DNA of 64,000 nt from Paracoccaceae bacterium (GTDB lineage: Bacteria > Pseudomonadota > Alphaproteobacteria > Rhodobacterales > Rhodobacteraceae): the NCBI GenBank assembly GCA_026989055.1, contig JALSKC010000037.1:1-64000 (forward strand), in the 5' to 3' direction. A program made the translations under genes and the position numbers. Of the stretch, positions 1 through 64,000 are shown piece after piece. A model generated the notes under the pieces. It made no database searches, had not been told where the DNA came from, and saw only the letters and a list, made by a program, of their open reading frames with translations. The first letter of the stretch is position 1, and every line of letters starts with the position of its first letter.

Positions 1-26
1 CGCGCCCGTTGAGAAAGGAATGAGCG

Positions 27-449
27 ATGCGATACTGGCTGTTCAAGTCCGAACCCTCCACCTGGAGCTGGGACCAGCAGGTGGCCAAGGGGGACGAGTG
101 CGAGGAATGGGACGGGGTGCGCAACTACCAGGCGCGCAACAACATGCGGCAGATGAAGGTCGGCGATCTGGGCTTCTTCTACCATTCGATGAAGGAAAAG
201 GCGATCGTGGGGATCGTCGAGGTCTGCGCCGAAGCGCATCCCGACAGCACCACCGACGATCCGCGCTGGGAATGCGTGGACATCAGGGCCGTGCGCCCGA
301 TGCCGCGCCCGGTGACGCTGGAGATGTGCAAGAACGACCCCCGGCTGAAGGACATGGTGCTGGTCAACAACTCGCGCCTGTCGGTGCAGCCGGTGACCGC
401 GGAGGAGTGGAAGGTGGTCTGCGACCTGGGCGGGCTCGGGGAGGGCTGA
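27..449 (+). CDS. EVE domain protein
   Basis: A 140-residue protein made almost entirely of one EVE domain. It opens with MRYWLFKSEP and continues with the family's W-D-GVRNYQARN and GDLGFFYHS motifs, as in bacterial relatives of thymocyte nuclear protein 1. EVE domains share the PUA-like fold and are thought to bind modified bases in nucleic acid; no substrate can be read from this sequence. An AAAGGA Shine-Dalgarno lies 7 nt before the ATG. A short hairpin follows the stop codon, so it may be the last gene of a rightward unit that begins outside the window. Confidence 0.85.
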   Translation: MRYWLFKSEPSTWSWDQQVAKGDECEEWDGVRNYQARNNMRQMKVGDLGFFYHSMKEKAIVGIVEVCAEAHPDSTTDDPRWECVDIRAVRPMPRPVTLEMCKNDPRLKDMVLVNNSRLSVQPVTAEEWKVVCDLGGLGEG

Positions 450-463
450 ACCCATGTTCGCAT

Positions 464-484
464 CTGCCCGGCCGTATCGGGCAG
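464..484 (+). terminator. Hairpin after the EVE gene
   Basis: A perfect 7-bp stem (CTGCCCG and CGGGCAG) with a 7-nt loop starts 14 nt after the EVE stop codon. There is no T-run, so termination is inferred from position only. Confidence 0.35.
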
Positions 485-730
485 GGCAGCCCCCGCCAGC
501 GGCACTCCGCAGCCGTGGAAGGCGCCATTGCAGCCGCGCCGAACGGAACGCGCCGGGGCAACGTGCGGAGGGGCAGCGTGCGGAGGCGGCGAGCCACGCG
601 AATGATCAATGCCGCCGGCCCCGGCGGGAGCGGCAGCGGATGCCCTGCCGAAACGCGGGCGTCTCGCGGAAACCACGGGGAAATGTCGCAGGAAGAGCCG
701 CCTGAAGATACGGATACCCCGAAAACGGAT

Positions 731-761
731 GGAGGGTTCCGACCCCCCGCCGGAACCCTCC
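731..761. repeat. Perfect 11-bp inverted repeat
   Basis: The arms GGAGGGTTCCG (731-741) and CGGAACCCTCC (751-761) pair perfectly around a 9-nt loop, inside the non-coding stretch and far from any gene end. Confidence 0.6.
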
Positions 762-901
762 GCCACCCCACGTGCTCCCTTAGCACCACACGTGTTTCTG
801 AAAGGTCCCGACCGTCCTGGTCCGTTGGGATGACACTACGGAATCCGGCCCGGGCAGGCAAGCTTCATGTGCCTAGAATTCCATTAAAAACAGGGACAAC
901 C

Positions 902-935
902 GGAAAGGCGCCCCCCTTCCGGAGAGCGCCTTTCC
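902..935 (-). terminator. Terminator of the DUF2853 gene
   Basis: The arms GGAAAGGCGC and GCGCCTTTCC form a perfect 10-bp stem. Read on the minus strand it lies about 50 nt past the DUF2853 stop codon and is followed, after about 9 nt, by a TTTTT tract. Confidence 0.5.
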
Positions 936-984
936 CACAGCGGTTTCGCAGCGTTTCCCCCTGCGCAAGGCACCGGGCCCGGAA

Positions 985-1326
985 TCAGCCGTAAACCGAT
1001 TCCCTGCCGAAATGCTTGGTCAGGAGATAGTAGACCACGGCGCGATACTTGTTGCGCTCGGAGCGCCCGTACTGGTCGATGACCTTGTTGATGGCATCCA
1101 TGAGCTCCGGCCCGTCGGACAGGCCGAGTTTCTTGATCAGGAAGTTGTTCTTGACGGTCTCAAGCTCGCTTTCCTGGGTAGCCGCCACGGTGGAAGCGTC
1201 GGCGTCATAGATCGCCGGGCCGCAGCCGATCGCGACCTTGGTCAGCAAGTCCATGTCCGGCTCGACGCCGCACTTGTTTCTCAGGTCATCGGCGTATTGC
1301 GCGATCAGCTCGTCTCTCTTTCCCAT
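985..1326 (-). CDS. DUF2853 family protein
   Basis: A 113-residue acidic, soluble protein that matches the small DUF2853 family of alphaproteobacteria. It has no signal peptide and no membrane segment. The C-terminal half, around NKYRAVVYYLLTKHFGRE, is the most family-like part. The start was set at MGKRDEL because a GGGAG ribosome-binding site precedes it; an upstream ATG at 1371 would add 15 poorly conserved residues. Its function is unknown. It is transcribed leftward after ahcY but is separated from it by a strong terminator. Confidence 0.75.
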   Translation of the reverse strand: MGKRDELIAQYADDLRNKCGVEPDMDLLTKVAIGCGPAIYDADASTVAATQESELETVKNNFLIKKLGLSDGPELMDAINKVIDQYGRSERNKYRAVVYYLLTKHFGRESVYG

Positions 1327-1426
1327 AGGTATTCTCCCACCGGTATTGGCTACATGCAACGAAAGCCCCATGTCCGGGCCCGACGCAAGGTTAGTGCGTT
1401 ATCGCGATCTCAGAAAGGGGAAAGTT

Positions 1427-1452
1427 GTGCCACCCGGAGCACCGGGCGGCAC
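1427..1452 (-). terminator. Rho-independent terminator of ahcY
   Basis: The stem GTGCC...GGCAC continues inward as CCCGG...CCGGG around a 4-nt loop, starting about 14 nt after the ahcY stop. On the minus strand it is followed by AACTTTCCCCTTT. Confidence 0.7.
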
Positions 1453-1466
1453 CGCCCCGCCTCCGT

Positions 1467-2861
1467 TCAATAGCGGTAGTGTTCCGGCTTGTAGGGGCCG
1501 TCCACCGTCACGCCGATATATTCGGCCTGATCGGGGCGCAGTTCCGTCAGCTTCACGCCGATCTTGGCCAGGTGCAGCCGGGCCACCTTTTCATCCAGAT
1601 GCTTGGGCAGGATGTAGACCTCGTTCTCGTAGTTCTCGCCCCTGGTCCACAGTTCGATCTGGGCCAGCACCTGGTTGGTGAAGGAGGCGCTCATCACGAA
1701 GGAGGGATGGCCGGTGGCGTTGCCGAGGTTCAAGAGGCGCCCCTCGGACAGCAGGATGATCCGGTTGCCCGAAGGCATCTCGATCATGTCCACCTGGTCC
1801 TTGATGTTGGTCCACTTGTGATTGCGCAGCGCCGCAACCTGGATCTCGTTGTCGAAATGGCCGATGTTGCCGACGATCGCCATGTCCTTCATCTCGCGCA
1901 TGTGCTCGATGCGGATCACGTCCTTGTTGCCGGTGGTGGTGATGAAGATGTCGGCCTCCTTCACCACGTCTTCGAGGCGCACCACCTCGAACCCGTCCAT
2001 CGCCGCCTGAAGCGCGCAGATCGGGTCTATTTCGGTGACTTTCACCCGTGCACCGGCACCGCGCAAGCTGGCGGCCGAACCCTTGCCCACGTCGCCATAG
2101 CCGCAGACCACGGCCACCTTGCCGGCGATCATGGTGTCGGTTGCGCGCCGGATACCGTCCACCAGGCTTTCGCGGCAGCCGTACTTGTTGTCGAACTTGG
2201 ACTTGGTAACGCTGTCGTTCACGTTGATCGCCGGGAAGGGCAGCTGGCCTTCCTTCATCAGCTCGTAGAGGCGATGCACCCCGGTGGTGGTTTCCTCGCT
2301 CACGCCCCTGATCGCGTCGCGCTGCTGCGTGAACCAGCCGGGGCTTTCCTTGAGCCGTTTGCGGATCTGGGCAAACAGCGCTTCTTCCTCTTCGGACTTC
2401 GGCACCGCGATCAGATCTTCCTCGCCCTCTTCCACCCGGGCGCCGAGCAGGACATACAGCGTGGCATCGCCGCCGTCGTCGAGAATCATGTTGGCGGTTC
2501 CCTCCGGGAACTGGAAGATGCGGTCGGCGTAATCCCAGTATTCCTCCAGCGTCTCGCCCTTGACGGCAAACACCGGGGTGCCGCCGGCGGCAATCGCCGC
2601 GGCGGCGTGATCCTGGGTGGAGAAGATGTTGCACGAGGCCCAGCGCACCTCGGCGCCGAGATGCACCAGCGTCTCGATCAGCACCGCTGTCTGGATCGTC
2701 ATGTGCAGGCTGCCGGCGATGCGCGCGCCCTTCAGCGGCCTGCTGTCGCCGTATTCCTCGCGCAGGGCCATCAGCCCCGGCATTTCGGTTTCGGCGATCT
2801 CGATCTCCTTGCGGCCGAAATCGGCGAGGTCGATATCCTTGATGATGTAATCCTTCGGCAT
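1467..2861 (-). CDS. ahcY: Adenosylhomocysteinase
   Basis: S-adenosylhomocysteine hydrolase (464 aa) splits SAH into adenosine and homocysteine with a tightly bound NAD, removing the product inhibitor of all SAM methyltransferases, including the CcrM encoded later in this window. The NAD-binding GYGDVGKG loop is at residues 254-261, and the family C-terminus [11 protein letters not shown] is intact. The insertion around residues 145-185 is usual in proteobacterial AhcY. The start MPKDYIIKD was chosen over a much longer frame because AAGGAG lies just upstream and the family begins there. It is divergent from the HD gene. Confidence 0.96.
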
Positions 2862-2991
2862 CGCGCCGTGCTCCTTCGACAATCGGTTCGGCGGGTGGAT
2901 AGCACCACTGCACCGGCTCGACAATGCGCCCCGGCACCCGATAGGTTGCGCGGGCGACAAAACGGCCCGCATCCGTGGAAACGAGGCGAAA

Positions 2992-3585
2992 ATGAAACAG
3001 CCCCGCGCCTGGCAGCGCATGCTTTCGGGCCGCCGGCTCGACCTGCTGGATCCGACCCCGGTGGACATCGAGATCGAGGACATCGCCCACGGGCTGGCCT
3101 TCGTGGCGCGCTGGAACGGCCAGACGCGGGGCGACTGGCCGTATTCGGTGGCCGAGCACTCGCTGCTGGTGGAGCGGCTGTTCTCGCGGATGAACCCCGG
3201 CGTCGGCACCCGCTGGAAGCTGGCCGCGCTGCTGCACGACGCCCCCGAATACGTGATCGGAGACATGATCTCGCCGGTCAAGTCCGCCATCGGCCCGGCC
3301 TACGAAGATCTGGACGCCCGGCTTGCGGCGGCGATTCACCGGCGCTTCGGCCTGCCGACCGAGATTCCCGCCCCGATCAAGCGCCAGATCAAGAAGGCCG
3401 ACCGGCTCAGCGCCTGGGCCGAGGCGGTGCAGATCGCCGGGTTCTCGCAGGCCGAGGCAGATCGCTTCTTCGGTCGGCCGGAGCCCGCGCTGAAGCGCGA
3501 CCTGGCCATCGCGCTGCGCCCCCCTGTCGAGGTGCGGGCAGCTTTCCTGGCCCGCCACGAAGCCCTGCTGGAAGAGGCGGGCTGA
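2992..3585 (+). CDS. HD-domain hydrolase, YfbR-like
   Basis: A 197-residue HD-superfamily phosphohydrolase. The metal-binding residues are visible: His56 in VAEHS, His82-Asp83 in LLHDAPE, and Asp137 in KKADRL. The spacing and the [10 protein letters not shown] motif resemble the YfbR group of 5'-deoxynucleotidases, but the substrate is not proven. It is soluble, with no signal peptide. It starts 130 bp from the divergent ahcY start and converges on the lipoprotein gene with a 5-nt gap. Confidence 0.8.
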
Positions 3586-3590
3586 GCGGC

Positions 3591-3944
3591 TCAGCCGCAG
3601 GTGTCTCCGGCGCGCGCCGCACCCTGCCGCCAGCCGACGAACCGCTCGCCGGTGAAGAACAGCTCCAGCCCGCCCCAGGCGATTCGCGCGGCGATTTCCG
3701 GCGGACAGCCGGCCAGCGGCAGGGCCTCGCCCCGGCCCAGGGCGCGCTCGACGATCGGGATCATTCCCTCCGGCGCGCGGCCGAAATCCATCCGCAAGCC
3801 CGAGGGCAGGACGGCCAGGCCGCCCGGATCGGGCCTGAAGGCAATCCCGGGCGGGGGCACGGATGGCAGCGCGGCCACGCAGCCGGCCAGCAGCCCGAGC
3901 GGCAACACAAGCTCCAGTGCCAGGGCGCAGGCCCGGATCCGCAT
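3591..3944 (-). CDS. Small lipoprotein downstream of regA
   Basis: A 117-residue protein starting at MRIRACALALELVLPLGLLAGC. The hydrophobic segment ending in the lipobox LLAGC predicts acylation at that cysteine. The rest has no domain I recognise. It begins 5 nt after the regA stop codon and is probably co-transcribed with it. This is a position where relatives can carry hvrA, but this protein has no HvrA/H-NS-like features. A longer frame upstream would overlap regA and was rejected. Confidence 0.6.
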   Translation of the reverse strand: MRIRACALALELVLPLGLLAGCVAALPSVPPPGIAFRPDPGGLAVLPSGLRMDFGRAPEGMIPIVERALGRGEALPLAGCPPEIAARIAWGGLELFFTGERFVGWRQGAARAGDTCG

Positions 3945-3949
3945 CGGCC

Positions 3950-4504
3950 CTACCGGGGGCTGCGCTTGGCGAGGATGCGCTGCAGGGTGCGCCGGTGCAT
4001 GTTCAGCCGCCGCGCGGTTTCGCTGACGTTGCGATCGCACAGTTCATAGACGCGCTGGATATGTTCCCAGCGCACCCGGTCGGCCGACATGGGGTTTTCG
4101 GGCGGCGGCGGACGTTCCCCCGGCCCGGCCAGAAGGGCATCGGTGATGTCATTGGCATCGGCCGGTTTCGAAAGATAGTCTGTTGCCCCGATCTTCACCG
4201 CGGCAACCGCCGTGGCGATCGCACCGTAGCCGGTGAGCACGACGATGCGGCTGTCGGGACGCTTGGCCCGGATGGCTTCCACCACGTCGAGCCCGTTGCC
4301 GTCTTCCAGCCGCAGATCGATGACCGCATAGGCCGGCGGGCGCGCCGTGGCGATTGCCTTCCCCGCGGCCACCGAGCCGGCGGTTTCCGGCGCGAAGCCG
4401 CGCCTTTCCATCGCCCTGGCAAGGCGGCGCAGAAACGGCTCGTCGTCATCGACGATCAGAAGCGACCTGTCTGGATCCGGTTCCAGCTTGTCGGAGTCTG
4501 CCAT
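3950..4504 (-). CDS. regA: Redox response regulator RegA (PrrA/ActR)
   Basis: A 184-residue response regulator of the global redox system that controls photosynthesis, carbon and nitrogen fixation and respiratory genes in Rhodobacter. The receiver domain carries the acidic pocket (Asp19-Asp21) and phospho-acceptor Asp63 in VIDLRL, the same number as in known RegA. A proline linker leads to the very short C-terminal Fis-type helix-turn-helix (VSETARRLNMHRRTLQRIL). Its kinase RegB and the copper protein SenC are its neighbours. Length and domain order are typical. Confidence 0.95.
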   Translation of the reverse strand: MADSDKLEPDPDRSLLIVDDDEPFLRRLARAMERRGFAPETAGSVAAGKAIATARPPAYAVIDLRLEDGNGLDVVEAIRAKRPDSRIVVLTGYGAIATAVAAVKIGATDYLSKPADANDITDALLAGPGERPPPPENPMSADRVRWEHIQRVYELCDRNVSETARRLNMHRRTLQRILAKRSPR

Positions 4505-4630
4505 CAGCCTTCCTTCCGCGTTTCTGCGCAGACCCTATTCCGCAACGCGCATCCGGTCAATTTCCGATGCCGGGCACCCCCTGCGCCGGACCCCGCCCCG
4601 CAGCGGGGCATCCACCGCAGACTTTTCCGG

Positions 4631-5263
4631 TCACGCCCCGGCCGCCTCGATGAAACAGGCGGCGACCTCGGCGATCTCCCCTGCCGTATCGTCGCGGCGG
4701 AAGAATTCGACGAATCCGGTTTCCGGAAGCACCAGATAGGTGAATGTCGAATGATCCATCAGATAGTATTCGTCATCCGTTTCCTGCTTGCGGTAATAGG
4801 TCCGGTAGGCCTGCGACGCGGCCTTGACCTGCTCCGGCGAGCCTGTCAGCCCCAGCATGTCGGGGTGCATGTAGTCGGTGAACTCCGCCAGGACCTCGGG
4901 CGTGTCCCGCTCCGGGTCGATCGAGATGAACACCGGCTGCACGTCAAGGCCGCGGGCCCGGAGAAGATCGACCGCCTCGGCATTGCGGGCCGCATCCAGA
5001 GGGCAGACATCCGGGCAGAAGGTATAGCCGAAATAGACGAGCGAGGGCCGGGTGAACACATCCCGGTCGGTCACGGTGCGCCCGGTTTCGTCGATCAGCT
5101 CGAAGGGGCCTCCTATGGCCGCCGTTCCGCCGGCGATCGCGGTGCTCCGGCACGATGCGAAAGGGTCCTTCTCTCCCCCGGACAGGAACATGTAACCCCC
5201 GGCCCCGAGCCCTGCCACGACAACGGCCGCTATCGCGCCGGCCCAACCGAGTCTCCCGCTCAT
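4631..5263 (-). CDS. senC: SCO1/SenC/PrrC copper chaperone
   Basis: A 210-residue membrane-anchored SCO family protein. One N-terminal transmembrane helix (about residues 6-27) leads to a periplasmic thioredoxin-fold domain. The copper ligands are Cys83 and Cys87 in FCPDVC and His171 in MDHST. SCO proteins deliver copper to the CuA site of cytochrome oxidase; in Rhodobacter PrrC also feeds into RegB/RegA signalling. The start at MSGRLGW has a GGGAGGGG ribosome-binding site, and a start 10 codons upstream lacks one. It is divergent from regB and reads toward regA. Confidence 0.93.
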   Translation of the reverse strand: MSGRLGWAGAIAAVVVAGLGAGGYMFLSGGEKDPFASCRSTAIAGGTAAIGGPFELIDETGRTVTDRDVFTRPSLVYFGYTFCPDVCPLDAARNAEAVDLLRARGLDVQPVFISIDPERDTPEVLAEFTDYMHPDMLGLTGSPEQVKAASQAYRTYYRKQETDDEYYLMDHSTFTYLVLPETGFVEFFRRDDTAGEIAEVAACFIEAAGA

Positions 5264-5353
5264 CTCGACCCCTCCCGGATTCATGCGGCGCATTGATCGA
5301 CCGTGAACGGCAAACTAACAAGGGGTAATTCTGACGCAACGGGAAACCGGAAC

Positions 5354-6751
5354 ATGCCGGCCAGGCAAGCGGGGCTGCTGAACGAGCACCGGCGCAACGA
5401 CTGGGTGCGACTGCGCACGCTGATCATGCTGCGCTGGATCGCGATTGCCGGCCAGCTTGCCGCGCTCGTCGCGGCCGAGCGGTATTTCGGGCTCCAGGTC
5501 AGGCTCGGCCTCGGGTTCGTCGTGATCGGAACAGCCATCATCGCCAACCTGATCGCCCTGTTCGTCTACCCGGAAAACAAGCGGCTGAGCGAACGCGAGG
5601 TCCTGCTGATGCTCCTGTTCGACCTGGCCCAGCTCGCGGCGCTGCTGTTTCTGACCGGCGGGCTGCACAACCCCTTCGCCCTGATGATTCTCGTTCCGGT
5701 GACGATCGCCGCCACGACCCTGCGCACGCCGGCGGTGATTCTCGTCAGCGCCGTTGCAATCGTTCTGGTCACTGTGATCGCGCTCTTCTTCATCCCCCTG
5801 CGCGACCGGGCCGGTCAGGCGCTGATCATGCCCGATCTGTTCCTGTTCGGATTCTGGGCCGCGATCGTGATCGGAATCGTCTTTCTCGGCGCTTATGCCC
5901 GCCGGGTTGCCGGCGAGGTGGATTCCATGTCGCAGGCGCTGCTCGCCGCGCAGATGGCGCTGGCGCGGGAGCAGAAGATCGCCGACCTCGCCGGGGTCGT
6001 GGCGGCAACGGCGCACGAGCTGGGCACGCCGCTGGCCACGATCAAGCTCGCCAGCAGCGAGCTGGCGGAGGATCTCGCCGACCGGCCGGGGCTGCGCGAT
6101 GACGCCCTGCTGATCCGCGAGCAGGCCGACCGCTGCCGCGATATCCTTCACTCCATGGGCCGGGCCGGCAAGGATGACCTGCACCTGCAGAGAACTCCGC
6201 TGTGCGCCCTGCTCCAGGAAGCGGCCCAGCCCCATGTGGACCGCGGCATCCGCGTCATCTTCTCGCCCGACCCGGAAAGCTGCGGGCTCAACCCCCGCCC
6301 GATCGTCTGGCGCCGCCCCGAGATCATTCACGGGCTGCGGAACCTGATCCAGAACGCCGTCGATTTCGCCGAATCGACCATCTGGGTCGATTCCTCCTGC
6401 ACCGACAGCCATGTGAGCGTGCGGATCATCGATGACGGCCAGGGGTTTTCCCAGCATGTGATCGGCCGGATCGGCGACCCGTTCCTGAGCGTCAATTCTC
6501 CCGCGGCCGAACGGGACAGGCGGCCGGAATATCAGGGTATGGGGCTGGGCCTGTTCATCGCCAAGACGCTGCTCGAACGCTCGGGCGCCGAACTGTCCTT
6601 CGCCAATGCGCATGACGCCTTCTCGCTCCAGCCCGAACCGGGCAAACGATGCGGCGCGATCGTGGAGGTGACATGGCCGATCGCGGCGATCTGCCCGGAA
6701 GATGACGGCCCCGCCCCCGGCCTCGGGGAGAACGCCCCGTTTCCCGCCTGA
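5354..6751 (+). CDS. regB: Redox sensor histidine kinase RegB (PrrB)
   Basis: A 465-residue kinase with six predicted membrane helices in its N-terminal half. The ubiquinone-sensing heptapeptide GGLHNPF is at 102-108, the H-box histidine at 221 and the redox-active cysteine at 261 (RCRDIL). With this ATG start each key residue sits four positions before the R. capsulatus numbering (His225, Cys265), which favours it over a GTG at 5303 that has no ribosome-binding site. The N, G1 and G2 ATP-binding boxes are present (NLIQNAVDFA, DDGQGF, GMGLGLFI). The partner RegA is encoded on the other strand nearby. Confidence 0.94.
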   Translation: MPARQAGLLNEHRRNDWVRLRTLIMLRWIAIAGQLAALVAAERYFGLQVRLGLGFVVIGTAIIANLIALFVYPENKRLSEREVLLMLLFDLAQLAALLFLTGGLHNPFALMILVPVTIAATTLRTPAVILVSAVAIVLVTVIALFFIPLRDRAGQALIMPDLFLFGFWAAIVIGIVFLGAYARRVAGEVDSMSQALLAAQMALAREQKIADLAGVVAATAHELGTPLATIKLASSELAEDLADRPGLRDDALLIREQADRCRDILHSMGRAGKDDLHLQRTPLCALLQEAAQPHVDRGIRVIFSPDPESCGLNPRPIVWRRPEIIHGLRNLIQNAVDFAESTIWVDSSCTDSHVSVRIIDDGQGFSQHVIGRIGDPFLSVNSPAAERDRRPEYQGMGLGLFIAKTLLERSGAELSFANAHDAFSLQPEPGKRCGAIVEVTWPIAAICPEDDGPAPGLGENAPFPA

Positions 6752-6864
6752 CCGCGGCGCCCGGCGGGAACATTCCGGCAGCACGCATGGCCGGCCGGCG
6801 GACGCAGGCGGGCCTTACCGGCAGGTTCCGCCGGAGCGACCGCCCTTCCCCCGCCAGCCTTTTC

Positions 6865-6880
6865 TTAACCTTCCGTTAAC
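6865..6880 (+). promoter_or_regulatory. CtrA-binding site upstream of divL
   Basis: TTAA at 6865-6868, a 7-nt spacer, then TTAAC at 6876-6880. This matches the full CtrA consensus TTAA-N7-TTAAC exactly and lies 50-65 nt before the divL start. Confidence 0.65.
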
Positions 6881-6929
6881 CCTTGTGAATGAGGGTGAGG
6901 CGAACGCTCACACCCGGGGACAACCTTTC

Positions 6930-8534
6930 ATGGATTCGGCAAGCCTTGTGCAACTGGGGGGGCTGCTGGCATTCTCGTTCGTCTTCGCCCTGGCGGCGCT
7001 CTGGAGCGCGGCCCGGCTCTGGGCGCGGCCTGCGCCCGCGCCCTCCCTGTTCGAACCGGACGATGCCGACACCTACCTGTTCGACGGCGACTCCCTGATC
7101 GATGCAAGCCCCGAAGCCGCGGAGGCGTTCAACCGCGACCCTTTCGACGGAAGCGACTGGCAGCGTTTCCTGGAGCACCAGCGGGCCGCCTTCCCGGATC
7201 TCGAGGCAAGGGTTGCCGAACTGCCCGAAAACGGAAGGAAGGTCGTTCTCTCGCGGGACGGAAGCGCCCGGCTGGTGATCGAGAACCGCTCAGGCCTGAT
7301 CCGCATAACCCGGAGCGGGCAGCCGCCGGAGCGCAACCGCATCATCCTTGACCGGCCGGGTTACGAAGCCATGCGCAAGGAGCTCAGGACACTGCGCGAA
7401 ACCGCGCGCCGCGCCCCCTTCCTGCTCTGGTGTCAGGACAGCGAAGGCACCGTCACCTGGGCCAACAACGCCTATCTCGAACTGGCCGGCAAGGGCGCCG
7501 TTGACCCCGAAGCGCCCCCCTGGCCGCCGGCCCGGCTCTTCGACCTGCACAACGCCCGGCCGGGCGACACGCCGGTGCGCGCCCACCGGATCACCGCCCA
7601 TATCGCAGGCGAATCCGAACCGCGCTGGTTCGAATGCTTCGAAACCCCCCTCGAAGAGGAAAGCCTGTTCATGGCCGTCTCGGCAGACAAGGTGGTGAAG
7701 GCGGAAATCGCCCTGCGCGATTTCGTGCAGACCCTGACCAAGACCTTCGCCCATCTCACGGTCGGGCTGGCGATCTTCGACAGGACGCGCCGGCTGACGC
7801 TGTTCAACCCCGCGCTGATGGATCTTACGGCCCTGCCGGCCGACTTCCTTTCGGCCCGGCCGACCCTGCATGCCTTCCTCGACCGGCTGCGGCAGAAACG
7901 GATGCTGCCGGAACCGAAGGATTACAAGAGCTGGCGCCAGCAGTTTCAGGAACTGGAAACCGCCGCCGAAAACGGCACCTACGAGGAAACCTGGTCGCTG
8001 GCCAACGGCAGCACATACCGGGTGATCGGTCGCCCGCATCCCGACGGCGCCCTTGCCTTCGTGTTCGAGGACATCAGTGCCGAGATCTCCCTGACCCGCC
8101 GCTTTCGCGCCGAACTCGAAACCGGGCAGGCGGTGCTGGACACGCTCGATGAGGCGATCGCGGTCTTTTCTCCCGGCGGCGCGCTCACCCTGTCGAACCG
8201 CGCCTATGGCGCGCTGTGGGAAGTCGATACATCGACGATCCTCGGCCAGTTCGGAATCATCGATGCAACCCGGCTCTGGAGCGAACACTGCGCGCCTTCG
8301 CCGGTCTGGGGAGATGCGCGCGAATTCGTCTCCGCCCCGGGCCCGAAGGCGGAATGGTCTGCGGACGTGCGCCTTCTGGACGGTCGGGCGCTGCGCTGCC
8401 GGTTCGTGCCGATCGCCGGCGGGGCGACCCTGGTCGGCTTCCGGCTGCTGGAAACGGCCGCCGCGCACCCCGACGAGGTGCCGGCCGGACCCGGGGAGGA
8501 GCGCCCGGCAGCTGCGGACCGGGCCGCGTTCTGA
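6930..8534 (+). CDS. divL: DivL-like membrane PAS-domain protein
   Basis: A 534-residue protein with one N-terminal transmembrane helix (about 8-30) followed by at least three PAS-like modules. One is near FLLWCQDSEGTVTWANNAYLE; the later two each carry a LFNPA or LSNRA type core after an F-D or F-S-P-G-G turn. There is no histidine-kinase dimerisation or ATPase domain. Its place directly before tsaE matches divL in alphaproteobacteria. In R. capsulatus a kinase-less PAS protein called DivL acts on CtrA phosphorylation and gene transfer agent production. The start has GGGGA upstream. The DivL identity rests on architecture and context. Confidence 0.7.
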   Translation: MDSASLVQLGGLLAFSFVFALAALWSAARLWARPAPAPSLFEPDDADTYLFDGDSLIDASPEAAEAFNRDPFDGSDWQRFLEHQRAAFPDLEARVAELPENGRKVVLSRDGSARLVIENRSGLIRITRSGQPPERNRIILDRPGYEAMRKELRTLRETARRAPFLLWCQDSEGTVTWANNAYLELAGKGAVDPEAPPWPPARLFDLHNARPGDTPVRAHRITAHIAGESEPRWFECFETPLEEESLFMAVSADKVVKAEIALRDFVQTLTKTFAHLTVGLAIFDRTRRLTLFNPALMDLTALPADFLSARPTLHAFLDRLRQKRMLPEPKDYKSWRQQFQELETAAENGTYEETWSLANGSTYRVIGRPHPDGALAFVFEDISAEISLTRRFRAELETGQAVLDTLDEAIAVFSPGGALTLSNRAYGALWEVDTSTILGQFGIIDATRLWSEHCAPSPVWGDAREFVSAPGPKAEWSADVRLLDGRALRCRFVPIAGGATLVGFRLLETAAAHPDEVPAGPGEERPAAADRAAF

Positions 8535-8577
8535 TCGAACGCCTTGCGGCGGCGGCGCGGGCAGGTAAGCTCCCGGC

Positions 8578-9102
8578 ATGGCCCCGGACATTCTCCTTTC
8601 CGAGCTGATCCTGCGTTCGGTGCGCGAGACCGCCGCCTTCGGCGCCGCCCTCGCGCCGGCGCTGCAGGCCGGCGATGTCATCCTGCTCGAAGGCGATGTC
8701 GGTGCCGGCAAGACCCATCTCGCCCGCGCCATCATCCGGGCCCGCCTTGCCGCGGCGGGAAAAGAGGAAGAGGACATCCCCTCTCCGACATTCACCCTCG
8801 TTCAGACCTATGACGCCGGAAGCTGCGAGATATGGCATGCCGATCTCTATCGTGTCGGGGATCCGGCGGAATGTTACGAGCTCGGACTGCCCGATGCCTT
8901 CGACACCGCGGTATGCCTTGTCGAATGGCCGGAGGCCCTGGCCGAAGCGCGGCCGGAAAACGCGCTCGTGCTGCACCTCGAGATGCTGCCGGAAGCCGGG
9001 TCGCGCCGGCTGCGGGCACGCGGGCCGGAAGCACGCTGGGCCGGGCCGGTTGCCCGGGCCCGGCGTCTGGCCGGCCCTGACACCGCCAGCCCCGGGAAGT
9101 GA
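8578..9102 (+). CDS. tsaE: tRNA threonylcarbamoyladenosine ATPase TsaE
   Basis: A 174-residue P-loop ATPase needed with TsaB, TsaC and TsaD to make t6A at position 37 of ANN-decoding tRNAs. The Walker A motif is GDVGAGKTHLAR. The family motifs PSPTFTLVQTY and HADLYR, followed by VEWPE, are all present. It sits 43 nt after divL, probably in the same transcript. In relatives two sugar-nucleotide genes (amgK and murU type) usually separate tsaE from addB; here only 45 nt do. Confidence 0.93.
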   Translation: MAPDILLSELILRSVRETAAFGAALAPALQAGDVILLEGDVGAGKTHLARAIIRARLAAAGKEEEDIPSPTFTLVQTYDAGSCEIWHADLYRVGDPAECYELGLPDAFDTAVCLVEWPEALAEARPENALVLHLEMLPEAGSRRLRARGPEARWAGPVARARRLAGPDTASPGK

Positions 9103-9147
9103 CATGCGAGGTTTTCATTACCGGCGCGAACTGCCAAGCTGAAGCCG

Positions 9148-12111
9148 ATGTTCGAGCCCAGCAGGATACCCAGGGTCTTTGCCTGCCCGCCCGGAGCGGA
9201 TTTTCCGCAGGTCCTGGTTGACGGGCTCCTGGAACGGCTTTCCGGGCAGCCGCCGCAGGCCCTGGCCCGGGTGGAGCTGATCGTCAACACCCGGCGCATG
9301 CGGCGACGCATCCTGCGATTGTTCGACAGCGGCCCGCCCCGGCTCCTGCCGCGGATCCGGCTGGTCTCGGAGCTTGCCCTGGAACCGACTTCGGAACTGC
9401 CCCGGATGCCGGTCTCGCCGCTGCGGATACGCTTCGAACTGGCACAGCTGATCGCCCGCCTGCTCGATCGGGAACCCGACATCGCGCCGCGCGCGGCCCT
9501 GTATGAGCTCGCCGACAGCCTGGCCTCTCTTGTCGGCGAAATGCATGACGAGGGCGTGCAGCCGGACGACATCCTTTCGCTCGATGTCGCCGACCTTTCC
9601 GGCCACTGGGCACGCAGCCTGAAGTTCCTGGAGATCGCGACTTCCTTTCTTGCCGGGCGGCTCGGGGAAAATCCCGACCATGCGGCCCGCCAGCGTCAGG
9701 TGGTCGAGTGGCTGTCCCGGCGCTGGGAGAGCCGGCCGCCGGCGCATCCGGTCATCATCGCCGGATCCACCGGCTCGCGGGCCACCACCTCGCTCCTGAT
9801 GCAGTCAGTCGCCCGCCTGCCGCAGGGGGCCGTCATCCTGCCCGGGTTCGACTTCGAACAGCCCGACGCCGTCTGGGAAAGGCTCGACAGCGCCCCGTCA
9901 GGCGAGGACCACCCGCAGTTCCGGTTCCGCCGGCTGATGCGCGCGCTCGATCTGTCGCCCGGAGACATCCGGCCCTGGCACGGCAGCCTTCCGGCCGATA
10001 TCCGGGCGCGCAACCGGCTGGTTTCCCTGGCGCTCAGGCCGGCCCCCGTCACCGGGCAGTGGATGTCCGAGGGGCCGGCGCTTGCCGGGCTGGCGGAGGC
10101 GACCGGGCGGATGACCCTGGTCGAGGCGCCCTCACCCCGGCAGGAGGCCGCCGCCATCGCCGCAATCCTGCGCCAGGCCGCCGAGGAGGGCCGGCGCGCT
10201 GCCCTCGTCACGCCGGACCGGACACTGACCCGCCGGGTGAAGGCCGCGCTGGAACGCTGGCGCATCCTGCCCGACATCAGCGCCGGCGAACCGCTGCACC
10301 TGACCGCCCCCGGGCGGCTGTTCCTGATGGCCGGCGCGCTGCCCTGCCAGCGCCTGACCTCTGACCGGGCACTCGCCCTTCTGAAGCACCCCCTCGTCTG
10401 CGCCGCCCCGCAGCAGCGCAAAACGCATCTGGAGCGGGTCCGCCGGTTCGAACTGGCACTGCGCCGGAACGGGCCGGCCTTCCCCTCGCGGGAATTCCTG
10501 ATGTCCCGGGCAGAAGACGGGGAAGGGCTGCAGGATGCCGATCGCGACTGGGCGATCTGGGTCTGCCGGCTGCTCTTCCGGCAGGAAGAAGCCGGTCTCC
10601 GCCCGCTCGCCGCGCATTTCGCCGACCATCTTTCCCGCGTCCGGGCGCTGGTCGCCGGCCCCGACGGCACCGACGAATCGGCGCTCTGGAGCGGCGCCGC
10701 CGGGCAGGAGCTCGAGCGCGTGACCGGCGAGATCGCTGCCGAAGCCGCCGGCGCCGGCAACATCACCGCAGCGGAATACCTGAACCTGTTCCGGGCGATC
10801 CTGGAGCGGCGCGAGGCCCGAGAACAACGGCATACTCACCCGGACATCACCATCTGGGGCACGCTGGAAGCGCGGGTTCAGGGGGCCGATCTGGTGATTC
10901 TCGGCGGGCTCAACGAAGGCATCTGGCCCGAGCAACCGGCGGCCGACCCCTGGCTGAACCGGGAAATGCGGCACCGGGCCGGGCTGCTGCTGCCGGAGCG
11001 GCGGATCGGGCTCGCGGCCCATGACTTCCAGCAGGCTGTCGCTGCCGGACAGGTTGTGCTCAGCCGGGCGGTGCGCGACGAGGATGCCCAGGCGGTGCCC
11101 TCACGCTGGCTGAACCGGCTCTGCAACCTGCTGCGCGGCGCCTCGGAGGAAAGCGCGGCGCTCCTGGAGCAGATGCGGGCCCGCGGCCAGGTCTGGCTCG
11201 ACCTGGCCCGGACGCTGGAACTTCCGGACCGGACCGAGCCGCCGGCGCCCCGACCGGCGCCCCGGCCGCCGCGCGCAGCCCGGCCGCAACGGCTGTCGGT
11301 GACCAGCATAAACCGGCTGATCCGCGATCCCTATGCCATCTACGCCCGCCACATCCTGGGGCTGGAACCCCTCGCCCCCCTGCGCCCGGAACCCGACCCC
11401 CTTCTGCGCGGTTCGGTCCTGCATCTGGTGATGGAGCGCTTCATCCGGCAGTATGACCCTTCCGAACCCCTGCCGGAGCTGCGGCGCAGGCTCATGCAGG
11501 TTGCCGATGCGGTGCTGAAGCGGCACGTCCCCTGGCTGACGGCACGGGTGCTCTGGAGAAGCCGGCTCGAAAAGGTGGCGGATTCCTTTCTTGCCGACGA
11601 GCAGGCCCGGCGCGCGCATGCCACGCCGGTGGCGCTTGAAGTCAGCGGCCGGCTGAAGCTTTGCGACCCCCCCTTCACCCTCACGGCGCGGGCGGACCGG
11701 ATAGACCGGACCGACGACGGAGAATATGTCGTCTACGACTACAAGAGCGGCCCTCCCCCTTCGAAAAAGCAGATGCGCTTTTTCGACAAGCAGCTGATCC
11801 TCGAAGCGCTCATCCTCCGGCAGGGCGGGTTCGACGGCCTGCCGGCGGGGCCGGTTGCGGCGGTGGAGCATGTCGGCCTCGGCGCGCCGGACCAGTGCCG
11901 GCGCTACCCGCTGCGGAGCGACGAACTCGACAGTGCCGACAGCGAGCTGCGGCAGCTTCTTGCCGCCTATGGCCGCCGAGAACAGGGCTATACCGCCCGA
12001 CGGGCCGTGGCCCGGATGCGTTTTTCCGGCGATTACGACCACCTGGCGCGCTATGGCGAATGGGATGAAACCTGCACCCCGGAACCCCTGGAGGTCGGCC
12101 ATGAGCCCTGA
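9148..12111 (+). CDS. addB: Double-strand break repair protein AddB
   Basis: A 987-residue subunit of the AddAB helicase-nuclease that resects DNA ends for RecA loading, the alphaproteobacterial counterpart of RecBCD. The N-terminal part resembles an inactivated UvrD-like helicase. The C-terminal third holds a RecB-type PD-(D/E)XK nuclease with the catalytic line YVVYDYKSGPPPSKKQ and, upstream, LRGSVLHLVMERF. Length is typical for the alphaproteobacterial form. The last 11 nt overlap addA, implying translational coupling. Confidence 0.94.
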   Translation: MFEPSRIPRVFACPPGADFPQVLVDGLLERLSGQPPQALARVELIVNTRRMRRRILRLFDSGPPRLLPRIRLVSELALEPTSELPRMPVSPLRIRFELAQLIARLLDREPDIAPRAALYELADSLASLVGEMHDEGVQPDDILSLDVADLSGHWARSLKFLEIATSFLAGRLGENPDHAARQRQVVEWLSRRWESRPPAHPVIIAGSTGSRATTSLLMQSVARLPQGAVILPGFDFEQPDAVWERLDSAPSGEDHPQFRFRRLMRALDLSPGDIRPWHGSLPADIRARNRLVSLALRPAPVTGQWMSEGPALAGLAEATGRMTLVEAPSPRQEAAAIAAILRQAAEEGRRAALVTPDRTLTRRVKAALERWRILPDISAGEPLHLTAPGRLFLMAGALPCQRLTSDRALALLKHPLVCAAPQQRKTHLERVRRFELALRRNGPAFPSREFLMSRAEDGEGLQDADRDWAIWVCRLLFRQEEAGLRPLAAHFADHLSRVRALVAGPDGTDESALWSGAAGQELERVTGEIAAEAAGAGNITAAEYLNLFRAILERREAREQRHTHPDITIWGTLEARVQGADLVILGGLNEGIWPEQPAADPWLNREMRHRAGLLLPERRIGLAAHDFQQAVAAGQVVLSRAVRDEDAQAVPSRWLNRLCNLLRGASEESAALLEQMRARGQVWLDLARTLELPDRTEPPAPRPAPRPPRAARPQRLSVTSINRLIRDPYAIYARHILGLEPLAPLRPEPDPLLRGSVLHLVMERFIRQYDPSEPLPELRRRLMQVADAVLKRHVPWLTARVLWRSRLEKVADSFLADEQARRAHATPVALEVSGRLKLCDPPFTLTARADRIDRTDDGEYVVYDYKSGPPPSKKQMRFFDKQLILEALILRQGGFDGLPAGPVAAVEHVGLGAPDQCRRYPLRSDELDSADSELRQLLAAYGRREQGYTARRAVARMRFSGDYDHLARYGEWDETCTPEPLEVGHEP

Positions 12112-15100
12112 TGCGGCAACCCGGCGCCAGATCGAGGCGGCGGATCCGGCCGTTTCCGCCTGGCTGTCGGCGAATGCGGGCTCGGGCAAGACCCGGGTTC
12201 TGACCGATCGCGTGGCGCGGCTGCTGCTGCGGGGCGTGCCGCCGCAGAACATTCTCTGCCTGACCTACACCCGGGCCGCCGCCGCCGAGATGCAGAACCG
12301 CCTTTTCGCACGTCTGGGCGACTGGGCGATGCTGCCCGATGAGGCGCTGCGCGAACAGCTCGCCACCCTGGGCGAGGAAGGCTGCGCGGCGGGGCCGGGC
12401 CTGGATTTCGCCCGCACGCTGTTCGCCCGCGCAATCGAAACCCCGGGCGGGCTGCGGATCCAGACAATCCATTCCTTCTGCGCCGCGCTGCTGCGCCGCT
12501 TTCCGCTGGAAAGCGGGATCTCGCCGCTGTTCCGGACCCTGGAAGAACCGGACACGAAACAGCTGCACGAAGAGGTTCTCGATGCGCTGGCCGGCGGCCC
12601 CGAAGCCGCGCTGCTTGCCGATGTGGCGCGCCTTTTCAGCGGCGCCGACATCGGAAAGCTCGCCGCCGAGGTCGCCTCTGCCGCCGCCGGGTTTTCCCCG
12701 CCGGCGGATGCCCGCAGGATATGGCGCCTGCTCGGGCTTTCCGAGAAGCTCGACGAAGGCGGGCTGCTGGCCCGGGTCTTCACCGGGGAAGAAGCGTCAC
12801 TCGTCGCCGCGCTGCGGCCGATCCTGGAGGCCAGCGGCCGGGACAACGACCACAAGCTTGCCGAAAAACTGGCCGCGATCGACCTTTCCGCACCGCGGCT
12901 TTCCGACCTCGAAGCCCTGCTGGAGTTCTTTCTCTACAAGGAAACGGCGACAATCTCCCCCGGTGCCGCCAAAACCGACAGGATGCCGACGAAGGCCCTG
13001 CGCGAGGCCCACCCGGAAATCGTTGCGCGGCTGCATGACTTCATGCGCCGGGTGGAAGCCGCGCAGGAGCCGTTCCGGGCGCTTCTGACAGCGCGCCGGA
13101 CGCTCGCGCTGCACCGCTTCGCCGGCGCCTTCCTGGCCGGGCTGGAAGCCCGCAAGCAGGCCCGGGGCGTGCTCGATTTCGATGACCTGATCGCCCGCGC
13201 CACCGCCCTGCTGTCCGATCCGGCGGTTGCCCAGTGGGTGCTCTACAAGCTCGACGGCGGGCTGGACCACATCCTGGTGGACGAGGCCCAGGACACGAGC
13301 CCCGGGCAGTGGAAGGTGATTTCGCTGCTCGCGCGGGAATTCGCCGCCGGCGAGGGCGCGCGCCCGGAAACGGAGCGCACCATCTTCGTGGTCGGAGACT
13401 TCAAGCAGTCGATCTACTCCTTCCAGGGAGCGGACCCGGGCGAATTCGCACGCATGCGGGAAGATTTCGCAGCCCGCCTCGAAGGCGCCGGCAAGACGCT
13501 CCGCAGGGGGATTCTGGAACATTCCTTCCGCTCCGCCCCGGCGATTCTCCGATTCGTCGATGCCGTCTTCCGCGAAAATCCCGCACAGGGAATCGGCGGC
13601 CCTCCGAGCCATGTCGCCTATCATGCGGAAATGCCCGGGCGGGTGGATCTCTGGCCGCTCGAGGAGGCCCCCGAACAGCCGGACGACAGCCCCTGGTACA
13701 TGCCGGTCGACAGGCCTGCCGCCAACGATCCGCAGGTGATCCTGGCCGACCGGCTGGCGCGCTGGATCCGGCAGCAGTGCGAAACCGGGGTGCTGCCGGA
13801 ACGCGACGGCACCTCCCGCCCGATATGGCCGGGCGACTTCCTGATCCTGGTCCAGAAGCGCTCCGAGCTGTTCCACGAGATCATCCGGGCCTGCAAGGCA
13901 CACGGCCTTCCGATTGCCGGCGCAGACAGGTTGCGGCTGGATGCCGAGCTTGCGGTGAAGGATCTGCTGGCACTGCTGTCGTTCCTGGATACGCCGGAGG
14001 ATGATCTGTCGCTGGCCGCGGCGCTGCGCTCTCCCCTGTGCGGGCTCGACGAGTCGGCGCTGTTCGATCTGGCCCACGGCCGGGGCGAACGCAGGCTCTG
14101 GGCGGTGCTCCTGGAGCGGCGCGAACGCTTCCCCGGAACCGTCGGGATGCTCGAGGACCTGCGCGCCGTGGTGGACTATCTGAGCCCCTACGAACTTCTG
14201 GAGCGGATCCTGGTCCGCCATGACGGCCGGGCCCGGCTTCTGGCACGTCTGGGGCCGGAGGCGGAGGAAGGCGTTGATGCGCTGCTGGAGCGCGCCCTTG
14301 CCCACGAACGCCGCGAACCTCCGAGCCTGACCGGCTTTCTCGCCTGGCAGGGCGGCAGCGATACCGAGATCAGGCGCCGGACCGATACCGCCGCCGGGAG
14401 CATCCGTGTCATGACGACTCATGGCGCCAAGGGGCTGGAGGCTCCCATCGTAATCCTGCCCGACACCAACGACAGACAGCCGGACGAGGGCGGGGAAATC
14501 CTCCGGAGCGATGACGGCACCGCCCTGTGGCGCCCGGCAAAGGCCCAGCTTCTTCCGGCGCCGCTCCGGGATCTGGCGGCAACCGCACGCCAGGCCCGGC
14601 AGGACGAGCACGACCGGCTGCTCTACGTCGCCATGACCCGGGCCGAAAGGTGGCTCGTCCTGTGCGGCGCGAAAAAGAAAAAGGCGAGGTCGGCGGAAGA
14701 CAGCTGGTACCGGAAGCTCGAACGGGCGATGCGCGCCCTGGATACCGAACCTCTCGACACTCCGACCGGCGCCGGCCTGCGGCACCGGCAAGGGGAGTGG
14801 CCGCCCGCCGCGCAGCGGGACTCCGGGCCGAAGGCGGAAGGGAAAGGCCCGCCCGAAGGGGCCGGCGGCACCGCCCTGCCCGGCTGGGCCCTGTCGCCCG
14901 CCGCCAGGCCGGATCCCCGGCCGGAACCCCTTTCGCCCTCGTCCGTGGCGGGAGCCAAGGCGCTGCCCGGCAGCCCCGACGCACTCGAGGAAGACGCGGC
15001 CATGCTGCGCGGCACCCGCATCCATCTCCTGCTGCAGCACCTGCCCCGCTTTGCCCCCGCGGAGCGCGAGAGCATCGCCCGCCAGCTGCTCCGGGGGAAC

Positions 15101-15532
15101 GGGCAGGAACCGTCGCCCGCCGAATTCCGCGATGTCCTGGACGAGGCCCTGCGCGTGCTGGAAGATCCGGATCTTGCCTGGATCTTCCGCGAGGAGAGCT
15201 TTTCCGAAGTCGGCATTTCCGCCGCGCTGCCGGCCTTGTCGGGGCAACGTATTCGCGGAACGATCGACCGGCTCGTCCTGTCGGAGGGGCGGGTCAGCAT
15301 CGTCGATTTCAAGACCAACCGCACCGTGCCCGACCGCCCCGAGGAGGTTCCGGCGGGAATCCTGCGACAAATGGCCCTCTACCTGGAAGCGGTCGAGGCG
15401 CTCTATCCGGATCATGTGGTGGAGTTGTCGATCCTGTGGAGCAGCCTTCCCGCGCTGATGCGGCTTCCGCAGGACATCGTCAGGAACGCCCTGCGCGCAC
15501 CCCCTGCGCCCGGAACCGATCCGCCGGCTTGA
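12101..15532 (+). CDS. addA: Double-strand break repair helicase AddA
   Basis: A 1143-residue UvrD-type helicase with a C-terminal nuclease. Visible motifs, in order: Walker A ANAGSGKT, TYTRAAAAEM, LDFDDLI, the DEAQDT box (VDEAQDTSPGQW), GDFKQSIYSFQGADP, TTHGAKGLEAP, YVAMTRAE, and the RecB-type nuclease signature GTIDRL...VDFKTNR. It starts inside the last codons of addB. The stop codon TGA is part of a TTGACC that looks like the -35 element of the trxA promoter. Confidence 0.95.
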   Translation: MSPDAATRRQIEAADPAVSAWLSANAGSGKTRVLTDRVARLLLRGVPPQNILCLTYTRAAAAEMQNRLFARLGDWAMLPDEALREQLATLGEEGCAAGPGLDFARTLFARAIETPGGLRIQTIHSFCAALLRRFPLESGISPLFRTLEEPDTKQLHEEVLDALAGGPEAALLADVARLFSGADIGKLAAEVASAAAGFSPPADARRIWRLLGLSEKLDEGGLLARVFTGEEASLVAALRPILEASGRDNDHKLAEKLAAIDLSAPRLSDLEALLEFFLYKETATISPGAAKTDRMPTKALREAHPEIVARLHDFMRRVEAAQEPFRALLTARRTLALHRFAGAFLAGLEARKQARGVLDFDDLIARATALLSDPAVAQWVLYKLDGGLDHILVDEAQDTSPGQWKVISLLAREFAAGEGARPETERTIFVVGDFKQSIYSFQGADPGEFARMREDFAARLEGAGKTLRRGILEHSFRSAPAILRFVDAVFRENPAQGIGGPPSHVAYHAEMPGRVDLWPLEEAPEQPDDSPWYMPVDRPAANDPQVILADRLARWIRQQCETGVLPERDGTSRPIWPGDFLILVQKRSELFHEIIRACKAHGLPIAGADRLRLDAELAVKDLLALLSFLDTPEDDLSLAAALRSPLCGLDESALFDLAHGRGERRLWAVLLERRERFPGTVGMLEDLRAVVDYLSPYELLERILVRHDGRARLLARLGPEAEEGVDALLERALAHERREPPSLTGFLAWQGGSDTEIRRRTDTAAGSIRVMTTHGAKGLEAPIVILPDTNDRQPDEGGEILRSDDGTALWRPAKAQLLPAPLRDLAATARQARQDEHDRLLYVAMTRAERWLVLCGAKKKKARSAEDSWYRKLERAMRALDTEPLDTPTGAGLRHRQGEWPPAAQRDSGPKAEGKGPPEGAGGTALPGWALSPAARPDPRPEPLSPSSVAGAKALPGSPDALEEDAAMLRGTRIHLLLQHLPRFAPAERESIARQLLRGNGQEPSPAEFRDVLDEALRVLEDPDLAWIFREESFSEVGISAALPALSGQRIRGTIDRLVLSEGRVSIVDFKTNRTVPDRPEEVPAGILRQMALYLEAVEALYPDHVVELSILWSSLPALMRLPQDIVRNALRAPPAPGTDPPA

Positions 15533-15556
15533 CCTTGGCCGACCCGGCCCATAGGT
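15529..15556 (+). promoter_or_regulatory. Probable sigma-70 promoter of trxA
   Basis: TTGACC (15529-15534), a 16-nt spacer, then ATAGGT (15551-15556), 33 nt before the trxA ATG. The -35 hexamer includes the addA stop codon. Confidence 0.35.
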
Positions 15557-15588
15557 AGCGGGCGAAGCTTGATACCAGGAGAACCGAA

Positions 15589-15909
15589 ATGGCCACCGTC
15601 CCCGTCACCGATCAGACCTTTGAAGCCGAAGTCCTCCAGTCCGACATCCCGGTGGTTGTGGATTTCTGGGCCGAGTGGTGCGGCCCCTGCCGCCAGATCG
15701 GCCCGGCGCTGGAAGAACTGTCGGAGGAATTCGACGGCAGGATCAAGATCGCCAAGGTGAACGTGGACGAAAACCCCGGCTCTCCGGCCCAGCTTGGCGT
15801 GCGCGGGATCCCCGCACTGTTCCTGTTCAAGGACGGCAAGGTGGTCTCGAACAAGATCGGCGCCGCCCCCAAGGCAGCGCTGCAGAGCTGGATCGAAGAG
15901 GCGCTCTGA
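15589..15909 (+). CDS. trxA: Thioredoxin
   Basis: A 106-residue cytosolic thioredoxin with the active site Trp-Cys31-Gly-Pro-Cys34, the preceding buried Asp in VVDFWAEW and the cis-proline in GIPALFLF. It reduces disulfides in ribonucleotide reductase and other targets, taking electrons from thioredoxin reductase. It has an AGGAGA ribosome-binding site. Its position directly after addAB is conserved in the group. Confidence 0.96.
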
Positions 15910-16011
15910 GCCGCCGCGTTTCCGGGGCCGGTTTCCGGGCAGCTGCCCGCGAACCGCGCCGCCCCATGCGGCGAGCCGCGCCGGCCGGGCGCCTGCACGC
16001 TGGAGGACGCG

Positions 16012-16569
16012 ATGCCCGAACAGGAATTTCCCGGCTGGCACGGCACGACGATTCTCGCGGTGCGCAAGGGGGGCGAGGTCGTGCTTGCCGGCGACGGGCA
16101 GGTGAGTCTCGGGCAGACGGTGATCAAGGGAAGCGCCCGGAAGGTGCGGCGCCTGAACAGCGGCGGACAGGAGATCCTGGCCGGTTTCGCCGGTTCCACG
16201 GCCGATGCCTTCACCCTTCTGGAGCGGCTCGAAGCCAGGCTGGAGGCCAGGCCGGGGCAGCTTGCCCGGGCGGCCATCGACCTGGCGAAGGACTGGCGCA
16301 CCGACAAGTATCTGCAGAAGCTGGAGGCGATGCTGATCGTCACCGACGGAACCGACCTTCTGGTGATCACCGGCGCCGGAGACGTGCTTTCCCCCGAACA
16401 TGACGTGGCGGCGATCGGCTCGGGCGGGAACTATGCCCTGGCGGCGGCGCGCGCCCTCATGGACAGCGACATGAGCGCCGAAGAGATCGCCTGCAAGGCG
16501 ATGGCGATCGCCGCCGACATCTGCGTTTACACGAACGGCAGGCTGACGCTGGAAAAGCTGGAAGGCTGA
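16012..16569 (+). CDS. hslV: ATP-dependent protease subunit HslV
   Basis: The 185-residue proteolytic subunit of the HslUV (ClpQY) protease. The short propeptide ends before the HGTTIL motif, whose first threonine becomes the N-terminal nucleophile after processing. The family motifs [33 protein letters not shown] and [15 protein letters not shown] are intact. The ATPase partner hslU follows after one intervening gene whose reading frame joins the two. Confidence 0.96.
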
Positions 16570-16571
16570 GC

Positions 16572-17659
16572 GTGCCGCAGCTGGAAGAGGACGATATCCG
16601 CGCTGCCGTTTCCGCCGGCATCCTGAGCGAGGCGCAGGCCGCCGGGCTGCTGGCGCTGTTCCGCCAGCGCCGGGGAATCCGCCGCCACATGGCGGCGGAA
16701 GACGAGCCCTTCGAGTTCTTCCGCGGCTTTTCCGAGATCTTCGTGACCGCCGGCCTGGCGCTGCTGCTGGGCGGGATCCTGGCCCAGATGCTGATTGCCG
16801 GCGCCGGCGCCGCGGTGCCCTTCGTCGGCCTGGCTGCAACCTTCGCCCTGTCGTTCTACTTCATCCGCAGGCGCCGGATGAACCTGCCCGGGATGCTCCT
16901 TGCCGCCTGTTTCGGCATCTTCCTGAGCGCTGCCACCCTTGCGCTCGCCACCGAGAACACCCCCGACCTCGTAACCCTGCCGCGACTCGTCGGTCTGGTG
17001 GGGATGGCCGGGATGGCCGCCCATTTCGCACTTTTCCGACTGCCGTTCTCGATGTTCGTCTTCGGCGTCTTCGGCTGGATCACGACCTATGCCTTCATCA
17101 CCGAAGACCGCCTCGGCCTGTGGCGGAACCTTCCCGAAAGCCTGTTCGACCTTGCCGGCGAATCGTCGCTGGCCTCGGGCTCGCTGATCTTCGGCCTCGC
17201 GGCCTTCGCGCTGGGCATCTTCTTCGACATGCGCGACCCGCATCGCGTCAGCCGCTGGTCGGCAACCGGCTTCTGGCTGCACGTGCTTGCGGCTCCGGCG
17301 CTGGTCAACACCGCGGCGATGACGCTCTACAACCGCGGCGACACAACCGGCTACGTCCTGACGGCAGCCCTGCTTCTCGTCGTCACGCTGTTGTCGCTGA
17401 TCATCGACCGGCGTTCCTTCATGGCTGCCGGGCTCGTGTATCTCGGAGCGCTGATCGCGGTTGCGCTGGGCCGTGACGGAAGCGGCGCCGGAAACGGCAT
17501 CGTTGCGACAATGCTGATTCTCGGCGCCTTCATCACCGCCCTGGGAAGCTGGTGGGTCCGGATCCGCGACTGGCTGATGCGCAACCTGCCCGACTTTCCG
17601 CTGAAGGACCGCCTTCCACCGTATTCATGTTCCGTCGTTTCCGCCACCGAGGATACCCG

Positions 17660-17663
<4 letters not shown>
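16572..17663 (+). CDS. Multi-pass membrane protein between hslV and hslU
   Basis: A 363-residue protein with about 9-10 hydrophobic helices between residue 50 and the C-terminal region. The N-terminal 45 residues are soluble and charged ([19 protein letters not shown]), resembling the start of DUF2157-type membrane proteins; the family assignment is tentative. It uses a GTG start 2 nt after the hslV stop and its stop overlaps the hslU start (ATGA), so the three are almost certainly one transcript and translationally coupled. A role in membrane-protein quality control with HslUV is a guess from position only. Confidence 0.7.
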
Positions 17664-18967
<1,304 letters not shown>

Positions 18968-18979
18968 TGCGCCGGCCGT

Positions 18980-19576
18980 TCAGCGCCGGCGCTTCAGATA
19001 GACATACAACGCGCCGGCGCCGCCGTGCCGGCCATGCGCCTCGCTGACCTGGAGCACCATCTGCGCCAGCGGCCCGCTCTGCAGCCACTGCGGCACATGG
19101 TGGCGAAGAACCCCCGGCCGAATCGGGATCGGACCGTCTCCGCGGTCGCGGCCGCGACCCTTTCCCGTGATCACCAGCACCAGCCGGACCCCGCGCGACC
19201 ATGATTCGGTGATGAAAGCGCTCAGCGCCGGATGCGCCTGCGCCACCGTCATCCCGTGCAGGTCGATGCGGGCCTGCGGTGCCAGCCTGCCCCGGCGCAG
19301 CCGCGCATATTGCCTGCTGTCCATGCGCGGGGCCACCGGAGCAGGCTCTGTCTTTCCGGCCGTGCCGGTCGTCGCCTTCTCGCCGATTCGAAAGGCCGCC
19401 GGCACCCATTCGCGGGCGGGAGCAGGACCCGGATCGGCGGTTTGCTCCATCTTCCGGGCAAGCTTGCGGGCACTGCCCGCGCCCGGCTCTCCGCCCAGCG
19501 GCGCCACCCTCCGGCGCACCCGGTTCCAGAGCGCCCTTTCCTCGGGGCTCAGCCCGCGCGGCCCGTTCCCGCTCAT
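18980..19576 (-). CDS. Smr/MutS2 C-terminal domain protein
   Basis: A 198-residue protein. The N-terminal 100 residues look disordered and charged. The Smr domain follows, with the motifs IDLHGMTVAQAH, VITGKGRG, LRHHVPQWL and HGRHGGAGALYVYLKR. Smr domains are DNA or RNA endonucleases or nucleic-acid-binding modules; the substrate of stand-alone proteins like this is unsettled. Its ATG overlaps the mltA stop, placing it as the last gene of tim44-mltA-smr. It converges on hslU. Confidence 0.88.
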   Translation of the reverse strand: MSGNGPRGLSPEERALWNRVRRRVAPLGGEPGAGSARKLARKMEQTADPGPAPAREWVPAAFRIGEKATTGTAGKTEPAPVAPRMDSRQYARLRRGRLAPQARIDLHGMTVAQAHPALSAFITESWSRGVRLVLVITGKGRGRDRGDGPIPIRPGVLRHHVPQWLQSGPLAQMVLQVSEAHGRHGGAGALYVYLKRRR

Positions 19577-20613
19577 GGCGCGAACCCCCCGGCCAGGGCA
19601 AAGGCCGTCTCGATCGGCAGCAGGATCATCATCCGTCCCGGGTCGCGCACCCGGGCGGCGGCGCGCCCCGCTTCCCGACCGGAGCCGAAAAAGATGTCTC
19701 CCCGCTGCGCCCCCCTGATGGCAGACCCCGTATCCTGGGCCACCATGAGCCGGCGAAACGGCTCCCGGCCGCCCTTTTCCACCCAGACCGGAGCTCCCAG
19801 GGTCACGAAACGCGGATCCACCGCCAGGCTGCGCAGCGCGGTGAGCGGCCGGTTCATCGCCCCGAGCGGGCCGCTGTCCGGCGGCAGGTTCCGGATCTCG
19901 CGGAAAAACACGTAGGAAGGGCTGATGCGCAGCAGCTCCTCTCCCTGACGCGGGTTGCGCGCCACCCAGTTGCGGATCACCTCTGCCGAGACCTGGTGCG
20001 GACGATAGATGCCGCGGCGCACCATCTCCTCGCCGGGGGAACGGTAGCGCCGCCCGTTGGAAGCCGCATAGCCCAGCCGGATCACCGAACCGTCGGGCAA
20101 CCGGATCCGGCCGGAACCCTGCACCTGAAGATAGAACAGCTCCACCGGGTCATCGACCCAGGCGATCTCCAGCCCGCGGCCTTCCAGGATCCCTTCCTTC
20201 TCGATCACTTCCCGGCTGTGCCAGAGCATGCCTTCCACCAGCTCCGGCGGCTTGCGATAGACCGGGTAGCGGTAGCGGGGCGTGCGGATTCCGGAACCGG
20301 AAAGCTCCGGCTCGAAATAGCCGGTGAAAAGCCCGGCGGAGCCGTCCTCTGCCAGAACCGGCCGGAAGAACAGTTCGAAGAAGCTGCGCGGATCGGGCCG
20401 GCTGCCGGCCAGGGCGCAGAGCGCGGCCCAGTCCTGCCCGTCGAGGTCACCGCATGTCACGAGAAAGGCTTCCAGAGCCGCGGCGTGATCGTCACGCTCC
20501 CAGCCGTCAAGCTCGTCGAAGGACAGGATCCTGTAGGTGGCCTCGGCCCGGAGCGCACCGGCGGCGTGGAGCAGCAACCCGGCAATAAGGATCGCCAGCG
20601 CCCGGCGCATCAT
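19573..20613 (-). CDS. mltA: Membrane-bound lytic murein transglycosylase A
   Basis: A 346-residue cell-wall enzyme that cleaves the glycan strands to 1,6-anhydromuropeptides. A signal peptide is visible at the N-terminus (ALAILIAGLLLHAAGALRA) without a lipobox, so unlike E. coli MltA it may not be a lipoprotein. The MltA core motifs LFTGYFEPEL, VQGSGRIRLPDG and GYAASNGR are present. The 3D domain with MVAQDTGSAIRGAQRGDIFFG follows and holds the catalytic aspartate. It overlaps both neighbours by 4 nt. Confidence 0.92.
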   Translation of the reverse strand: MMRRALAILIAGLLLHAAGALRAEATYRILSFDELDGWERDDHAAALEAFLVTCGDLDGQDWAALCALAGSRPDPRSFFELFFRPVLAEDGSAGLFTGYFEPELSGSGIRTPRYRYPVYRKPPELVEGMLWHSREVIEKEGILEGRGLEIAWVDDPVELFYLQVQGSGRIRLPDGSVIRLGYAASNGRRYRSPGEEMVRRGIYRPHQVSAEVIRNWVARNPRQGEELLRISPSYVFFREIRNLPPDSGPLGAMNRPLTALRSLAVDPRFVTLGAPVWVEKGGREPFRRLMVAQDTGSAIRGAQRGDIFFGSGREAGRAAARVRDPGRMMILLPIETAFALAGGFAP

Positions 20614-21266
20614 TCTCCGGTGGCGACCAGCTGCCAGTTCGGATCATCCGCACCCATCCTGCGGGCGAATGTCCACACGTCCTTCTGGCGGAGGATTTCC
20701 TTCGGGTCGCCCTCGACGATCCGCCCCTCGCTGTCACGCACGACGGATGTCAGCTCGGCCACGAATTTCACCGCGATCTCGCCGGTGCGGCTTTCCTCGT
20801 CGAACCAGGCATCGCTCAGCGACAGGTCGCGCACACCGATGAAATTCGCCTCGACCTTCAGCCCCTCTCGCCTGCGGGATTCCACGACCTCCGAAAACGT
20901 CTCGTACACCTCGTCCGACAGGAACGGGCGGATCTTTTCCAGTTCGCCGTTCTCGAAGGCCATCAGGATCATCTCGTAGGCGGAACGTGCACCGTTCAGG
21001 AATTCGGTCACGCTGAAGCCCGGCTCGGCCCGCTTCATCGCCGCAAGCGCCCTGGCCGCGGGGCTGTCTTCATCGACATGGTCCGCGATGTCCCGGTCGG
21101 CGCCACCCTCTATGACCTCGAACCTCTCCCGCCGGCTTTCTTTCCGCGGCGCGGCAAGCGGCGGCTTCTCGAAACCCTCGCGGGTTCCCAGAACGCTTTT
21201 CAGGCGCAGGATCAGGAAAATGGCTATTCCGGCGAGCACCAGAAGCTGGATGATGGCAGAGTTCAT
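20610..21266 (-). CDS. Tim44/TimA family protein
   Basis: A 218-residue protein with one N-terminal transmembrane helix (about 4-22) and a C-terminal Tim44-like domain (residues about 75-215). The domain includes FLNGARSAYEMILMAFENGEL and WTFARRMGADDPNWQLVATGE. The bacterial family (TimA) is related to the mitochondrial import motor subunit; its bacterial role is not fully known. It is the first gene of tim44-mltA-smr and is divergent from fxsA. Confidence 0.88.
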   Translation of the reverse strand: MNSAIIQLLVLAGIAIFLILRLKSVLGTREGFEKPPLAAPRKESRRERFEVIEGGADRDIADHVDEDSPAARALAAMKRAEPGFSVTEFLNGARSAYEMILMAFENGELEKIRPFLSDEVYETFSEVVESRRREGLKVEANFIGVRDLSLSDAWFDEESRTGEIAVKFVAELTSVVRDSEGRIVEGDPKEILRQKDVWTFARRMGADDPNWQLVATGE

Positions 21267-21373
21267 GTATTCCTCGCGGTTTCGGGCGCGTCTGGTAACG
21301 GGCGCACCTGGGACTTATGTAAGGGAGGGCCGCATACAAGTCCACCGCGGCCCGGAAGGACAAGAAGACCCGC

Positions 21374-21859
21374 ATGCCGCTGCTTTTCATCTTCATCGCC
21401 GTTCCGCTGATCGAGATCGCCCTGTTCGTCAGGGTCGGCGGCGCCATCGGGCTGGGCTGGACCCTGTTCATCGTGGTGGCGACGGCTGTCGTCGGCACCC
21501 GGCTGATCCGCACCCAGGGGGCGGGGGCGCTGTCTGATCTGCGCAGCGCCCTGGACGAATTGCGCGATCCGGTCGAACCGCTCGCCCACGGAGCGCTTAT
21601 CCTGTTTTCGGGGGCGCTTCTGCTGACGCCCGGATTCTTTACCGATGCGGTGGGCCTCGCCCTTCTGTTCCCCCCCGTCCGCCGGGCTCTGATCCGCCAG
21701 GCCCGGGCTCGGGTGACGGTCGAAGGTCTTTCCCCGCATGGCGGCATCCACCGCCCGGCGGACGGAGGAAACGTGATCGACGGCGAATTCGAAGAAGTCG
21801 ATCCCCCCGGCCACCGCGCGCCGGATCCGGCCGGAGCACGCGGCAAGAAGGGACATTGA
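21374..21859 (+). CDS. fxsA: FxsA family membrane protein
   Basis: A 161-residue inner-membrane protein of the FxsA family, named for suppression of F-exclusion of phage T7 in E. coli. Two or three hydrophobic helices lie in the first 110 residues, with the family motifs PLIEIALFVRVGGAIGLG and LLLTPGFFTDAVGLALL. A hydrophilic acidic tail ends the protein. Its stop codon lies in a TTGAGG that looks like the -35 element for secB. Confidence 0.88.
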   Translation: MPLLFIFIAVPLIEIALFVRVGGAIGLGWTLFIVVATAVVGTRLIRTQGAGALSDLRSALDELRDPVEPLAHGALILFSGALLLTPGFFTDAVGLALLFPPVRRALIRQARARVTVEGLSPHGGIHRPADGGNVIDGEFEEVDPPGHRAPDPAGARGKKGH

Positions 21860-21884
21860 GGCTCCGCCCATGACCTGCTAGGCA
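21856..21884 (+). promoter_or_regulatory. Probable promoter of secB
   Basis: TTGAGG (21856-21861), a 17-nt spacer and TAGGCA (21879-21884), 31 nt before the secB ATG. The fxsA stop codon is inside the -35 hexamer. Confidence 0.35.
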
Positions 21885-21915
21885 CGGCGCAGCCGAAGAT
21901 GCAGGAGAAGATGAA

Positions 21916-22434
21916 ATGGCCGAAGACGCCGGCAAGGGCACCGCGGAAAAACCCCAGGCGCAACCGCAGATCCAGATGAAGGTTCTGGCCCAGTTCATCC
22001 GCGATCTTTCCTTCGAGAATATCGTCGCGCTCAAGGGGATTGCGGGGGAAGTCACCCCGGACGTGAGCATCCAGGTCAGCCTGGACGGAAAGAAGCGGCC
22101 GGTCGAAAACCAGTACGAGATCAGCACCAAGTTCAAGATCGTTTCCAAGAACAAGGGAACGGATGACACGCTGTTCCTGCTGGAGCTCGACTACGGCGGG
22201 GTGTTCCATATCGAGAACGTCCCCGAAGACCAGCTGCACCCCTTCCTCATGATCGAATGCCCGCGGATGCTGTTCCCCTTCGTGCGCCGGATCGTCCATG
22301 ACGTGATCCGCGATGGCAGCTTCCCCCCGCTCAACCTGGACACGATCGACTGGCTTGCGCTCTACCGCCAGAACCTCACCCGGCAGGCCGCCGCGGCACA
22401 GGCGCAGCAGGGCGGGCAGGCCAAGCCTTCCTGA
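21916..22434 (+). CDS. secB: Protein-export chaperone SecB
   Basis: A 172-residue cytosolic tetrameric chaperone that keeps precursors unfolded and hands them to SecA. Recognisable motifs are QIQMKVLAQFIRDLSFENI, DTLFLLELDYGGVF and ECPRMLFPFVRRIVHDVIRDGSFPP. The C-terminal tail is rich in Gln and Ala and lacks the zinc-binding-like tail of some relatives. It has an AGGAGA ribosome-binding site and converges on dnaQ. Confidence 0.95.
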   Translation: MAEDAGKGTAEKPQAQPQIQMKVLAQFIRDLSFENIVALKGIAGEVTPDVSIQVSLDGKKRPVENQYEISTKFKIVSKNKGTDDTLFLLELDYGGVFHIENVPEDQLHPFLMIECPRMLFPFVRRIVHDVIRDGSFPPLNLDTIDWLALYRQNLTRQAAAAQAQQGGQAKPS

Positions 22435-22518
22435 CGGGGCCTCCGCCTGCTGTCCGCACCGTCTGTATCCTGAATCCGGCGGCGCGCATGGCAGGAGGGG
22501 GCTGATCGGGGCCTCGGT

Positions 22519-23238
22519 TCAGGAAAACCGCTTCCAGAGCGCGTTTTCGCCCATCGATTCCACGAAAGCCGCATGAGCGGCAGCTTCTTCGTTGCTCAGC
22601 CTGGAAGGCAGGGCCTGCGGGCGCGGACGATGCCGGCGCGCGGAGGGCAGCGCGTCGGAATCCGGGCCGGAACCTGCTTCGGGGCCTTCCGCGGGCGGGG
22701 CCGGCTCGGCCAGGGCGAAACCCGGTTGCCGCCCGCCAATCAGCTCCAGATAGACTTCGGCCAGGATCTCGCTGTCGAGCAGCGCGCCATGCAGGCTGCG
22801 CGAGGAATTGTCGATTCCGAAACGTCGGCAGAGCGCATCCAGAGATGCCGGCGCACCGGGAAACTTCCTGCGGGCGATGGCGAGCGTGTCGATCGCCCGC
22901 CCGGGGCCGAACGGGGGCAACCCGGCCCTGGTCAGCTCGGCATCGAGAAACCTGATGTCGAAGGAGGCATTGTGGATGACCAGCGGATCGTCGGCGACAA
23001 AGGCCAGGAATTCCGGGGCGATTTCGGAGAACGGCGGCTTGTCGGAAAGGAACTCGGTGCTCAGCCCGTGCACCTCGAAGGCTTCTTGCGGCATGTCGCG
23101 CTGCGGGTTGACATACTGGTGGTAGGTCCGCCCCGTTGGCAGGTGGTTGAACAGCTCGACCGCACCGATCTCCACGATCCGGTCGCCGGATTCCGGGTCG
23201 AGCCCGGTCGTTTCCGTATCAAGAACTATTTCACGCAT
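22519..23238 (-). CDS. dnaQ: DNA polymerase III epsilon subunit
   Basis: The 239-residue 3'-5' proofreading exonuclease of the replicase. The DEDDh motifs are intact: DTETTG (Exo I), [11 protein letters not shown] (Exo II) and [14 protein letters not shown] (Exo III). The C-terminal 70 residues are low-complexity and then a charged helix, the part that tethers epsilon to alpha. The start at MREIVLD overlaps the coaE stop by 8 nt and has GAAAGG upstream. It is the last gene of the leftward operon that leads away from oriC. Confidence 0.95.
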
Positions 23239-23863
23239 CACCACGGGCCTTTCTTGCACTGTCAACTATCTGCTGCACTGCCCGACGCGTGGCATCAAGG
23301 TTTTCCGTCGGAATGACAACATCGGCCCGCGCGCGTTTCTCCGAATCCGGCATCTGTCGGGACAGGATCCTCTCAAGCAGCGCTTCGTCCATTCCCGGGC
23401 GGGCCAGGACTCGGGCGCGCTGCAGATCTTCCGGCACCGAGACAACGGCCACCAGATCGGCCCCGACATCGGCCCCGGTTTCGAACAGCAACGGAATGTC
23501 GAGCACCACGATGTCGGCATCGCTTCGCGCCAGAAAGGCCGCACGATCGGCCGCCACCAGCGGATGGATGACGGCGTTCAGGCGGGGCAGGGCGGTTTCG
23601 TCCTCGCGCACCCAGCGGCGCAGCGCCTCGCGGTCAACCGCACCCCGGTGCACCAGCGCCGGATTCAGCGCACGCAGCGCTTCGGCCGCTGCCCCGCCTC
23701 TGCGATACAGCCTTTCCACCGCGGCATCGGCGTCCCAGACTTCGGCCCCGAGAGCGCGAAACATTTCCGCTGCGGTGGATTTTCCCATCCCGATGGATCC
23801 GGTCAGGGCGATCACATAGGGCCGGGCATGGGGGGGCCGGGCATGGGGCCGGGATGCGCTCAT
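23231..23863 (-). CDS. coaE: Dephospho-CoA kinase
   Basis: A 210-residue kinase that phosphorylates the 3'-OH of dephospho-CoA, the last step of CoA synthesis. It has the P-loop [19 protein letters not shown] and IPLLFETG. The 14 residues before the usual start contain a duplicated PHARP pentapeptide from a short tandem repeat, an extension of doubtful importance. The ATG overlaps the aroE stop (ATGA). Confidence 0.94.
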
Positions 23864-24696
23864 GCGTTCAGCAGGACTTTCCGGGTTTCCCCGTCCACCT
23901 CCGGTCTCGCTCCGAACCACCGTTCGAAGGCCGGAACCGCCTGGTGGATCAGCATCCCGAGTCCGTCGATCGTGGTGCAGCCGATCTTCCGCGCCTTCTG
24001 CAGAAGCGGGGTATCGAGCGGCGTATAGACAAGATCGGTGACAACGGCGTCCTGCTCCAGCGCATCCAGCGGCACGCGCAGCTCCGGCTTGCCGGTCATT
24101 CCCAGCGATGTGGCATTGGCCAGCAGCTTCACCCCTTCGAGCATGTTTCCCGCCTGCACCCAGTCGAATACCCGGACCCGGGAGCCGAATTCCGCCCGCA
24201 GCGCCTCGGCTCGCGCCCGCGTGCGGTTGGACAGCCGGATCTCGCCGACTCCGGCATCCAGCAGGGAAGCCAGAACCGCCCGCGCCGCGCCGCCCGCGCC
24301 GAGAACCGCCGCCGGGCCGGCCTCCGGCCGCCAGGAAGGCGCGCCCAGGCGCAGATTTTCCATGAAACCGTAACCATCTGTATTGTCGGCATGAATCTTC
24401 CCGTCACGGCGGAATATCAGCGTGTTGGCCGCCCCGATCAGGGCCGCGCGGTCGGTTACCACATCGGCCAGTGCAAGTGCTCTCTCCTTGTGCGGTATGG
24501 TGACATTCACCCCGACGAATCCGAGCTTCGGCAGCGTCCTGATCGCCTGTTCCAGATCGGCCTGGGAAACCTCCATCGGGATGTAGTAGCCGCGGATTCC
24601 GGCTCGTTTCAACCAGAACCCGTGCAGCGCCGGCGAACGGCTGTGCGCCACCGGCTGGCCGATCACGCCGGCAAGGGGAAACGGCTGCTCCGTCAT
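23860..24696 (-). CDS. aroE: Shikimate dehydrogenase
   Basis: A 278-residue NADPH-dependent enzyme that reduces 3-dehydroshikimate to shikimate in aromatic amino-acid synthesis. The substrate-binding HSRSP motif is near the N-terminus. The catalytic Lys is in NVTIPHKE, the Asn-Thr-Asp in ADNTDGYGF, and the nucleotide fold in VLGAGGAARA. It overlaps maf and coaE by 4 nt each. Confidence 0.95.
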   Translation of the reverse strand: MTEQPFPLAGVIGQPVAHSRSPALHGFWLKRAGIRGYYIPMEVSQADLEQAIRTLPKLGFVGVNVTIPHKERALALADVVTDRAALIGAANTLIFRRDGKIHADNTDGYGFMENLRLGAPSWRPEAGPAAVLGAGGAARAVLASLLDAGVGEIRLSNRTRARAEALRAEFGSRVRVFDWVQAGNMLEGVKLLANATSLGMTGKPELRVPLDALEQDAVVTDLVYTPLDTPLLQKARKIGCTTIDGLGMLIHQAVPAFERWFGARPEVDGETRKVLLNA

Positions 24697-25292
24697 GACG
24701 GGACCAGCCCCCTGTCGGCGAGATACCCGATCAGCTCGAGCATCGGCAGGCCAAGGATGGTGAAATGATCGCCCTCGATCTTCTCGAACAATCTGATTCC
24801 CTCTGCCTCGATCCGGTAACAGCCTACCGTATGACGCAGATCATCCCAGTTCCTGTCAACATAGTCATCTATGTAACCCTGCGACAGTCGGCGCATCGTC
24901 ATGCCCGCCTCGCCAAGCGCATGCCAGACGATCCGCCCGCCCTCGCGGACGACGACCGCCGAAAACAGATCGTGCCGCCGGCCGGACAATTCCGCCAGCT
25001 GGCTGCGGGCCTGCTGCCTGTCCCGCGGCTTGGAAAACAGCTTTCCGTCGAGCGCCAGGATCTGATCGCAGCCGATCACGAGATGCTGGGGGTGGCGCAG
25101 TCCTACCTTCGCCGCCTTTGCCTCGGCAAGAATCCGTGCGACCTCTGCCGGGCGTGCGCCCTCGGCGGTTGCGGCATGGCGGATCGATTCCTCGTCAAGG
25201 CGCGGGGAAACGGCGGAAAACGTCACCCCGGCCTTGTGCAGGAGCCCGGCCCTGGTTTCCGACCCCGAAGCCAGGATGATGCTGTGCGTCAT
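24693..25292 (-). CDS. maf: Maf family nucleotide pyrophosphatase
   Basis: A 199-residue nucleoside triphosphate pyrophosphatase of the Maf/YceF type, which removes non-canonical or modified nucleotides. The family start ILASGSETRAGLL replaces the more common ILASASPRR. The catalytic region GCDQILALDGKLFSKP and the ELSGRRHDLFSAVVV motif are present. It is the first gene of maf-aroE-coaE-dnaQ and begins directly at the edge of the putative origin. A pyruvate-dikinase regulator gene, found next to maf in relatives, is not here. Confidence 0.9.
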   Translation of the reverse strand: MTHSIILASGSETRAGLLHKAGVTFSAVSPRLDEESIRHAATAEGARPAEVARILAEAKAAKVGLRHPQHLVIGCDQILALDGKLFSKPRDRQQARSQLAELSGRRHDLFSAVVVREGGRIVWHALGEAGMTMRRLSQGYIDDYVDRNWDDLRHTVGCYRIEAEGIRLFEKIEGDHFTILGLPMLELIGYLADRGLVPS

Positions 25293-25587
25293 GGTGACAA
25301 CCCTGTGGGGGAATCAGTGAAGCTCGTGAGGAAGAAACGCTGTTCTCCCATGCGCCGGAAAGGTGATCGGTGCCGGGAGGCGCATTGTCAAGAAGATCCG
25401 GGAAATCATGCAGGAACAATCCCCTGTGGATGGCCGGGCTCGAGCGCCGGTTCCGGATGTGCAGATTTCGATCATCCTCCCAATATCCAGGAATTCTTCC
25501 CGAGGATCACAATTCTATCAGTCTGAATCACATGGAATCTTTATCTTGCCCACAGATCGTGAAGATTCCGATGCCCTTTCCCTGAAA

Positions 25588-25596
25588 TGTGGATGA
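25588..25596 (-). promoter_or_regulatory. DnaA box
   Basis: TGTGGATGA, one mismatch from the TGTGGATAA consensus (minus-strand orientation of TTATCCACA). Confidence 0.6.
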
Positions 25597-25612
25597 AACG
25601 GTGAATCGAATA

Positions 25613-25621
25613 TTATCCACG
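25613..25621 (+). promoter_or_regulatory. DnaA box
   Basis: TTATCCACG, one mismatch from TTATCCACA, immediately next to the AT-rich block at 25637-25657. Confidence 0.65.
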
Positions 25622-25731
25622 AAATTCGCAGCCCAACATCATATATAACATATATCTTTCCTGTTTCATCTTTCCTGTTTCCTGCATTTATGAAAGTGGA
25701 CAGGGCAGCGAGTTTCGGGCAGGCAGGGGGC

Positions 25732-26184
25732 ATGTCCGACTTGCTGATATCCGCCTATCCCTGGATCAAGTCCCTGCATGTGATCTCGGTCATCTCCTGG
25801 ATGGCGGGGTTGTTCTACCTGCCGAGGCTGTTCGTCTATCACGTGGAAAGGGCCGCCGGTAACCGGGAGATGGCAGAGACCTTCGCGCTCATGGAGTGTC
25901 GGCTGCTGCGGGCGATCATGAACCCGGCGATGATCGCCACCTGGGTCTTCGGGCTGATGCTGCTGTTTACCCCGGGCATCATCGACTGGGCCGAATTCTG
26001 GCCCTGGGCAAAGGCAGCGGCGGTGATCGGCATGACCTGGTTCCACCACTGGCTGGGGCGGCGGCGGAAGGACTTCCTTTCCGGCAGGCAGCGCCTGAGC
26101 GGGCGGGCCTACCGGCTGATGAACGAGGTTCCGACGCTGCTTCTGGTGATCATCGTGTTTTCCGTCATTGCCCGCCCCGGCTGA
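25732..26184 (+). CDS. hemJ: Protoporphyrinogen oxidase HemJ
   Basis: A 150-residue inner-membrane protein that oxidises protoporphyrinogen IX in heme synthesis. Four hydrophobic helices are visible. The family motifs are WIKSLHVISVISWMAGLFYLPRLFVYH, whose His binds heme, and later TWFHHWLGRRRKDF. The start MSDLLISAYPW has AGGGGG upstream; an ATG 14 codons earlier is in the origin region and less likely. It is the first rightward gene from oriC and ends 6 nt before a perfect inverted repeat. Confidence 0.92.
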   Translation: MSDLLISAYPWIKSLHVISVISWMAGLFYLPRLFVYHVERAAGNREMAETFALMECRLLRAIMNPAMIATWVFGLMLLFTPGIIDWAEFWPWAKAAAVIGMTWFHHWLGRRRKDFLSGRQRLSGRAYRLMNEVPTLLLVIIVFSVIARPG

Positions 26185-26190
26185 CCGAGA

Positions 26191-26218
26191 CGGGGAAGAT
26201 TGACTCGTATCTTCCCCG
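26191..26218. repeat. Perfect 10-bp inverted repeat between hemJ and rho
   Basis: The arms CGGGGAAGAT (26191-26200) and ATCTTCCCCG (26209-26218) surround an 8-nt loop. It overlaps the predicted -35 of rho and also follows the hemJ stop. It has no T-run, so an operator, an attenuating hairpin or a weak terminator are all possible. Confidence 0.6.
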
Positions 26219-26228
26219 CGCTTATCAA
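26200..26228 (+). promoter_or_regulatory. Probable rho promoter
   Basis: TTGACT (26200-26205), a 17-nt spacer and TATCAA (26223-26228). It leaves a leader of about 70 nt before the rho ATG. Long regulated leaders are common for rho. Confidence 0.5.
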
Positions 26229-26304
26229 GGCGGCGGTGGCCGTCCGGCCACGTGGTTCCCTTTTCAGACAGGATTGCCCGCTTCCGGGCCGTTGCGAGGT
26301 TTTC

Positions 26305-27576
26305 ATGACACAGGAACGCCTGCACCTTTCCGACCTCAAGGCGAAGAGCCCGAAGGATCTTCTCGCGATGGCCGAGGAACTCGAGATCGAGAATGCCTCG
26401 ACCATGCGCAAGGGCGAGATGATGTTCTCGATTCTCAAGGAACGCGCGGAAGACGGGTGGGAGATTTCCGGCGATGGCGTGCTGGAAGTGCTGCAGGACG
26501 GCTTCGGCTTCCTGCGCTCGCCCGAGGCGAACTATCTGCCCGGGCCGGACGACATCTATGTTTCGCCGGAAATGATCCGCCAGCACTCGCTGCGCACCGG
26601 AGATACGGTTGACGGGGTGATCCAGGCACCGCGCGAGAACGAACGCTACTTCGCGATCACCAAGGTGACGGGTATAAACTTCGAGGATCCGGAGAAGGCC
26701 CGCCACAAGATCAACTTCGACAACCTCACGCCGCTCTATCCGAACGAGCGGCTGAACATGGAGATAGAGGACCAGAAGACAAAGGATTTCTCGGCCCGGA
26801 TCATCGATCTGATCGCCCCCATCGGCAAGGGCCAGCGTTCGCTCATCGTGGCGCCGCCGCGCACCGGCAAGACGGTTCTGTTGCAGAACATCGCCCATTC
26901 GATCGAGAAGAATCACCCCGAATGCTACCTGATCGTGCTGCTGATCGACGAGCGCCCCGAAGAGGTGACCGACATGCAGCGCTCGGTGAAGGGCGAGGTC
27001 ATATCCTCCACCTTTGACGAACCGGCCAGCCGCCATGTGGCGGTTTCCGAGATGGTGATCGAAAAGGCCAAGCGGCTGGTGGAGCACAAGCGCGACGTGG
27101 TGATCCTGCTCGATTCCATCACCCGTCTGGGAAGGGCCTACAACACCACCGTACCTTCCTCGGGCAAGGTATTGACCGGCGGGGTGGATGCCAATGCCCT
27201 GCAACGGCCCAAGCGGTTCTTCGGCGCGGCGCGCAACATCGAGGAGGGCGGTTCGCTCACCATCATCGCTACGGCGCTGATCGATACCGGCAGCCGGATG
27301 GACGAGGTGATCTTCGAAGAGTTCAAGGGAACCGGCAACTCGGAAATCGTGCTCGACCGGAAGGTGGCCGACAAGCGGGTGTTCCCGGCGATGGACATCC
27401 TGAAGTCCGGAACCAGAAAGGAAGAACTTCTGGTCGAAAAGTCCGACCTTCAGAAAACCTATGTCCTGCGCCGGATCCTGAACCCGATGGGAACCACGGA
27501 TGCGATCGACTTCCTGATTTCCAAGCTGAAGCAGACCAGATCGAACGCCGAGTTCTTCGATTCAATGAATGCATAA
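26305..27576 (+). CDS. rho: Transcription termination factor Rho
   Basis: A 423-residue hexameric RNA helicase that ends transcription at Rho-dependent sites. In order: the N-terminal helical domain ([18 protein letters not shown]), the cold-shock-like RNA-binding domain ([30 protein letters not shown]), Walker A ([12 protein letters not shown]), Walker B ([17 protein letters not shown]) and the Q and R loops. Length is normal. The stop codon lies in a tandem 10-bp repeat. mnmE follows 29 nt later. Confidence 0.97.
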
Positions 27577-27590
27577 AATCGCATAAAATC
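27571..27590. repeat. Tandem 10-bp repeat over the rho stop codon
   Basis: GCATAAAATC occurs twice head to tail. The rho TAA lies in the first copy. A 7-bp stem (ATCGCAT/ATGCGAT, 27578-27598) overlaps the second. Confidence 0.7.
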
Positions 27591-27605
27591 AATGCGATAG
27601 ATGAA

Positions 27606-28898
27606 ATGGACACGATATATGCCCTGGCAACGGCACGCGGGAAGGCCGGGGTTGCCGTCATCCGTATTTCCGGCCCCGGCGCCTTTGGCGCCGGCAGGGC
27701 GCTTGCCGGGAACCTGCCCGCGCCGCGCCGGGCCGGGCTGCGCAGGCTGAAGCGTCCGGGCGGGGAAATCCTTGACGAGGCGCTGGTCATCGCCTTTCCT
27801 TCCGGGAGCAGCTTTACTGGCGAAGACACGGTGGAGCTGCACCTTCATGGCAGCAGGGCCGTGGTGGCAGCCGTGCTCGGGGCGCTTTCCGGAATCGAGG
27901 GGCTGCGCCCCGCCGAATCGGGCGAGTTCACGCGCCGGGCACTGGAAAATGACCGGCTCGATCTGGCGCAGGTCGAAGGCCTGGCAGAGCTGATCGACGC
28001 GGAAACCGAAGCCCAGCGTCGGCAGGCGCAGAAGCTTCTGTCCGGAGATCTGGGAAAGCTGGCCGCTTCCTGGCGGCGGCGAATCGTCCGGGCGGCGGCG
28101 CTGCTGGAAGCGACGATCGATTTCTCCGATGAGGAGGTTCCAGAAGATGTTGCCCCGGAGGTCGAATCGCTTCTGGAAGAAACCAGGAAGGAACTTGCCG
28201 GAGAAATCGAGGGAATCGGCATCTCGGAGAGAATCCGGGACGGTTTCGAGGTTGCCATAGTCGGGGCGCCGAACGCGGGAAAGTCGACCCTTCTGAACGC
28301 GCTGGCGGGGCGGGAAGCAGCGATCACCTCGGAGGTTGCCGGAACCACTCGGGACGTGATCGAGGTGCGAATGGATCTTCGGGGGATTCCGGTGACCTTT
28401 CTGGATACTGCGGGTCTGCGCGAAACCGCCGATGCGCTGGAGGCGATGGGGATCGAACGGGCGATTTCCAGGGCCCGGGCGGCGGATCTGCGACTCTTTC
28501 TTGATGATGGGGAACCTGCAGCATATTGTGGCCTCGAGCCCCGGGAACAGGATATACGGGTTGTCTCCAAGATCGACCTGCGCCCCGGTGCCGGTTTCGG
28601 CGTTTCCGGAAAGACCGGGCAGGGCGTTTCGGAGCTGATCTCGAAGATCGCCGATATCCTCGAGGTCCGGGCCGCATCGGCGGCCACGGCAACACGGGAC
28701 AGGCATCGAAGGGCGCTGCGGCAGGCCGTGGCCTGTCTGGACGAGGCGCTTTCGGCCATAAGGGGAGGAACCGCGCAGACGGAGCTGGTGGCGGAGGATC
28801 TGCGCCATGCGGCCCGCGCGCTGGAAGGGCTTGTCGGGCTGGTGGATGTGGAGCATCTTCTGGACGAGATCTTTTCCAGCTTCTGCATCGGGAAGTGA
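27606..28898 (+). CDS. mnmE: tRNA modification GTPase MnmE
   Basis: A 430-residue GTPase that, with MnmG, installs carboxymethylaminomethyl groups on U34 of tRNAs. The N-terminal THF-binding domain includes [20 protein letters not shown]. The G domain has [16 protein letters not shown], the TTRD switch and DTAGLRE. The essential C-terminal FCIGK cysteine is intact. The G4 motif NKxD is changed to SKID, as is seen in some alphaproteobacterial MnmE. mnmG follows after 15 nt. Confidence 0.95.
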
Positions 28899-28913
28899 TC
28901 GGAAAAACCGGGA

Positions 28914-30791
28914 GTGTTTCACGTGAAACATCGGGAAGCGGACATAATCGTCGTCGGGGGCGGCCATGCCGGCGCCGAAGCGGCTCATGCGGCGGCAAGA
29001 ATGGGTGCGCGCACGGTTCTGGTCACGCTTCGGCTGTCGGGAATCGGGGTGATGTCCTGCAACCCGGCGATCGGTGGCCTCGGCAAGGGGCATCTCGTGC
29101 GTGAAATCGATGCGCTTGATGGGCTGATGGCCCGAGCCGGCGATCACGCAGGCATCCAGTTCAGGCTTCTGAACCGCCGGAAGGGACCGGCTGTTCAGGG
29201 GCCGCGGGTCCAGGCCGACCGGAGTCGTTACCGGGAGTTTATCGGCGCGGCGCTGTCGGCGATGCCGGGGCTGGAGATTCTCGAAGGCGAGGTGGCAGAT
29301 CTTCTTCTTCGGGGCGAGAGAGTTTTCGGGGTCGTGCTTGCGGGCGGGGAGGAGCTGCACGCGCGTGCGGTCGTTCTCACTGCCGGAACCTTCCTGCGCG
29401 GTCGGATACATATCGGGCGGGAAAGCCGTTCGGGTGGTCGCGTCGGCGACAGGGCGTCGCTCCGCCTGGCCGAGCGGATCGCCGACATGGGGTTCAGGAC
29501 CGGGCGGCTGAAAACCGGAACGCCGCCGCGTCTGGACGGCAGGACGATCGACTGGGATCTGCTGGAGAAACAACCGGGCGATCCGGATCCGACCATGTTG
29601 TCCTTTCTTTCCCGGGCGCCTGTCGCCCGGCAGGTCAGCTGCGCGATCACCCACACGAATCCGAAAACCCATGAGATAATAAGGAACAACCTCGAATTTT
29701 CGGCGATGTATGGTGGGGAGATCGAGGGGCCGGGGCCGCGCTACTGCCCTTCGATCGAGGACAAGATCCTGCGTTTTGCCGACAAGGATTCGCACCAGAT
29801 CTTCCTGGAGCCGGAGGGCCTGGACGACAGCACGGTTTACCCGAACGGGATTTCCACCTCGCTTCCGGCCGAGATCCAGGAGGCCTATGTGCGCTCCATA
29901 AGAGGGCTCGAGAACGCGCGGATCATCCAGCCGGGATATGCGATCGAATATGATTACGTCGATCCGAGGGGGCTGAAACCGTCTCTCGAGTGCCGTGACT
30001 TCCCCGGGCTGTTCCTGGCCGGGCAGATCAACGGGACGACCGGATACGAGGAGGCGGGAGCGCAGGGGCTGATTGCCGGGATCAACGCCGCCCTTGCCGT
30101 CTCGGGGCAGGAGGCGGTCACGCTGGGGCGCTCCCGGGCCTATGCGGGGGTGATGATCGACGACCTGATCACGCGCGGCGTCTCCGAGCCCTATCGGATG
30201 TTCACCTCGCGGGCGGAGTTCCGCCTGTCGCTGCGCGCGGACAATGCCGATCAGCGGCTCACCCGGCTCGGAATCGAGCTCGGTTGTGTCGGGGAGGCCC
30301 GACGTCGCGCCTTCGAGGAAAAGATGGAATCTCTTTCCGATCTGACGCAGGTATTGCGGGAAAACAGCTTTTCGCCCCAGGATACAGCGCGGGTCGGGAT
30401 CCGTAGCGGCAGGAGCGGGGGGCGGCGCACGGCGTATGAGCTGCTGTCCTTTCCGGAGGTGAGCCGGGAGCATATCCTGTCGCTGGTTCCCGAAGCCAGG
30501 AAGGCGCCGGAGGAGATCTTCCGGCAGGTTGCGCGGGATGCTCTTTATGCGAACTACCTGTCGCGCCAGGAGCAGGACATGGAGGCGCTGCGCCGCGACG
30601 AGGCGATCAGGATACCGGAAGGGTTCGACTACCGTTCCCTGAGCGGCCTTTCCAACGAGCTGGTGGAAAAGCTTTCTTCCGTGCGTCCGGCCACGCTTGC
30701 CCAGGCAGCCCGGATCGAAGGGATGACGCCGGCGGCGCTTGTTCTTCTCCTCGGTCGCCTGAAGCGGTCCGGCAGAAGGGCATCCGCTTGA
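28914..30791 (+). CDS. mnmG: tRNA uridine carboxymethylaminomethyl enzyme MnmG
   Basis: A 625-residue FAD- and NADH-dependent partner of MnmE, formerly GidA. It has the dinucleotide motif [12 protein letters not shown], the catalytic-cysteine region [23 protein letters not shown], and [24 protein letters not shown]. The GTG start begins the peptide MFHVKH. These codons are the parS site, an arrangement familiar from Rhodobacterales MnmG, which supports this start. Its last base pairs overlap rsmG. Confidence 0.96.
28915..28930. promoter_or_regulatory. parS: parS centromere site 1
   Basis: The palindrome TGTTTCACGTGAAACA is a perfect match to the ParB-binding consensus. It overlaps the mnmG start codon, about 3.3 kb from oriC. 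Confidence 0.93.
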
Positions 30792-31429
30792 ACATTCGCG
30801 CCGAGGGGGATGCGCGCGAGGAGCTGCGCCGGCGCTTCCGTGTTTCACGTGAAACAATGGCGGCACTCGACCGTCACCTGGAGCTTCTCGCAAAGTGGAC
30901 GGCGCGGATCAACCTCGTTTCCCGCGATTCCCTGCGACAGGCCTGGTCCCGGCATTTTCTCGATTCCGCACAGATCCTGCCGCTGGTTTCCCGGCAGGGC
31001 GGGCTCTGGGCCGATATCGGGTCCGGAGGCGGGTTTCCGGGGCTTGTGCTTGCGATCCTCTCGCACGAGAGCGCGCCGGGCCGGCGTTTCCTGCTGATCG
31101 AGAGCGACCGGCGAAAGGCGGCCTTTCTCCGGGCGGTGGTTGCGGAGCTTTCCCTGCGGGCCGATGTCGTCGTTTCCAGGGCGGAGGCGCTGCCCCCCCT
31201 CGGGGCAAGCGTTCTTTCGGCGCGGGCCCTGGCGCCGCTTGAAGTTCTTCTTTCCCATGCGGAAAGGCATCTTGCGCCCGGGGGTGCGGCCGTTTTCCCG
31301 AAGGGCGCCGAAGCGGGGCGCGAGATCGAAGAAGCCCTTGAAAAATGGCGGTTCAGGGTTCAGAAACACCAGAGCGTTACCCGCCGAGACGCCGTCATTC
31401 TGAAGATCACGGAGATAGAACGTGCCTGA
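30788..31429 (+). CDS. rsmG: 16S rRNA m7G527 methyltransferase RsmG
   Basis: A 213-residue SAM-dependent methyltransferase (formerly GidB) that makes m7G527 in 16S rRNA; its loss gives low-level streptomycin resistance. The SAM site [15 protein letters not shown] and the rRNA-interaction region [11 protein letters not shown] are clear. A TTG start overlaps the mnmG stop (TTGA) and has AGAAGGG upstream. An ATG at 30857 would remove the parS-encoded VSRET motif. The end overlaps the parA start by 8 nt. Confidence 0.93.
30841..30856. promoter_or_regulatory. parS: parS centromere site 2
   Basis: A second perfect TGTTTCACGTGAAACA, inside the rsmG coding region where it encodes the V-S-R-E-T segment, 1.9 kb from site 1. 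Confidence 0.93.
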
Positions 31430-32237
31430 CCCGTCCCATCCCCCGGCTCCGAGGATCATTGCGGTGGTCAACCAGAAGGGTGGGGTCGGAAAGACCACGA
31501 CGGCGATCAATCTTGGTGCGGCTCTTGCCGAGCTCGGGTTTCGTGTTCTGCTGGTGGATCTCGATCCGCAGGGCAACGCCTCTACCGGGTTGGGAATCGG
31601 CCGGGAAGACAGGAAGCTGACGACCTATGATTTGCTTCTCGATGGGGCAAACATACAAGATGTTGTAAGAAAAACCGCTATAGAAGGGCTGTTCATCGCC
31701 CCTTCGACTACTGATCTGAGCTCGGCCGACATCGAGATGGTTGCCAACGAGAAACGCAGCTATCTGCTGCATGATGCGTTGCGCCAGGGGGGAATCGACC
31801 GCTATGCCTTCGATTACGTCCTGATCGACTGCCCGCCATCGCTCAGCCTGCTGACGGTGAATGCGATGGTGGCAGCGGATTCGGTTCTCGTGCCGCTCCA
31901 GAGCGAATTCTATGCGCTGGAGGGCCTGTCGCAGCTTCTGCTCACCTTGCGCGACATCCGGCGCAATGCCAACCCGGATCTGCGGATCGAGGGCATCGTC
32001 CTCACCATGTTCGACAGTCGCAACAACCTCTCCCGTCAGGTGGAGGCCGACGCGCGGGAAAACCTCGGCGAGGTGGTGTTCAGGACCGTCATTCCGCGCA
32101 ATGTGCGCATAAGCGAGGCCCCTTCCTACGCCCTGCCGGTGCTCGAATATGACAGTGCGTCCAAGGGAAGCATGGCCTACAGGGCGCTGGCGGAAGAAAT
32201 GCTGGCCCAGCAGGGACGGCGAGCAGAGCAGGGGTAG
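31422..32237 (+). CDS. parA: Chromosome partitioning ATPase ParA
   Basis: A 271-residue Walker-type ATPase that moves ParB-parS complexes to segregate replicated origins. The deviant Walker A KGGVGKTTTAINLG, the switch DLDPQGNASTGLG and the Walker B-like DYVLIDCPPSLSLLT are intact. It has no N-terminal DNA-binding domain, as expected for a chromosomal (Soj-like) ParA. It uses a GTG start that overlaps rsmG. Codons near 31645-31690 are unusually A+T-rich for the region. Confidence 0.96.
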   Translation: MPDPSHPPAPRIIAVVNQKGGVGKTTTAINLGAALAELGFRVLLVDLDPQGNASTGLGIGREDRKLTTYDLLLDGANIQDVVRKTAIEGLFIAPSTTDLSSADIEMVANEKRSYLLHDALRQGGIDRYAFDYVLIDCPPSLSLLTVNAMVAADSVLVPLQSEFYALEGLSQLLLTLRDIRRNANPDLRIEGIVLTMFDSRNNLSRQVEADARENLGEVVFRTVIPRNVRISEAPSYALPVLEYDSASKGSMAYRALAEEMLAQQGRRAEQG

Positions 32238-32240
32238 AAG

Positions 32241-33137
32241 ATGTCGGAATCGAAACGTGGCAAGAGGGGCCTGGGGCGGGGGCTGTCGGCTCTGATGGCA
32301 GATGTGGCGCCCCAGGCCGAATCGGCGCAGGAAGAACCGCAGCGCAGGCGCGACACGAAGACGGTTCCGATCGAAAGGCTTCACCCGAATCCGGAGCAGC
32401 CGCGCCGGCATTTCGACAGGGAGGGGCTGAACGAGCTTGCCGCCTCGATCCGCGAAAAGGGGATCCTGCAGCCGCTGATCGTGCGCAGACACCCGACGAA
32501 GCCGGAGGATTACGAGATCGTCGCCGGCGAACGGCGCTGGCGGGCCGCGCAGATGGTGCCGCTGCACGAGGTGCCGGTCATCCTGCGCGACTATACCGAT
32601 ACCGAAGTGCTGGAAATCGCGATCATCGAGAACATCCAGCGCACGGATCTGAATCCGGTGGAAGAGGCCGCCGGATACCGGCAGCTCATGGATCGTTTCG
32701 GCCATACCCAGGAACAGCTGGCCGCTGCACTTTCGAGAAGCCGCAGCCATATCGCCAACCTTGTCCGGCTTCTGCAGCTTCCCGATGATGTTCTCGACCT
32801 GCTTCGCGAAGGAAGGCTTTCGGCCGGCCACGCTCGCGCCCTGATCACGGCCGACGACCCTTCCGCACTGGCGCGGCAGGTTGTGGCAAGAGGGCTGTCG
32901 GTCAGGGAGGCGGAGGCCCTGGCGAGGAGGGCCGGCAGCGGGAGCACCGGAAGGAAGCGGCGCGTGTCGCGGTCGGAAAAGGATGCCGACACGCGGGCGC
33001 TGGAACAGGATCTTTCGGCCAATGTGGGCATGAAGGTCCGGATCGAGCACCGCGAGACGGACGGGTCCGGTCAGGTGGTGATCAGCTATCGGAACATGGA
33101 CGATCTGGACGAGATCTGCCGGATCCTGTCCGGTTGA
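32241..33137 (+). CDS. parB: Chromosome partitioning protein ParB
   Basis: A 298-residue CTPase and parS-binding protein. The N-terminal ParA-interaction region is RGLGRGLSALMADV. The CTP-binding motif GERRWRAAQM is followed by the helix-turn-helix region around QEQLAAALSRSRSHIANLVRLLQLP. A C-terminal dimerisation domain ends the protein. Its gene is 3 nt after parA, and its two sites lie 1.4-3.3 kb upstream. Confidence 0.96.
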   Translation: MSESKRGKRGLGRGLSALMADVAPQAESAQEEPQRRRDTKTVPIERLHPNPEQPRRHFDREGLNELAASIREKGILQPLIVRRHPTKPEDYEIVAGERRWRAAQMVPLHEVPVILRDYTDTEVLEIAIIENIQRTDLNPVEEAAGYRQLMDRFGHTQEQLAAALSRSRSHIANLVRLLQLPDDVLDLLREGRLSAGHARALITADDPSALARQVVARGLSVREAEALARRAGSGSTGRKRRVSRSEKDADTRALEQDLSANVGMKVRIEHRETDGSGQVVISYRNMDDLDEICRILSG

Positions 33138-33140
33138 CGG

Positions 33141-34331
33141 CTAGCCTTCCACGGGCAGGAGCTCGCGCAGAAGCGCGTCGAGAAGAAGCCGCCCCCGGCT
33201 TGTGGCGCGCAGCTTTCCGGAGCATCTCTCGAGCAGGCCGGCCTCTTTCATGGTATTGATTTTATTAAATAAATCATCATCGACGCACAGGCTCGACAGG
33301 CGGGTTTCATCGAGTCCGGCGCGCAGGCGCAGGCCCATCATCAGATATTCGGCAAGCTGCTCGTTCCGGGAAAGAGAGCGGCGGGAGGCTTCGCCGTGGC
33401 CGAGCGCTTCCACCTGCGAGAGCCAGCGTTCCGGCTGGCTGAGCGCCTCGGTCGCAAGCCGCTTTCCGCCCAGGCTCAGGCGCCCGTGCGCGCCGGGGCC
33501 GATTCCGACATAGTCTCCTGCGGTCCAGTAGATCATGTTGTGGCGCGATTCGTCCCCCGGCCGGGCATGGTTCGAGATCTCGTAGGCCGGAAGGCCGGCG
33601 GCTTCGCACATCTCCTGAGCAAGAAGATACATGTCGGCGGCAAGGTCCTCGTCCGGGAGGCCCGGGAGGGCGCCACGGGCATGCAGCCTGCCGAAGGCGG
33701 TGCCCGGCTCGATCGTCAGCTGGTAGAGCGAAAGGTGCCCGTCGGTCATTTCCAGCGCTTCGCGAAGCTCTGTCTTCCAGCCGGAAAGGCTCTGATGCTG
33801 GCGGGCGTAGATCAGATCGAAGCTGACCCGGGAAAAGACGGCGCGGGCCGTCTCCAGGGCGGCGCGGGCCCGGGCCGTGTCGTGGAGCCGACCGAGCGCG
33901 CGCAGGGCGGCGTCGTCCAGCGCCTGGATGCCGATCGAGATCCGGTTCACCCCGGCATCTCGAAACCCCTGGAACAGGGAAGATTCCACCGATGTCGGGT
34001 TGGCTTCCAGCGTGACCTCGAGATCATTCGCCACCTGCCATGTGCGGCGTATCCTGTCGAGCAGGGCGGCAACGAGATCGGGCGGCATGAGCCCCGGGGT
34101 GCCGCCGCCGAAGAACACGCTGTTCAGGATCCGCCCGGAGGTTTCCCGCCCGTGACGGTCGATCTCGGAAATCAGGGCCGCCTGCCAGCGACGGTGGTCG
34201 ATCCGGCCAGAAACATGAGAGTTGAAGTCGCAATACGGGCATTTCGCCTGGCAGAACGGCCAGTGAAGATACAGGCCGAAGCCGCCGCTCCGGCCGGCCT
34301 CAGGCAAGGCAGCCTGCCACGAGCCCGGCAA
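33141..34331 (-). CDS. hemW: Radical SAM heme chaperone HemW
   Basis: A 396-residue member of the HemN-like family. The radical SAM cluster is CQAKCPYC, the Cys-X3-Cys-X2-Cys motif, preceded by LYLHWPF. HemW proteins bind heme and lack the oxygen-independent coproporphyrinogen oxidase activity once assigned to them. The TTG start overlaps rdgB by 32 nt and is uncertain; a second TTG lies 8 codons in. Codons 33247-33280 are strikingly A+T-rich, including TTA. Confidence 0.88.
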
Positions 34332-34908
34332 AGGCTCTGGCCCGGTGGCTCATGGCGTGTTTCCGCTCCGGCGCCATTTCGCCGAAGGTCTCCCTTTCGC
34401 CATCCGGCAGGAACATCGGGTCGAAACCGAACCCCCTGTCGCCGCGCACGGGCCAGACGAGCCGCCCCTCGACCCGGCCCTCGAACAGCTCGTCATGCCC
34501 GTCGGGCCAGGCCAGGCAGAGGGTGCAGACGAAATGCGCCCGGCGCGGTTCCGGCACGGCGCGGGATTCCAGCATTTTCCAGACCTTTTCCATGGCCTGC
34601 ATGAAGTCGCGCCCCTGCGGGGTTTCCGCCCAGTCCGCGGTATGGACCCCGGGGGCGCCGCCCAGCGCCTCGACAACGATCCCGCTGTCATCGGAGAGCG
34701 CCGGAAGCCCGGTGCTCCGGGCGGCGAAATGCGCCTTGATCCGGGCGTTTCCGGCAAAGCTCTCCTCGGTTTCGGCAGGCTCCGGCAGGCCGAATTCGGA
34801 AGCCGGAAGCGCCCGCACGCCATAGGGGGCGACGAGCGCCGAGATCTCGCGGAGCTTGCCGGCATTGTGCGAGGCGAGCACCAGGCGGTCGCTCTCGAGG
34901 CGGCGCAT
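34300..34908 (-). CDS. rdgB: XTP/dITP pyrophosphatase RdgB
   Basis: A 202-residue Ham1-type enzyme that hydrolyses ITP, dITP and XTP, keeping deaminated purines out of DNA. The start region [14 protein letters not shown], the SDDSGI metal site and the [17 protein letters not shown] and SHRARA motifs are typical. Its start codon overlaps the rph stop. Confidence 0.95.
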
Positions 34909-35624
34909 CAGCGGCCGACGGCGGCATCTTGCGCCGCCACGAGTTCGGAAATTCCTTTCCGGGCCAGATCCATGAGCGTTTCCATCTGCGCGCGGGTGAA
35001 GGCATCTCCCTCGGCCGACATCTGCACCTCGACGAGTCCGCCGCTGCCCAGCATCACGAAGTTTCCGTCGGCGCCTGCCTCGCTGTCCTCGGCATAGTCA
35101 AGGTCGAGAACCGTCTGGCCGGCGTAGATCCCGCAGCTTACCGCGGCGACATTGTCGCGGATCGGGTCTTGGGCGATCTCGCCGGCATTGATCAGCCGGT
35201 CCACCGCCAGGCGCAGCGCCACCCAGCCGCCGGTGATCGCCGCGCAGCGGGTGCCGCCGTCAGCCTGGATCACGTCACAATCCAGGGTGATCTGCCGTTC
35301 GCCCAGGGCAACCCGATCGACGCCCGCCCGCAGCGCGCGGCCGATCAGGCGCTGGATTTCCAGCGTCCTCCCGCCCTGCCTGCCCGCTGCCGCCTCGCGG
35401 CGCATCCGGGTGCTGGTCGAGCGCGGCAGCATGCCGTATTCGGCGGTGACCCAGCCGAGGCCGGAACCCTTGAGGAAGCCGGGAACGCGGGTCTCGATCG
35501 AAGCCGTGCACAGCACATGGGTATCGCCACAGCGGATCAGGCATGACCCTTCGGCGTGTTTCGTGATGCCGGTTTCGATTGAAATCGGCCGCATCATGTC
35601 TATTTCTCTGCCCGAGGGGCGCAT
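34908..35624 (-). CDS. rph: Ribonuclease PH
   Basis: A 238-residue phosphate-dependent exoribonuclease that trims tRNA 3' ends. The motifs [15 protein letters not shown] and [14 protein letters not shown] match the family from the start, and [12 protein letters not shown] and [15 protein letters not shown] follow. The start MRPSGRE was kept because it matches the family N-terminus and has AAAGGGAA upstream. It is the first gene of rph-rdgB-hemW and is divergent from hrcA. Confidence 0.95.
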
Positions 35625-35689
35625 GTGGGTTCCCTTTCATTGCTGCACGGGCTCACTTAGCTGCCCGATGCCGCGCGGTGCAACCCCGA

Positions 35690-35718
35690 TTGACGATATC
35701 GCCGCATGACCTTTTAAT
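35690..35718 (+). promoter_or_regulatory. Probable hrcA promoter
   Basis: TTGACG (35690-35695), a 17-nt spacer and TTTAAT (35713-35718), 25 nt before the hrcA ATG. No CIRCE element (TTAGCACTC inverted repeat) is visible here. Confidence 0.5.
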
Positions 35719-35742
35719 GCGGAGCCTCCTGGAGTCATCGAC

Positions 35743-36804
35743 ATGACCGAGATGCCGAAAATTCTGGATGAGCTGAACGACCGGAGCCGGGAGGTCTTCC
35801 GTCGGGTTGTCGAAGCCTATCTGGACACCGGCGAACCTGTCGGCTCGCGCACCCTGACCCGCAGGATAAGCGAGAAGGTCAGCGCCGCGACGATCCGCAA
35901 CGTCATGCAGGACCTGGAGTTTCTCGGCCTGCTCGAATCGCCGCACGTCTCTGCCGGGCGGGTGCCCACGCAGATGGGCCTGCGGCTGTTCGTGGACGGC
36001 CTGCTGGAAGTCGGCCAGCTCGGCGAGGAGGACCGGCAGCGGATCGATGCCACGCTCGGATCGAACGAACGCGACGTGACGACGATGCTCGACCGGCTCG
36101 GGTCGGTTCTCTCCAGGCTGACCAGCGGGGCGAGCCTGGTTCTGGCACCCAAGCACGAGGCGCCGATCAGGCATATCGAGTTCGTCAGCCTCTCGCCGGA
36201 ACGCGCACTGGTCGTGCTCGTGCAGGCCGACGGGCATGTGGAAAACCGTGTCTTCACGCCGGCTCCGGGCCAGACCCAGGCCGCCATGCGCGAGGCGGCG
36301 AACTTCCTGAACACGATCGCCGAGGGCAAGACCCTCGCAGAGCTGCGCGAAAGCATAGCCGGCGAGATCAACGCCCGACGGCAGGAGCTCGACCGGCTTG
36401 CCCGCGAGCTTGTCGAAAGCGGAATCGCCCTGTGGGACGATGCGGGCGAACCCTACGAGCGGCTGATCGTCCGGGGGCGCTCCAACCTCGTGACCGGCGA
36501 GGGAGACGAAAGCCTGGAGCGGATCCGCCAGCTGTTCGACGACCTGGAACGCAAGCGCGACATCGCCGAATTCCTGGATCTTACCCGTGAAGGGGAGGGG
36601 GTGCGGATCTTCATCGGTTCGGAGAACAAACTTTTTTCGCTTTCGGGTTCCTCTCTGGTGGTGTCTCCCTATATGAACTCTGACCGGAAGATCATCGGCG
36701 CCGTGGGGGTCATCGGACCGACCCGCCTGAACTACGGGCGGATCGTTCCGATCGTCGATTACACGGCGCAGCTGGTCGGCAGGTTGCTGTCCGGCCGGGA
36801 TTAG
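35743..36804 (+). CDS. hrcA: Heat-inducible transcription repressor HrcA
   Basis: A 353-residue repressor that binds CIRCE operators, in this group mainly at groESL, and is kept active by GroEL. The winged helix is at the N-terminus (VGSRTLTRRISEKVSAATIRNVM, then the wing SAGRVPTQMGLRLFVDGLL). A GAF-like dimerisation domain follows, and the C-terminal signature is ISIIG-like GAVGVIGPTRLNYGRIVPIVDY. grpE follows after 15 nt, the usual alphaproteobacterial arrangement. Confidence 0.95.
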   Translation: MTEMPKILDELNDRSREVFRRVVEAYLDTGEPVGSRTLTRRISEKVSAATIRNVMQDLEFLGLLESPHVSAGRVPTQMGLRLFVDGLLEVGQLGEEDRQRIDATLGSNERDVTTMLDRLGSVLSRLTSGASLVLAPKHEAPIRHIEFVSLSPERALVVLVQADGHVENRVFTPAPGQTQAAMREAANFLNTIAEGKTLAELRESIAGEINARRQELDRLARELVESGIALWDDAGEPYERLIVRGRSNLVTGEGDESLERIRQLFDDLERKRDIAEFLDLTREGEGVRIFIGSENKLFSLSGSSLVVSPYMNSDRKIIGAVGVIGPTRLNYGRIVPIVDYTAQLVGRLLSGRD

Positions 36805-36819
36805 GGGAAAGAGAAGAAA

Positions 36820-37401
36820 ATGGCAAAGGCCGAAGATCGCGCCGCCACGGAAGAGGTGGCGGCAGAAACGGAAACGGCGCAGGAGGGGGCGGAGCAGGCC
36901 GAGGGGGCCGCGTCTCCGGCTGCCGACGCTGCTGCCGAGCTGGAGGCGCTGCGTGCCGAGCGCGACGAGCTGCGAGACCGGTTCATGCGCGCGCTTGCCG
37001 ATGCCGAGAACATACGCAAGCGGGGCGAGCGCGACCGCCGCGAAGCGGAGCAGTACGGCGGCTCGAAGCTGGCGCGTGACATGCTGCCGGTTTATGACAG
37101 CCTCAAGCGGGCGCTTGAAGCGGTGAGCGACGAACAGCGTGCGCAGGCCGGCGCGCTGATCGAGGGCGTGGAGCTGACGATGCGCGAGCTGCTGAACGTG
37201 TTCCGCAGGCATGGCATCGAGCTGATATCGCCGCAGGTGGGCGAGCGTTTCGACCCCCAGCTTCATCAGGCGATGTTCGAGGCGCCGCTGCCTGACACGA
37301 ATGCCGGCGATATCATCGAGGTGATGGCCGAAGGCTTCAGGCATCACGAGCGGCTGCTGCGGCCGGCTCATGTGGGCGTCAGTTCGGCCCCCCGGAAATG
37401 A
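36820..37401 (+). CDS. grpE: Nucleotide exchange factor GrpE
   Basis: The 193-residue co-chaperone that releases ADP from DnaK. An acidic Ala-Glu-rich N-terminus of about 40 residues leads to a long coiled coil. The GrpE signature region runs VYDSLKRALE, then VFRRHGIELISPQVGERFDPQLHQAMF, and a short beta domain closes the protein. Its 3' end overlaps the convergent mutS by 23 nt. Confidence 0.94.
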   Translation: MAKAEDRAATEEVAAETETAQEGAEQAEGAASPAADAAAELEALRAERDELRDRFMRALADAENIRKRGERDRREAEQYGGSKLARDMLPVYDSLKRALEAVSDEQRAQAGALIEGVELTMRELLNVFRRHGIELISPQVGERFDPQLHQAMFEAPLPDTNAGDIIEVMAEGFRHHERLLRPAHVGVSSAPRK

Positions 37402-40060
37402 GCGCGCGCAGCTCGTAGATCAGATCCAGCGCCTGACGCGGGGTGAGCTCGTCGGGCAGGATGGCGGCAAGCCGCTGCTCGACGGCTGAAGGTGCCGTTT
37501 CCGCCCCTCCCGTGGCGGGCGTGGCCACGGCGGCCGAAAACAGCGGCAGCTCGTCGAGGGCGCCGGTGAGGGCCTCGGTTCTGGGGCCGCCGCCTTCCCG
37601 GCTGCCCTTTTCCAGGATCTCCAGCACCGTGCGGGCCCGGGCGATCACCGATTCGGGAAGCCCGGCCAGCCGTGCGACCTGCACCCCGTAGGAGCGGTCT
37701 GCCACCCCCTTGCGCACCTCGTGCAGGAAGATCACCTCGCCGTTCCATTCCCTTGCTGCCACGGTGGCGTTGGTCACCCCGGCGAGCCTGTCCGCAAGCG
37801 CGGTCATCTCGTGGTAATGGGTGGCAAAAAGAACCCGGCAGCGGTTTGCGTCGTGCAGGTGCTCGAGCGTCGCCCAGGCGATCGAAAGCCCATCGTAGGT
37901 TGCCGTGCCGCGACCGATTTCGTCGAGTATCACCAGCGCCCGCTCGTCGGCCTGGTTCAGGATGGCGGCGGTTTCCACCATCTCGACCATGAATGTGGAG
38001 CGCCCGCGGGCCAGGTCGTCAGCCGCCCCGACACGGGAGAACAGCTGTGAAACGAGGCCGATCCGCGCTGCGCGCGCCGGAACGAAGGCACCCGCCTGGG
38101 CCAGGAGCGCGATCAGCGCGTTCTGGCGCAGGAAGGTGGACTTGCCCGACATGTTCGGCCCGGTCAGAAGCCAGATTCCGGCCGAATCTCCGGCCTCCTC
38201 CAGCGTGCAGTCATTGGCGATGAACGGGCCGGCGCCCTGGCGTTTCAGCGCCGCCTCGACAACGGGGTGACGCCCGCCCTCCACCTCGAATGCGCGGCTG
38301 TCCTCCAGCAGGGGTCGGCACCAGTTCTCGGTCTGCGCCAGCTCTGCCAGGGCGCAGAAAAGATCCGTTTCGGCCATCGCCCGGGCAGCGGCAGCGATCG
38401 CTGCCGCCCGGTCGAGAACTGCAGCGGAAAGCTCGGAATAGAGCCTTTTTTCAATGTCCAGCGCCCGGTTTCCGGCGTTCAGGATCTTCGTTTCCATCTC
38501 GGAAAGCTTCACGGTTGTGAACCGCACCGCATTGGCGGTGGTCTGGCGGTGGATGAAGGTTTCCGACAGCGGTTCGGAGAGCATCCTGCGTGCATGCGTG
38601 GCGGGGGTTTCGATGAAATAGCCCAGCACGTTGTTGTGTCTGATCTTGAGCGACTGGACACCGGCAAGCGCGGCATATTCCGCCTGCATCGCAGCGATCA
38701 CGCTGCGGCCCTCGTCGCGCAGCCGGCGGGCCTCGTCGAGCTCGGCATCGAATCCCGGGGCGATGAAGCCGCCCTCGCGGGTCAGAAGCGGCGGCTCGGT
38801 CACGAGGGCGGTTTCCAGCTGGCGGATCAGGGCCTCATGTCCGCCGAGCGCTTCCAGGGTTTCGGCAAGAAGAGCCGGCGCATCCGCTCCCTTCAGGTGC
38901 TGCCGCAGCACGGCCGCCTGGCTCAGCCCGGCCCGGATTGCGGCCAGATCGCGCGGCCCGCCGCGTTCCAGCCCGATCCGGGACAGGGCGCGGTCCATGT
39001 CGGGCGCTCTGCGCAGCGCCTCGCGCAGCGCCTCGCGCAGATCGGCATTTTCCAGCAGGAAGTCCACGGCGTCATGGCGTGCGCGGATCTGGGAGAGGTT
39101 GCGCGAGGGGCTGGAAAGCCGGCGTTCGAGCAGCCGGGCTCCGGCGGGGGTTGTCGTGCGGTCTATCGTTTCGATCAGCGAACCGGCGCGGCTGCCGGAC
39201 AGGCTGCGCGTCAGTTCGAGGTTCCGCCGGGTGGCAGCGTCGATATGCATCGTTTCGTCGGCGCTTTCGCGCACCGGCGGGCGCAACAGCGGAAGCCGGC
39301 CCTTCTGGGTGATGTCCAGGTAATCGGCAATCGCCCCCATCGCTGCCAGCTCGGGGCGCTCGAAGCTGCCGAAGGCGTCCAGAGAGGCGACCCCGAACAG
39401 GGCCTGCAGCCGCTGCCGCGCCGCCGTGCTGTCGAAGGAGGCGCCGGCAAGCGGGGTAAGGGCAGCGCCCGACTCGGCCACGAGGTCGGCGATCTCGCCG
39501 CTTTTCGATTCGGCCACCAGAACCTCGCTGGGGTTCAGCCGGGCCAGTTCCGGGGCCAGCCGGGCCGGCGTGCACGGGGTGACCCGGAACTCGCCGGTGG
39601 AAATGTCGGCCCAGGCCAGAGCCGCCTTGCCGCGGACTTCGGCGAAGGCGACAAGGAAGTTGTTGCGGCGCGGTTGCAGCAGCGCGTCTTCGGTCAGGGT
39701 GCCGGGGGTCACGAGGCGGACCACCTCGCGTTTCACCACGGCCCTGGCGCCGCGCTTCTTCGCTTCGGCGGGGTCCTCCATCTGTTCGCAGACGGCGACC
39801 CGAAACCCCTTGCGGATGAGCTTGAGCAGGTAGCTTTCGGCCGAGTGCACCGGCACGCCGCACATCGGGATTTCCTTGCCGAGATGCTTGCCGCGTCTTG
39901 TCAGCGCGATGTCGAGCGCCTCGGCGGCCAGAACGGCATCTTCGAAGAACAGTTCGTAGAAATCGCCCATGCGGTAGAACAGGAGCGCGTCTCGGTGCGC
40001 TTCCTTGATCCCGAGATACTGCGCCATCATCGGCGTCACGGCAGCGCTTGCGGTGCTCAA
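37379..40060 (-). CDS. mutS: DNA mismatch repair protein MutS
   Basis: An 893-residue mismatch sensor. The mismatch-reading F-x-E motif is in FYRMGDFYELFFEDA. The ATPase part has GPNMSGKSTFLRQNALIALLAQ, the DEIGRGT motif and STFMVEMVETA. The C-terminal tail after the ATPase ends in a region for tetramer formation. The TTG at 40060 was preferred because AGGAA lies just upstream and the family begins shortly before VTPMMAQYL. An ATG at 40099 has no ribosome-binding site. Confidence 0.95.
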   Translation of the reverse strand: MSTASAAVTPMMAQYLGIKEAHRDALLFYRMGDFYELFFEDAVLAAEALDIALTRRGKHLGKEIPMCGVPVHSAESYLLKLIRKGFRVAVCEQMEDPAEAKKRGARAVVKREVVRLVTPGTLTEDALLQPRRNNFLVAFAEVRGKAALAWADISTGEFRVTPCTPARLAPELARLNPSEVLVAESKSGEIADLVAESGAALTPLAGASFDSTAARQRLQALFGVASLDAFGSFERPELAAMGAIADYLDITQKGRLPLLRPPVRESADETMHIDAATRRNLELTRSLSGSRAGSLIETIDRTTTPAGARLLERRLSSPSRNLSQIRARHDAVDFLLENADLREALREALRRAPDMDRALSRIGLERGGPRDLAAIRAGLSQAAVLRQHLKGADAPALLAETLEALGGHEALIRQLETALVTEPPLLTREGGFIAPGFDAELDEARRLRDEGRSVIAAMQAEYAALAGVQSLKIRHNNVLGYFIETPATHARRMLSEPLSETFIHRQTTANAVRFTTVKLSEMETKILNAGNRALDIEKRLYSELSAAVLDRAAAIAAAARAMAETDLFCALAELAQTENWCRPLLEDSRAFEVEGGRHPVVEAALKRQGAGPFIANDCTLEEAGDSAGIWLLTGPNMSGKSTFLRQNALIALLAQAGAFVPARAARIGLVSQLFSRVGAADDLARGRSTFMVEMVETAAILNQADERALVILDEIGRGTATYDGLSIAWATLEHLHDANRCRVLFATHYHEMTALADRLAGVTNATVAAREWNGEVIFLHEVRKGVADRSYGVQVARLAGLPESVIARARTVLEILEKGSREGGGPRTEALTGALDELPLFSAAVATPATGGAETAPSAVEQRLAAILPDELTPRQALDLIYELRALISGGPN

Positions 40061-40135
40061 CTCGTTCCTCGCGGCTTTGTCTGACGACCATACCGGCATG
40101 GAAATCGGGGGAAAAGCGGGAAAGCCGGTAAATTG

Positions 40136-40164
40136 TTGAGCCTCGCCTGCGCGGCGGGTATGAC
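40136..40164 (+). promoter_or_regulatory. Probable maeB promoter
   Basis: TTGAGC (40136-40141), a 17-nt spacer and TATGAC (40159-40164), 30 nt before the maeB start. Confidence 0.45.
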
Positions 40165-40194
40165 GAACGGACCGCACAGCAAGGACGACAGCGC

Positions 40195-42459
40195 ATGAGC
40201 AATGCCAAGCACAGCCGGGAAGAAGCCCTTGCCTTCCACATGCAGCCGAGCCCGGGCAAGTTCGAGGTAACGCCCTCGGTGCCGATGACGACCCAGCGAG
40301 ACCTGTCGCTGGCCTACAGCCCCGGGGTGGCGGTGCCCTGCGAGGAAATAGCCCGTGCGCCGGAAACCGCCTATGACTACACCAACAAGGGCAATCTGGT
40401 TGCGGTGATCTCCAACGGTTCGGCGGTGCTGGGGCTGGGCAATCTCGGTGCTCTGGCCTCCAAGCCGGTGATGGAGGGCAAGGCGGTTCTGTTCAAGCGC
40501 TTCGCCGATGTCAACTCCATCGACATAGAGCTGGATGCGGACGACCCGGAGGCCTTCATCGCCGCGGTGCGGGCCATGGCGCCCACCTTCGGGGGCATCA
40601 ACCTCGAGGACATCAAGGCGCCCGAGTGTTTCATCATCGAACAGCAGCTCAAGGAGCAGCTCGACATTCCCGTTTTCCATGACGATCAGCACGGCACCGC
40701 GGTGATCTGCGCCGCGGGGCTGATCAACGCGCTGCATCTTTCCGGCAAGAAGCTGGAGGAATGCAGGATCGTGCTCAATGGCGCCGGCGCGGCGGGAATC
40801 GCCTGCCTGGAGCTGATCAAGGCGATGGGCGCCCGCCACGACAACTGCATCATGTGCGACACCAGGGGCGTGATCTACAAGGGCCGCGAGGAGGGCATGA
40901 ACCAGTGGAAATCGGCCCATGCGGCTGAAACCGATACCCGGACGCTGGCAGATGCGATGAAGGGAGCGGACGTGTTTCTGGGCGTGTCGGCCAAGGGGGC
41001 GGTGACGCCCGAGATGGTGGCTTCCATGGCGCCCGATCCGGTGATCTTCGCCATGGCCAACCCCGATCCGGAGATCGCCCCCGAGGAGGTGCGCGCGGTG
41101 CGCGATGACGCGATCATCGCCACCGGGCGCTCGGACTATCCCAACCAGGTGAACAACGTGCTGGGCTTTCCCTACCTGTTTCGGGGGGCGCTGGACATTC
41201 ATGCGCGGGCCATCAACGACGAGATGAAGATCGCCTGCGCCCGTGCCCTGGCCGAGCTGGCGCGCGAGAACGTGCCGGACGAGGTTGCCTTGGCTTACGG
41301 GCGCAAGCTGTCCTTCGGGCGGGACTACATCATTCCCACGCCGTTCGATCCGCGGCTGATCCACCGGATCCCGCCGGCGGTGGCGCAGGCGGGGATGGAC
41401 ACCGGAGTCGCCCGGCGCCCGATAATCGACATGGAGTCCTACCGGCTGGGGCTGGAGGCGCGGATGGATCCGACGGCTTCGATCCTGCAGGGGCTGAGCG
41501 CCCGCGCCCGCGCGGCTCAGGCGCGCATGATCTTCGCCGAAGGCGACGACCCGCGGGTGCTGAAGGCGGCTGTAGCCTACCAGCGCGGAGGATTCGGGTG
41601 CGCGATCGTTGTCGGGCGCGAAGCCGAGGTGAAGGCCAGGCTGGAAGCCGAGGGCCTGGGCGATGCCCATGCCGAGCTCGAGGTTGTCAACGCGGCCAAT
41701 ACCGAGCATCTCGACAGCTACAAGGCCTATCTCTACCGGCGCCTGCAGCGCAAGGGGTACGACCAGCAGGACGTGCACCGCCTGGCGGCGCGCGATCGGC
41801 ACGTCTTTTCGGCACTGATGCTGGCCCACGGGCATGGCGACGGAATGGTTACCGGTGCAACGCGCAAGTCGGCTCATGTGCTGGAGCTTATCAACCACGT
41901 CTTCGATGCCCGCTCCCAGGACGGGGCGGTGGGCGTGACGGCGGTGCTGCATCGCGGGCGGATCGTGTTCATCGCCGATACGCTGGTGCACGAGTGGCCC
42001 GACGAGGAAGACATGGCCGACATCGCCGAGCGCGCGGCGGCGGTGGCCCGTGGCATGGGGATCGAACCGCGGGTGGCCTTCGTCAGCTTTTCGACCTTCG
42101 GCTATCCGGTGTCGGAGCGGGCGGCGAAGATGCATCTCGCCCCGCAGGTTCTGGACCGGCGCGGCGTCGATTTCGAGTATGACGGCGAAATGACCGTCGA
42201 TGTGGCGCTGAACCCGGAGGCGATGCGGCAGTATCCCTTCTGCCGCCTGAGCGGACCGGCCAACGTTCTGGTGGTGCCGGCGCGACACTCGGCGTCGATC
42301 TCGGTCAAGCTGATGCAGGAAATGGCCGGTGCAACGGTGATCGGGCCGGTCCTGACGGGGATCGACCGCCCGGTGCAGATCTGCGCGACGGTTTCGACCC
42401 AGAACGATATCCTGAACATGGCGATCATCGCCGGCTGCAGGCTCGGCCAGCTGGAATAG
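40195..42459 (+). CDS. maeB: NADP-dependent malic enzyme (MaeB type)
   Basis: A 754-residue multidomain malic enzyme that decarboxylates malate to pyruvate with NADP. The N-terminal malic half (to about 430) has the tyrosine in YSPGVAVPC, the catalytic lysine region in LGALASKPVMEGKA, the metal site FHDDQHGTA and the nucleotide loop NGAGAAG. The C-terminal half is a phosphotransacetylase-like domain that regulates the enzyme and is not expected to be catalytic. This is the usual length for MaeB. Confidence 0.94.
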   Translation: MSNAKHSREEALAFHMQPSPGKFEVTPSVPMTTQRDLSLAYSPGVAVPCEEIARAPETAYDYTNKGNLVAVISNGSAVLGLGNLGALASKPVMEGKAVLFKRFADVNSIDIELDADDPEAFIAAVRAMAPTFGGINLEDIKAPECFIIEQQLKEQLDIPVFHDDQHGTAVICAAGLINALHLSGKKLEECRIVLNGAGAAGIACLELIKAMGARHDNCIMCDTRGVIYKGREEGMNQWKSAHAAETDTRTLADAMKGADVFLGVSAKGAVTPEMVASMAPDPVIFAMANPDPEIAPEEVRAVRDDAIIATGRSDYPNQVNNVLGFPYLFRGALDIHARAINDEMKIACARALAELARENVPDEVALAYGRKLSFGRDYIIPTPFDPRLIHRIPPAVAQAGMDTGVARRPIIDMESYRLGLEARMDPTASILQGLSARARAAQARMIFAEGDDPRVLKAAVAYQRGGFGCAIVVGREAEVKARLEAEGLGDAHAELEVVNAANTEHLDSYKAYLYRRLQRKGYDQQDVHRLAARDRHVFSALMLAHGHGDGMVTGATRKSAHVLELINHVFDARSQDGAVGVTAVLHRGRIVFIADTLVHEWPDEEDMADIAERAAAVARGMGIEPRVAFVSFSTFGYPVSERAAKMHLAPQVLDRRGVDFEYDGEMTVDVALNPEAMRQYPFCRLSGPANVLVVPARHSASISVKLMQEMAGATVIGPVLTGIDRPVQICATVSTQNDILNMAIIAGCRLGQLE

Positions 42460-42508
42460 GGCCCGCTGCGGTTGCCCGCGGCCGTCTGTGCGCGCAGACC
42501 TGCCGCCG

Positions 42509-43531
42509 CTAGCGCCGGCCCATGATCGCAAGCCGGATCAGGCAGCGTTCGATCAGGGCCATCTGCGGGGCATATGTTGCCGACCGCAGCCCGAGATCGG
42601 TTTCGGTCAGCATCTGGAGGGCCCTTTCAAGCTTCGGCACCCCCCAGGCCCGCGCCTGCCGGATCATCCTGTCGCGGCGCGGTCCGAACACCGGCGGGCG
42701 CAGCCGTGCGATGCCCTCGGCCGGGCCGCCCGGTGCCGAGGCGGCCGCGTGAAGGGCGCGGAAATGCCGGGTTGCTCCGATGCACAGGCCGACCGGCTGC
42801 ACGCCCTGCGCCTGGAGCCGGCGCAGGATTGGCCCGACCCTGCCGTCTTCGGCTTCCGCGACAAGGTTCAGAACATCGTCGATGGCGGCTTCGGTGCTTG
42901 CCGGCGCGCAGGCGGCGATGTCGTCCGGGCCGAGGGGATCGGGATCGCCCAGCTTGAACAGGGCGAGCTTTTCGAGCGTCTGGCGGAAGTCTCCCGGGTC
43001 GAGGGTCCGGGCCAGGGCCATGATGTCCTGCATGGCTTCCGGCGCGATCCTTTCCAGCCCGGCCCGGCCCAGCTCGGCCTCGACCTCGGCCCGGCCCGGC
43101 GGGTCGTCATAGACGCCGGCGCTGAAGGCATGCGGATGTTTCTCGAACAGCTTGCGCAGGGCGGAGGCGGCGTTCAGCGCACCGGCCGTCACGATGATCC
43201 GGGCATCCCCCTGCCGCCATTCGTCGAGCGCCGCGCCGATGGTCCGGGCAAGCAGGTTCCCCGCATCCTCGACGAGAACCGCGCGCGGGCCGGGAAAGAA
43301 CCCCCTTGCCCTGACCGCATCGGCAAGCAGCGCCGGATCCCGGCGCAGCTCTGCCCCCGGTATCCGGGTCAGGCGCATTTCCTCCTCGCCGGTTTCGCCG
43401 ATGAGAGCCGCGACAACCTGCTGGCGTTTCAGGGCCACCCGCATCGGGTCGGCGCCGTGGAGCAGCAGCCCGGCGTCGGATGGCTCCGGATTCGAAAAGC
43501 GGGCGACGACATCGCGGGCCGGGAGCTTCAT
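42509..43531 (-). CDS. holA: DNA polymerase III delta subunit
   Basis: A 340-residue subunit of the clamp loader that opens the beta clamp. Sequence divergence is normal for HolA. Recognisable parts are GLLLHGADPMRVALKRQQV, AVLVEDAGNLLA and the C-terminal helical collar region. The start at [12 protein letters not shown] overlaps the lptE stop (ATGA). It is the third gene of leuS-lptE-holA, an order common in proteobacteria. Confidence 0.9.
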   Translation of the reverse strand: MKLPARDVVARFSNPEPSDAGLLLHGADPMRVALKRQQVVAALIGETGEEEMRLTRIPGAELRRDPALLADAVRARGFFPGPRAVLVEDAGNLLARTIGAALDEWRQGDARIIVTAGALNAASALRKLFEKHPHAFSAGVYDDPPGRAEVEAELGRAGLERIAPEAMQDIMALARTLDPGDFRQTLEKLALFKLGDPDPLGPDDIAACAPASTEAAIDDVLNLVAEAEDGRVGPILRRLQAQGVQPVGLCIGATRHFRALHAAASAPGGPAEGIARLRPPVFGPRRDRMIRQARAWGVPKLERALQMLTETDLGLRSATYAPQMALIERCLIRLAIMGRR

Positions 43532-44061
43532 TGCGCCCACCGGTCCGCGGTGGCGACCAGCCGGGTCAGAACCTGATCTGCAAGGATCGCCATGAGGCGG
43601 GCGTAGGCGTCGCGTTCGGCGGCGGCGGTCGCGATGGTGGCGTTCGTGCTTGGCGGGCTCGCCGAGGCATCCACCGATCCGACCGAATAGCTGGTGAAGG
43701 AATCGGCGCTGCCGGAGGTCAGCACGGCGCCGGTTTCGGCATCGCGCAGTTCGTAGCGGACCTTGCCGAAGATGTTGTAGCGGACGATTTCCTGATCCGG
43801 CGTCAGGCCGACACCCTTGCGCACCGTGCTGATCTCGTAGCCCAGCCGGTAGCGCGGCGCCCGATCCGCCTGCGTGGCGAGGCGGCTTTCGATCCGGGAA
43901 ACGAAGGCGAGGTCGTTCTCGTTCGACGGCGGGTCGGGGATCAGGCCGACATGCAGCTCGCGGGCCGGTTCTCCTGGCGCGTAGGCCGGGCTGTAGCCGC
44001 AGGCGGCAAGGGCGAGGAGAGCGCCCAGAAGCAGGAATCTGAAACCGTCAGACAACCACAT
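43528..44061 (-). CDS. lptE: LPS-assembly lipoprotein LptE
   Basis: A 177-residue outer-membrane lipoprotein. The signal peptide ends in the lipobox LAAC with Cys21, followed directly by GYSP, the typical LptE start. It plugs the LptD barrel to insert lipopolysaccharide. The rest is variable, as is usual. It overlaps leuS by 14 nt and holA by 4 nt. Function is inferred from position, lipobox and size as much as from sequence. Confidence 0.85.
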
Positions 44062-46594
44062 TCACGATTCGCCCCGGCACGACGATGATCTTCCTGGGTG
44101 TGGCACCTGCGAGCGCCCTTTGCACGGAATTTTCCGCGAGCGCGCGTTTTTCGATCTCTTCGCGGCTCGTTTCGCGCGGCACGGTGATCTCGGAGCGGCG
44201 CTTGCCGTTGACCTGGATCGGCAGGGTCACGTTGTCCTCCACGAGCAGGCTTTCGTCGGCCACCGGCCAGGAGGCGGTGGCAACCAGGCCCTCGCCGCCC
44301 AGAAGCTCCCAGATCTCTTCGGCCAGATGCGGGGTGAAGGGCGCCATCAGCTGCGCCAGAACGCGCATGGCGTGCTTCTGCATCCGCCCGCCGGCGTCGC
44401 TGCGCGACAGCGTGTTGGTGAAGGCGTAGAGCGCGGCGATCGCCTTGTTGAAGGCGAAGGTCTCGATATCGCGGGTGACCGTGGCGATCGCCCGGTGCAT
44501 GGCCCGGTTCAGCCCGGCATCGCCGGGGCCTTCGGAATCTGCCAGCGCGGCGATCCGCCCGGCCATGGCCCAGAGCCGCGACAGATGCCTGAAGGCGGCC
44601 TCGGCGCCGGCCGAGGTCCATTCCACATCGCGTTCCGGGGGGCTGTCGGAGAGCACGAACCAGCGCGCCGCATCGGCTCCGTATTCGCGCACGATGCTCA
44701 CCGGATCGACCACGTTCTTCTTCGACTTCGACATCTTGGCCGAGGGGATCACCTCCACCGCCTCTCCGGTGGCCTTGAGGCGACCGTTCTCGACCTCCTC
44801 GGGCAGATGATAGACCGGGCGGCCCGCGGCATCCCGCGTCTGGTATACCTCGTGCGTCACCATCCCCTGGGTGAACAGGGCGTCGAAAGGCTCCACCGAT
44901 TTCGCCGGAAGATGCCCGCAGGCATGCATGGCCCGGGCGAAGAAGCGCGAATACAGAAGATGCAGGATCGCATGTTCGATGCCGCCGATATACTGATCGA
45001 CGTTCATCCAGTAATCCACCTCCTCCGGGTCGGTGGGGCTCTGCGCATGCGGTGCGGTGAAGCGCGCATAATACCAGGACGAATCGACGAAGGTATCCAT
45101 CGTGTCGGTTTCCCGGAGGGCGGGGCCGCCGCAGGACGGGCAGGCGGTATCGCGCCAGGTCGGGTGGCGCTCCAGCGGGTTGCCGGGCTGATCGAAGCTC
45201 ACGTCGTCGGGCAGCCGGATCGGCAGGTTTTCCTTCCTTTCCGGCACCACGCCGCAGCTTTCGCAGTGAACCACCGGGATCGGGCAGCCCCAGAAGCGCT
45301 GGCGCGAGATCCCCCAGTCGCGCAGGCGGTAGCGGGTGACGCCCCTGCCGATTCCCGTTTCCTCGCAAAAGGCGATGGCGGCATCTATGGCTTCCTGCCC
45401 GCTCATCACCTCGCCGCCGGCGACGCGGGCAACATAGCGCACCCTTTCTTCCTTCGGCGGCACGAAGGCCGTGTCTTCCACCGGCGTGCCGCCCTCGAGC
45501 GCCACGAAGGCATCGATCACCGGCAGGCGGTAGCGGCGGGCGAAGTCCAGATCGCGCTGATCATGGGCCGGGCAGCCGAAGATCGCGCCGGTGCCGTAAT
45601 CCATGAGGACGAAATTGGCCACATATACCGGGAGCACCCGTTCCGGCGCGAGCGGATGACGCACCTTCAGCCCGGTGTCGAAACCTCGCTTCTCGGCCTT
45701 TTCCAGCGCTTCTTCGGTGGTTGCCACGCGCCGGCATTCGGCGTTGAAGGCGGCCACCCCGGGGTTTTCCTTCTCCAGCGCCCGGGCCAGCGGATGATCG
45801 GGCGAGAGCGCGACGAAGGAGGCCGCCATCAGCGTGTCGGGCCGAGTGGTGTAGATCTCGATCTTCCGGAAGCCTTCTGCGGCCTCGGCGAGCTCGAAGG
45901 CCAGCTCCAGGCCGCGCGAGCGGCCGATCCAGTTGCGTTGCATCAGCTTGACCCTGGCCGGCCAGTCGTCGAGTCGGTCGAGCGCCTGCAGGAGCTCTTC
46001 GGAGAAATCCGAGATCCGCAGGAACCACTGGGTCAGTTCCCGCCGCTCCACCTCGGCGCCAGAGCGCCAGCCCTTGCCGTCGATCACCTGTTCGTTGGCC
46101 AGAACGGTCCGGTCGACCGGATCCCAGTTGACCACCGACTTCCGGCGGTAGGCGAGCCCCATTTCCAGGAAGTCCAGGAACAGCGCCTGCTGCTGGCCGT
46201 AATATTCGGGGTCGCAGGTGGCGAACTCGCGGCTCCAGTCGAGCGACCAGCCCATCGGCTTCATCTGGGCCTTCATCTCGGCGATGTTGCGGCTGGTCCA
46301 GTCCCTCGGGTGCCCGCCCGAAGCCATGGCGGCGTTTTCGGCCGGCAGCCCGAAGGCGTCCCAGCCCATCGGGTGCAGCACGTTGTGGCCGGTCGCCAGC
46401 TTGTAGCGCGCGATCACGTCGCCCATCGAATAGTTGCGCACATGCCCCATGTGGATGCGCCCAGAGGGGTAGGGAAACATCTCGAGCACATAGTATTTCG
46501 GCCTGTCGTCACCGCGCCGGGCGACGAAGGTGCCGGCCTTTTCCCAGGCTGCCTGCCATTTCGGTTCCACGCGGGTCGGGTCGTAGCGGGACAT
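44048..46594 (-). CDS. leuS: Leucyl-tRNA synthetase
   Basis: An 848-residue class I aminoacyl-tRNA synthetase. The HIGH-type site is [19 protein letters not shown] and the KMSKS site is [13 protein letters not shown]. The CP1 editing domain that hydrolyses mischarged tRNA is intact ([22 protein letters not shown]). A zinc-binding pair of Cys motifs lies in CESCG and CPSCGGPA. The start has AAGGA upstream. It is the first gene of leuS-lptE-holA. Confidence 0.97.
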
Positions 46595-46668
46595 GCTGGA
46601 TCGTCCTTGCGGTTCGGTGTGCCGGGCCGGGGCCCGACGTGTTTGGTAGTGCAACTGTTCGCCGGGGT

Positions 46669-47313
46669 CTAGGGTGCGCCCGGCCAGGGCGTCTGCACCG
46701 GCCAGGGAATCATCCGCTTCACCGCGGCGAGATGCGCGCGGGGGGCCGCCAGCGCAGCTTCGGCCAGAGCCCGGCTTTCGGCGATCAGATCTCCGGGGTC
46801 GGCAAGGCGGTCGATCAGGCCCCATTCCAGGGCGACGGGGGCGCTGACCGGCTGCCCCGCCAGCAGGATCATCCTCGCCCGGGCGGGGCCGACAAGTGCG
46901 ACCAGCCGCCCCGGGTCGGAAGGTTGCGGCAGGAAGCCCAGCTTCATCACCGGATAGAACAGCCTGGCTTCCGGGACGGCGAGCCGCAGGTCGCAGGCGA
47001 GCGCCATGCCGAAGGCGCCGCCGGCCAGCGTTCCGTTGAGCGCGGCGATGCTCAGGCAGGGCAGCCGCGCGATGGCGGCGGAAAGGCGCTCCCACAGCGG
47101 GCTCGTGGCCAGCCCGGTGCGGGCCTCGTCGAGATCGGCGCCGGCGCTGAATGTCCTGCCCGTGCCGGTGATCACGAGCGCCTGCGCATCCGAATGCGCC
47201 TGCGAGACGGCCTCGATCAGCGCTTCGAGCATGTCTGCGGTCAGCGCGTTTGCCCTGTCGGGCCGCTCCAGGGTGATCTGCCAGAAGCTGCCGTCCTTCG
47301 TCAGCGCGATCAT
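46669..47313 (-). CDS. Enoyl-CoA hydratase/isomerase family protein
   Basis: A 214-residue crotonase-fold protein, short for the family (about 260). The CoA-binding and oxyanion-hole motifs FSAGADLDE and [17 protein letters not shown] are present. Both acidic residues used by classical hydratases are replaced: Gly in GGAFG where relatives have Glu, and Val in FYPVMKLG where they have Pro-Glu. A hydratase activity is therefore doubtful; isomerase, hydrolase or another CoA chemistry is possible. It overlaps the SDR gene by 4 nt. Confidence 0.75.
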
Positions 47314-48062
47314 GGCACGAGCCCGATCCGCCGGCGGATCTCCTCGTTGCGCAGGCTGATCTCGTCGCCGAGGAACGGGTCGGCCTCCGGGCCGCACATC
47401 CACAGGAGCGCGCGGGCCACCCATTGCGGCGGGATATGCTCGGACCAGTCCAGGCGCGCTACCGGGTTGATGCCCGATTCCCTGATCTCGCGCTGCATCC
47501 GGGTGGCGACGGTGCCGGGGGAAAGGCCGATCGCGCGGATGCCGGAGGCGCGCTCCTCGAGGTCGAGGCAGCGGGTCAGCATCGCCGCCCCGGCCTTGGA
47601 GGCGCAGTAGTGGCTCCAGGCTTCGAGCGGGCGGTGGGCGGCTCCGGAAGAAACGGTCAGCACCGTTCCCCCGCCCTGACGCAGCATCTGCGGCAGCACC
47701 GCGCGCGTGGCATTGAAGACGCCGACAAGGTTGATCTCCACGGCCCGGCGCCATTGTTCCGCATCCGCATCCGCAAGGCGGGCGATCGGCTGGATCACCG
47801 CGGCATTGTTGATCAGGACGTCAACCCTCCCGAAGGTCGCGCAGGCCCGCCGCACGAGCGCCTCCATGTCCGCGTGGCGGGAGACATCGGCGCGCACGGC
47901 GAGGGCCCGCGGGCCGATTTCGGCCGCCAGGGCCTCGATCCCGTCCGCGCCGCGCGCGCAGAGCACGATCCCGCCAGCCCCCGCCGCCGCGAATTGCCGG
48001 GCGGCTTCGGCGCCGATTCCGCGGCTCGCGCCGGTGATGATCACCGTCTTTCCCTCGATCAT
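47310..48062 (-). CDS. SDR family oxidoreductase
   Basis: A 250-residue classical short-chain dehydrogenase. The cofactor site is [12 protein letters not shown], followed by the NNAA stability motif and the catalytic Ser, Tyr and Lys in VSSGAAHR and YCASKAG. The substrate is not predictable. The C-terminal part ends with [15 protein letters not shown]. It is co-transcribed with the crotonase gene, suggesting the two act on one CoA or acyl substrate, which is inference. Confidence 0.85.
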
Positions 48063-48134
48063 GATTCCCCCGATCTGCCATGTTTCTGCCGGATTTGCGC
48101 GCCAGCTTCCCGCCGGGGCAGCGCCAGCGCGCCC

Positions 48135-48163
48135 TTGACCTGCGCCGTGTCAGGCGGTTAGCT
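48135..48163 (+). promoter_or_regulatory. Probable promoter of the DUF2125 gene
   Basis: TTGACC (48135-48140), a 17-nt spacer and TTAGCT (48158-48163), 27 nt before the start codon. Confidence 0.35.
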
Positions 48164-48190
48164 GTTACGATATCGAACCCGGGATGAAAA

Positions 48191-49705
48191 ATGAAACATC
48201 AGTATCTAAGGAATTTTGCCGCCTCCGCTGCTGTCGTCCTCCTGCTGCCAGTGCCCGCTCAGGCCGGGCTTTCGGCGCTCGATGTCTGGAACGGCATCAG
48301 GTCATATGTCGAATCCGCCGGCCAGGCGGTCAGCGTCGGATCGCAGAGCTCCGAGGGAACGAGCCTGCTTCTGCGCGATGTGAAAGTGTCCGCGGAAATG
48401 CCCGACGGAACCTTTGCGGCCACCATCGACCTGCTCGAATTCCGCGAGCGCAGCGATGGCACCGTCGATGTCACCATGTCGCCGGACGTGCCCCTTTCGG
48501 TGTTGTTCCAGCCGCCCGAGGGAGAGTCCCTGGACCTGACCATGATCTTCCGCCAGAGCGGGCTCAGCCTCGTTGCCTCGGGCGACCCGGACAGCATCAG
48601 CTTCGACTATCTCGCCGCACGGTTCGGTCTGGAGCTGGACAAGATGTTTGTCGATGGCGAGGCGGTCGATCTGCAGGCCGGGGTCGCGTTTTCCGACATC
48701 GACGGGCGCTATGAGCTGAGCAAGGGCGAGGAAACCCGCTACTCCAGCACCTCCAGCGTGGCGGAGGTGACCTATGAGGTGAAGCTGAAGGTGCCCGAGG
48801 AGGAAGGGAGCTTCGACCTTTCCGGCTCCGTTTCCGGGTTGCAGACCTCCTCGGCGATGACCTTCCCGAGCGATCTGGACCTGTCCGATCCGGGGGCGCT
48901 CTTCGCTGCCGGGGTCGTGCTCGGGGGGCAGGCTTCCGGCGGGGCATCGTCGATGAAGGCCGCGGTCGTGGACGGCGAGGAGGAATTCGAATTCGAAAGC
49001 AGCTCGCAGGGTGGCCGGCTGACCTTCTCGATCGACAACGGGGTGCTGCGCTATGGCGGCGGCGCCGAGGGCGTTTCCTACAAGGTCCGCTCGCCGCAGA
49101 TCCCGGTTCCGGAGCTTTCGTTCGACATGGCGGAGGTTTCGGCGGAAATGGCCATGCCGATGATGAAGACGGAAGACTTCCGGGATTTCGGCCTGGCGCT
49201 GCGCATCCGCGAACTCGCGCTGGACGAAATGCTCTGGATGATGTTCGACCCCGGAGCCGCCCTGCCGCGCGATCCCTTCAGCTTCGTGATCGGGCTCTCG
49301 GGAAAGATGCGCTTTCTGGTGGACATGGCCGACCCGCAGGCGGTCGAAGCCTTCCAGGGGAACAGCCCGGCCGAGGTGGAGAGCCTCGCGTTTGACGAGT
49401 TCCGCCTGGCGGGCCTCGGGGCCGAGATCGGCGGCAACGGAAGCTTCACCTTCGACAATTCCGACACCGGGACCTTCGGCGGCCTGCCGGCGCCGGAGGG
49501 GGGATTCAGGCTGGAGCTTGCCGGAATCAACGGGCTGCTGGACCGGCTGGTCGGGATGGGCCTGCTGCCCGACGACCAGGCGATGGGCGCACGGATGATG
49601 CTCGGCCTGTTCGCGCGCCCGGCGGGCGGCGAAGACAGGATGGTTTCCGAAATAGAGGTCAGACCGGACGGGTCGATCTTTGCCAACGGCCAGCAGCTGA
49701 AATAG
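48191..49705 (+). CDS. DUF2125 exported protein
   Basis: A 504-residue protein with a clear signal peptide ending at PAQAG. The rest is a repetitive beta-rich, serine- and glycine-rich sequence with acidic stretches (VDGEEEFEFESSSQGG), consistent with the DUF2125 family of alphaproteobacteria. Its function is unknown. It stands alone between a probable promoter and a strong terminator hairpin, so it is probably monocistronic. Confidence 0.75.
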   Translation: MKHQYLRNFAASAAVVLLLPVPAQAGLSALDVWNGIRSYVESAGQAVSVGSQSSEGTSLLLRDVKVSAEMPDGTFAATIDLLEFRERSDGTVDVTMSPDVPLSVLFQPPEGESLDLTMIFRQSGLSLVASGDPDSISFDYLAARFGLELDKMFVDGEAVDLQAGVAFSDIDGRYELSKGEETRYSSTSSVAEVTYEVKLKVPEEEGSFDLSGSVSGLQTSSAMTFPSDLDLSDPGALFAAGVVLGGQASGGASSMKAAVVDGEEEFEFESSSQGGRLTFSIDNGVLRYGGGAEGVSYKVRSPQIPVPELSFDMAEVSAEMAMPMMKTEDFRDFGLALRIRELALDEMLWMMFDPGAALPRDPFSFVIGLSGKMRFLVDMADPQAVEAFQGNSPAEVESLAFDEFRLAGLGAEIGGNGSFTFDNSDTGTFGGLPAPEGGFRLELAGINGLLDRLVGMGLLPDDQAMGARMMLGLFARPAGGEDRMVSEIEVRPDGSIFANGQQLK

Positions 49706-49726
49706 CCTGCGCCGGCCGTCGGGGCG

Positions 49727-49758
49727 AAGGGCCGCACGCTCGATGCAGTGCGGCCCTT
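49727..49758 (+). terminator. Terminator hairpin after the DUF2125 gene
   Basis: A perfect 11-bp stem (AAGGGCCGCAC and GTGCGGCCCTT) with a 10-nt loop starts 22 nt after the stop codon. The T-run is short (TTT). Confidence 0.55.
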
Positions 49759-49850
49759 TGCGTGCGGCCCGTGCGGGGATGCGCAGCCTGCCTTGCACCG
49801 GCCTGCGCCGCGGATTACCTGTCTGGGCGACAGAGCAAGGAGGCCATGAG

Positions 49851-51197
49851 ATGACGGCCAGTCTTCCGGAGCTTGCCGAAGCCCTGCTTGCGGCCGCGAA
49901 GAAGGCGGGCGCGGATGAAGCCGATGCGATCGTGCTGCGGGAGCGGGCGGTTTCGGTATCGGTGCGCGGCGGGCGGCTGGAACATGCCGAGAGCGCGGAA
50001 GGAACCGATATCGGGCTGCGGGTTCTGGTCGGGCGCCGGCAGGCCTGCGTGTCGGCTTCCGAAACCGGCGCCGAGACGATCCGGACGATGGCCGAGCGGG
50101 CCGTTCTGATGGCCCGCGAAGCGCCCGAGGATCCTGCCGTCGGCCTGGCCGATCCGGCGCAGCTGGCGCGGATGCGGGATGCCGGTCGGCTCGAGCTTTG
50201 CGACCCGTCGCCGCCGCCCGCGCCTGCCGCGCTGCGCGATGCCGCCCGTGCCGCCGAAGCCGCCGCGCTGGAGGTGCCGGGCGTTTCGCAGGTTGACAGC
50301 GCTACCGCGGACCATGCGCATCGCGAGTTCCACCTTGCCGCCAGCAACGGCTTTTCCGGCGGCTATGCCCGCACCGGCCACGGGCTTTCCTGCGTTGCCA
50401 TCACCGGCAGCGGAACGGAGATGGAGCGCGACCACTTCGGAGAATACAGGACCTTCCGCGCCGATCTGCCGGATCCGGCAGAGGTGGGGCGGATCGCCGC
50501 CGAGCGTACCGTCGCGCGGGCCGGGGCGCGCAAGCCGCCCACCGGGGCCTTTCCGGTTCTGTTCGACGAACGCGTGGCCGCCAGCCTGATCGGCCATCTC
50601 CTGGCTGCCGTGAACGGCGCGGCGGTCGCCCGCGGGGCATCCTGGGCGCGCGAACTGCTCGGCAGGCGGATCCTGCCGACGGGGCTGTCGCTGATCGAGG
50701 ATCCGCACCGCCCGCGGGCGGCGCGTTCGCGGCTGTTCGATGCCGAGGGGTTGCCGACGGCTCGACGGGCGATCGTGGATGCCGGCGTCCTCACCGGCTG
50801 GACGCTGGACCTCGCCAGCGCGCGCAAGCTTTCGATGGAACCGACCGGCAATGCCGCGCGCTCGGTTTCGGCACCGCCTGCGCCCGCCGCCTGGAATGTC
50901 GTGCTCGATCAGGGCGGGCAGGACCGTGCCGGGCTGATTCGCGACATGGGGCGCGGGTTGCTCGTGACTTCCCTGATCGGGACATCCGTCAACCCCACGA
51001 CCGGCGACTATTCGCGCGGCGCTTCGGGGTTCTGGGTCGAAGGGGGCGAGATCGCGCACCCGGTGAACGAATGCACCATCGCCGGAAACCTGATCGAGAT
51101 GCTGGCAAGCCTGGTTCCGGCCAACGACGCGCGCCCCCACCGGGCTCATGTGGTGCCTTCGCTTCTGGTGGAAGGGATGACCCTTGCCGGCAAGTGA
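49851..51197 (+). CDS. pmbA: TldE/PmbA family metallopeptidase subunit
   Basis: A 448-residue protein of the TldD/TldE family. It lacks the HExxxH zinc motif of TldD and has the TldE-type ASNGFSGGY and TSVNPTTGDYSRGASGFWVEGG motifs. In E. coli TldD and TldE form a protease that trims microcin B17 and CcdA. The start at MTASLPELAEA has an AGGAGG upstream; an ATG 5 nt before is out of frame. It overlaps the next gene by 14 nt. A TldD gene is not in the window. Confidence 0.88.
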   Translation: MTASLPELAEALLAAAKKAGADEADAIVLRERAVSVSVRGGRLEHAESAEGTDIGLRVLVGRRQACVSASETGAETIRTMAERAVLMAREAPEDPAVGLADPAQLARMRDAGRLELCDPSPPPAPAALRDAARAAEAAALEVPGVSQVDSATADHAHREFHLAASNGFSGGYARTGHGLSCVAITGSGTEMERDHFGEYRTFRADLPDPAEVGRIAAERTVARAGARKPPTGAFPVLFDERVAASLIGHLLAAVNGAAVARGASWARELLGRRILPTGLSLIEDPHRPRAARSRLFDAEGLPTARRAIVDAGVLTGWTLDLASARKLSMEPTGNAARSVSAPPAPAAWNVVLDQGGQDRAGLIRDMGRGLLVTSLIGTSVNPTTGDYSRGASGFWVEGGEIAHPVNECTIAGNLIEMLASLVPANDARPHRAHVVPSLLVEGMTLAGK

Positions 51198-51987
51198 CCT
51201 CGAACTCCTGAACGAGGCGGCCCGCCGCGCCGGCGAGATCGCGGTATCGTTCTGGGGGCAGGATCCGGAGCAGTGGGACAAGGGAAGCGGCGCGGGGCCG
51301 GTCACCGAAGCCGATATCGCCGTCAACGGGATGTTGCGGGAGATGCTGCTGTCGGCGCGCCCCGATTACGGCTGGCTTTCCGAGGAAAGCGAGGACGAGC
51401 CGGCGCGGCTGGAGCGTGAAAACGTCTTCGTCATCGACCCGATCGACGGCACCCGGGCCTTCATCGCCGGAGAGCGGAGCTGGGCGCATGCGCTTGCGGT
51501 GGTGCGGGGCGGAAAGGTGCAGGCGGGCCTGGTGCACCTGCCGCTGCTCGGCAAGACCTTTGCCGCGGTGCGCGGCGGCGGTGCCAGGCTGAACGGCCGC
51601 AGGCTGCGGGTTCCGGCCCGGCGCGCCCTGGAGGGGGCCTGTGTCCTGTCTACCCGCAAGAGCCTCCGCTCCGGGCGCTGGAAGGACGGCCCGCCCCCGG
51701 TGCGCCGGCATTTCAGGCCCTCGCTTGCCTATCGGCTGGCGCTGGTCGCCGAAGGCCGGTTCGATGCCATGCTGACGCTGCATCCGACCTGGGAATGGGA
51801 TGTCGCCGCCGGCAGTCTGATCGCCTCGGAAGCCGGCGCGCGGGTCACCGATGCCGCCGGCCTTCCCCTGCGGTTCAACAACCCGGAACCATGCCTCGAC
51901 GGGTTGCTCGCGGCCCCGGACGGGCTGCATGCGGCCCTGCGCGAGCGCCTTTCGGGCGCCGGCGGCGCGCCCGCCGCACCCGCTTGA
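51184..51987 (+). CDS. Inositol monophosphatase family protein, CysQ-like
   Basis: A 267-residue metal-dependent phosphatase. The metal sites are SEESEDE, VIDPIDGTRAFIAG and WEWDVAAGSLI. The family includes inositol monophosphatase and the 3'-phosphoadenosine 5'-phosphatase CysQ; the WDKGSGAGPVTEADIAVN opening is common to CysQ-like proteins here. The start is a TTG overlapping pmbA. Its stop codon is part of the TTGACG before the DUF4170 gene. Confidence 0.85.
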   Translation: MPASDLELLNEAARRAGEIAVSFWGQDPEQWDKGSGAGPVTEADIAVNGMLREMLLSARPDYGWLSEESEDEPARLERENVFVIDPIDGTRAFIAGERSWAHALAVVRGGKVQAGLVHLPLLGKTFAAVRGGGARLNGRRLRVPARRALEGACVLSTRKSLRSGRWKDGPPPVRRHFRPSLAYRLALVAEGRFDAMLTLHPTWEWDVAAGSLIASEAGARVTDAAGLPLRFNNPEPCLDGLLAAPDGLHAALRERLSGAGGAPAAPA

Positions 51988-52011
51988 CGGGAGGCGCCGG
52001 TGCCCTAGGGT
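51984..52011 (+). promoter_or_regulatory. Probable promoter of the DUF4170-kdtA-like-lpxK operon
   Basis: TTGACG (51984-51989), a 16-nt spacer and TAGGGT (52006-52011), 32 nt before the next ATG. The -35 hexamer includes the upstream stop codon. Confidence 0.35.
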
Positions 52012-52043
52012 GCGCAGGGACGATCCGAACAGCAGGAGGAGAA

Positions 52044-52289
52044 ATGACCCAGCGCCTGCATCTCGTCTTCGGCGGCGAGCTTGTAGATCCGACGCGGACG
52101 ACCTTCAGGAATGTCGACGACATTCACATCGTCGGGATCTTTCCGAACTACGAATCCGCCTACAACGCCTGGAAGGCCGAAGCCCAGCGAACCGTGGACA
52201 ATGCCCACATGCGCTACTTCATCGCACATCTGCACCGGTTGCGCGACGAGGAGGCCGAAACCTCGCCGACCGAGGAGCTGGAGGGCTGA
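52044..52289 (+). CDS. DUF4170 small protein
   Basis: An 81-residue soluble protein matching the alphaproteobacterial DUF4170 family (HLVFGGELVDPT, then GIFPNYESAYNAWKAEAQRTVDNAHMRYFIAHLHRL). It has no signal peptide. Its function is unknown, but its position just before Kdo-transferase-like and lpxK genes is characteristic and suggests a link to lipid A metabolism. It has an AGGAGGAGA ribosome-binding site. Confidence 0.85.
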   Translation: MTQRLHLVFGGELVDPTRTTFRNVDDIHIVGIFPNYESAYNAWKAEAQRTVDNAHMRYFIAHLHRLRDEEAETSPTEELEG

Positions 52290-52297
52290 CCCGGCGG

Positions 52298-53533
52298 ATG
52301 GGCGCTCCCCTGTCGCTGCTGCTGCATGATCTCCTCGGGCGGATCCGCGCGGGTGGTGCGGCGGAGCGGGCTCCGCCTTCCCGCCCGTCGCGGCGGCCGC
52401 CGGGGAAGCTTGCCTGGTTCCACTTGTCACGCGCGCGCGACCTGCCGGCGCTTGCGGCGCTGACCGAGGCGCTTTCGGAACAGATGCCCGGGCTCGGCTT
52501 TCTGGTGACGACAGACGGCCCCCGGCCGGAGGAAGGGTTGCCCGATTCCTGCCTGCACGAGGTTCTGCCTCCGGACCGGCTCGCCCCGGCCCGGGAATTC
52601 CTGTCGTTCTGGTCCCCCGATGTTCTGGCCTGGATCAGCGCCCGGCTGGCGCCGGCGATCCTGCACGAGACCGCCAGGGCGGGGATCCCCCGCGTGCTGC
52701 TGGATACAGGGGCGGCCTTCGAGCTGTCGCGCAGGTGGCCGTATCCTCCGCTGCTCGTCCGCCGGACGTTGCGCGGGTTCGATGCGATCCTCAGCGGAGA
52801 CGAAGCCACCTCTCTGGCGCTGATCGCTGCCGGAGCAAGGCGCGAGCGGGTGCAGACGATCGGCGTTCTGGAGCGGGAAGTGCAGCCGCTGCCCTGCAAC
52901 CAGGCGGAATGGGATGCGATGACCGAACTGCTGGCCACGCGCCCGGTCTGGCTGGCGGCGGGGATCGTGCCGGCCGAGCTCGGGCCGGTGATCAGGGCGC
53001 ACCGGCAGGTTCTGCGGCGTGCGCACCGCCTGCTGCTGATCATCGTGCCGGCCCGCATCGCCGACAGCGATTCCATTGCCGGAGCGCTGGCCGTGGCGGG
53101 GGTGTCCTTTGCCCGGCGCAGCAGAGGGGAAGACCCCGGGCGGGATACCCCGGTCTATCTTGCCGATACGGAAGACGAGCTTGGCCTGTGGTATCGGCTC
53201 TCTCCGGTTTCGTTCATCGGCCGGACGCTGAGCGAATGCGACGACAACCCCGATCCGCTCCAGGCGGCGGTGCTCGGTTCCGTGGTCGTCCACGGCCCAT
53301 GGGTGACGGCCCACCGTGTCGCCTTCCGCCGCCTCGCCCGGGCCGGGGCATCGCGCGAGGTGAAGAATGCGGCCGATCTCGCCGGGGCGATCGATGCCCT
53401 TCTGGCCCCGGACAGGGCTGCCGTCATGGCTCATGCCGCCTGGCAGATCAGCTCTGCCGGCGCCGAGGCGATCGTCCGGGCCGCCGATGCCCTGGCCGGG
53501 CGGCTGGGGCCAGCGCGGAGCGGCGGTTCGTGA
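52298..53533 (+). CDS. KdtA (Kdo transferase)-like protein lacking catalytic residues
   Basis: A 411-residue protein with the two-domain layout of Kdo transferase WaaA (KdtA). The C-terminal half aligns by eye: [48 protein letters not shown]. Three functional spots are changed. SVGE is SRAR (44-47), the ETELWPN region is SARLAPA (114-120), and the Glu of GGHNxxE is Gln322. It also lacks an obvious N-terminal membrane anchor. It lies between DUF4170 and lpxK, so a role in lipid A assembly is likely, but not proven as a transferase. A GTGA overlap couples it to lpxK. Confidence 0.7.
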
Positions 53534-54549
53534 AGGCGCCCGGGTTCTGGTTCCGCCCGCCGCAGGCAGCGGGCTGGCAGGCCCGCCTGCTGGCGCCACT
53601 GGCGCGGATCCAGGCGGCGGCGACTGCCGCAAGGGTAGCACGAGCCCCGAAACTGCGCCCGGAGGTTCCCGTCATATGCGTCGGAAACCTGAACCTGGGC
53701 GGCACCGGCAAGACTCCGACAGTCATCGCGCTGGCCGAACGGCTGGGCGCGGCCGGCCACCAGGTCCGGATCGTGACGCGCGGTTACGGTGGCCGGCTCA
53801 GGGGGCCGGTCAGGGTGGACATCCGCCGCCACCGGGCTGCGGATGTGGGCGACGAACCGCTGCTGCTGGCGGCATTTGCCGGCACCTATGTCGCCCGTGA
53901 CCGCGCCGCCGGCGTCCGCGCCGCCTGCCACGACGGGGCCGGGGTGATCCTGCTGGACGACGGCTTCCAGAATCCGTCGGTGGCAAAGGATCTCTCGATC
54001 GTCGTCGTCGATGCCCACGCCGGCTTCGGCAATGGCCGCGTCCTGCCGGCCGGCCCCCTGCGCGAGCCGGTGGAAGCGGGGCTGGCCCGGGCGGATTTCC
54101 TGCTGTCGATCGGCTCGCCGGAGGATCAGCACGCCTTCGCCAGGCGCTGGGAGCGCGGAGTCGGCTGCGCCCGGCTGCGGGGGGCGCTGCTGCCGCTGCC
54201 GACCGGGATCGACTGGAAGGGCACGCGGGTTCTGGCCTTTGCCGGGATCGGACATCCGGAAAAGTTCTTCCGCACGCTGCGTGCGCTCGGGGCCGATCTG
54301 GTGCGCGCCGAAGCGCTGGACGATCACCAGCCGCTGGGCGAGGCGCTGTTGCGGCGGCTGGAGCTGGAGGCGCTGGCCCGGGATGCCCAGCTCGTCACCA
54401 CGGAAAAGGATGCGGCCCGCCTGCCGGCGGCCTTCCGGCAGAAGGTCCTGACGCTTGCCGTCAGGCTGGAGCTGGACGACTGGCGCCCGCTGGAGGCGCG
54501 CCTGCGGCGGCTGGGGCTTGCCGCAGGCGCATCGCCGGGGCCGCCCTGA
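53530..54549 (+). CDS. lpxK: Tetraacyldisaccharide 4'-kinase LpxK
   Basis: A 339-residue membrane-associated kinase that phosphorylates the 4' position of the lipid A precursor. The P-loop [30 protein letters not shown] and the C-terminal [10 protein letters not shown] are typical. The GTG start overlaps the previous stop. Lipid A made here is consistent with lptE elsewhere in the window. Confidence 0.93.
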
Positions 54550-54597
54550 ACTGCCGCGCCCTGCTCCGGGGGGGCGCCGCAGGGGAGGCGGGCCGGG

Positions 54598-55242
54598 TCA
54601 TTCGGCCAGCTTTTCGTCCAGAATCGCGGCGAAATCCTCGTAGCTCATGTTCGGGTATTTGCGGCCGTTGATGACAAAGCTCGGAGTTGCGTTGATGTCA
54701 TCGGCGCCGGCATTCTTCTGATAGACGGCGACCATCGCCTGCGCCATCTCGCCGTCGCTCAGGCAGGCGTCGAGCTGTTCGTCGCTCAGCCCGGCAGACT
54801 TGCCGACCCTGCGCAGCGCCGCCGCGATCGCGGCCGGCTCTCCTCCGGCGAGCCACTCGCTCTGCCTTTCATACAGCAGATCGGCGACGCCGAAATAGCG
54901 CAGCGGCCCGGCGCAGCGCGCCACCATGGCGGCCCAGAGGCCGAACCGGTCGAAATACACTTCGCGGTAGATGTAGTGGATCTTGCCGGTATCGATGTAG
55001 TTCTTCTTCAGTTCCGGCAGCACGGTGGCGTGGAAGTTGCGGCAGTGCGGGCAGGTGAAGGAGGCATATTCGATAACGGTCACCTCGGCTTGCGGGTTGC
55101 CGAGAGACATTTCAAGGACCATGGAGGTGTCGACCCCGCCATTTTCGCCGCTGTCCTGCGCATGGGCCGTTGCGAACGGGAAAAGGGCGAGGAACGACAG
55201 GGCTGCGGCGGCGGCCAGCAGGGAAAGGAGATGGCGGATCAT
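54598..55242 (-). CDS. DsbA family periplasmic thioredoxin
   Basis: A 214-residue exported protein. The signal peptide ends around ATAHAQ. The thioredoxin-like domain has CPHC as its active site (FTCPHCRNF), the cis-proline in NATPSFVINGRKY and the inserted helical domain between. It should introduce or shuffle disulfides in periplasmic proteins. Its ATG overlaps the DUF721 stop, so it is second in that pair. Confidence 0.9.
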   Translation of the reverse strand: MIRHLLSLLAAAAALSFLALFPFATAHAQDSGENGGVDTSMVLEMSLGNPQAEVTVIEYASFTCPHCRNFHATVLPELKKNYIDTGKIHYIYREVYFDRFGLWAAMVARCAGPLRYFGVADLLYERQSEWLAGGEPAAIAAALRRVGKSAGLSDEQLDACLSDGEMAQAMVAVYQKNAGADDINATPSFVINGRKYPNMSYEDFAAILDEKLAE

Positions 55243-55790
55243 CTGGTTACCTTTCGATTCCGTGTCCGATACATGATGTTCGTTCCGAGCCTTTCAAGGG
55301 CTGCCCGAAGCGCCGGATCGCGGATGCCGCGGACGGCTTCGCGCACCTGCGGCGGGGTTTCCGGCTCCGGCGGTGTGGCTCCGGCAGGCGGTGGCGGGCT
55401 GAAGGCTGCCTGGCCCTCGGCGAATCCGGTCGGGGCGGTCTGGGTGATTCTGATGCGGCTGATGGCGGCATATCCGTAGCAGGCGTTCACCCGCTCGATG
55501 ATCCGCGGGGTCTCGGCCTGCAGCATCGGTGCATGAGGGCCGGTGGTCAGGATGGTAAGGGTGGCCCCGAGCCCGGAGCGAGGATGGCTGACCTTGACCG
55601 GCCGGGCGATCCGGGCGGTTTCCTCGCCCACGATTTCGGGCCAGCGGGTCAGCAGCCGCGCAACGGCAAAGCCGCGGCTTTCGCCGATCCGGCGGACCTG
55701 TTCCTTCAGCAGCCCCGAGGCCAGCAGGAACCTTCCCCGGCGGCGTGGGGGGGAGCTGTTGTCTTGTGTCTGCATCGCTGGCATGTCCAT
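55239..55790 (-). CDS. DUF721 family protein
   Basis: A 183-residue protein. The DUF721 domain is in the middle (AVARLLTRWPEIVGEETARIARPVKV), followed by a proline-rich linker and a C-terminal helix. The family includes the DciA replicative-helicase loader; DciA functions at oriC in bacteria without DnaC. Whether this member is a true DciA or a paralogue cannot be settled from the sequence. The start at 55790 is provisional; an ATG five codons in is also possible. Confidence 0.8.
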   Translation of the reverse strand: MDMPAMQTQDNSSPPRRRGRFLLASGLLKEQVRRIGESRGFAVARLLTRWPEIVGEETARIARPVKVSHPRSGLGATLTILTTGPHAPMLQAETPRIIERVNACYGYAAISRIRITQTAPTGFAEGQAAFSPPPPAGATPPEPETPPQVREAVRGIRDPALRAALERLGTNIMYRTRNRKVTR

Positions 55791-55865
55791 TGCGGTGTCA
55801 CCTTATCGACCCTCGCAGGCGGTGTCAGCCGAAAGCACATGAAAAATACGTGAAAGGAAGGAAGT

Positions 55866-56948
55866 TTGCGCGAAGCCTCTCCTGCCGGAGCTCTGCTGCG
55901 CTGGTATGATTCCCGGGCCAGGGAACTGCCCTGGCGGGTTCCGCCCGCGGCGCGCCGGCGCGGGGTGCGGCCCGATCCCTACCGCGTCTGGCTGTCCGAG
56001 ATCATGCTTCAGCAGACGACCGTCGCCGTGGTCCGGCACCGTTTTCCGCGGTTCGTCGATCTCTGGCCGACGGTGCGGGCGCTTGCCGCGGCACCGGAAG
56101 GGCAGGTGATGGCCGCCTGGGCCGGGCTCGGATACTATGCCCGGGCCCGCAACCTGCTGAAATGTGCCCGCCTGGTCGCGGATGCGCATGGCGGGCGCTT
56201 CCCCGAAACGCGGGAGGGGCTGATCGCCCTGCCCGGGATCGGCCCCTATACCGCAGCGGCGATTGCCGCGATCGCCTTCGACCGGCCGGAAACGGTGGTT
56301 GACGGGAATGTGGAGCGGATCATGGCGCGCTATTTCGCGGTATCCGAGCCGCTGGAAACGGTAAAGCCGGAGCTGGCCCGGCTGGCCGCCACCCTGACCC
56401 CGCGGGAGCGCCCCGGCGATTACGCCCAGGCGCTGATGGATCTGGGCGCCACCGTCTGCACCCCGCGCGCGCCGGACTGCGCCGCCTGCCCGCTCGGGGC
56501 CGGTTGCCGGGCACTTGCAGGGGGGTGTGCCGCCGAGCTTCCGCGCCGCCTGCCGAAGGCGGCGAAACCGCTGCGCCGGGGAATCGCCTATGTCGCGCGC
56601 CGCGTCGACGGCGCCTGGCTTCTGGAGCGCCGCCCGGCAAGGGGGCTTCTCGGCGGGATGCTTGGCTGGCCGTGCAGCGATTGGGGCAGGGAACCTCGGG
56701 AGAGCCCGCCGCTTGCCGCCGACTGGGCCGACACCGGCGCCGAGGTCAGCCATGTCTTCACCCACTTCCGCCTGCGCCTGTCGGTCCGGGTGGCGCTGGT
56801 GCGCGGCCGTCCGACCCCCCGGGTGGGCAGTTTCGTCGCCGGATCCGATTTCCGTCCCGCCGCCCTGCCCAGCGTGATGCGCAAGGTCTTCGAGGTTGCG
56901 CGCCCCCATCTTCAGGAGGGGCCGGGCGGGGAAGATCGGGGGAATTGA
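55866..56948 (+). CDS. mutY: A/G-specific adenine glycosylase MutY
   Basis: A 360-residue base-excision repair enzyme that removes adenine paired with 8-oxoguanine. The catalytic glutamate is in EIMLQQTTV, the helix-hairpin-helix is LPGIGPYTAAAIAAIAFD with the catalytic Asp in VDGNVERI, and the 4Fe-4S ligands are in CTPRAPDCAACPLGAGC. The C-terminal Nudix-like domain recognises 8-oxoG. The TTG start has AAGGAAG just before it. Its stop codon lies in a TTGAGA before alkB. Confidence 0.94.
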   Translation: MREASPAGALLRWYDSRARELPWRVPPAARRRGVRPDPYRVWLSEIMLQQTTVAVVRHRFPRFVDLWPTVRALAAAPEGQVMAAWAGLGYYARARNLLKCARLVADAHGGRFPETREGLIALPGIGPYTAAAIAAIAFDRPETVVDGNVERIMARYFAVSEPLETVKPELARLAATLTPRERPGDYAQALMDLGATVCTPRAPDCAACPLGAGCRALAGGCAAELPRRLPKAAKPLRRGIAYVARRVDGAWLLERRPARGLLGGMLGWPCSDWGREPRESPPLAADWADTGAEVSHVFTHFRLRLSVRVALVRGRPTPRVGSFVAGSDFRPAALPSVMRKVFEVARPHLQEGPGGEDRGN

Positions 56949-56973
56949 GACCTCCGCGGCAACGGTCTAGACT
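56945..56973 (+). promoter_or_regulatory. Probable alkB promoter
   Basis: TTGAGA (56945-56950), a 17-nt spacer and TAGACT (56968-56973), 38 nt before the alkB ATG. The -35 hexamer includes the mutY stop codon. Confidence 0.4.
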
Positions 56974-57011
56974 GGGCGCATCCTGCCGAGGAGAAGCGAG
57001 AAAGGCGATCG

Positions 57012-58118
57012 ATGGCCCCGCCCGTTTCCGTTGCCGGAGTGCGAAAGGCCCTGCCGTTCTGGGTGTCTCTGGGGCTGGTGCCGGTTTTGCTCCTTGCCGC
57101 TGTCCGCGGCGGCTGGGCGCTGGCGCTGCCGCTGCTGTGCACCTTTGCGCTGTTCGGGATCCTCGACGCGCTTGCCGGCGCGGAGCGGCGCAACGCCGAC
57201 CCGCAGACGCCCGAACGCGACCTGTTCTGGCATCGGCTGATCACCATGATCTGGTATCCGGTCCAGATCGGGCTGATCTACGGCCTGATCTGGTATGCAC
57301 CCCGCGCCGGGCACCTGAACGGTTTCGAGAAGATCGTCCTGTTCCAGGGCGTCGGGCTGGTTTCGGGGGCGATCGGGATCGTCTATGCGCATGAGCTGAT
57401 GCACCGACAGGGCCGCCTGGAGCGCTGGCTGGGAGACCTTCTGATGGCCAGCGTGCTCTATTCGCATTTCCGTTCCGAACACCTGCTCGTGCACCACCGC
57501 CACGTGGGCACCCCGCGCGATGCCGTCACGGCCCGGTATGGCGAAGGGTTTCACCGTTTCTTCTTCCGGGTGCTGCCCCGGTGCCTCGTTTCGGCCTTCC
57601 GCGCCGAAAGGGAAAGACTGGCCCGGCGCGGGCTGCCCTGGCACCACCCGGGCAACCCCTTCTGGCGCTACTGGGCGCTGCAGATCGTGCATCTGATCGC
57701 GGCGCTTCTGCTGGGCGGAATCGAGGGGCTGGGGCTGTTCCTGTTCCAGGCCCTGGTCGCAGTCTGGTATCTGGAGCTGACCAATTATGTCGAGCATTAC
57801 GGGTTGAGCCGGAAGCGCCTTGCCGATGGCCGTTACGAGCCGGTCGCGCCGCATCATTCCTGGAATGCGGCGCACCGGGCCTCGAACTGGCTGCTCATCA
57901 ATCTGCAACGCCATTCCGACCATCACTGCCACCCGGACAGGCGGTTTCCGCTGCTGGCGACATATCCCGGCTCCGAGGCACCGCAGCTTCCCTACGGATA
58001 CCCGGTCATGGTGGCGGTGGCGCTGGTTCCGCCGCTCTGGCGGCGGGTGATGGACCGGCGGGTGCGCCGCTGGCGGGAACTTCACTATCCGGAAATCACC
58101 GACTGGGAACGCCGCTGA
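57012..58118 (+). CDS. alkB: Alkane 1-monooxygenase (AlkB family)
   Basis: A 368-residue integral-membrane di-iron hydroxylase. The eight-histidine boxes are present: HELMHR (HEIGH type), EHLLVHHRHVGTPRD, the NYVEHYGL motif and LQRHSDHH. There are several membrane helices. AlkB oxidises the terminal carbon of medium-chain alkanes with electrons from rubredoxin; no rubredoxin or reductase gene is adjacent. Rhodobacterales often keep one such gene near mutY, so it may use another substrate. Confidence 0.92.
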   Translation: MAPPVSVAGVRKALPFWVSLGLVPVLLLAAVRGGWALALPLLCTFALFGILDALAGAERRNADPQTPERDLFWHRLITMIWYPVQIGLIYGLIWYAPRAGHLNGFEKIVLFQGVGLVSGAIGIVYAHELMHRQGRLERWLGDLLMASVLYSHFRSEHLLVHHRHVGTPRDAVTARYGEGFHRFFFRVLPRCLVSAFRAERERLARRGLPWHHPGNPFWRYWALQIVHLIAALLLGGIEGLGLFLFQALVAVWYLELTNYVEHYGLSRKRLADGRYEPVAPHHSWNAAHRASNWLLINLQRHSDHHCHPDRRFPLLATYPGSEAPQLPYGYPVMVAVALVPPLWRRVMDRRVRRWRELHYPEITDWERR

Positions 58119-58232
58119 TGCCGCGACGCCCCCGGAGGCTGTGCGCTCTCAGGAGGTAACGAAACGTAAACCCTTTCCGGCAAGGCTGTGTCCGGGCGCT
58201 TCGCAACGGCGCCGGATTGCAGGGAGAAAGCC

Positions 58233-58484
58233 ATGCGCGGCATTGTGTTCGTGGTGTCGGTTCTGCTCGTCGCGGGGTGCGCGGCGGATCCTCTGGTGTC
58301 CGATTTCAACGGCGCCTCCGTGAAGTTGCAGACAAGCGTCCTGACTCCGCCGGAAGAGGCGCTTGCCGCTTCCCTGGCCGAGGCCGAGCGGATCTGCGGC
58401 AAGGTCGGAAAGCGGGCGGAATATGCCTCCAGCCGGGAACTTCCCGGAACCTATGCGATGGAGCACCTGTATCTGTGCCTGTGA
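58233..58484 (+). CDS. Small lipoprotein
   Basis: An 83-residue protein. The signal MRGIVFVVSVLLVAGC predicts lipid modification at its first Cys (LVAGC). The mature part is about 68 residues and has two further cysteines, CGK near the middle and a C-terminal YLCL. I do not recognise a family. It stands between alkB and the convergent ccrM, followed by the ccrM terminator. Confidence 0.6.
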   Translation: MRGIVFVVSVLLVAGCAADPLVSDFNGASVKLQTSVLTPPEEALAASLAEAERICGKVGKRAEYASSRELPGTYAMEHLYLCL

Positions 58485-58500
58485 GCCGGGCTCGAAAAAG

Positions 58501-58521
58501 GCCCCGCCGGAAGGGCGGGGC
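58501..58521 (-). terminator. Terminator of ccrM
   Basis: The stem GCCCCGCC/GGCGGGGC has a 5-nt loop, and on the minus strand CCTTTTTC follows. It lies about 50 nt past the ccrM stop and is likely to end transcription from that side. Confidence 0.75.
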
Positions 58522-58571
58522 AGGTGCCTGCCGCGGTTCGAGACCACAGTCAGCGGCGGTAACCCGTGTGT

Positions 58572-59758
<1,187 letters not shown>

Positions 59759-59760
<2 letters not shown>

Positions 59761-60397
59761 AACGAGTTGTAATTTTTTCTTGATACAAGATATTGTGCAC
59801 CGGCCTGAAGGAACGCCTATGATGTGGGGTGATTCCGAGATCCCGGAGCGCCTGAAGGTGCTCCCGTGTCGGGTAGCCGGCGTTCCTTTCCCAGCCATAG
59901 CCCGGGTAGTGTTGCGCCAAATCCACCATCAGCCGGTCGCGCCAGACCTTCGCCACCACCGAGGCGGCGGCGATCGACAGCGCGCGCGCATCGCCCCTCA
60001 CCACCGCCTGCGCACGCTCCCTCAGGCCCTCGGGCAGCCTGTTGCCGTCAACCAGGATGTGATCGGGCGGCCGCTTCAGCCCGGCGACCGCGCGTTCCAT
60101 GGCAAGCATTGCCGCCTGGAGGATGTTCATCCGGTCGATCTCGGCCACGCTGGCCTCGGCCAGCGCCACATCGGCGCAGTCGTGCAGCCGCGCCGCCAGC
60201 CGGGCGCGGCGGTCCGGGCCGAGCCGCTTCGAATCATCGAGGCCGGGCGGGATGTCGGACGGGTCGAGTCGCACCGCCGCCGCCACGACCGGTCCGGCCA
60301 GCGGCCCGCGCCCGACCTCGTCCACCCCGCAGACAAAGAACGCGCCCCGTTCGAGGGCATTGCGTTCAAGGCGAAAGTCCGGCTTGCGGGGGGGCAT
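59759..60397 (-). CDS. rnhB: Ribonuclease HII
   Basis: A 212-residue nuclease that removes ribonucleotides and RNA-DNA hybrids. The active-site motifs are [25 protein letters not shown] and LVDGNRLP, with the last aspartate around AKVWRDRLM. It has the usual length. The stop is 90 nt upstream of the ccrM start, both leftward, so rnhB may contribute read-through into ccrM. Confidence 0.95.
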
Positions 60398-60537
60398 GGC
60401 GGCAGATGACTTGCCGGGGCGCCCGGATGCAAGGGAAAAGATGCGGGAAAAACGGGCGGGGGCCGAAGCCGCCCGCCCAGGGGCCGGCGCGGAAAGCTGG
60501 GGATACCCGCGCCGGGGTTCCGTTCAGGGCACCTCTC

Positions 60538-60972
60538 TCAGGGCCGCCAGCGTGTCTCGCGGAAGCCTTTCCGGCGCAGGCAGGCAGCGTCGTAAACCTT
60601 TGCGGGGCGGCCGTATTTCACCGGGACCGTCTGCCGGCAGGTCAAGGGCAGGCTCTGCGGCCGGAGCATGAGCTCCTTCAGGCAGGTTTCGCCATAGACA
60701 CCGCGCCTTCCCCCCGCACCGGGAAGGGAAAAGAAGCATTCCCCGGGCAGGAACCCGCGGAATGCGGGCGGGTCTGCCGGCGGCGGCGTGCGGCGGCGCG
60801 CCACCTCCGCGCGCGCCTTTCTGCCTTCCAGCGCCTTGCCGATGATGAACAGCGTTATCGCGCCGGCGATGAAGCGCTCGAGATCCCTGTCCTGCCCGGC
60901 AATCGCCGGGGATGCCAGTCCGGAAAACGCCAGGGAAAGCGCCATTGCCGATGCCAGGAGATGTCTGCTCAT
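60538..60972 (-). CDS. Exported protein of unknown function
   Basis: A 144-residue protein. A signal peptide is clear (MSRHLLASAMALSLAFSGLASPAIAG). A hydrophobic stretch follows at about 36-46 (IAGAITLFIIGKAL) and then a basic linker. The C-terminal half has four cysteines (GECFF, ETCLKEL, LTCRQT, AACLRRKG), possibly two disulfides. The family is not known to me. It is divergent from the 61241-62321 operon and shares the intergenic repeat array with it. Confidence 0.65.
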   Translation of the reverse strand: MSRHLLASAMALSLAFSGLASPAIAGQDRDLERFIAGAITLFIIGKALEGRKARAEVARRRTPPPADPPAFRGFLPGECFFSLPGAGGRRGVYGETCLKELMLRPQSLPLTCRQTVPVKYGRPAKVYDAACLRRKGFRETRWRP

Positions 60973-61121
60973 GGTACCCGTCCTTTCCGTGTTCCTTCCG
61001 GCCCGCATCTTCTGCCGTATCTCCTGCTGTCTTGTTCCGATGCCGTGCGGTATGCGGCCGGCCGCGGCCCGGTTCGTGCCGCCTGCGTCATGCAGCCTCG
61101 GGAACCGCCTGCGGCAAGGCA

Positions 61122-61139
61122 ATAACGGCGCGCCGTTAT
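61122..61139. repeat. 18-bp perfect palindrome
   Basis: ATAACGGCGCGCCGTTAT, centred between the two divergent genes. Each arm contains AACGGCG, which recurs in the array that follows. Confidence 0.75.
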
Positions 61140-61146
61140 CCGATGA

Positions 61147-61190
61147 CAACGGGCAACGGCGGGGGACAACGGCGGGGGGCAACGGTGGGG
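61147..61190. repeat. Direct repeats of CAACGG(C/T)G
   Basis: CAACGG begins at 61147, 61154, 61167 and 61180. The last three copies are 13 bp apart and followed by G-runs, so the repeat unit is about 13 bp. Confidence 0.75.
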
Positions 61191-61240
61191 GCGTTGCCGG
61201 GGTTATTGAATGACACCGCAGCCGAAGGCAGTATCAGGGC

Positions 61241-61645
61241 ATGGTCTGCAAGAAAGTCTGCAAGAAAAACCTCCCCGGCACGCCCGTCGGAAAACGCGGC
61301 GGAAGACGCGCCGGGAAATCCCGGCCCGGGCGCGCCTGCCGCGCCAGCGCGCGGCGGCTTTCGGGCCGCCTTGCTCTTGCGCTGGGGCTGCTGCTTCTGG
61401 CCGCGCCGGCCGGGGCGGCGTGCTATGCCGACTACAAGGCGAAGCGCGACAACCCGTTGCGCCTGCATTATGGTGTCATCGAGTTGCCGGAAGCAGCCTG
61501 CCGGGACCGCGCCCGCGCCCGTGCCGAGATCGCTCGCAGGCTGGCAGAAGGCCGCTGGACATTGCTGCGGGTTCTGGGCCAGTTCGGTCCCGAAGGCCTT
61601 GATGGCAGGAGGGAAAGTGCCGGGGAATTCTTCCTACGTTTCTGA
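61241..61645 (+). CDS. Conserved exported protein with basic N-terminus
   Basis: A 134-residue protein. The N-terminal 43 residues are very basic (a VCKK motif occurs twice) and precede a signal-like helix LALALGLLLLAAPAGA; no alternative ATG/GTG/TTG start lies nearer. The mature part (CYADYKAKRDNPLRLHYGVIEL, then GRWTLLRVLGQFGPEGLDGRRESAGEFFLRF) resembles a small family I remember from Rhodobacterales. Function unknown. It ends 1 nt before the next ATG, so the two are one operon. Confidence 0.7.
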   Translation: MVCKKVCKKNLPGTPVGKRGGRRAGKSRPGRACRASARRLSGRLALALGLLLLAAPAGAACYADYKAKRDNPLRLHYGVIELPEAACRDRARARAEIARRLAEGRWTLLRVLGQFGPEGLDGRRESAGEFFLRF

Positions 61646-61646
61646 C

Positions 61647-62321
61647 ATGCGCCGTTCCGGCACCCGTGTTGTCGTTCTCGGAATCGTGGCGATTGTCGTC
61701 ATTCTCCTGGGGGCGGCAACCCTGCTGTTCGCAAACCTGCCGGATGCCAACGCGTTCAATGCCCGGGTCGAGAAGATCTTTGTCGCCAATGACGATCTGA
61801 CCTCGAATGCCGAGATAAAGCTGCTGGAGATCCTGGCCGAAAGCGGAACCGCCTTTTCCGGCGTGCTGGAAAGCTACCGCATGGTGATCTTCGTGCTTCT
61901 GATCTTTTCCGCGGCGCTCCTGGTTGCCGCACTGGTCTTCCTGCTTACCATCGTCGGGCTGAATCGCCGGATGAGCGAGATCGAGCGGACCGGGATCCAG
62001 GTTTCGTCGCTTCTGATCAGCCGTGAGGAGCGCAAGGTCTATATAAACAACATGGAGTTCAACCTGACCGAAGCCGCGATCGAGACCCTTTCGGTTCTGG
62101 CCGAGGCGCGGATGGACGAGGAGGTTCTTTCCGGCGCCGAGATCGAGGCGATGGTTTCCGGGCGCCGCCGCGAGGAGTGCGACGAAGCCGCCGGGGCGAC
62201 CAGGATCAAGCGGTTGCGCGACACGCTGGGCAACCAGATGGTCAGCGCGCTTCTGATTCGCAATATCGCCCGCAAGGGCTACATGCTGGCGATCGACAAG
62301 GATGTGATCAGGATGATCTGA
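61647..62321 (+). CDS. Membrane protein with C-terminal winged helix
   Basis: A 224-residue protein with two transmembrane helices (about 8-29 and 79-104) and a roughly 50-residue loop between, expected to be periplasmic. Residues about 125-217 have the order of an OmpR/PhoB-type winged helix-turn-helix. The hallmarks are RKVYINNMEFNLTEAAIETLSVLAE, an acidic connector, then RIKRLRDTLG and the IRNIARKGYMLAID wing. It resembles a ToxR/CadC-type one-component regulator with the topology reversed. DNA binding is inferred from fold-like sequence only. Confidence 0.7.
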   Translation: MRRSGTRVVVLGIVAIVVILLGAATLLFANLPDANAFNARVEKIFVANDDLTSNAEIKLLEILAESGTAFSGVLESYRMVIFVLLIFSAALLVAALVFLLTIVGLNRRMSEIERTGIQVSSLLISREERKVYINNMEFNLTEAAIETLSVLAEARMDEEVLSGAEIEAMVSGRRREECDEAAGATRIKRLRDTLGNQMVSALLIRNIARKGYMLAIDKDVIRMI

Positions 62322-62331
62322 ACCCCGACGA

Positions 62332-62407
62332 TGGCGGCCCCGATAGGAGTCGAACCTATGACCTACCGCTTAGGAGGCGGTTGCTCTATCCACTGAGCTA
62401 CGGGGCC
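62332..62407 (-). tRNA. tRNA-Arg (anticodon CCU)
   Basis: 76 nt including an encoded CCA. All arms fold: acceptor GGCCCCG/CGGGGCC, D arm GCTC/GAGC, anticodon stem ACCGC/GCGGT with loop CTCCTAA, and T arm ATAGG/CCTAT with TTCGACT. The anticodon CCU reads the rare arginine codon AGG. It ends 10 nt from the convergent winged-helix gene. Confidence 0.96.
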
Positions 62408-62571
62408 GGCTCGCCGTGTTTAGCAGCTTCGTCTTCCTTTTCAACCGTGACCGCTTCAACCGTGATCGCCCCGCCCCGGCCCCGGAGCATGTCGCACATG
62501 ACCGGATCCAGCCCGGCTGGATGACAGGGGCAAGCAGCTGCCCGGACGGGTGCGATCTGGCGCGAAACGCC

Positions 62572-63477
62572 CTAGATGATCGCCCCGCGCACCTTTGCCG
62601 AAACCCACTCGCTGATCACCACGGCCAGCAGGATCACCAGCAGGATCAGCGACACCTGCGGCCAGGCCAGCACGTTCAGCGAGGAGGACAGCTGCAGCCC
62701 GATCCCGCCGGCCCCGACCAGCCCCAGCACCGTGCTTTCGCGGATGTTGATGTCCCAGCGGAACACCGCGATGCCGGCGAAGGCCGGCATGATCTGCGGC
62801 ACGATTCCATAGGCCATGACCTGCCAGCGGGATCCGCCGGTGGCGGTGACGGCCTCGACCTGGCCGTGGTCGATCTCCTCGATCGCCTCGTAGAGAAGCT
62901 TGGCGCAGAAGCCGATCGAGCGGATGGCGATGGCGACGATCCCGGCAAACACCCCGGGGCCGATGATCGCGATCAGCAGGAGCGCCCAGATCAGCGAGTT
63001 GATCGAGCGGGTGGAAACTATGATCAGCAGCGCGATCGGCCGGATCGGGCCGATCGTGTAGCTGTCCTGCCCGGTGGAGGTCATCAGGACGGGGCGCAGG
63101 AAGGGCGGGATCATCCTGATCACCACGGGCGAGACCGAAATCTGCGGCGTCGTGTTGCGGGCGGCCATGAAGGCCACCGGCACCGCCATGACCAGCGCCG
63201 CGATGGTGCCCAGCGTGGCGATGTTGATGGTATCCCAGATCGGCCACCACAGCTTTTCCATGTAGGACCAGCGCGGCGGTGTCGCGCGGGTCAGGATGTC
63301 GCCGGCGATCCGCGGCGCGTCCCAGACGAAGAACCAGGTGGTCGCCTCGGAGATCCGGTTCCAGCACCAGACGAAGACGGCAACGCCGATCAGGTAGCCG
63401 AACCAGCGGAGAATCTGCGCGCGCGGGGTGAAGCGGCGCCACGTCCTGTGCCCGTCGGGAAGCGAGATGATGGCCAT
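62572..63477 (-). CDS. phnE: Phosphonate ABC transporter permease PhnE
   Basis: A 301-residue inner-membrane permease. About six helices, with the EAA loop EAVTATGGSRWQVMAYGIVPQIMPAFAG that contacts the ATPase PhnC, and the family C-terminus RESTVLGLVGAGGIG. It is the second of two phnE genes. Its start overlaps the stop of the first (TAATG), so they form a heteromeric permease pair. The binding protein and ATPase should lie upstream, outside the window. Confidence 0.92.
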   Translation of the reverse strand: MAIISLPDGHRTWRRFTPRAQILRWFGYLIGVAVFVWCWNRISEATTWFFVWDAPRIAGDILTRATPPRWSYMEKLWWPIWDTINIATLGTIAALVMAVPVAFMAARNTTPQISVSPVVIRMIPPFLRPVLMTSTGQDSYTIGPIRPIALLIIVSTRSINSLIWALLLIAIIGPGVFAGIVAIAIRSIGFCAKLLYEAIEEIDHGQVEAVTATGGSRWQVMAYGIVPQIMPAFAGIAVFRWDINIRESTVLGLVGAGGIGLQLSSSLNVLAWPQVSLILLVILLAVVISEWVSAKVRGAII

Positions 63478-63998
63478 TACTGCACCTTTGCCCGGATGAT
63501 GCCGGAAATGTATTCCAGTGCCATCACGGTTCCGATGATGAGAATGAGAATCGCCGCCGCGGTGTCGAATTCGTAGCGGTCGAAGGCGGTGTTCAGGGTC
63601 GCGCCGATCCCGCCGGCCCCGACCAGCCCGAGGATCGCGCTTTCGCGGAAGTTGATGTCGAGCCGATACATGGACAGCCCCACCAGCCGGGGCATCACCT
63701 GCGGCTGGACTCCGTAGTTGACCCATTGCAGCCAGCTGGCGCCGGTGGCCCGGATCGCCTCCGCCTGCACCCTGTCCATGCTCTCGATGTCCTCGGCCAG
63801 CAGCTTCGAGAGAAAGCCGATGGTGGCAAAGGACAGGGTCAGGAACCCGGCCAGAGGCCCGAAGCCGAAGATCGCCACCAGCAGGATGGCGACGATGATT
63901 TCCTGCAGTGCCCGGCTGATCGCGATGATGCCGCGGCAGACCAGATAGACCGGCAGCGGCGCGATGTTGCGCGCCGCGCCCAGCCCGATCGGAATCGA
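63477..63998 (-). CDS. phnE: Phosphonate ABC transporter permease PhnE, 5' end outside window
   Basis: The C-terminal 173 residues of a second PhnE. The reading frame is open through the window edge at 64000. The EAA loop EAIRATGASWLQWVNYGVQPQVMPRLVG and RESAILGLVGAGGIG are typical. A GTG at 63878 could be taken for a start but lies inside a helix and is not one. It precedes and overlaps the other phnE by a TAATG. Confidence 0.9.
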   Translation of the reverse strand, partial: SIPIGLGAARNIAPLPVYLVCRGIIAISRALQEIIVAILLVAIFGFGPLAGFLTLSFATIGFLSKLLAEDIESMDRVQAEAIRATGASWLQWVNYGVQPQVMPRLVGLSMYRLDINFRESAILGLVGAGGIGATLNTAFDRYEFDTAAAILILIIGTVMALEYISGIIRAKVQ

Positions 63999-64000
63999 GA

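Follow-up and report, generated by a model that had tools for sequence, protein, structure and literature searches.

Sequence anatomy of the probable chromosome origin of a Rhodobacteraceae bacterium and a possible variant of the DnaA opening code

In Caulobacter, the origin of replication lies between hemE and COG1806 (PMC1914354), and OriC1 of R. sphaeroides has been placed by skew and imaged via ParB (PMC6315104). Within the Rhodobacteraceae, oriC positions have been predicted for 101 strains with Ori-Finder, using skew, the GC minimum and parAB (PMC6699656). In almost all of 179 closed alphaproteobacterial genomes parAB lies near the origin, the exceptions falling in three orders that include Rhodobacterales (PMC8116508). 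For opening of the duplex, the closest described counterpart is the basal unwinding system (BUS) of B. subtilis, where Asn187 of DnaA touches the central adenine of a DnaA-trio, and Arg202 and Glu228 touch its guanine (PMC10721633). These trio-reading residues are not universally conserved, and homologs might read other sequences (PMC10721633); deviant trios have also been suspected to explain origins missed by search (Pelliciari et al. 2021, PMC8287927).

We analyzed a stretch of 64,000 nucleotides (the window; positions 1–64000 of the 70,660-bp contig C37) from a Rhodobacteraceae genome of 83 contigs (2.77 Mb, 99.46% complete). A preliminary description had read the gap at 25293–25731 as a putative chromosome origin. 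The skew minimum, the boxes, the low stability, the parS sites and the conservation of the gap support that reading, and we take the gap to be oriC of the main chromosome with a probability of about 0.96. At the level of sequence, the location of oriC, its boxes, helical instability, strand asymmetry, conservation, skew and parS sites are documented below.

Gene context, composition and skew of the maf–hemJ gap

The gap is a 439-bp intergenic region between divergent genes, maf on the left (24693–25292, − strand; above cut-off for PF02545 and TIGR00172) and hemJ on the right (25732–26184, + strand; above cut-off for TIGR00701). Matches to curated NCBIfam profiles bore out the gene order previously given, maf-aroE-coaE-dnaQ on one side and hemJ-rho-mnmE-mnmG-rsmG-parAB on the other: Maf, AroE, CoaE, DnaQ, HemJ, Rho, MnmE, MnmG and RsmG each exceeded at least one curated cut-off. 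The parA-parB pair (31422–33137, + strand) was recognized from its ORFs and family profile matches, ParB scoring above a domain cut-off and ParA below the ParA-family cut-offs (among the best 25 of 29 matches). The nearest four genes to the left and the nearest seven to the right all point away from the gap; farther left, directions are mixed. The gap was also described as gene-free, and it is: the ORFs of at least 120 aa that enter it are antisense to maf (24765–25526), antisense to hemJ-rho (25666–27204), or the hemJ frame itself when read from 25690. An Rfam scan of 24500–26500 found nothing in the gap; a cobalamin match to its right, at 26085–26296, was below threshold (14.4 vs 31.5 bits) and was set aside.

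The claim that the gap is AT-rich survives only in part. Its GC content is 0.50 against 0.669 for the window, so the term holds relative to the window and fails as an absolute statement. The lowest GC content of any 250-bp stretch of the window, 0.408, begins at 25451, inside the gap. By nearest-neighbor stability, the least stable segments of the 64 kb at lengths of 100 bp (25603–25702) and 200 bp (25481–25680) both lie in the gap, and 25641–25690 ranks second among the least stable 50-bp stretches of the window.

Cumulative GC skew rises slightly over the first 2 kb, drops to −514 at 25149 and climbs to +560 at 63598, and keto skew over the window reaches its lowest value at 24997; the two minima miss the gap by 144 and 296 bp, respectively. 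The skew check suggested in the preliminary description, applied to this one contig of the 83, favors the gap, with the contig minimum (25149) beside it and none elsewhere on the 70,660 bp. A single-contig relative (G045), which shares the gene order of the window from hslU to rsmG, also has a skew minimum here: sampled skew was negative in 8 of 9 samples between 1.8 and 3.17 Mb, positive in 7 of 9 between 0 and 1.6 Mb, and turned in the 20-kb sample around hemJ (3,221,439), with a local minimum inside aroE at 3,220,183, some 0.9 kb to the left of the gap. In a second relative (G055), the minimum is found only roughly. There hemJ is at 123 kb, whereas the skew samples switch sign between 20 and 60 kb and have returned to a slightly negative value at 200 kb; the agreement is thus no better than about 0.1 Mb, too coarse for a skew control.

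Perfect parS sites occur just twice in the 2.77-Mb genome, 3.2 and 5.1 kb from the gap and next to parAB. Both are on the + strand, one (TGTTTCACGTGAAACA, 28915–28930) at the start of mnmG and the other (30841–30856) inside rsmG. Each falls within coding sequence: one encodes the first residues of MnmG, and the other is near the start of rsmG.

DnaA boxes in the gap and across the family

Two DnaA boxes matching at 8 of 9 positions are exactly where the preliminary description had put them, TCATCCACA at 25588–25596 (− strand) and TTATCCACG at 25613–25621 (+ strand). A motif scan placed the two 7/9 boxes it had counted at 25425–25433 (− strand) and 25546–25554 (+ strand). A further weak site (5/9) at 25622–25630 on the + strand, in tandem with the 25613 box, is proposed from its position in the family. 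When the gap was shuffled 1,000 times (first-order), 0.2% of the shuffled sequences had at least two 8/9 boxes (P 0.002) and 3.9% had at least four boxes of 7/9 or better. The window's total of four 8/9 boxes was matched by 27 of 100 shuffles and is not unusual; it is therefore the pairing inside the gap that counts.

We compared the gap with those of relatives, taking as family loci the best-scoring HemJ matches, from 29 of 56 matching relatives (in a draw of 60) and from 80 of 560; more distant members consequently fall outside this sample of 109 loci (L005–L113). By title, the 80 relatives are mostly Rhodobacteraceae, and we take the other genera named to belong to this family; exceptions include L045 and L046, titled at higher ranks, and L109, whose Flavobacteriaceae title is probably a binning error and which was kept in the counts. 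In 106 of the 109 loci, maf and hemJ flank a gap of 250–650 bp. L025 and L026 (gap above 650 bp, with the pyruvate-dikinase regulator PPSR inside), L060 (maf off the stretch) and four duplicates were left out, giving 102 distinct relatives and, with the window, 103 gaps.

The gaps of the 102 relatives are rich in boxes: 40 are perfect (0.4 expected), 255 have at most one mismatch (10.4 expected) and 678 at most two (130.5 expected). Boxes of this last-but-one grade, with one mismatch or none, are missing from 6 of the 103 gaps. In the alignment, boxes recur at about nine places, and only at some of these is the window's copy well preserved; the window's boxes are weaker than those of the family, with no perfect box and with 3–4 mismatches at several family sites. 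Orthologues of the 25613 box have at most two mismatches in 69/103 gaps and at most one in 34/103. At site 25622, which has four mismatches in the window, a box with at most two is found in 46/103. A box of that quality stands at the place of the 25588 box, or a few columns off, in 51/103 (the window's start is off by one), and at the 25425 site in 30/103. GANTC (CcrM) sites were rejected as a feature of the gap, because its five sites compare with a shuffle mean of 3.5 (P 0.26) and the family gaps are depleted of them (142 vs 183 expected). Three of the 102 relatives have 11 GANTC sites in the gap, and 40 have none.

As had been pointed out, hemE and PPSR are not beside the gap: hemE is on contig C17, and PPSR (PF03618) had no match in this assembly. 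That both are missing beside the gap is usual in family loci. Of 115 genomes sampled from the class, 68 have a PPSR match, and in L025 and L026 the gene lies between maf and the gap. Since it is unmatched here and retained in these two relatives, most of the family has probably lost an ancestral arrangement in which PPSR adjoined oriC.

The only two perfect TTATCCACA boxes of the genome, each solitary, are upstream of smc and of dnaB (L158:6583–6591, at G000:C3:30583, and L159:821–829, at G000:C23:821). For either gene, we searched the 600 bp upstream of the aligned N-terminus in its 30 best-scoring family loci, our own included. Upstream of smc there were 29 boxes with at most one mismatch (1.3 expected), 19 of them perfect (0.04 expected), mostly 99–114 bp before the N-terminus; 3 of the 30 loci had no box. 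Upstream of dnaB there were 33 (1.7 expected), 10 of them perfect (0 expected), and 2 of the 30 loci had none. This conservation suggests that DnaA controls the helicase (dnaB) and condensin (smc) genes.

These isolated boxes, conserved before dnaB and smc, also suggest that boxes mark promoters in this family, and maf and hemJ are divergent; the gap could thus be a mere DnaA-regulated divergent promoter, with the origin elsewhere. However, a skew minimum, parS sites, box clusters across the gap and a strand-asymmetric melting module are unexpected for a promoter, and a scan of 25200–25800, which alphaproteobacterial promoters may not fit, found no sigma-70-like promoter or terminator. We consider this explanation very improbable. 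Many non-alphaproteobacterial species have their origin at dnaA, which here is on contig C72, and dnaA is near base 1 in the deposited sequences of five relatives (G003, G034, G045, G049 and G055), although this is probably a numbering habit. The preliminary description had asked about a dnaA-linked origin with stronger boxes. Across 20 kb at dnaA, a scan for boxes with at most one mismatch found none, and cumulative skew rises there without a minimum; in G045, moreover, the turn of the skew is next to hemJ, about 67 kb away from dnaA. An origin at dnaA is, in our judgment, barely credible.

Other candidates were also discarded. Two competing box pairs (C17:79150/79184 and C52:100458/100479) lie where skew falls through without a turn; they were picked from 100 boxes of 8/9 or better, out of a total of 111. 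A plasmid replicon was rejected, there being no distant match among 72,556 plasmids, and no viral contigs holding the DnaA segment were found.

The unwinding module

The right end of the family gap carries a recurring module: two + strand boxes about 9–10 nt apart, a short GC-rich spacer and a + strand free of G, with a T-rich tract at the position of the unwinding element across the family. In 88 of 103 gaps the tandem boxes adjoin a + strand free of G over at least 30 nt, against 12 control stretches of this kind elsewhere in about 2.06 Mb (both strands counted). Within the module, five of the 103 gaps lacked a box of 7/9 or better, and the G-free stretch was long enough to score in 98; one C-phase scoring took in all 103.

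In the window, the 25613 box is the first box of this module, and the putative DNA unwinding element (25640–25690) has low stability and consists of an AT tract followed by the 13-bp direct repeat TCTTTCCTGTTTC. The alternating AT tract reported beside the best box was recovered at about 25640–25656, adjoining the 25613 box. On the − strand of 25634–25660 we recognize a putative DnaA-trio-like array of C-phased triplets conserved in the family, which on the + strand is CAA CAT CAT ATA TAA CAT ATA TCT TTC. The copies of the direct repeat, at 25655–25667 and 25669–25681, are 14 bp apart within the melting element and resemble the 13-mers of the E. coli origin. In the family alignment, the alternating AT tract before 25655 is an insertion.

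Over the first 24 nt of the module, 59–60% of C fall in one of three phases, against 46–47% in shuffles, and the excess persists after thinning to 88 sequences (0.593 vs 0.465 ± 0.008). C–C distances of 3, 6, 9 and 12 are all over-represented, and four or more consecutive C-initial triplets occur in 47/103 gaps (12.6 ± 3.1 in shuffles). The commonest in-phase triplets, CAT, CAA, CTA and CTT, present 3′-GTA, GTT, GAT, GAA-5′ on the opposite strand. A central T, equivalent to adenine opposite, is found in 31–32% of C-initial triplets, not above the 35% share of T in the stretch. Weaker but similar phasing (0.54 vs 0.454 ± 0.016) was seen in 19 of 30 other alphaproteobacterial loci, PPSR-flanking gaps that are putative origins; the other 11 had no box before the G-free stretch even by the lenient criterion of at most three mismatches. 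In the C-initial triplets of these 19 loci, central T, A and C have equal shares.

The CAA CAT CAT run begins at 25634, 12 nt past the 25613 box, which is within the 10–13 bp peak of start distances between DnaA-trios and box (PMC8287927). On this ground we suggest that the module works like the B. subtilis BUS, although it is non-canonical by the 3′-NAN-5′ trio rule. By analogy with established oriC biology, DnaA, encoded elsewhere, would occupy both strong and weak boxes across the gap and be directed rightwards by the tandem pair on the + strand, the 25613 box and its weak partner at 25622. The filament would then extend along the − strand, which is poor in C, of the triplet array and T-rich tract (25634–25690), binding it as single-stranded DNA and melting this segment. 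DnaB helicase could then be loaded and forks depart both ways, and ParB at the two parS sites to the right would separate the new origins.

DnaA residues and comparison with known systems

The DnaA of this genome, aligned to PDB chain 8btg_A, has Tyr187, Lys202 and Glu228. We take this chain to be B. subtilis DnaA because its numbering reproduces Asn187/Arg202/Glu228. Among 30 Rhodobacteraceae DnaA proteins (the best 30 of 61 genomes), position 187 is Y in 28, W in one and F in one; among other alphaproteobacterial DnaA (29 of 30 loci aligned), it is Y in 23, F in 3, H in 2 and N in one. Tyr187 is thus present in 51 of 59 alphaproteobacterial DnaA proteins, and Lys202 and Glu228 in all 59. The sole Asn187 among those 29 is in L278 (G126), and the PPSR locus of that genome, L183, has no box with at most one mismatch.

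On the DNA side and on the protein side alike, the guanine of the trio appears retained and the central adenine not, a correlation that hints at a connection between the two. Alphaproteobacterial DnaA filaments may read 3′-G-N-(A/T)-5′, the guanine being fixed through residues 202 and 228 and the central adenine no longer read because Asn187 has become Tyr. We offer this tentatively, at a little under even odds. The pattern fits the deviant trios suspected in PMC8287927, and a literature search that included passages of PMC8287927, PMC10721633 and PMC10225481 found no description of a variant trio code.

The same site could be oriC and yet carry C-phased triplets that are a by-product of a G-poor, meltable strand and are not read by DnaA. 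Our shuffles preserve composition only, and the 12 control G-free stretches are also slightly phased (0.529 vs 0.479 ± 0.027); mild phasing is therefore not unique to the module. Runs of at least four C-initial triplets are present in fewer than half of the gaps, and changes of spacing between nearest neighbors (12 of 25 non-zero ones are multiples of three) are decisive neither way. Against such a by-product, the phasing outlasts thinning, every C–C distance that is a multiple of three up to 12 is in excess, and the 19 other loci are phased similarly, if less strongly. We regard the by-product explanation as quite possible, though short of an even chance. If instead a Tyr187 DnaA does work with adenine-less trios, the sequence rule for opening a bacterial chromosome is not universal, DnaA and its DNA partner would have evolved together, and any search requiring the adenine would overlook or misplace unwinding sites in alphaproteobacteria.

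As an origin, the locus resembles the oriCs predicted in the same family, whose criteria of skew minimum, GC minimum, DnaA boxes and parAB are found here together on one contig; the portion of that report available to us gives no motif-level anatomy of the oriC region, unlike the present analysis (PMC6699656). It has a non-coding cluster of boxes above chance, a meltable element adjoining them and parS/parAB nearby. Like Caulobacter crescentus Cori and the Rickettsia oriC, it is an intergenic region of about 400 bp with DnaA boxes and an AT-rich part (PMC1914354). It differs in having neither hemE nor COG1806 (PPSR) as a flank. CtrA (TTAAN7TTAA) and IHF sites of the Cori type, the latter sought with the generally known consensus, are also lacking, the best matches in the window having two mismatches. 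Across the family, exact CtrA sites occur in 17/103 gaps (1.3 expected) and the exact IHF consensus in 14/103 (2.7 expected).

With the B. subtilis BUS, the module shares co-oriented boxes (one and four mismatches), a 12-nt spacer and triplets that begin with a 3′ G and are followed by an AT-rich tract; it differs in that the central adenine is mostly missing (3′-GTA, GTT) and that DnaA has Tyr rather than Asn at position 187 (PMC8287927, PMC10721633). The tandem pair at 25613 (one mismatch) and 25622 (four) agrees with the canonical arrangement of one box with at most two and one with at most four mismatches. The canonical run of at least three 3′-NAN-5′ trios starting 0–16 bp from the box is not found, the window's run being two, and of the canonical residues Asn187, Arg202 and Glu228 only Glu228 is kept, with Lys at 202. 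We re-implemented the NAN-trio rule (PMC8287927) for the modules: three or more such trios occur in 33 of 98, and in 26 of these 33 the NAN frame is one off the C-phase. When the 50 nt following the boxes were shuffled, 57.6 ± 4.6 of 98 had three or more, so NAN runs are not enriched there, part of the deficit arising because shuffling brings the T-rich tract nearer the boxes. As an origin, then, the locus is ordinary, a further example of a known oriC type that adds motif-level anatomy for the Rhodobacteraceae, while the conserved letters of its unwinding module and the matching spot in DnaA deviate from the textbook pattern.
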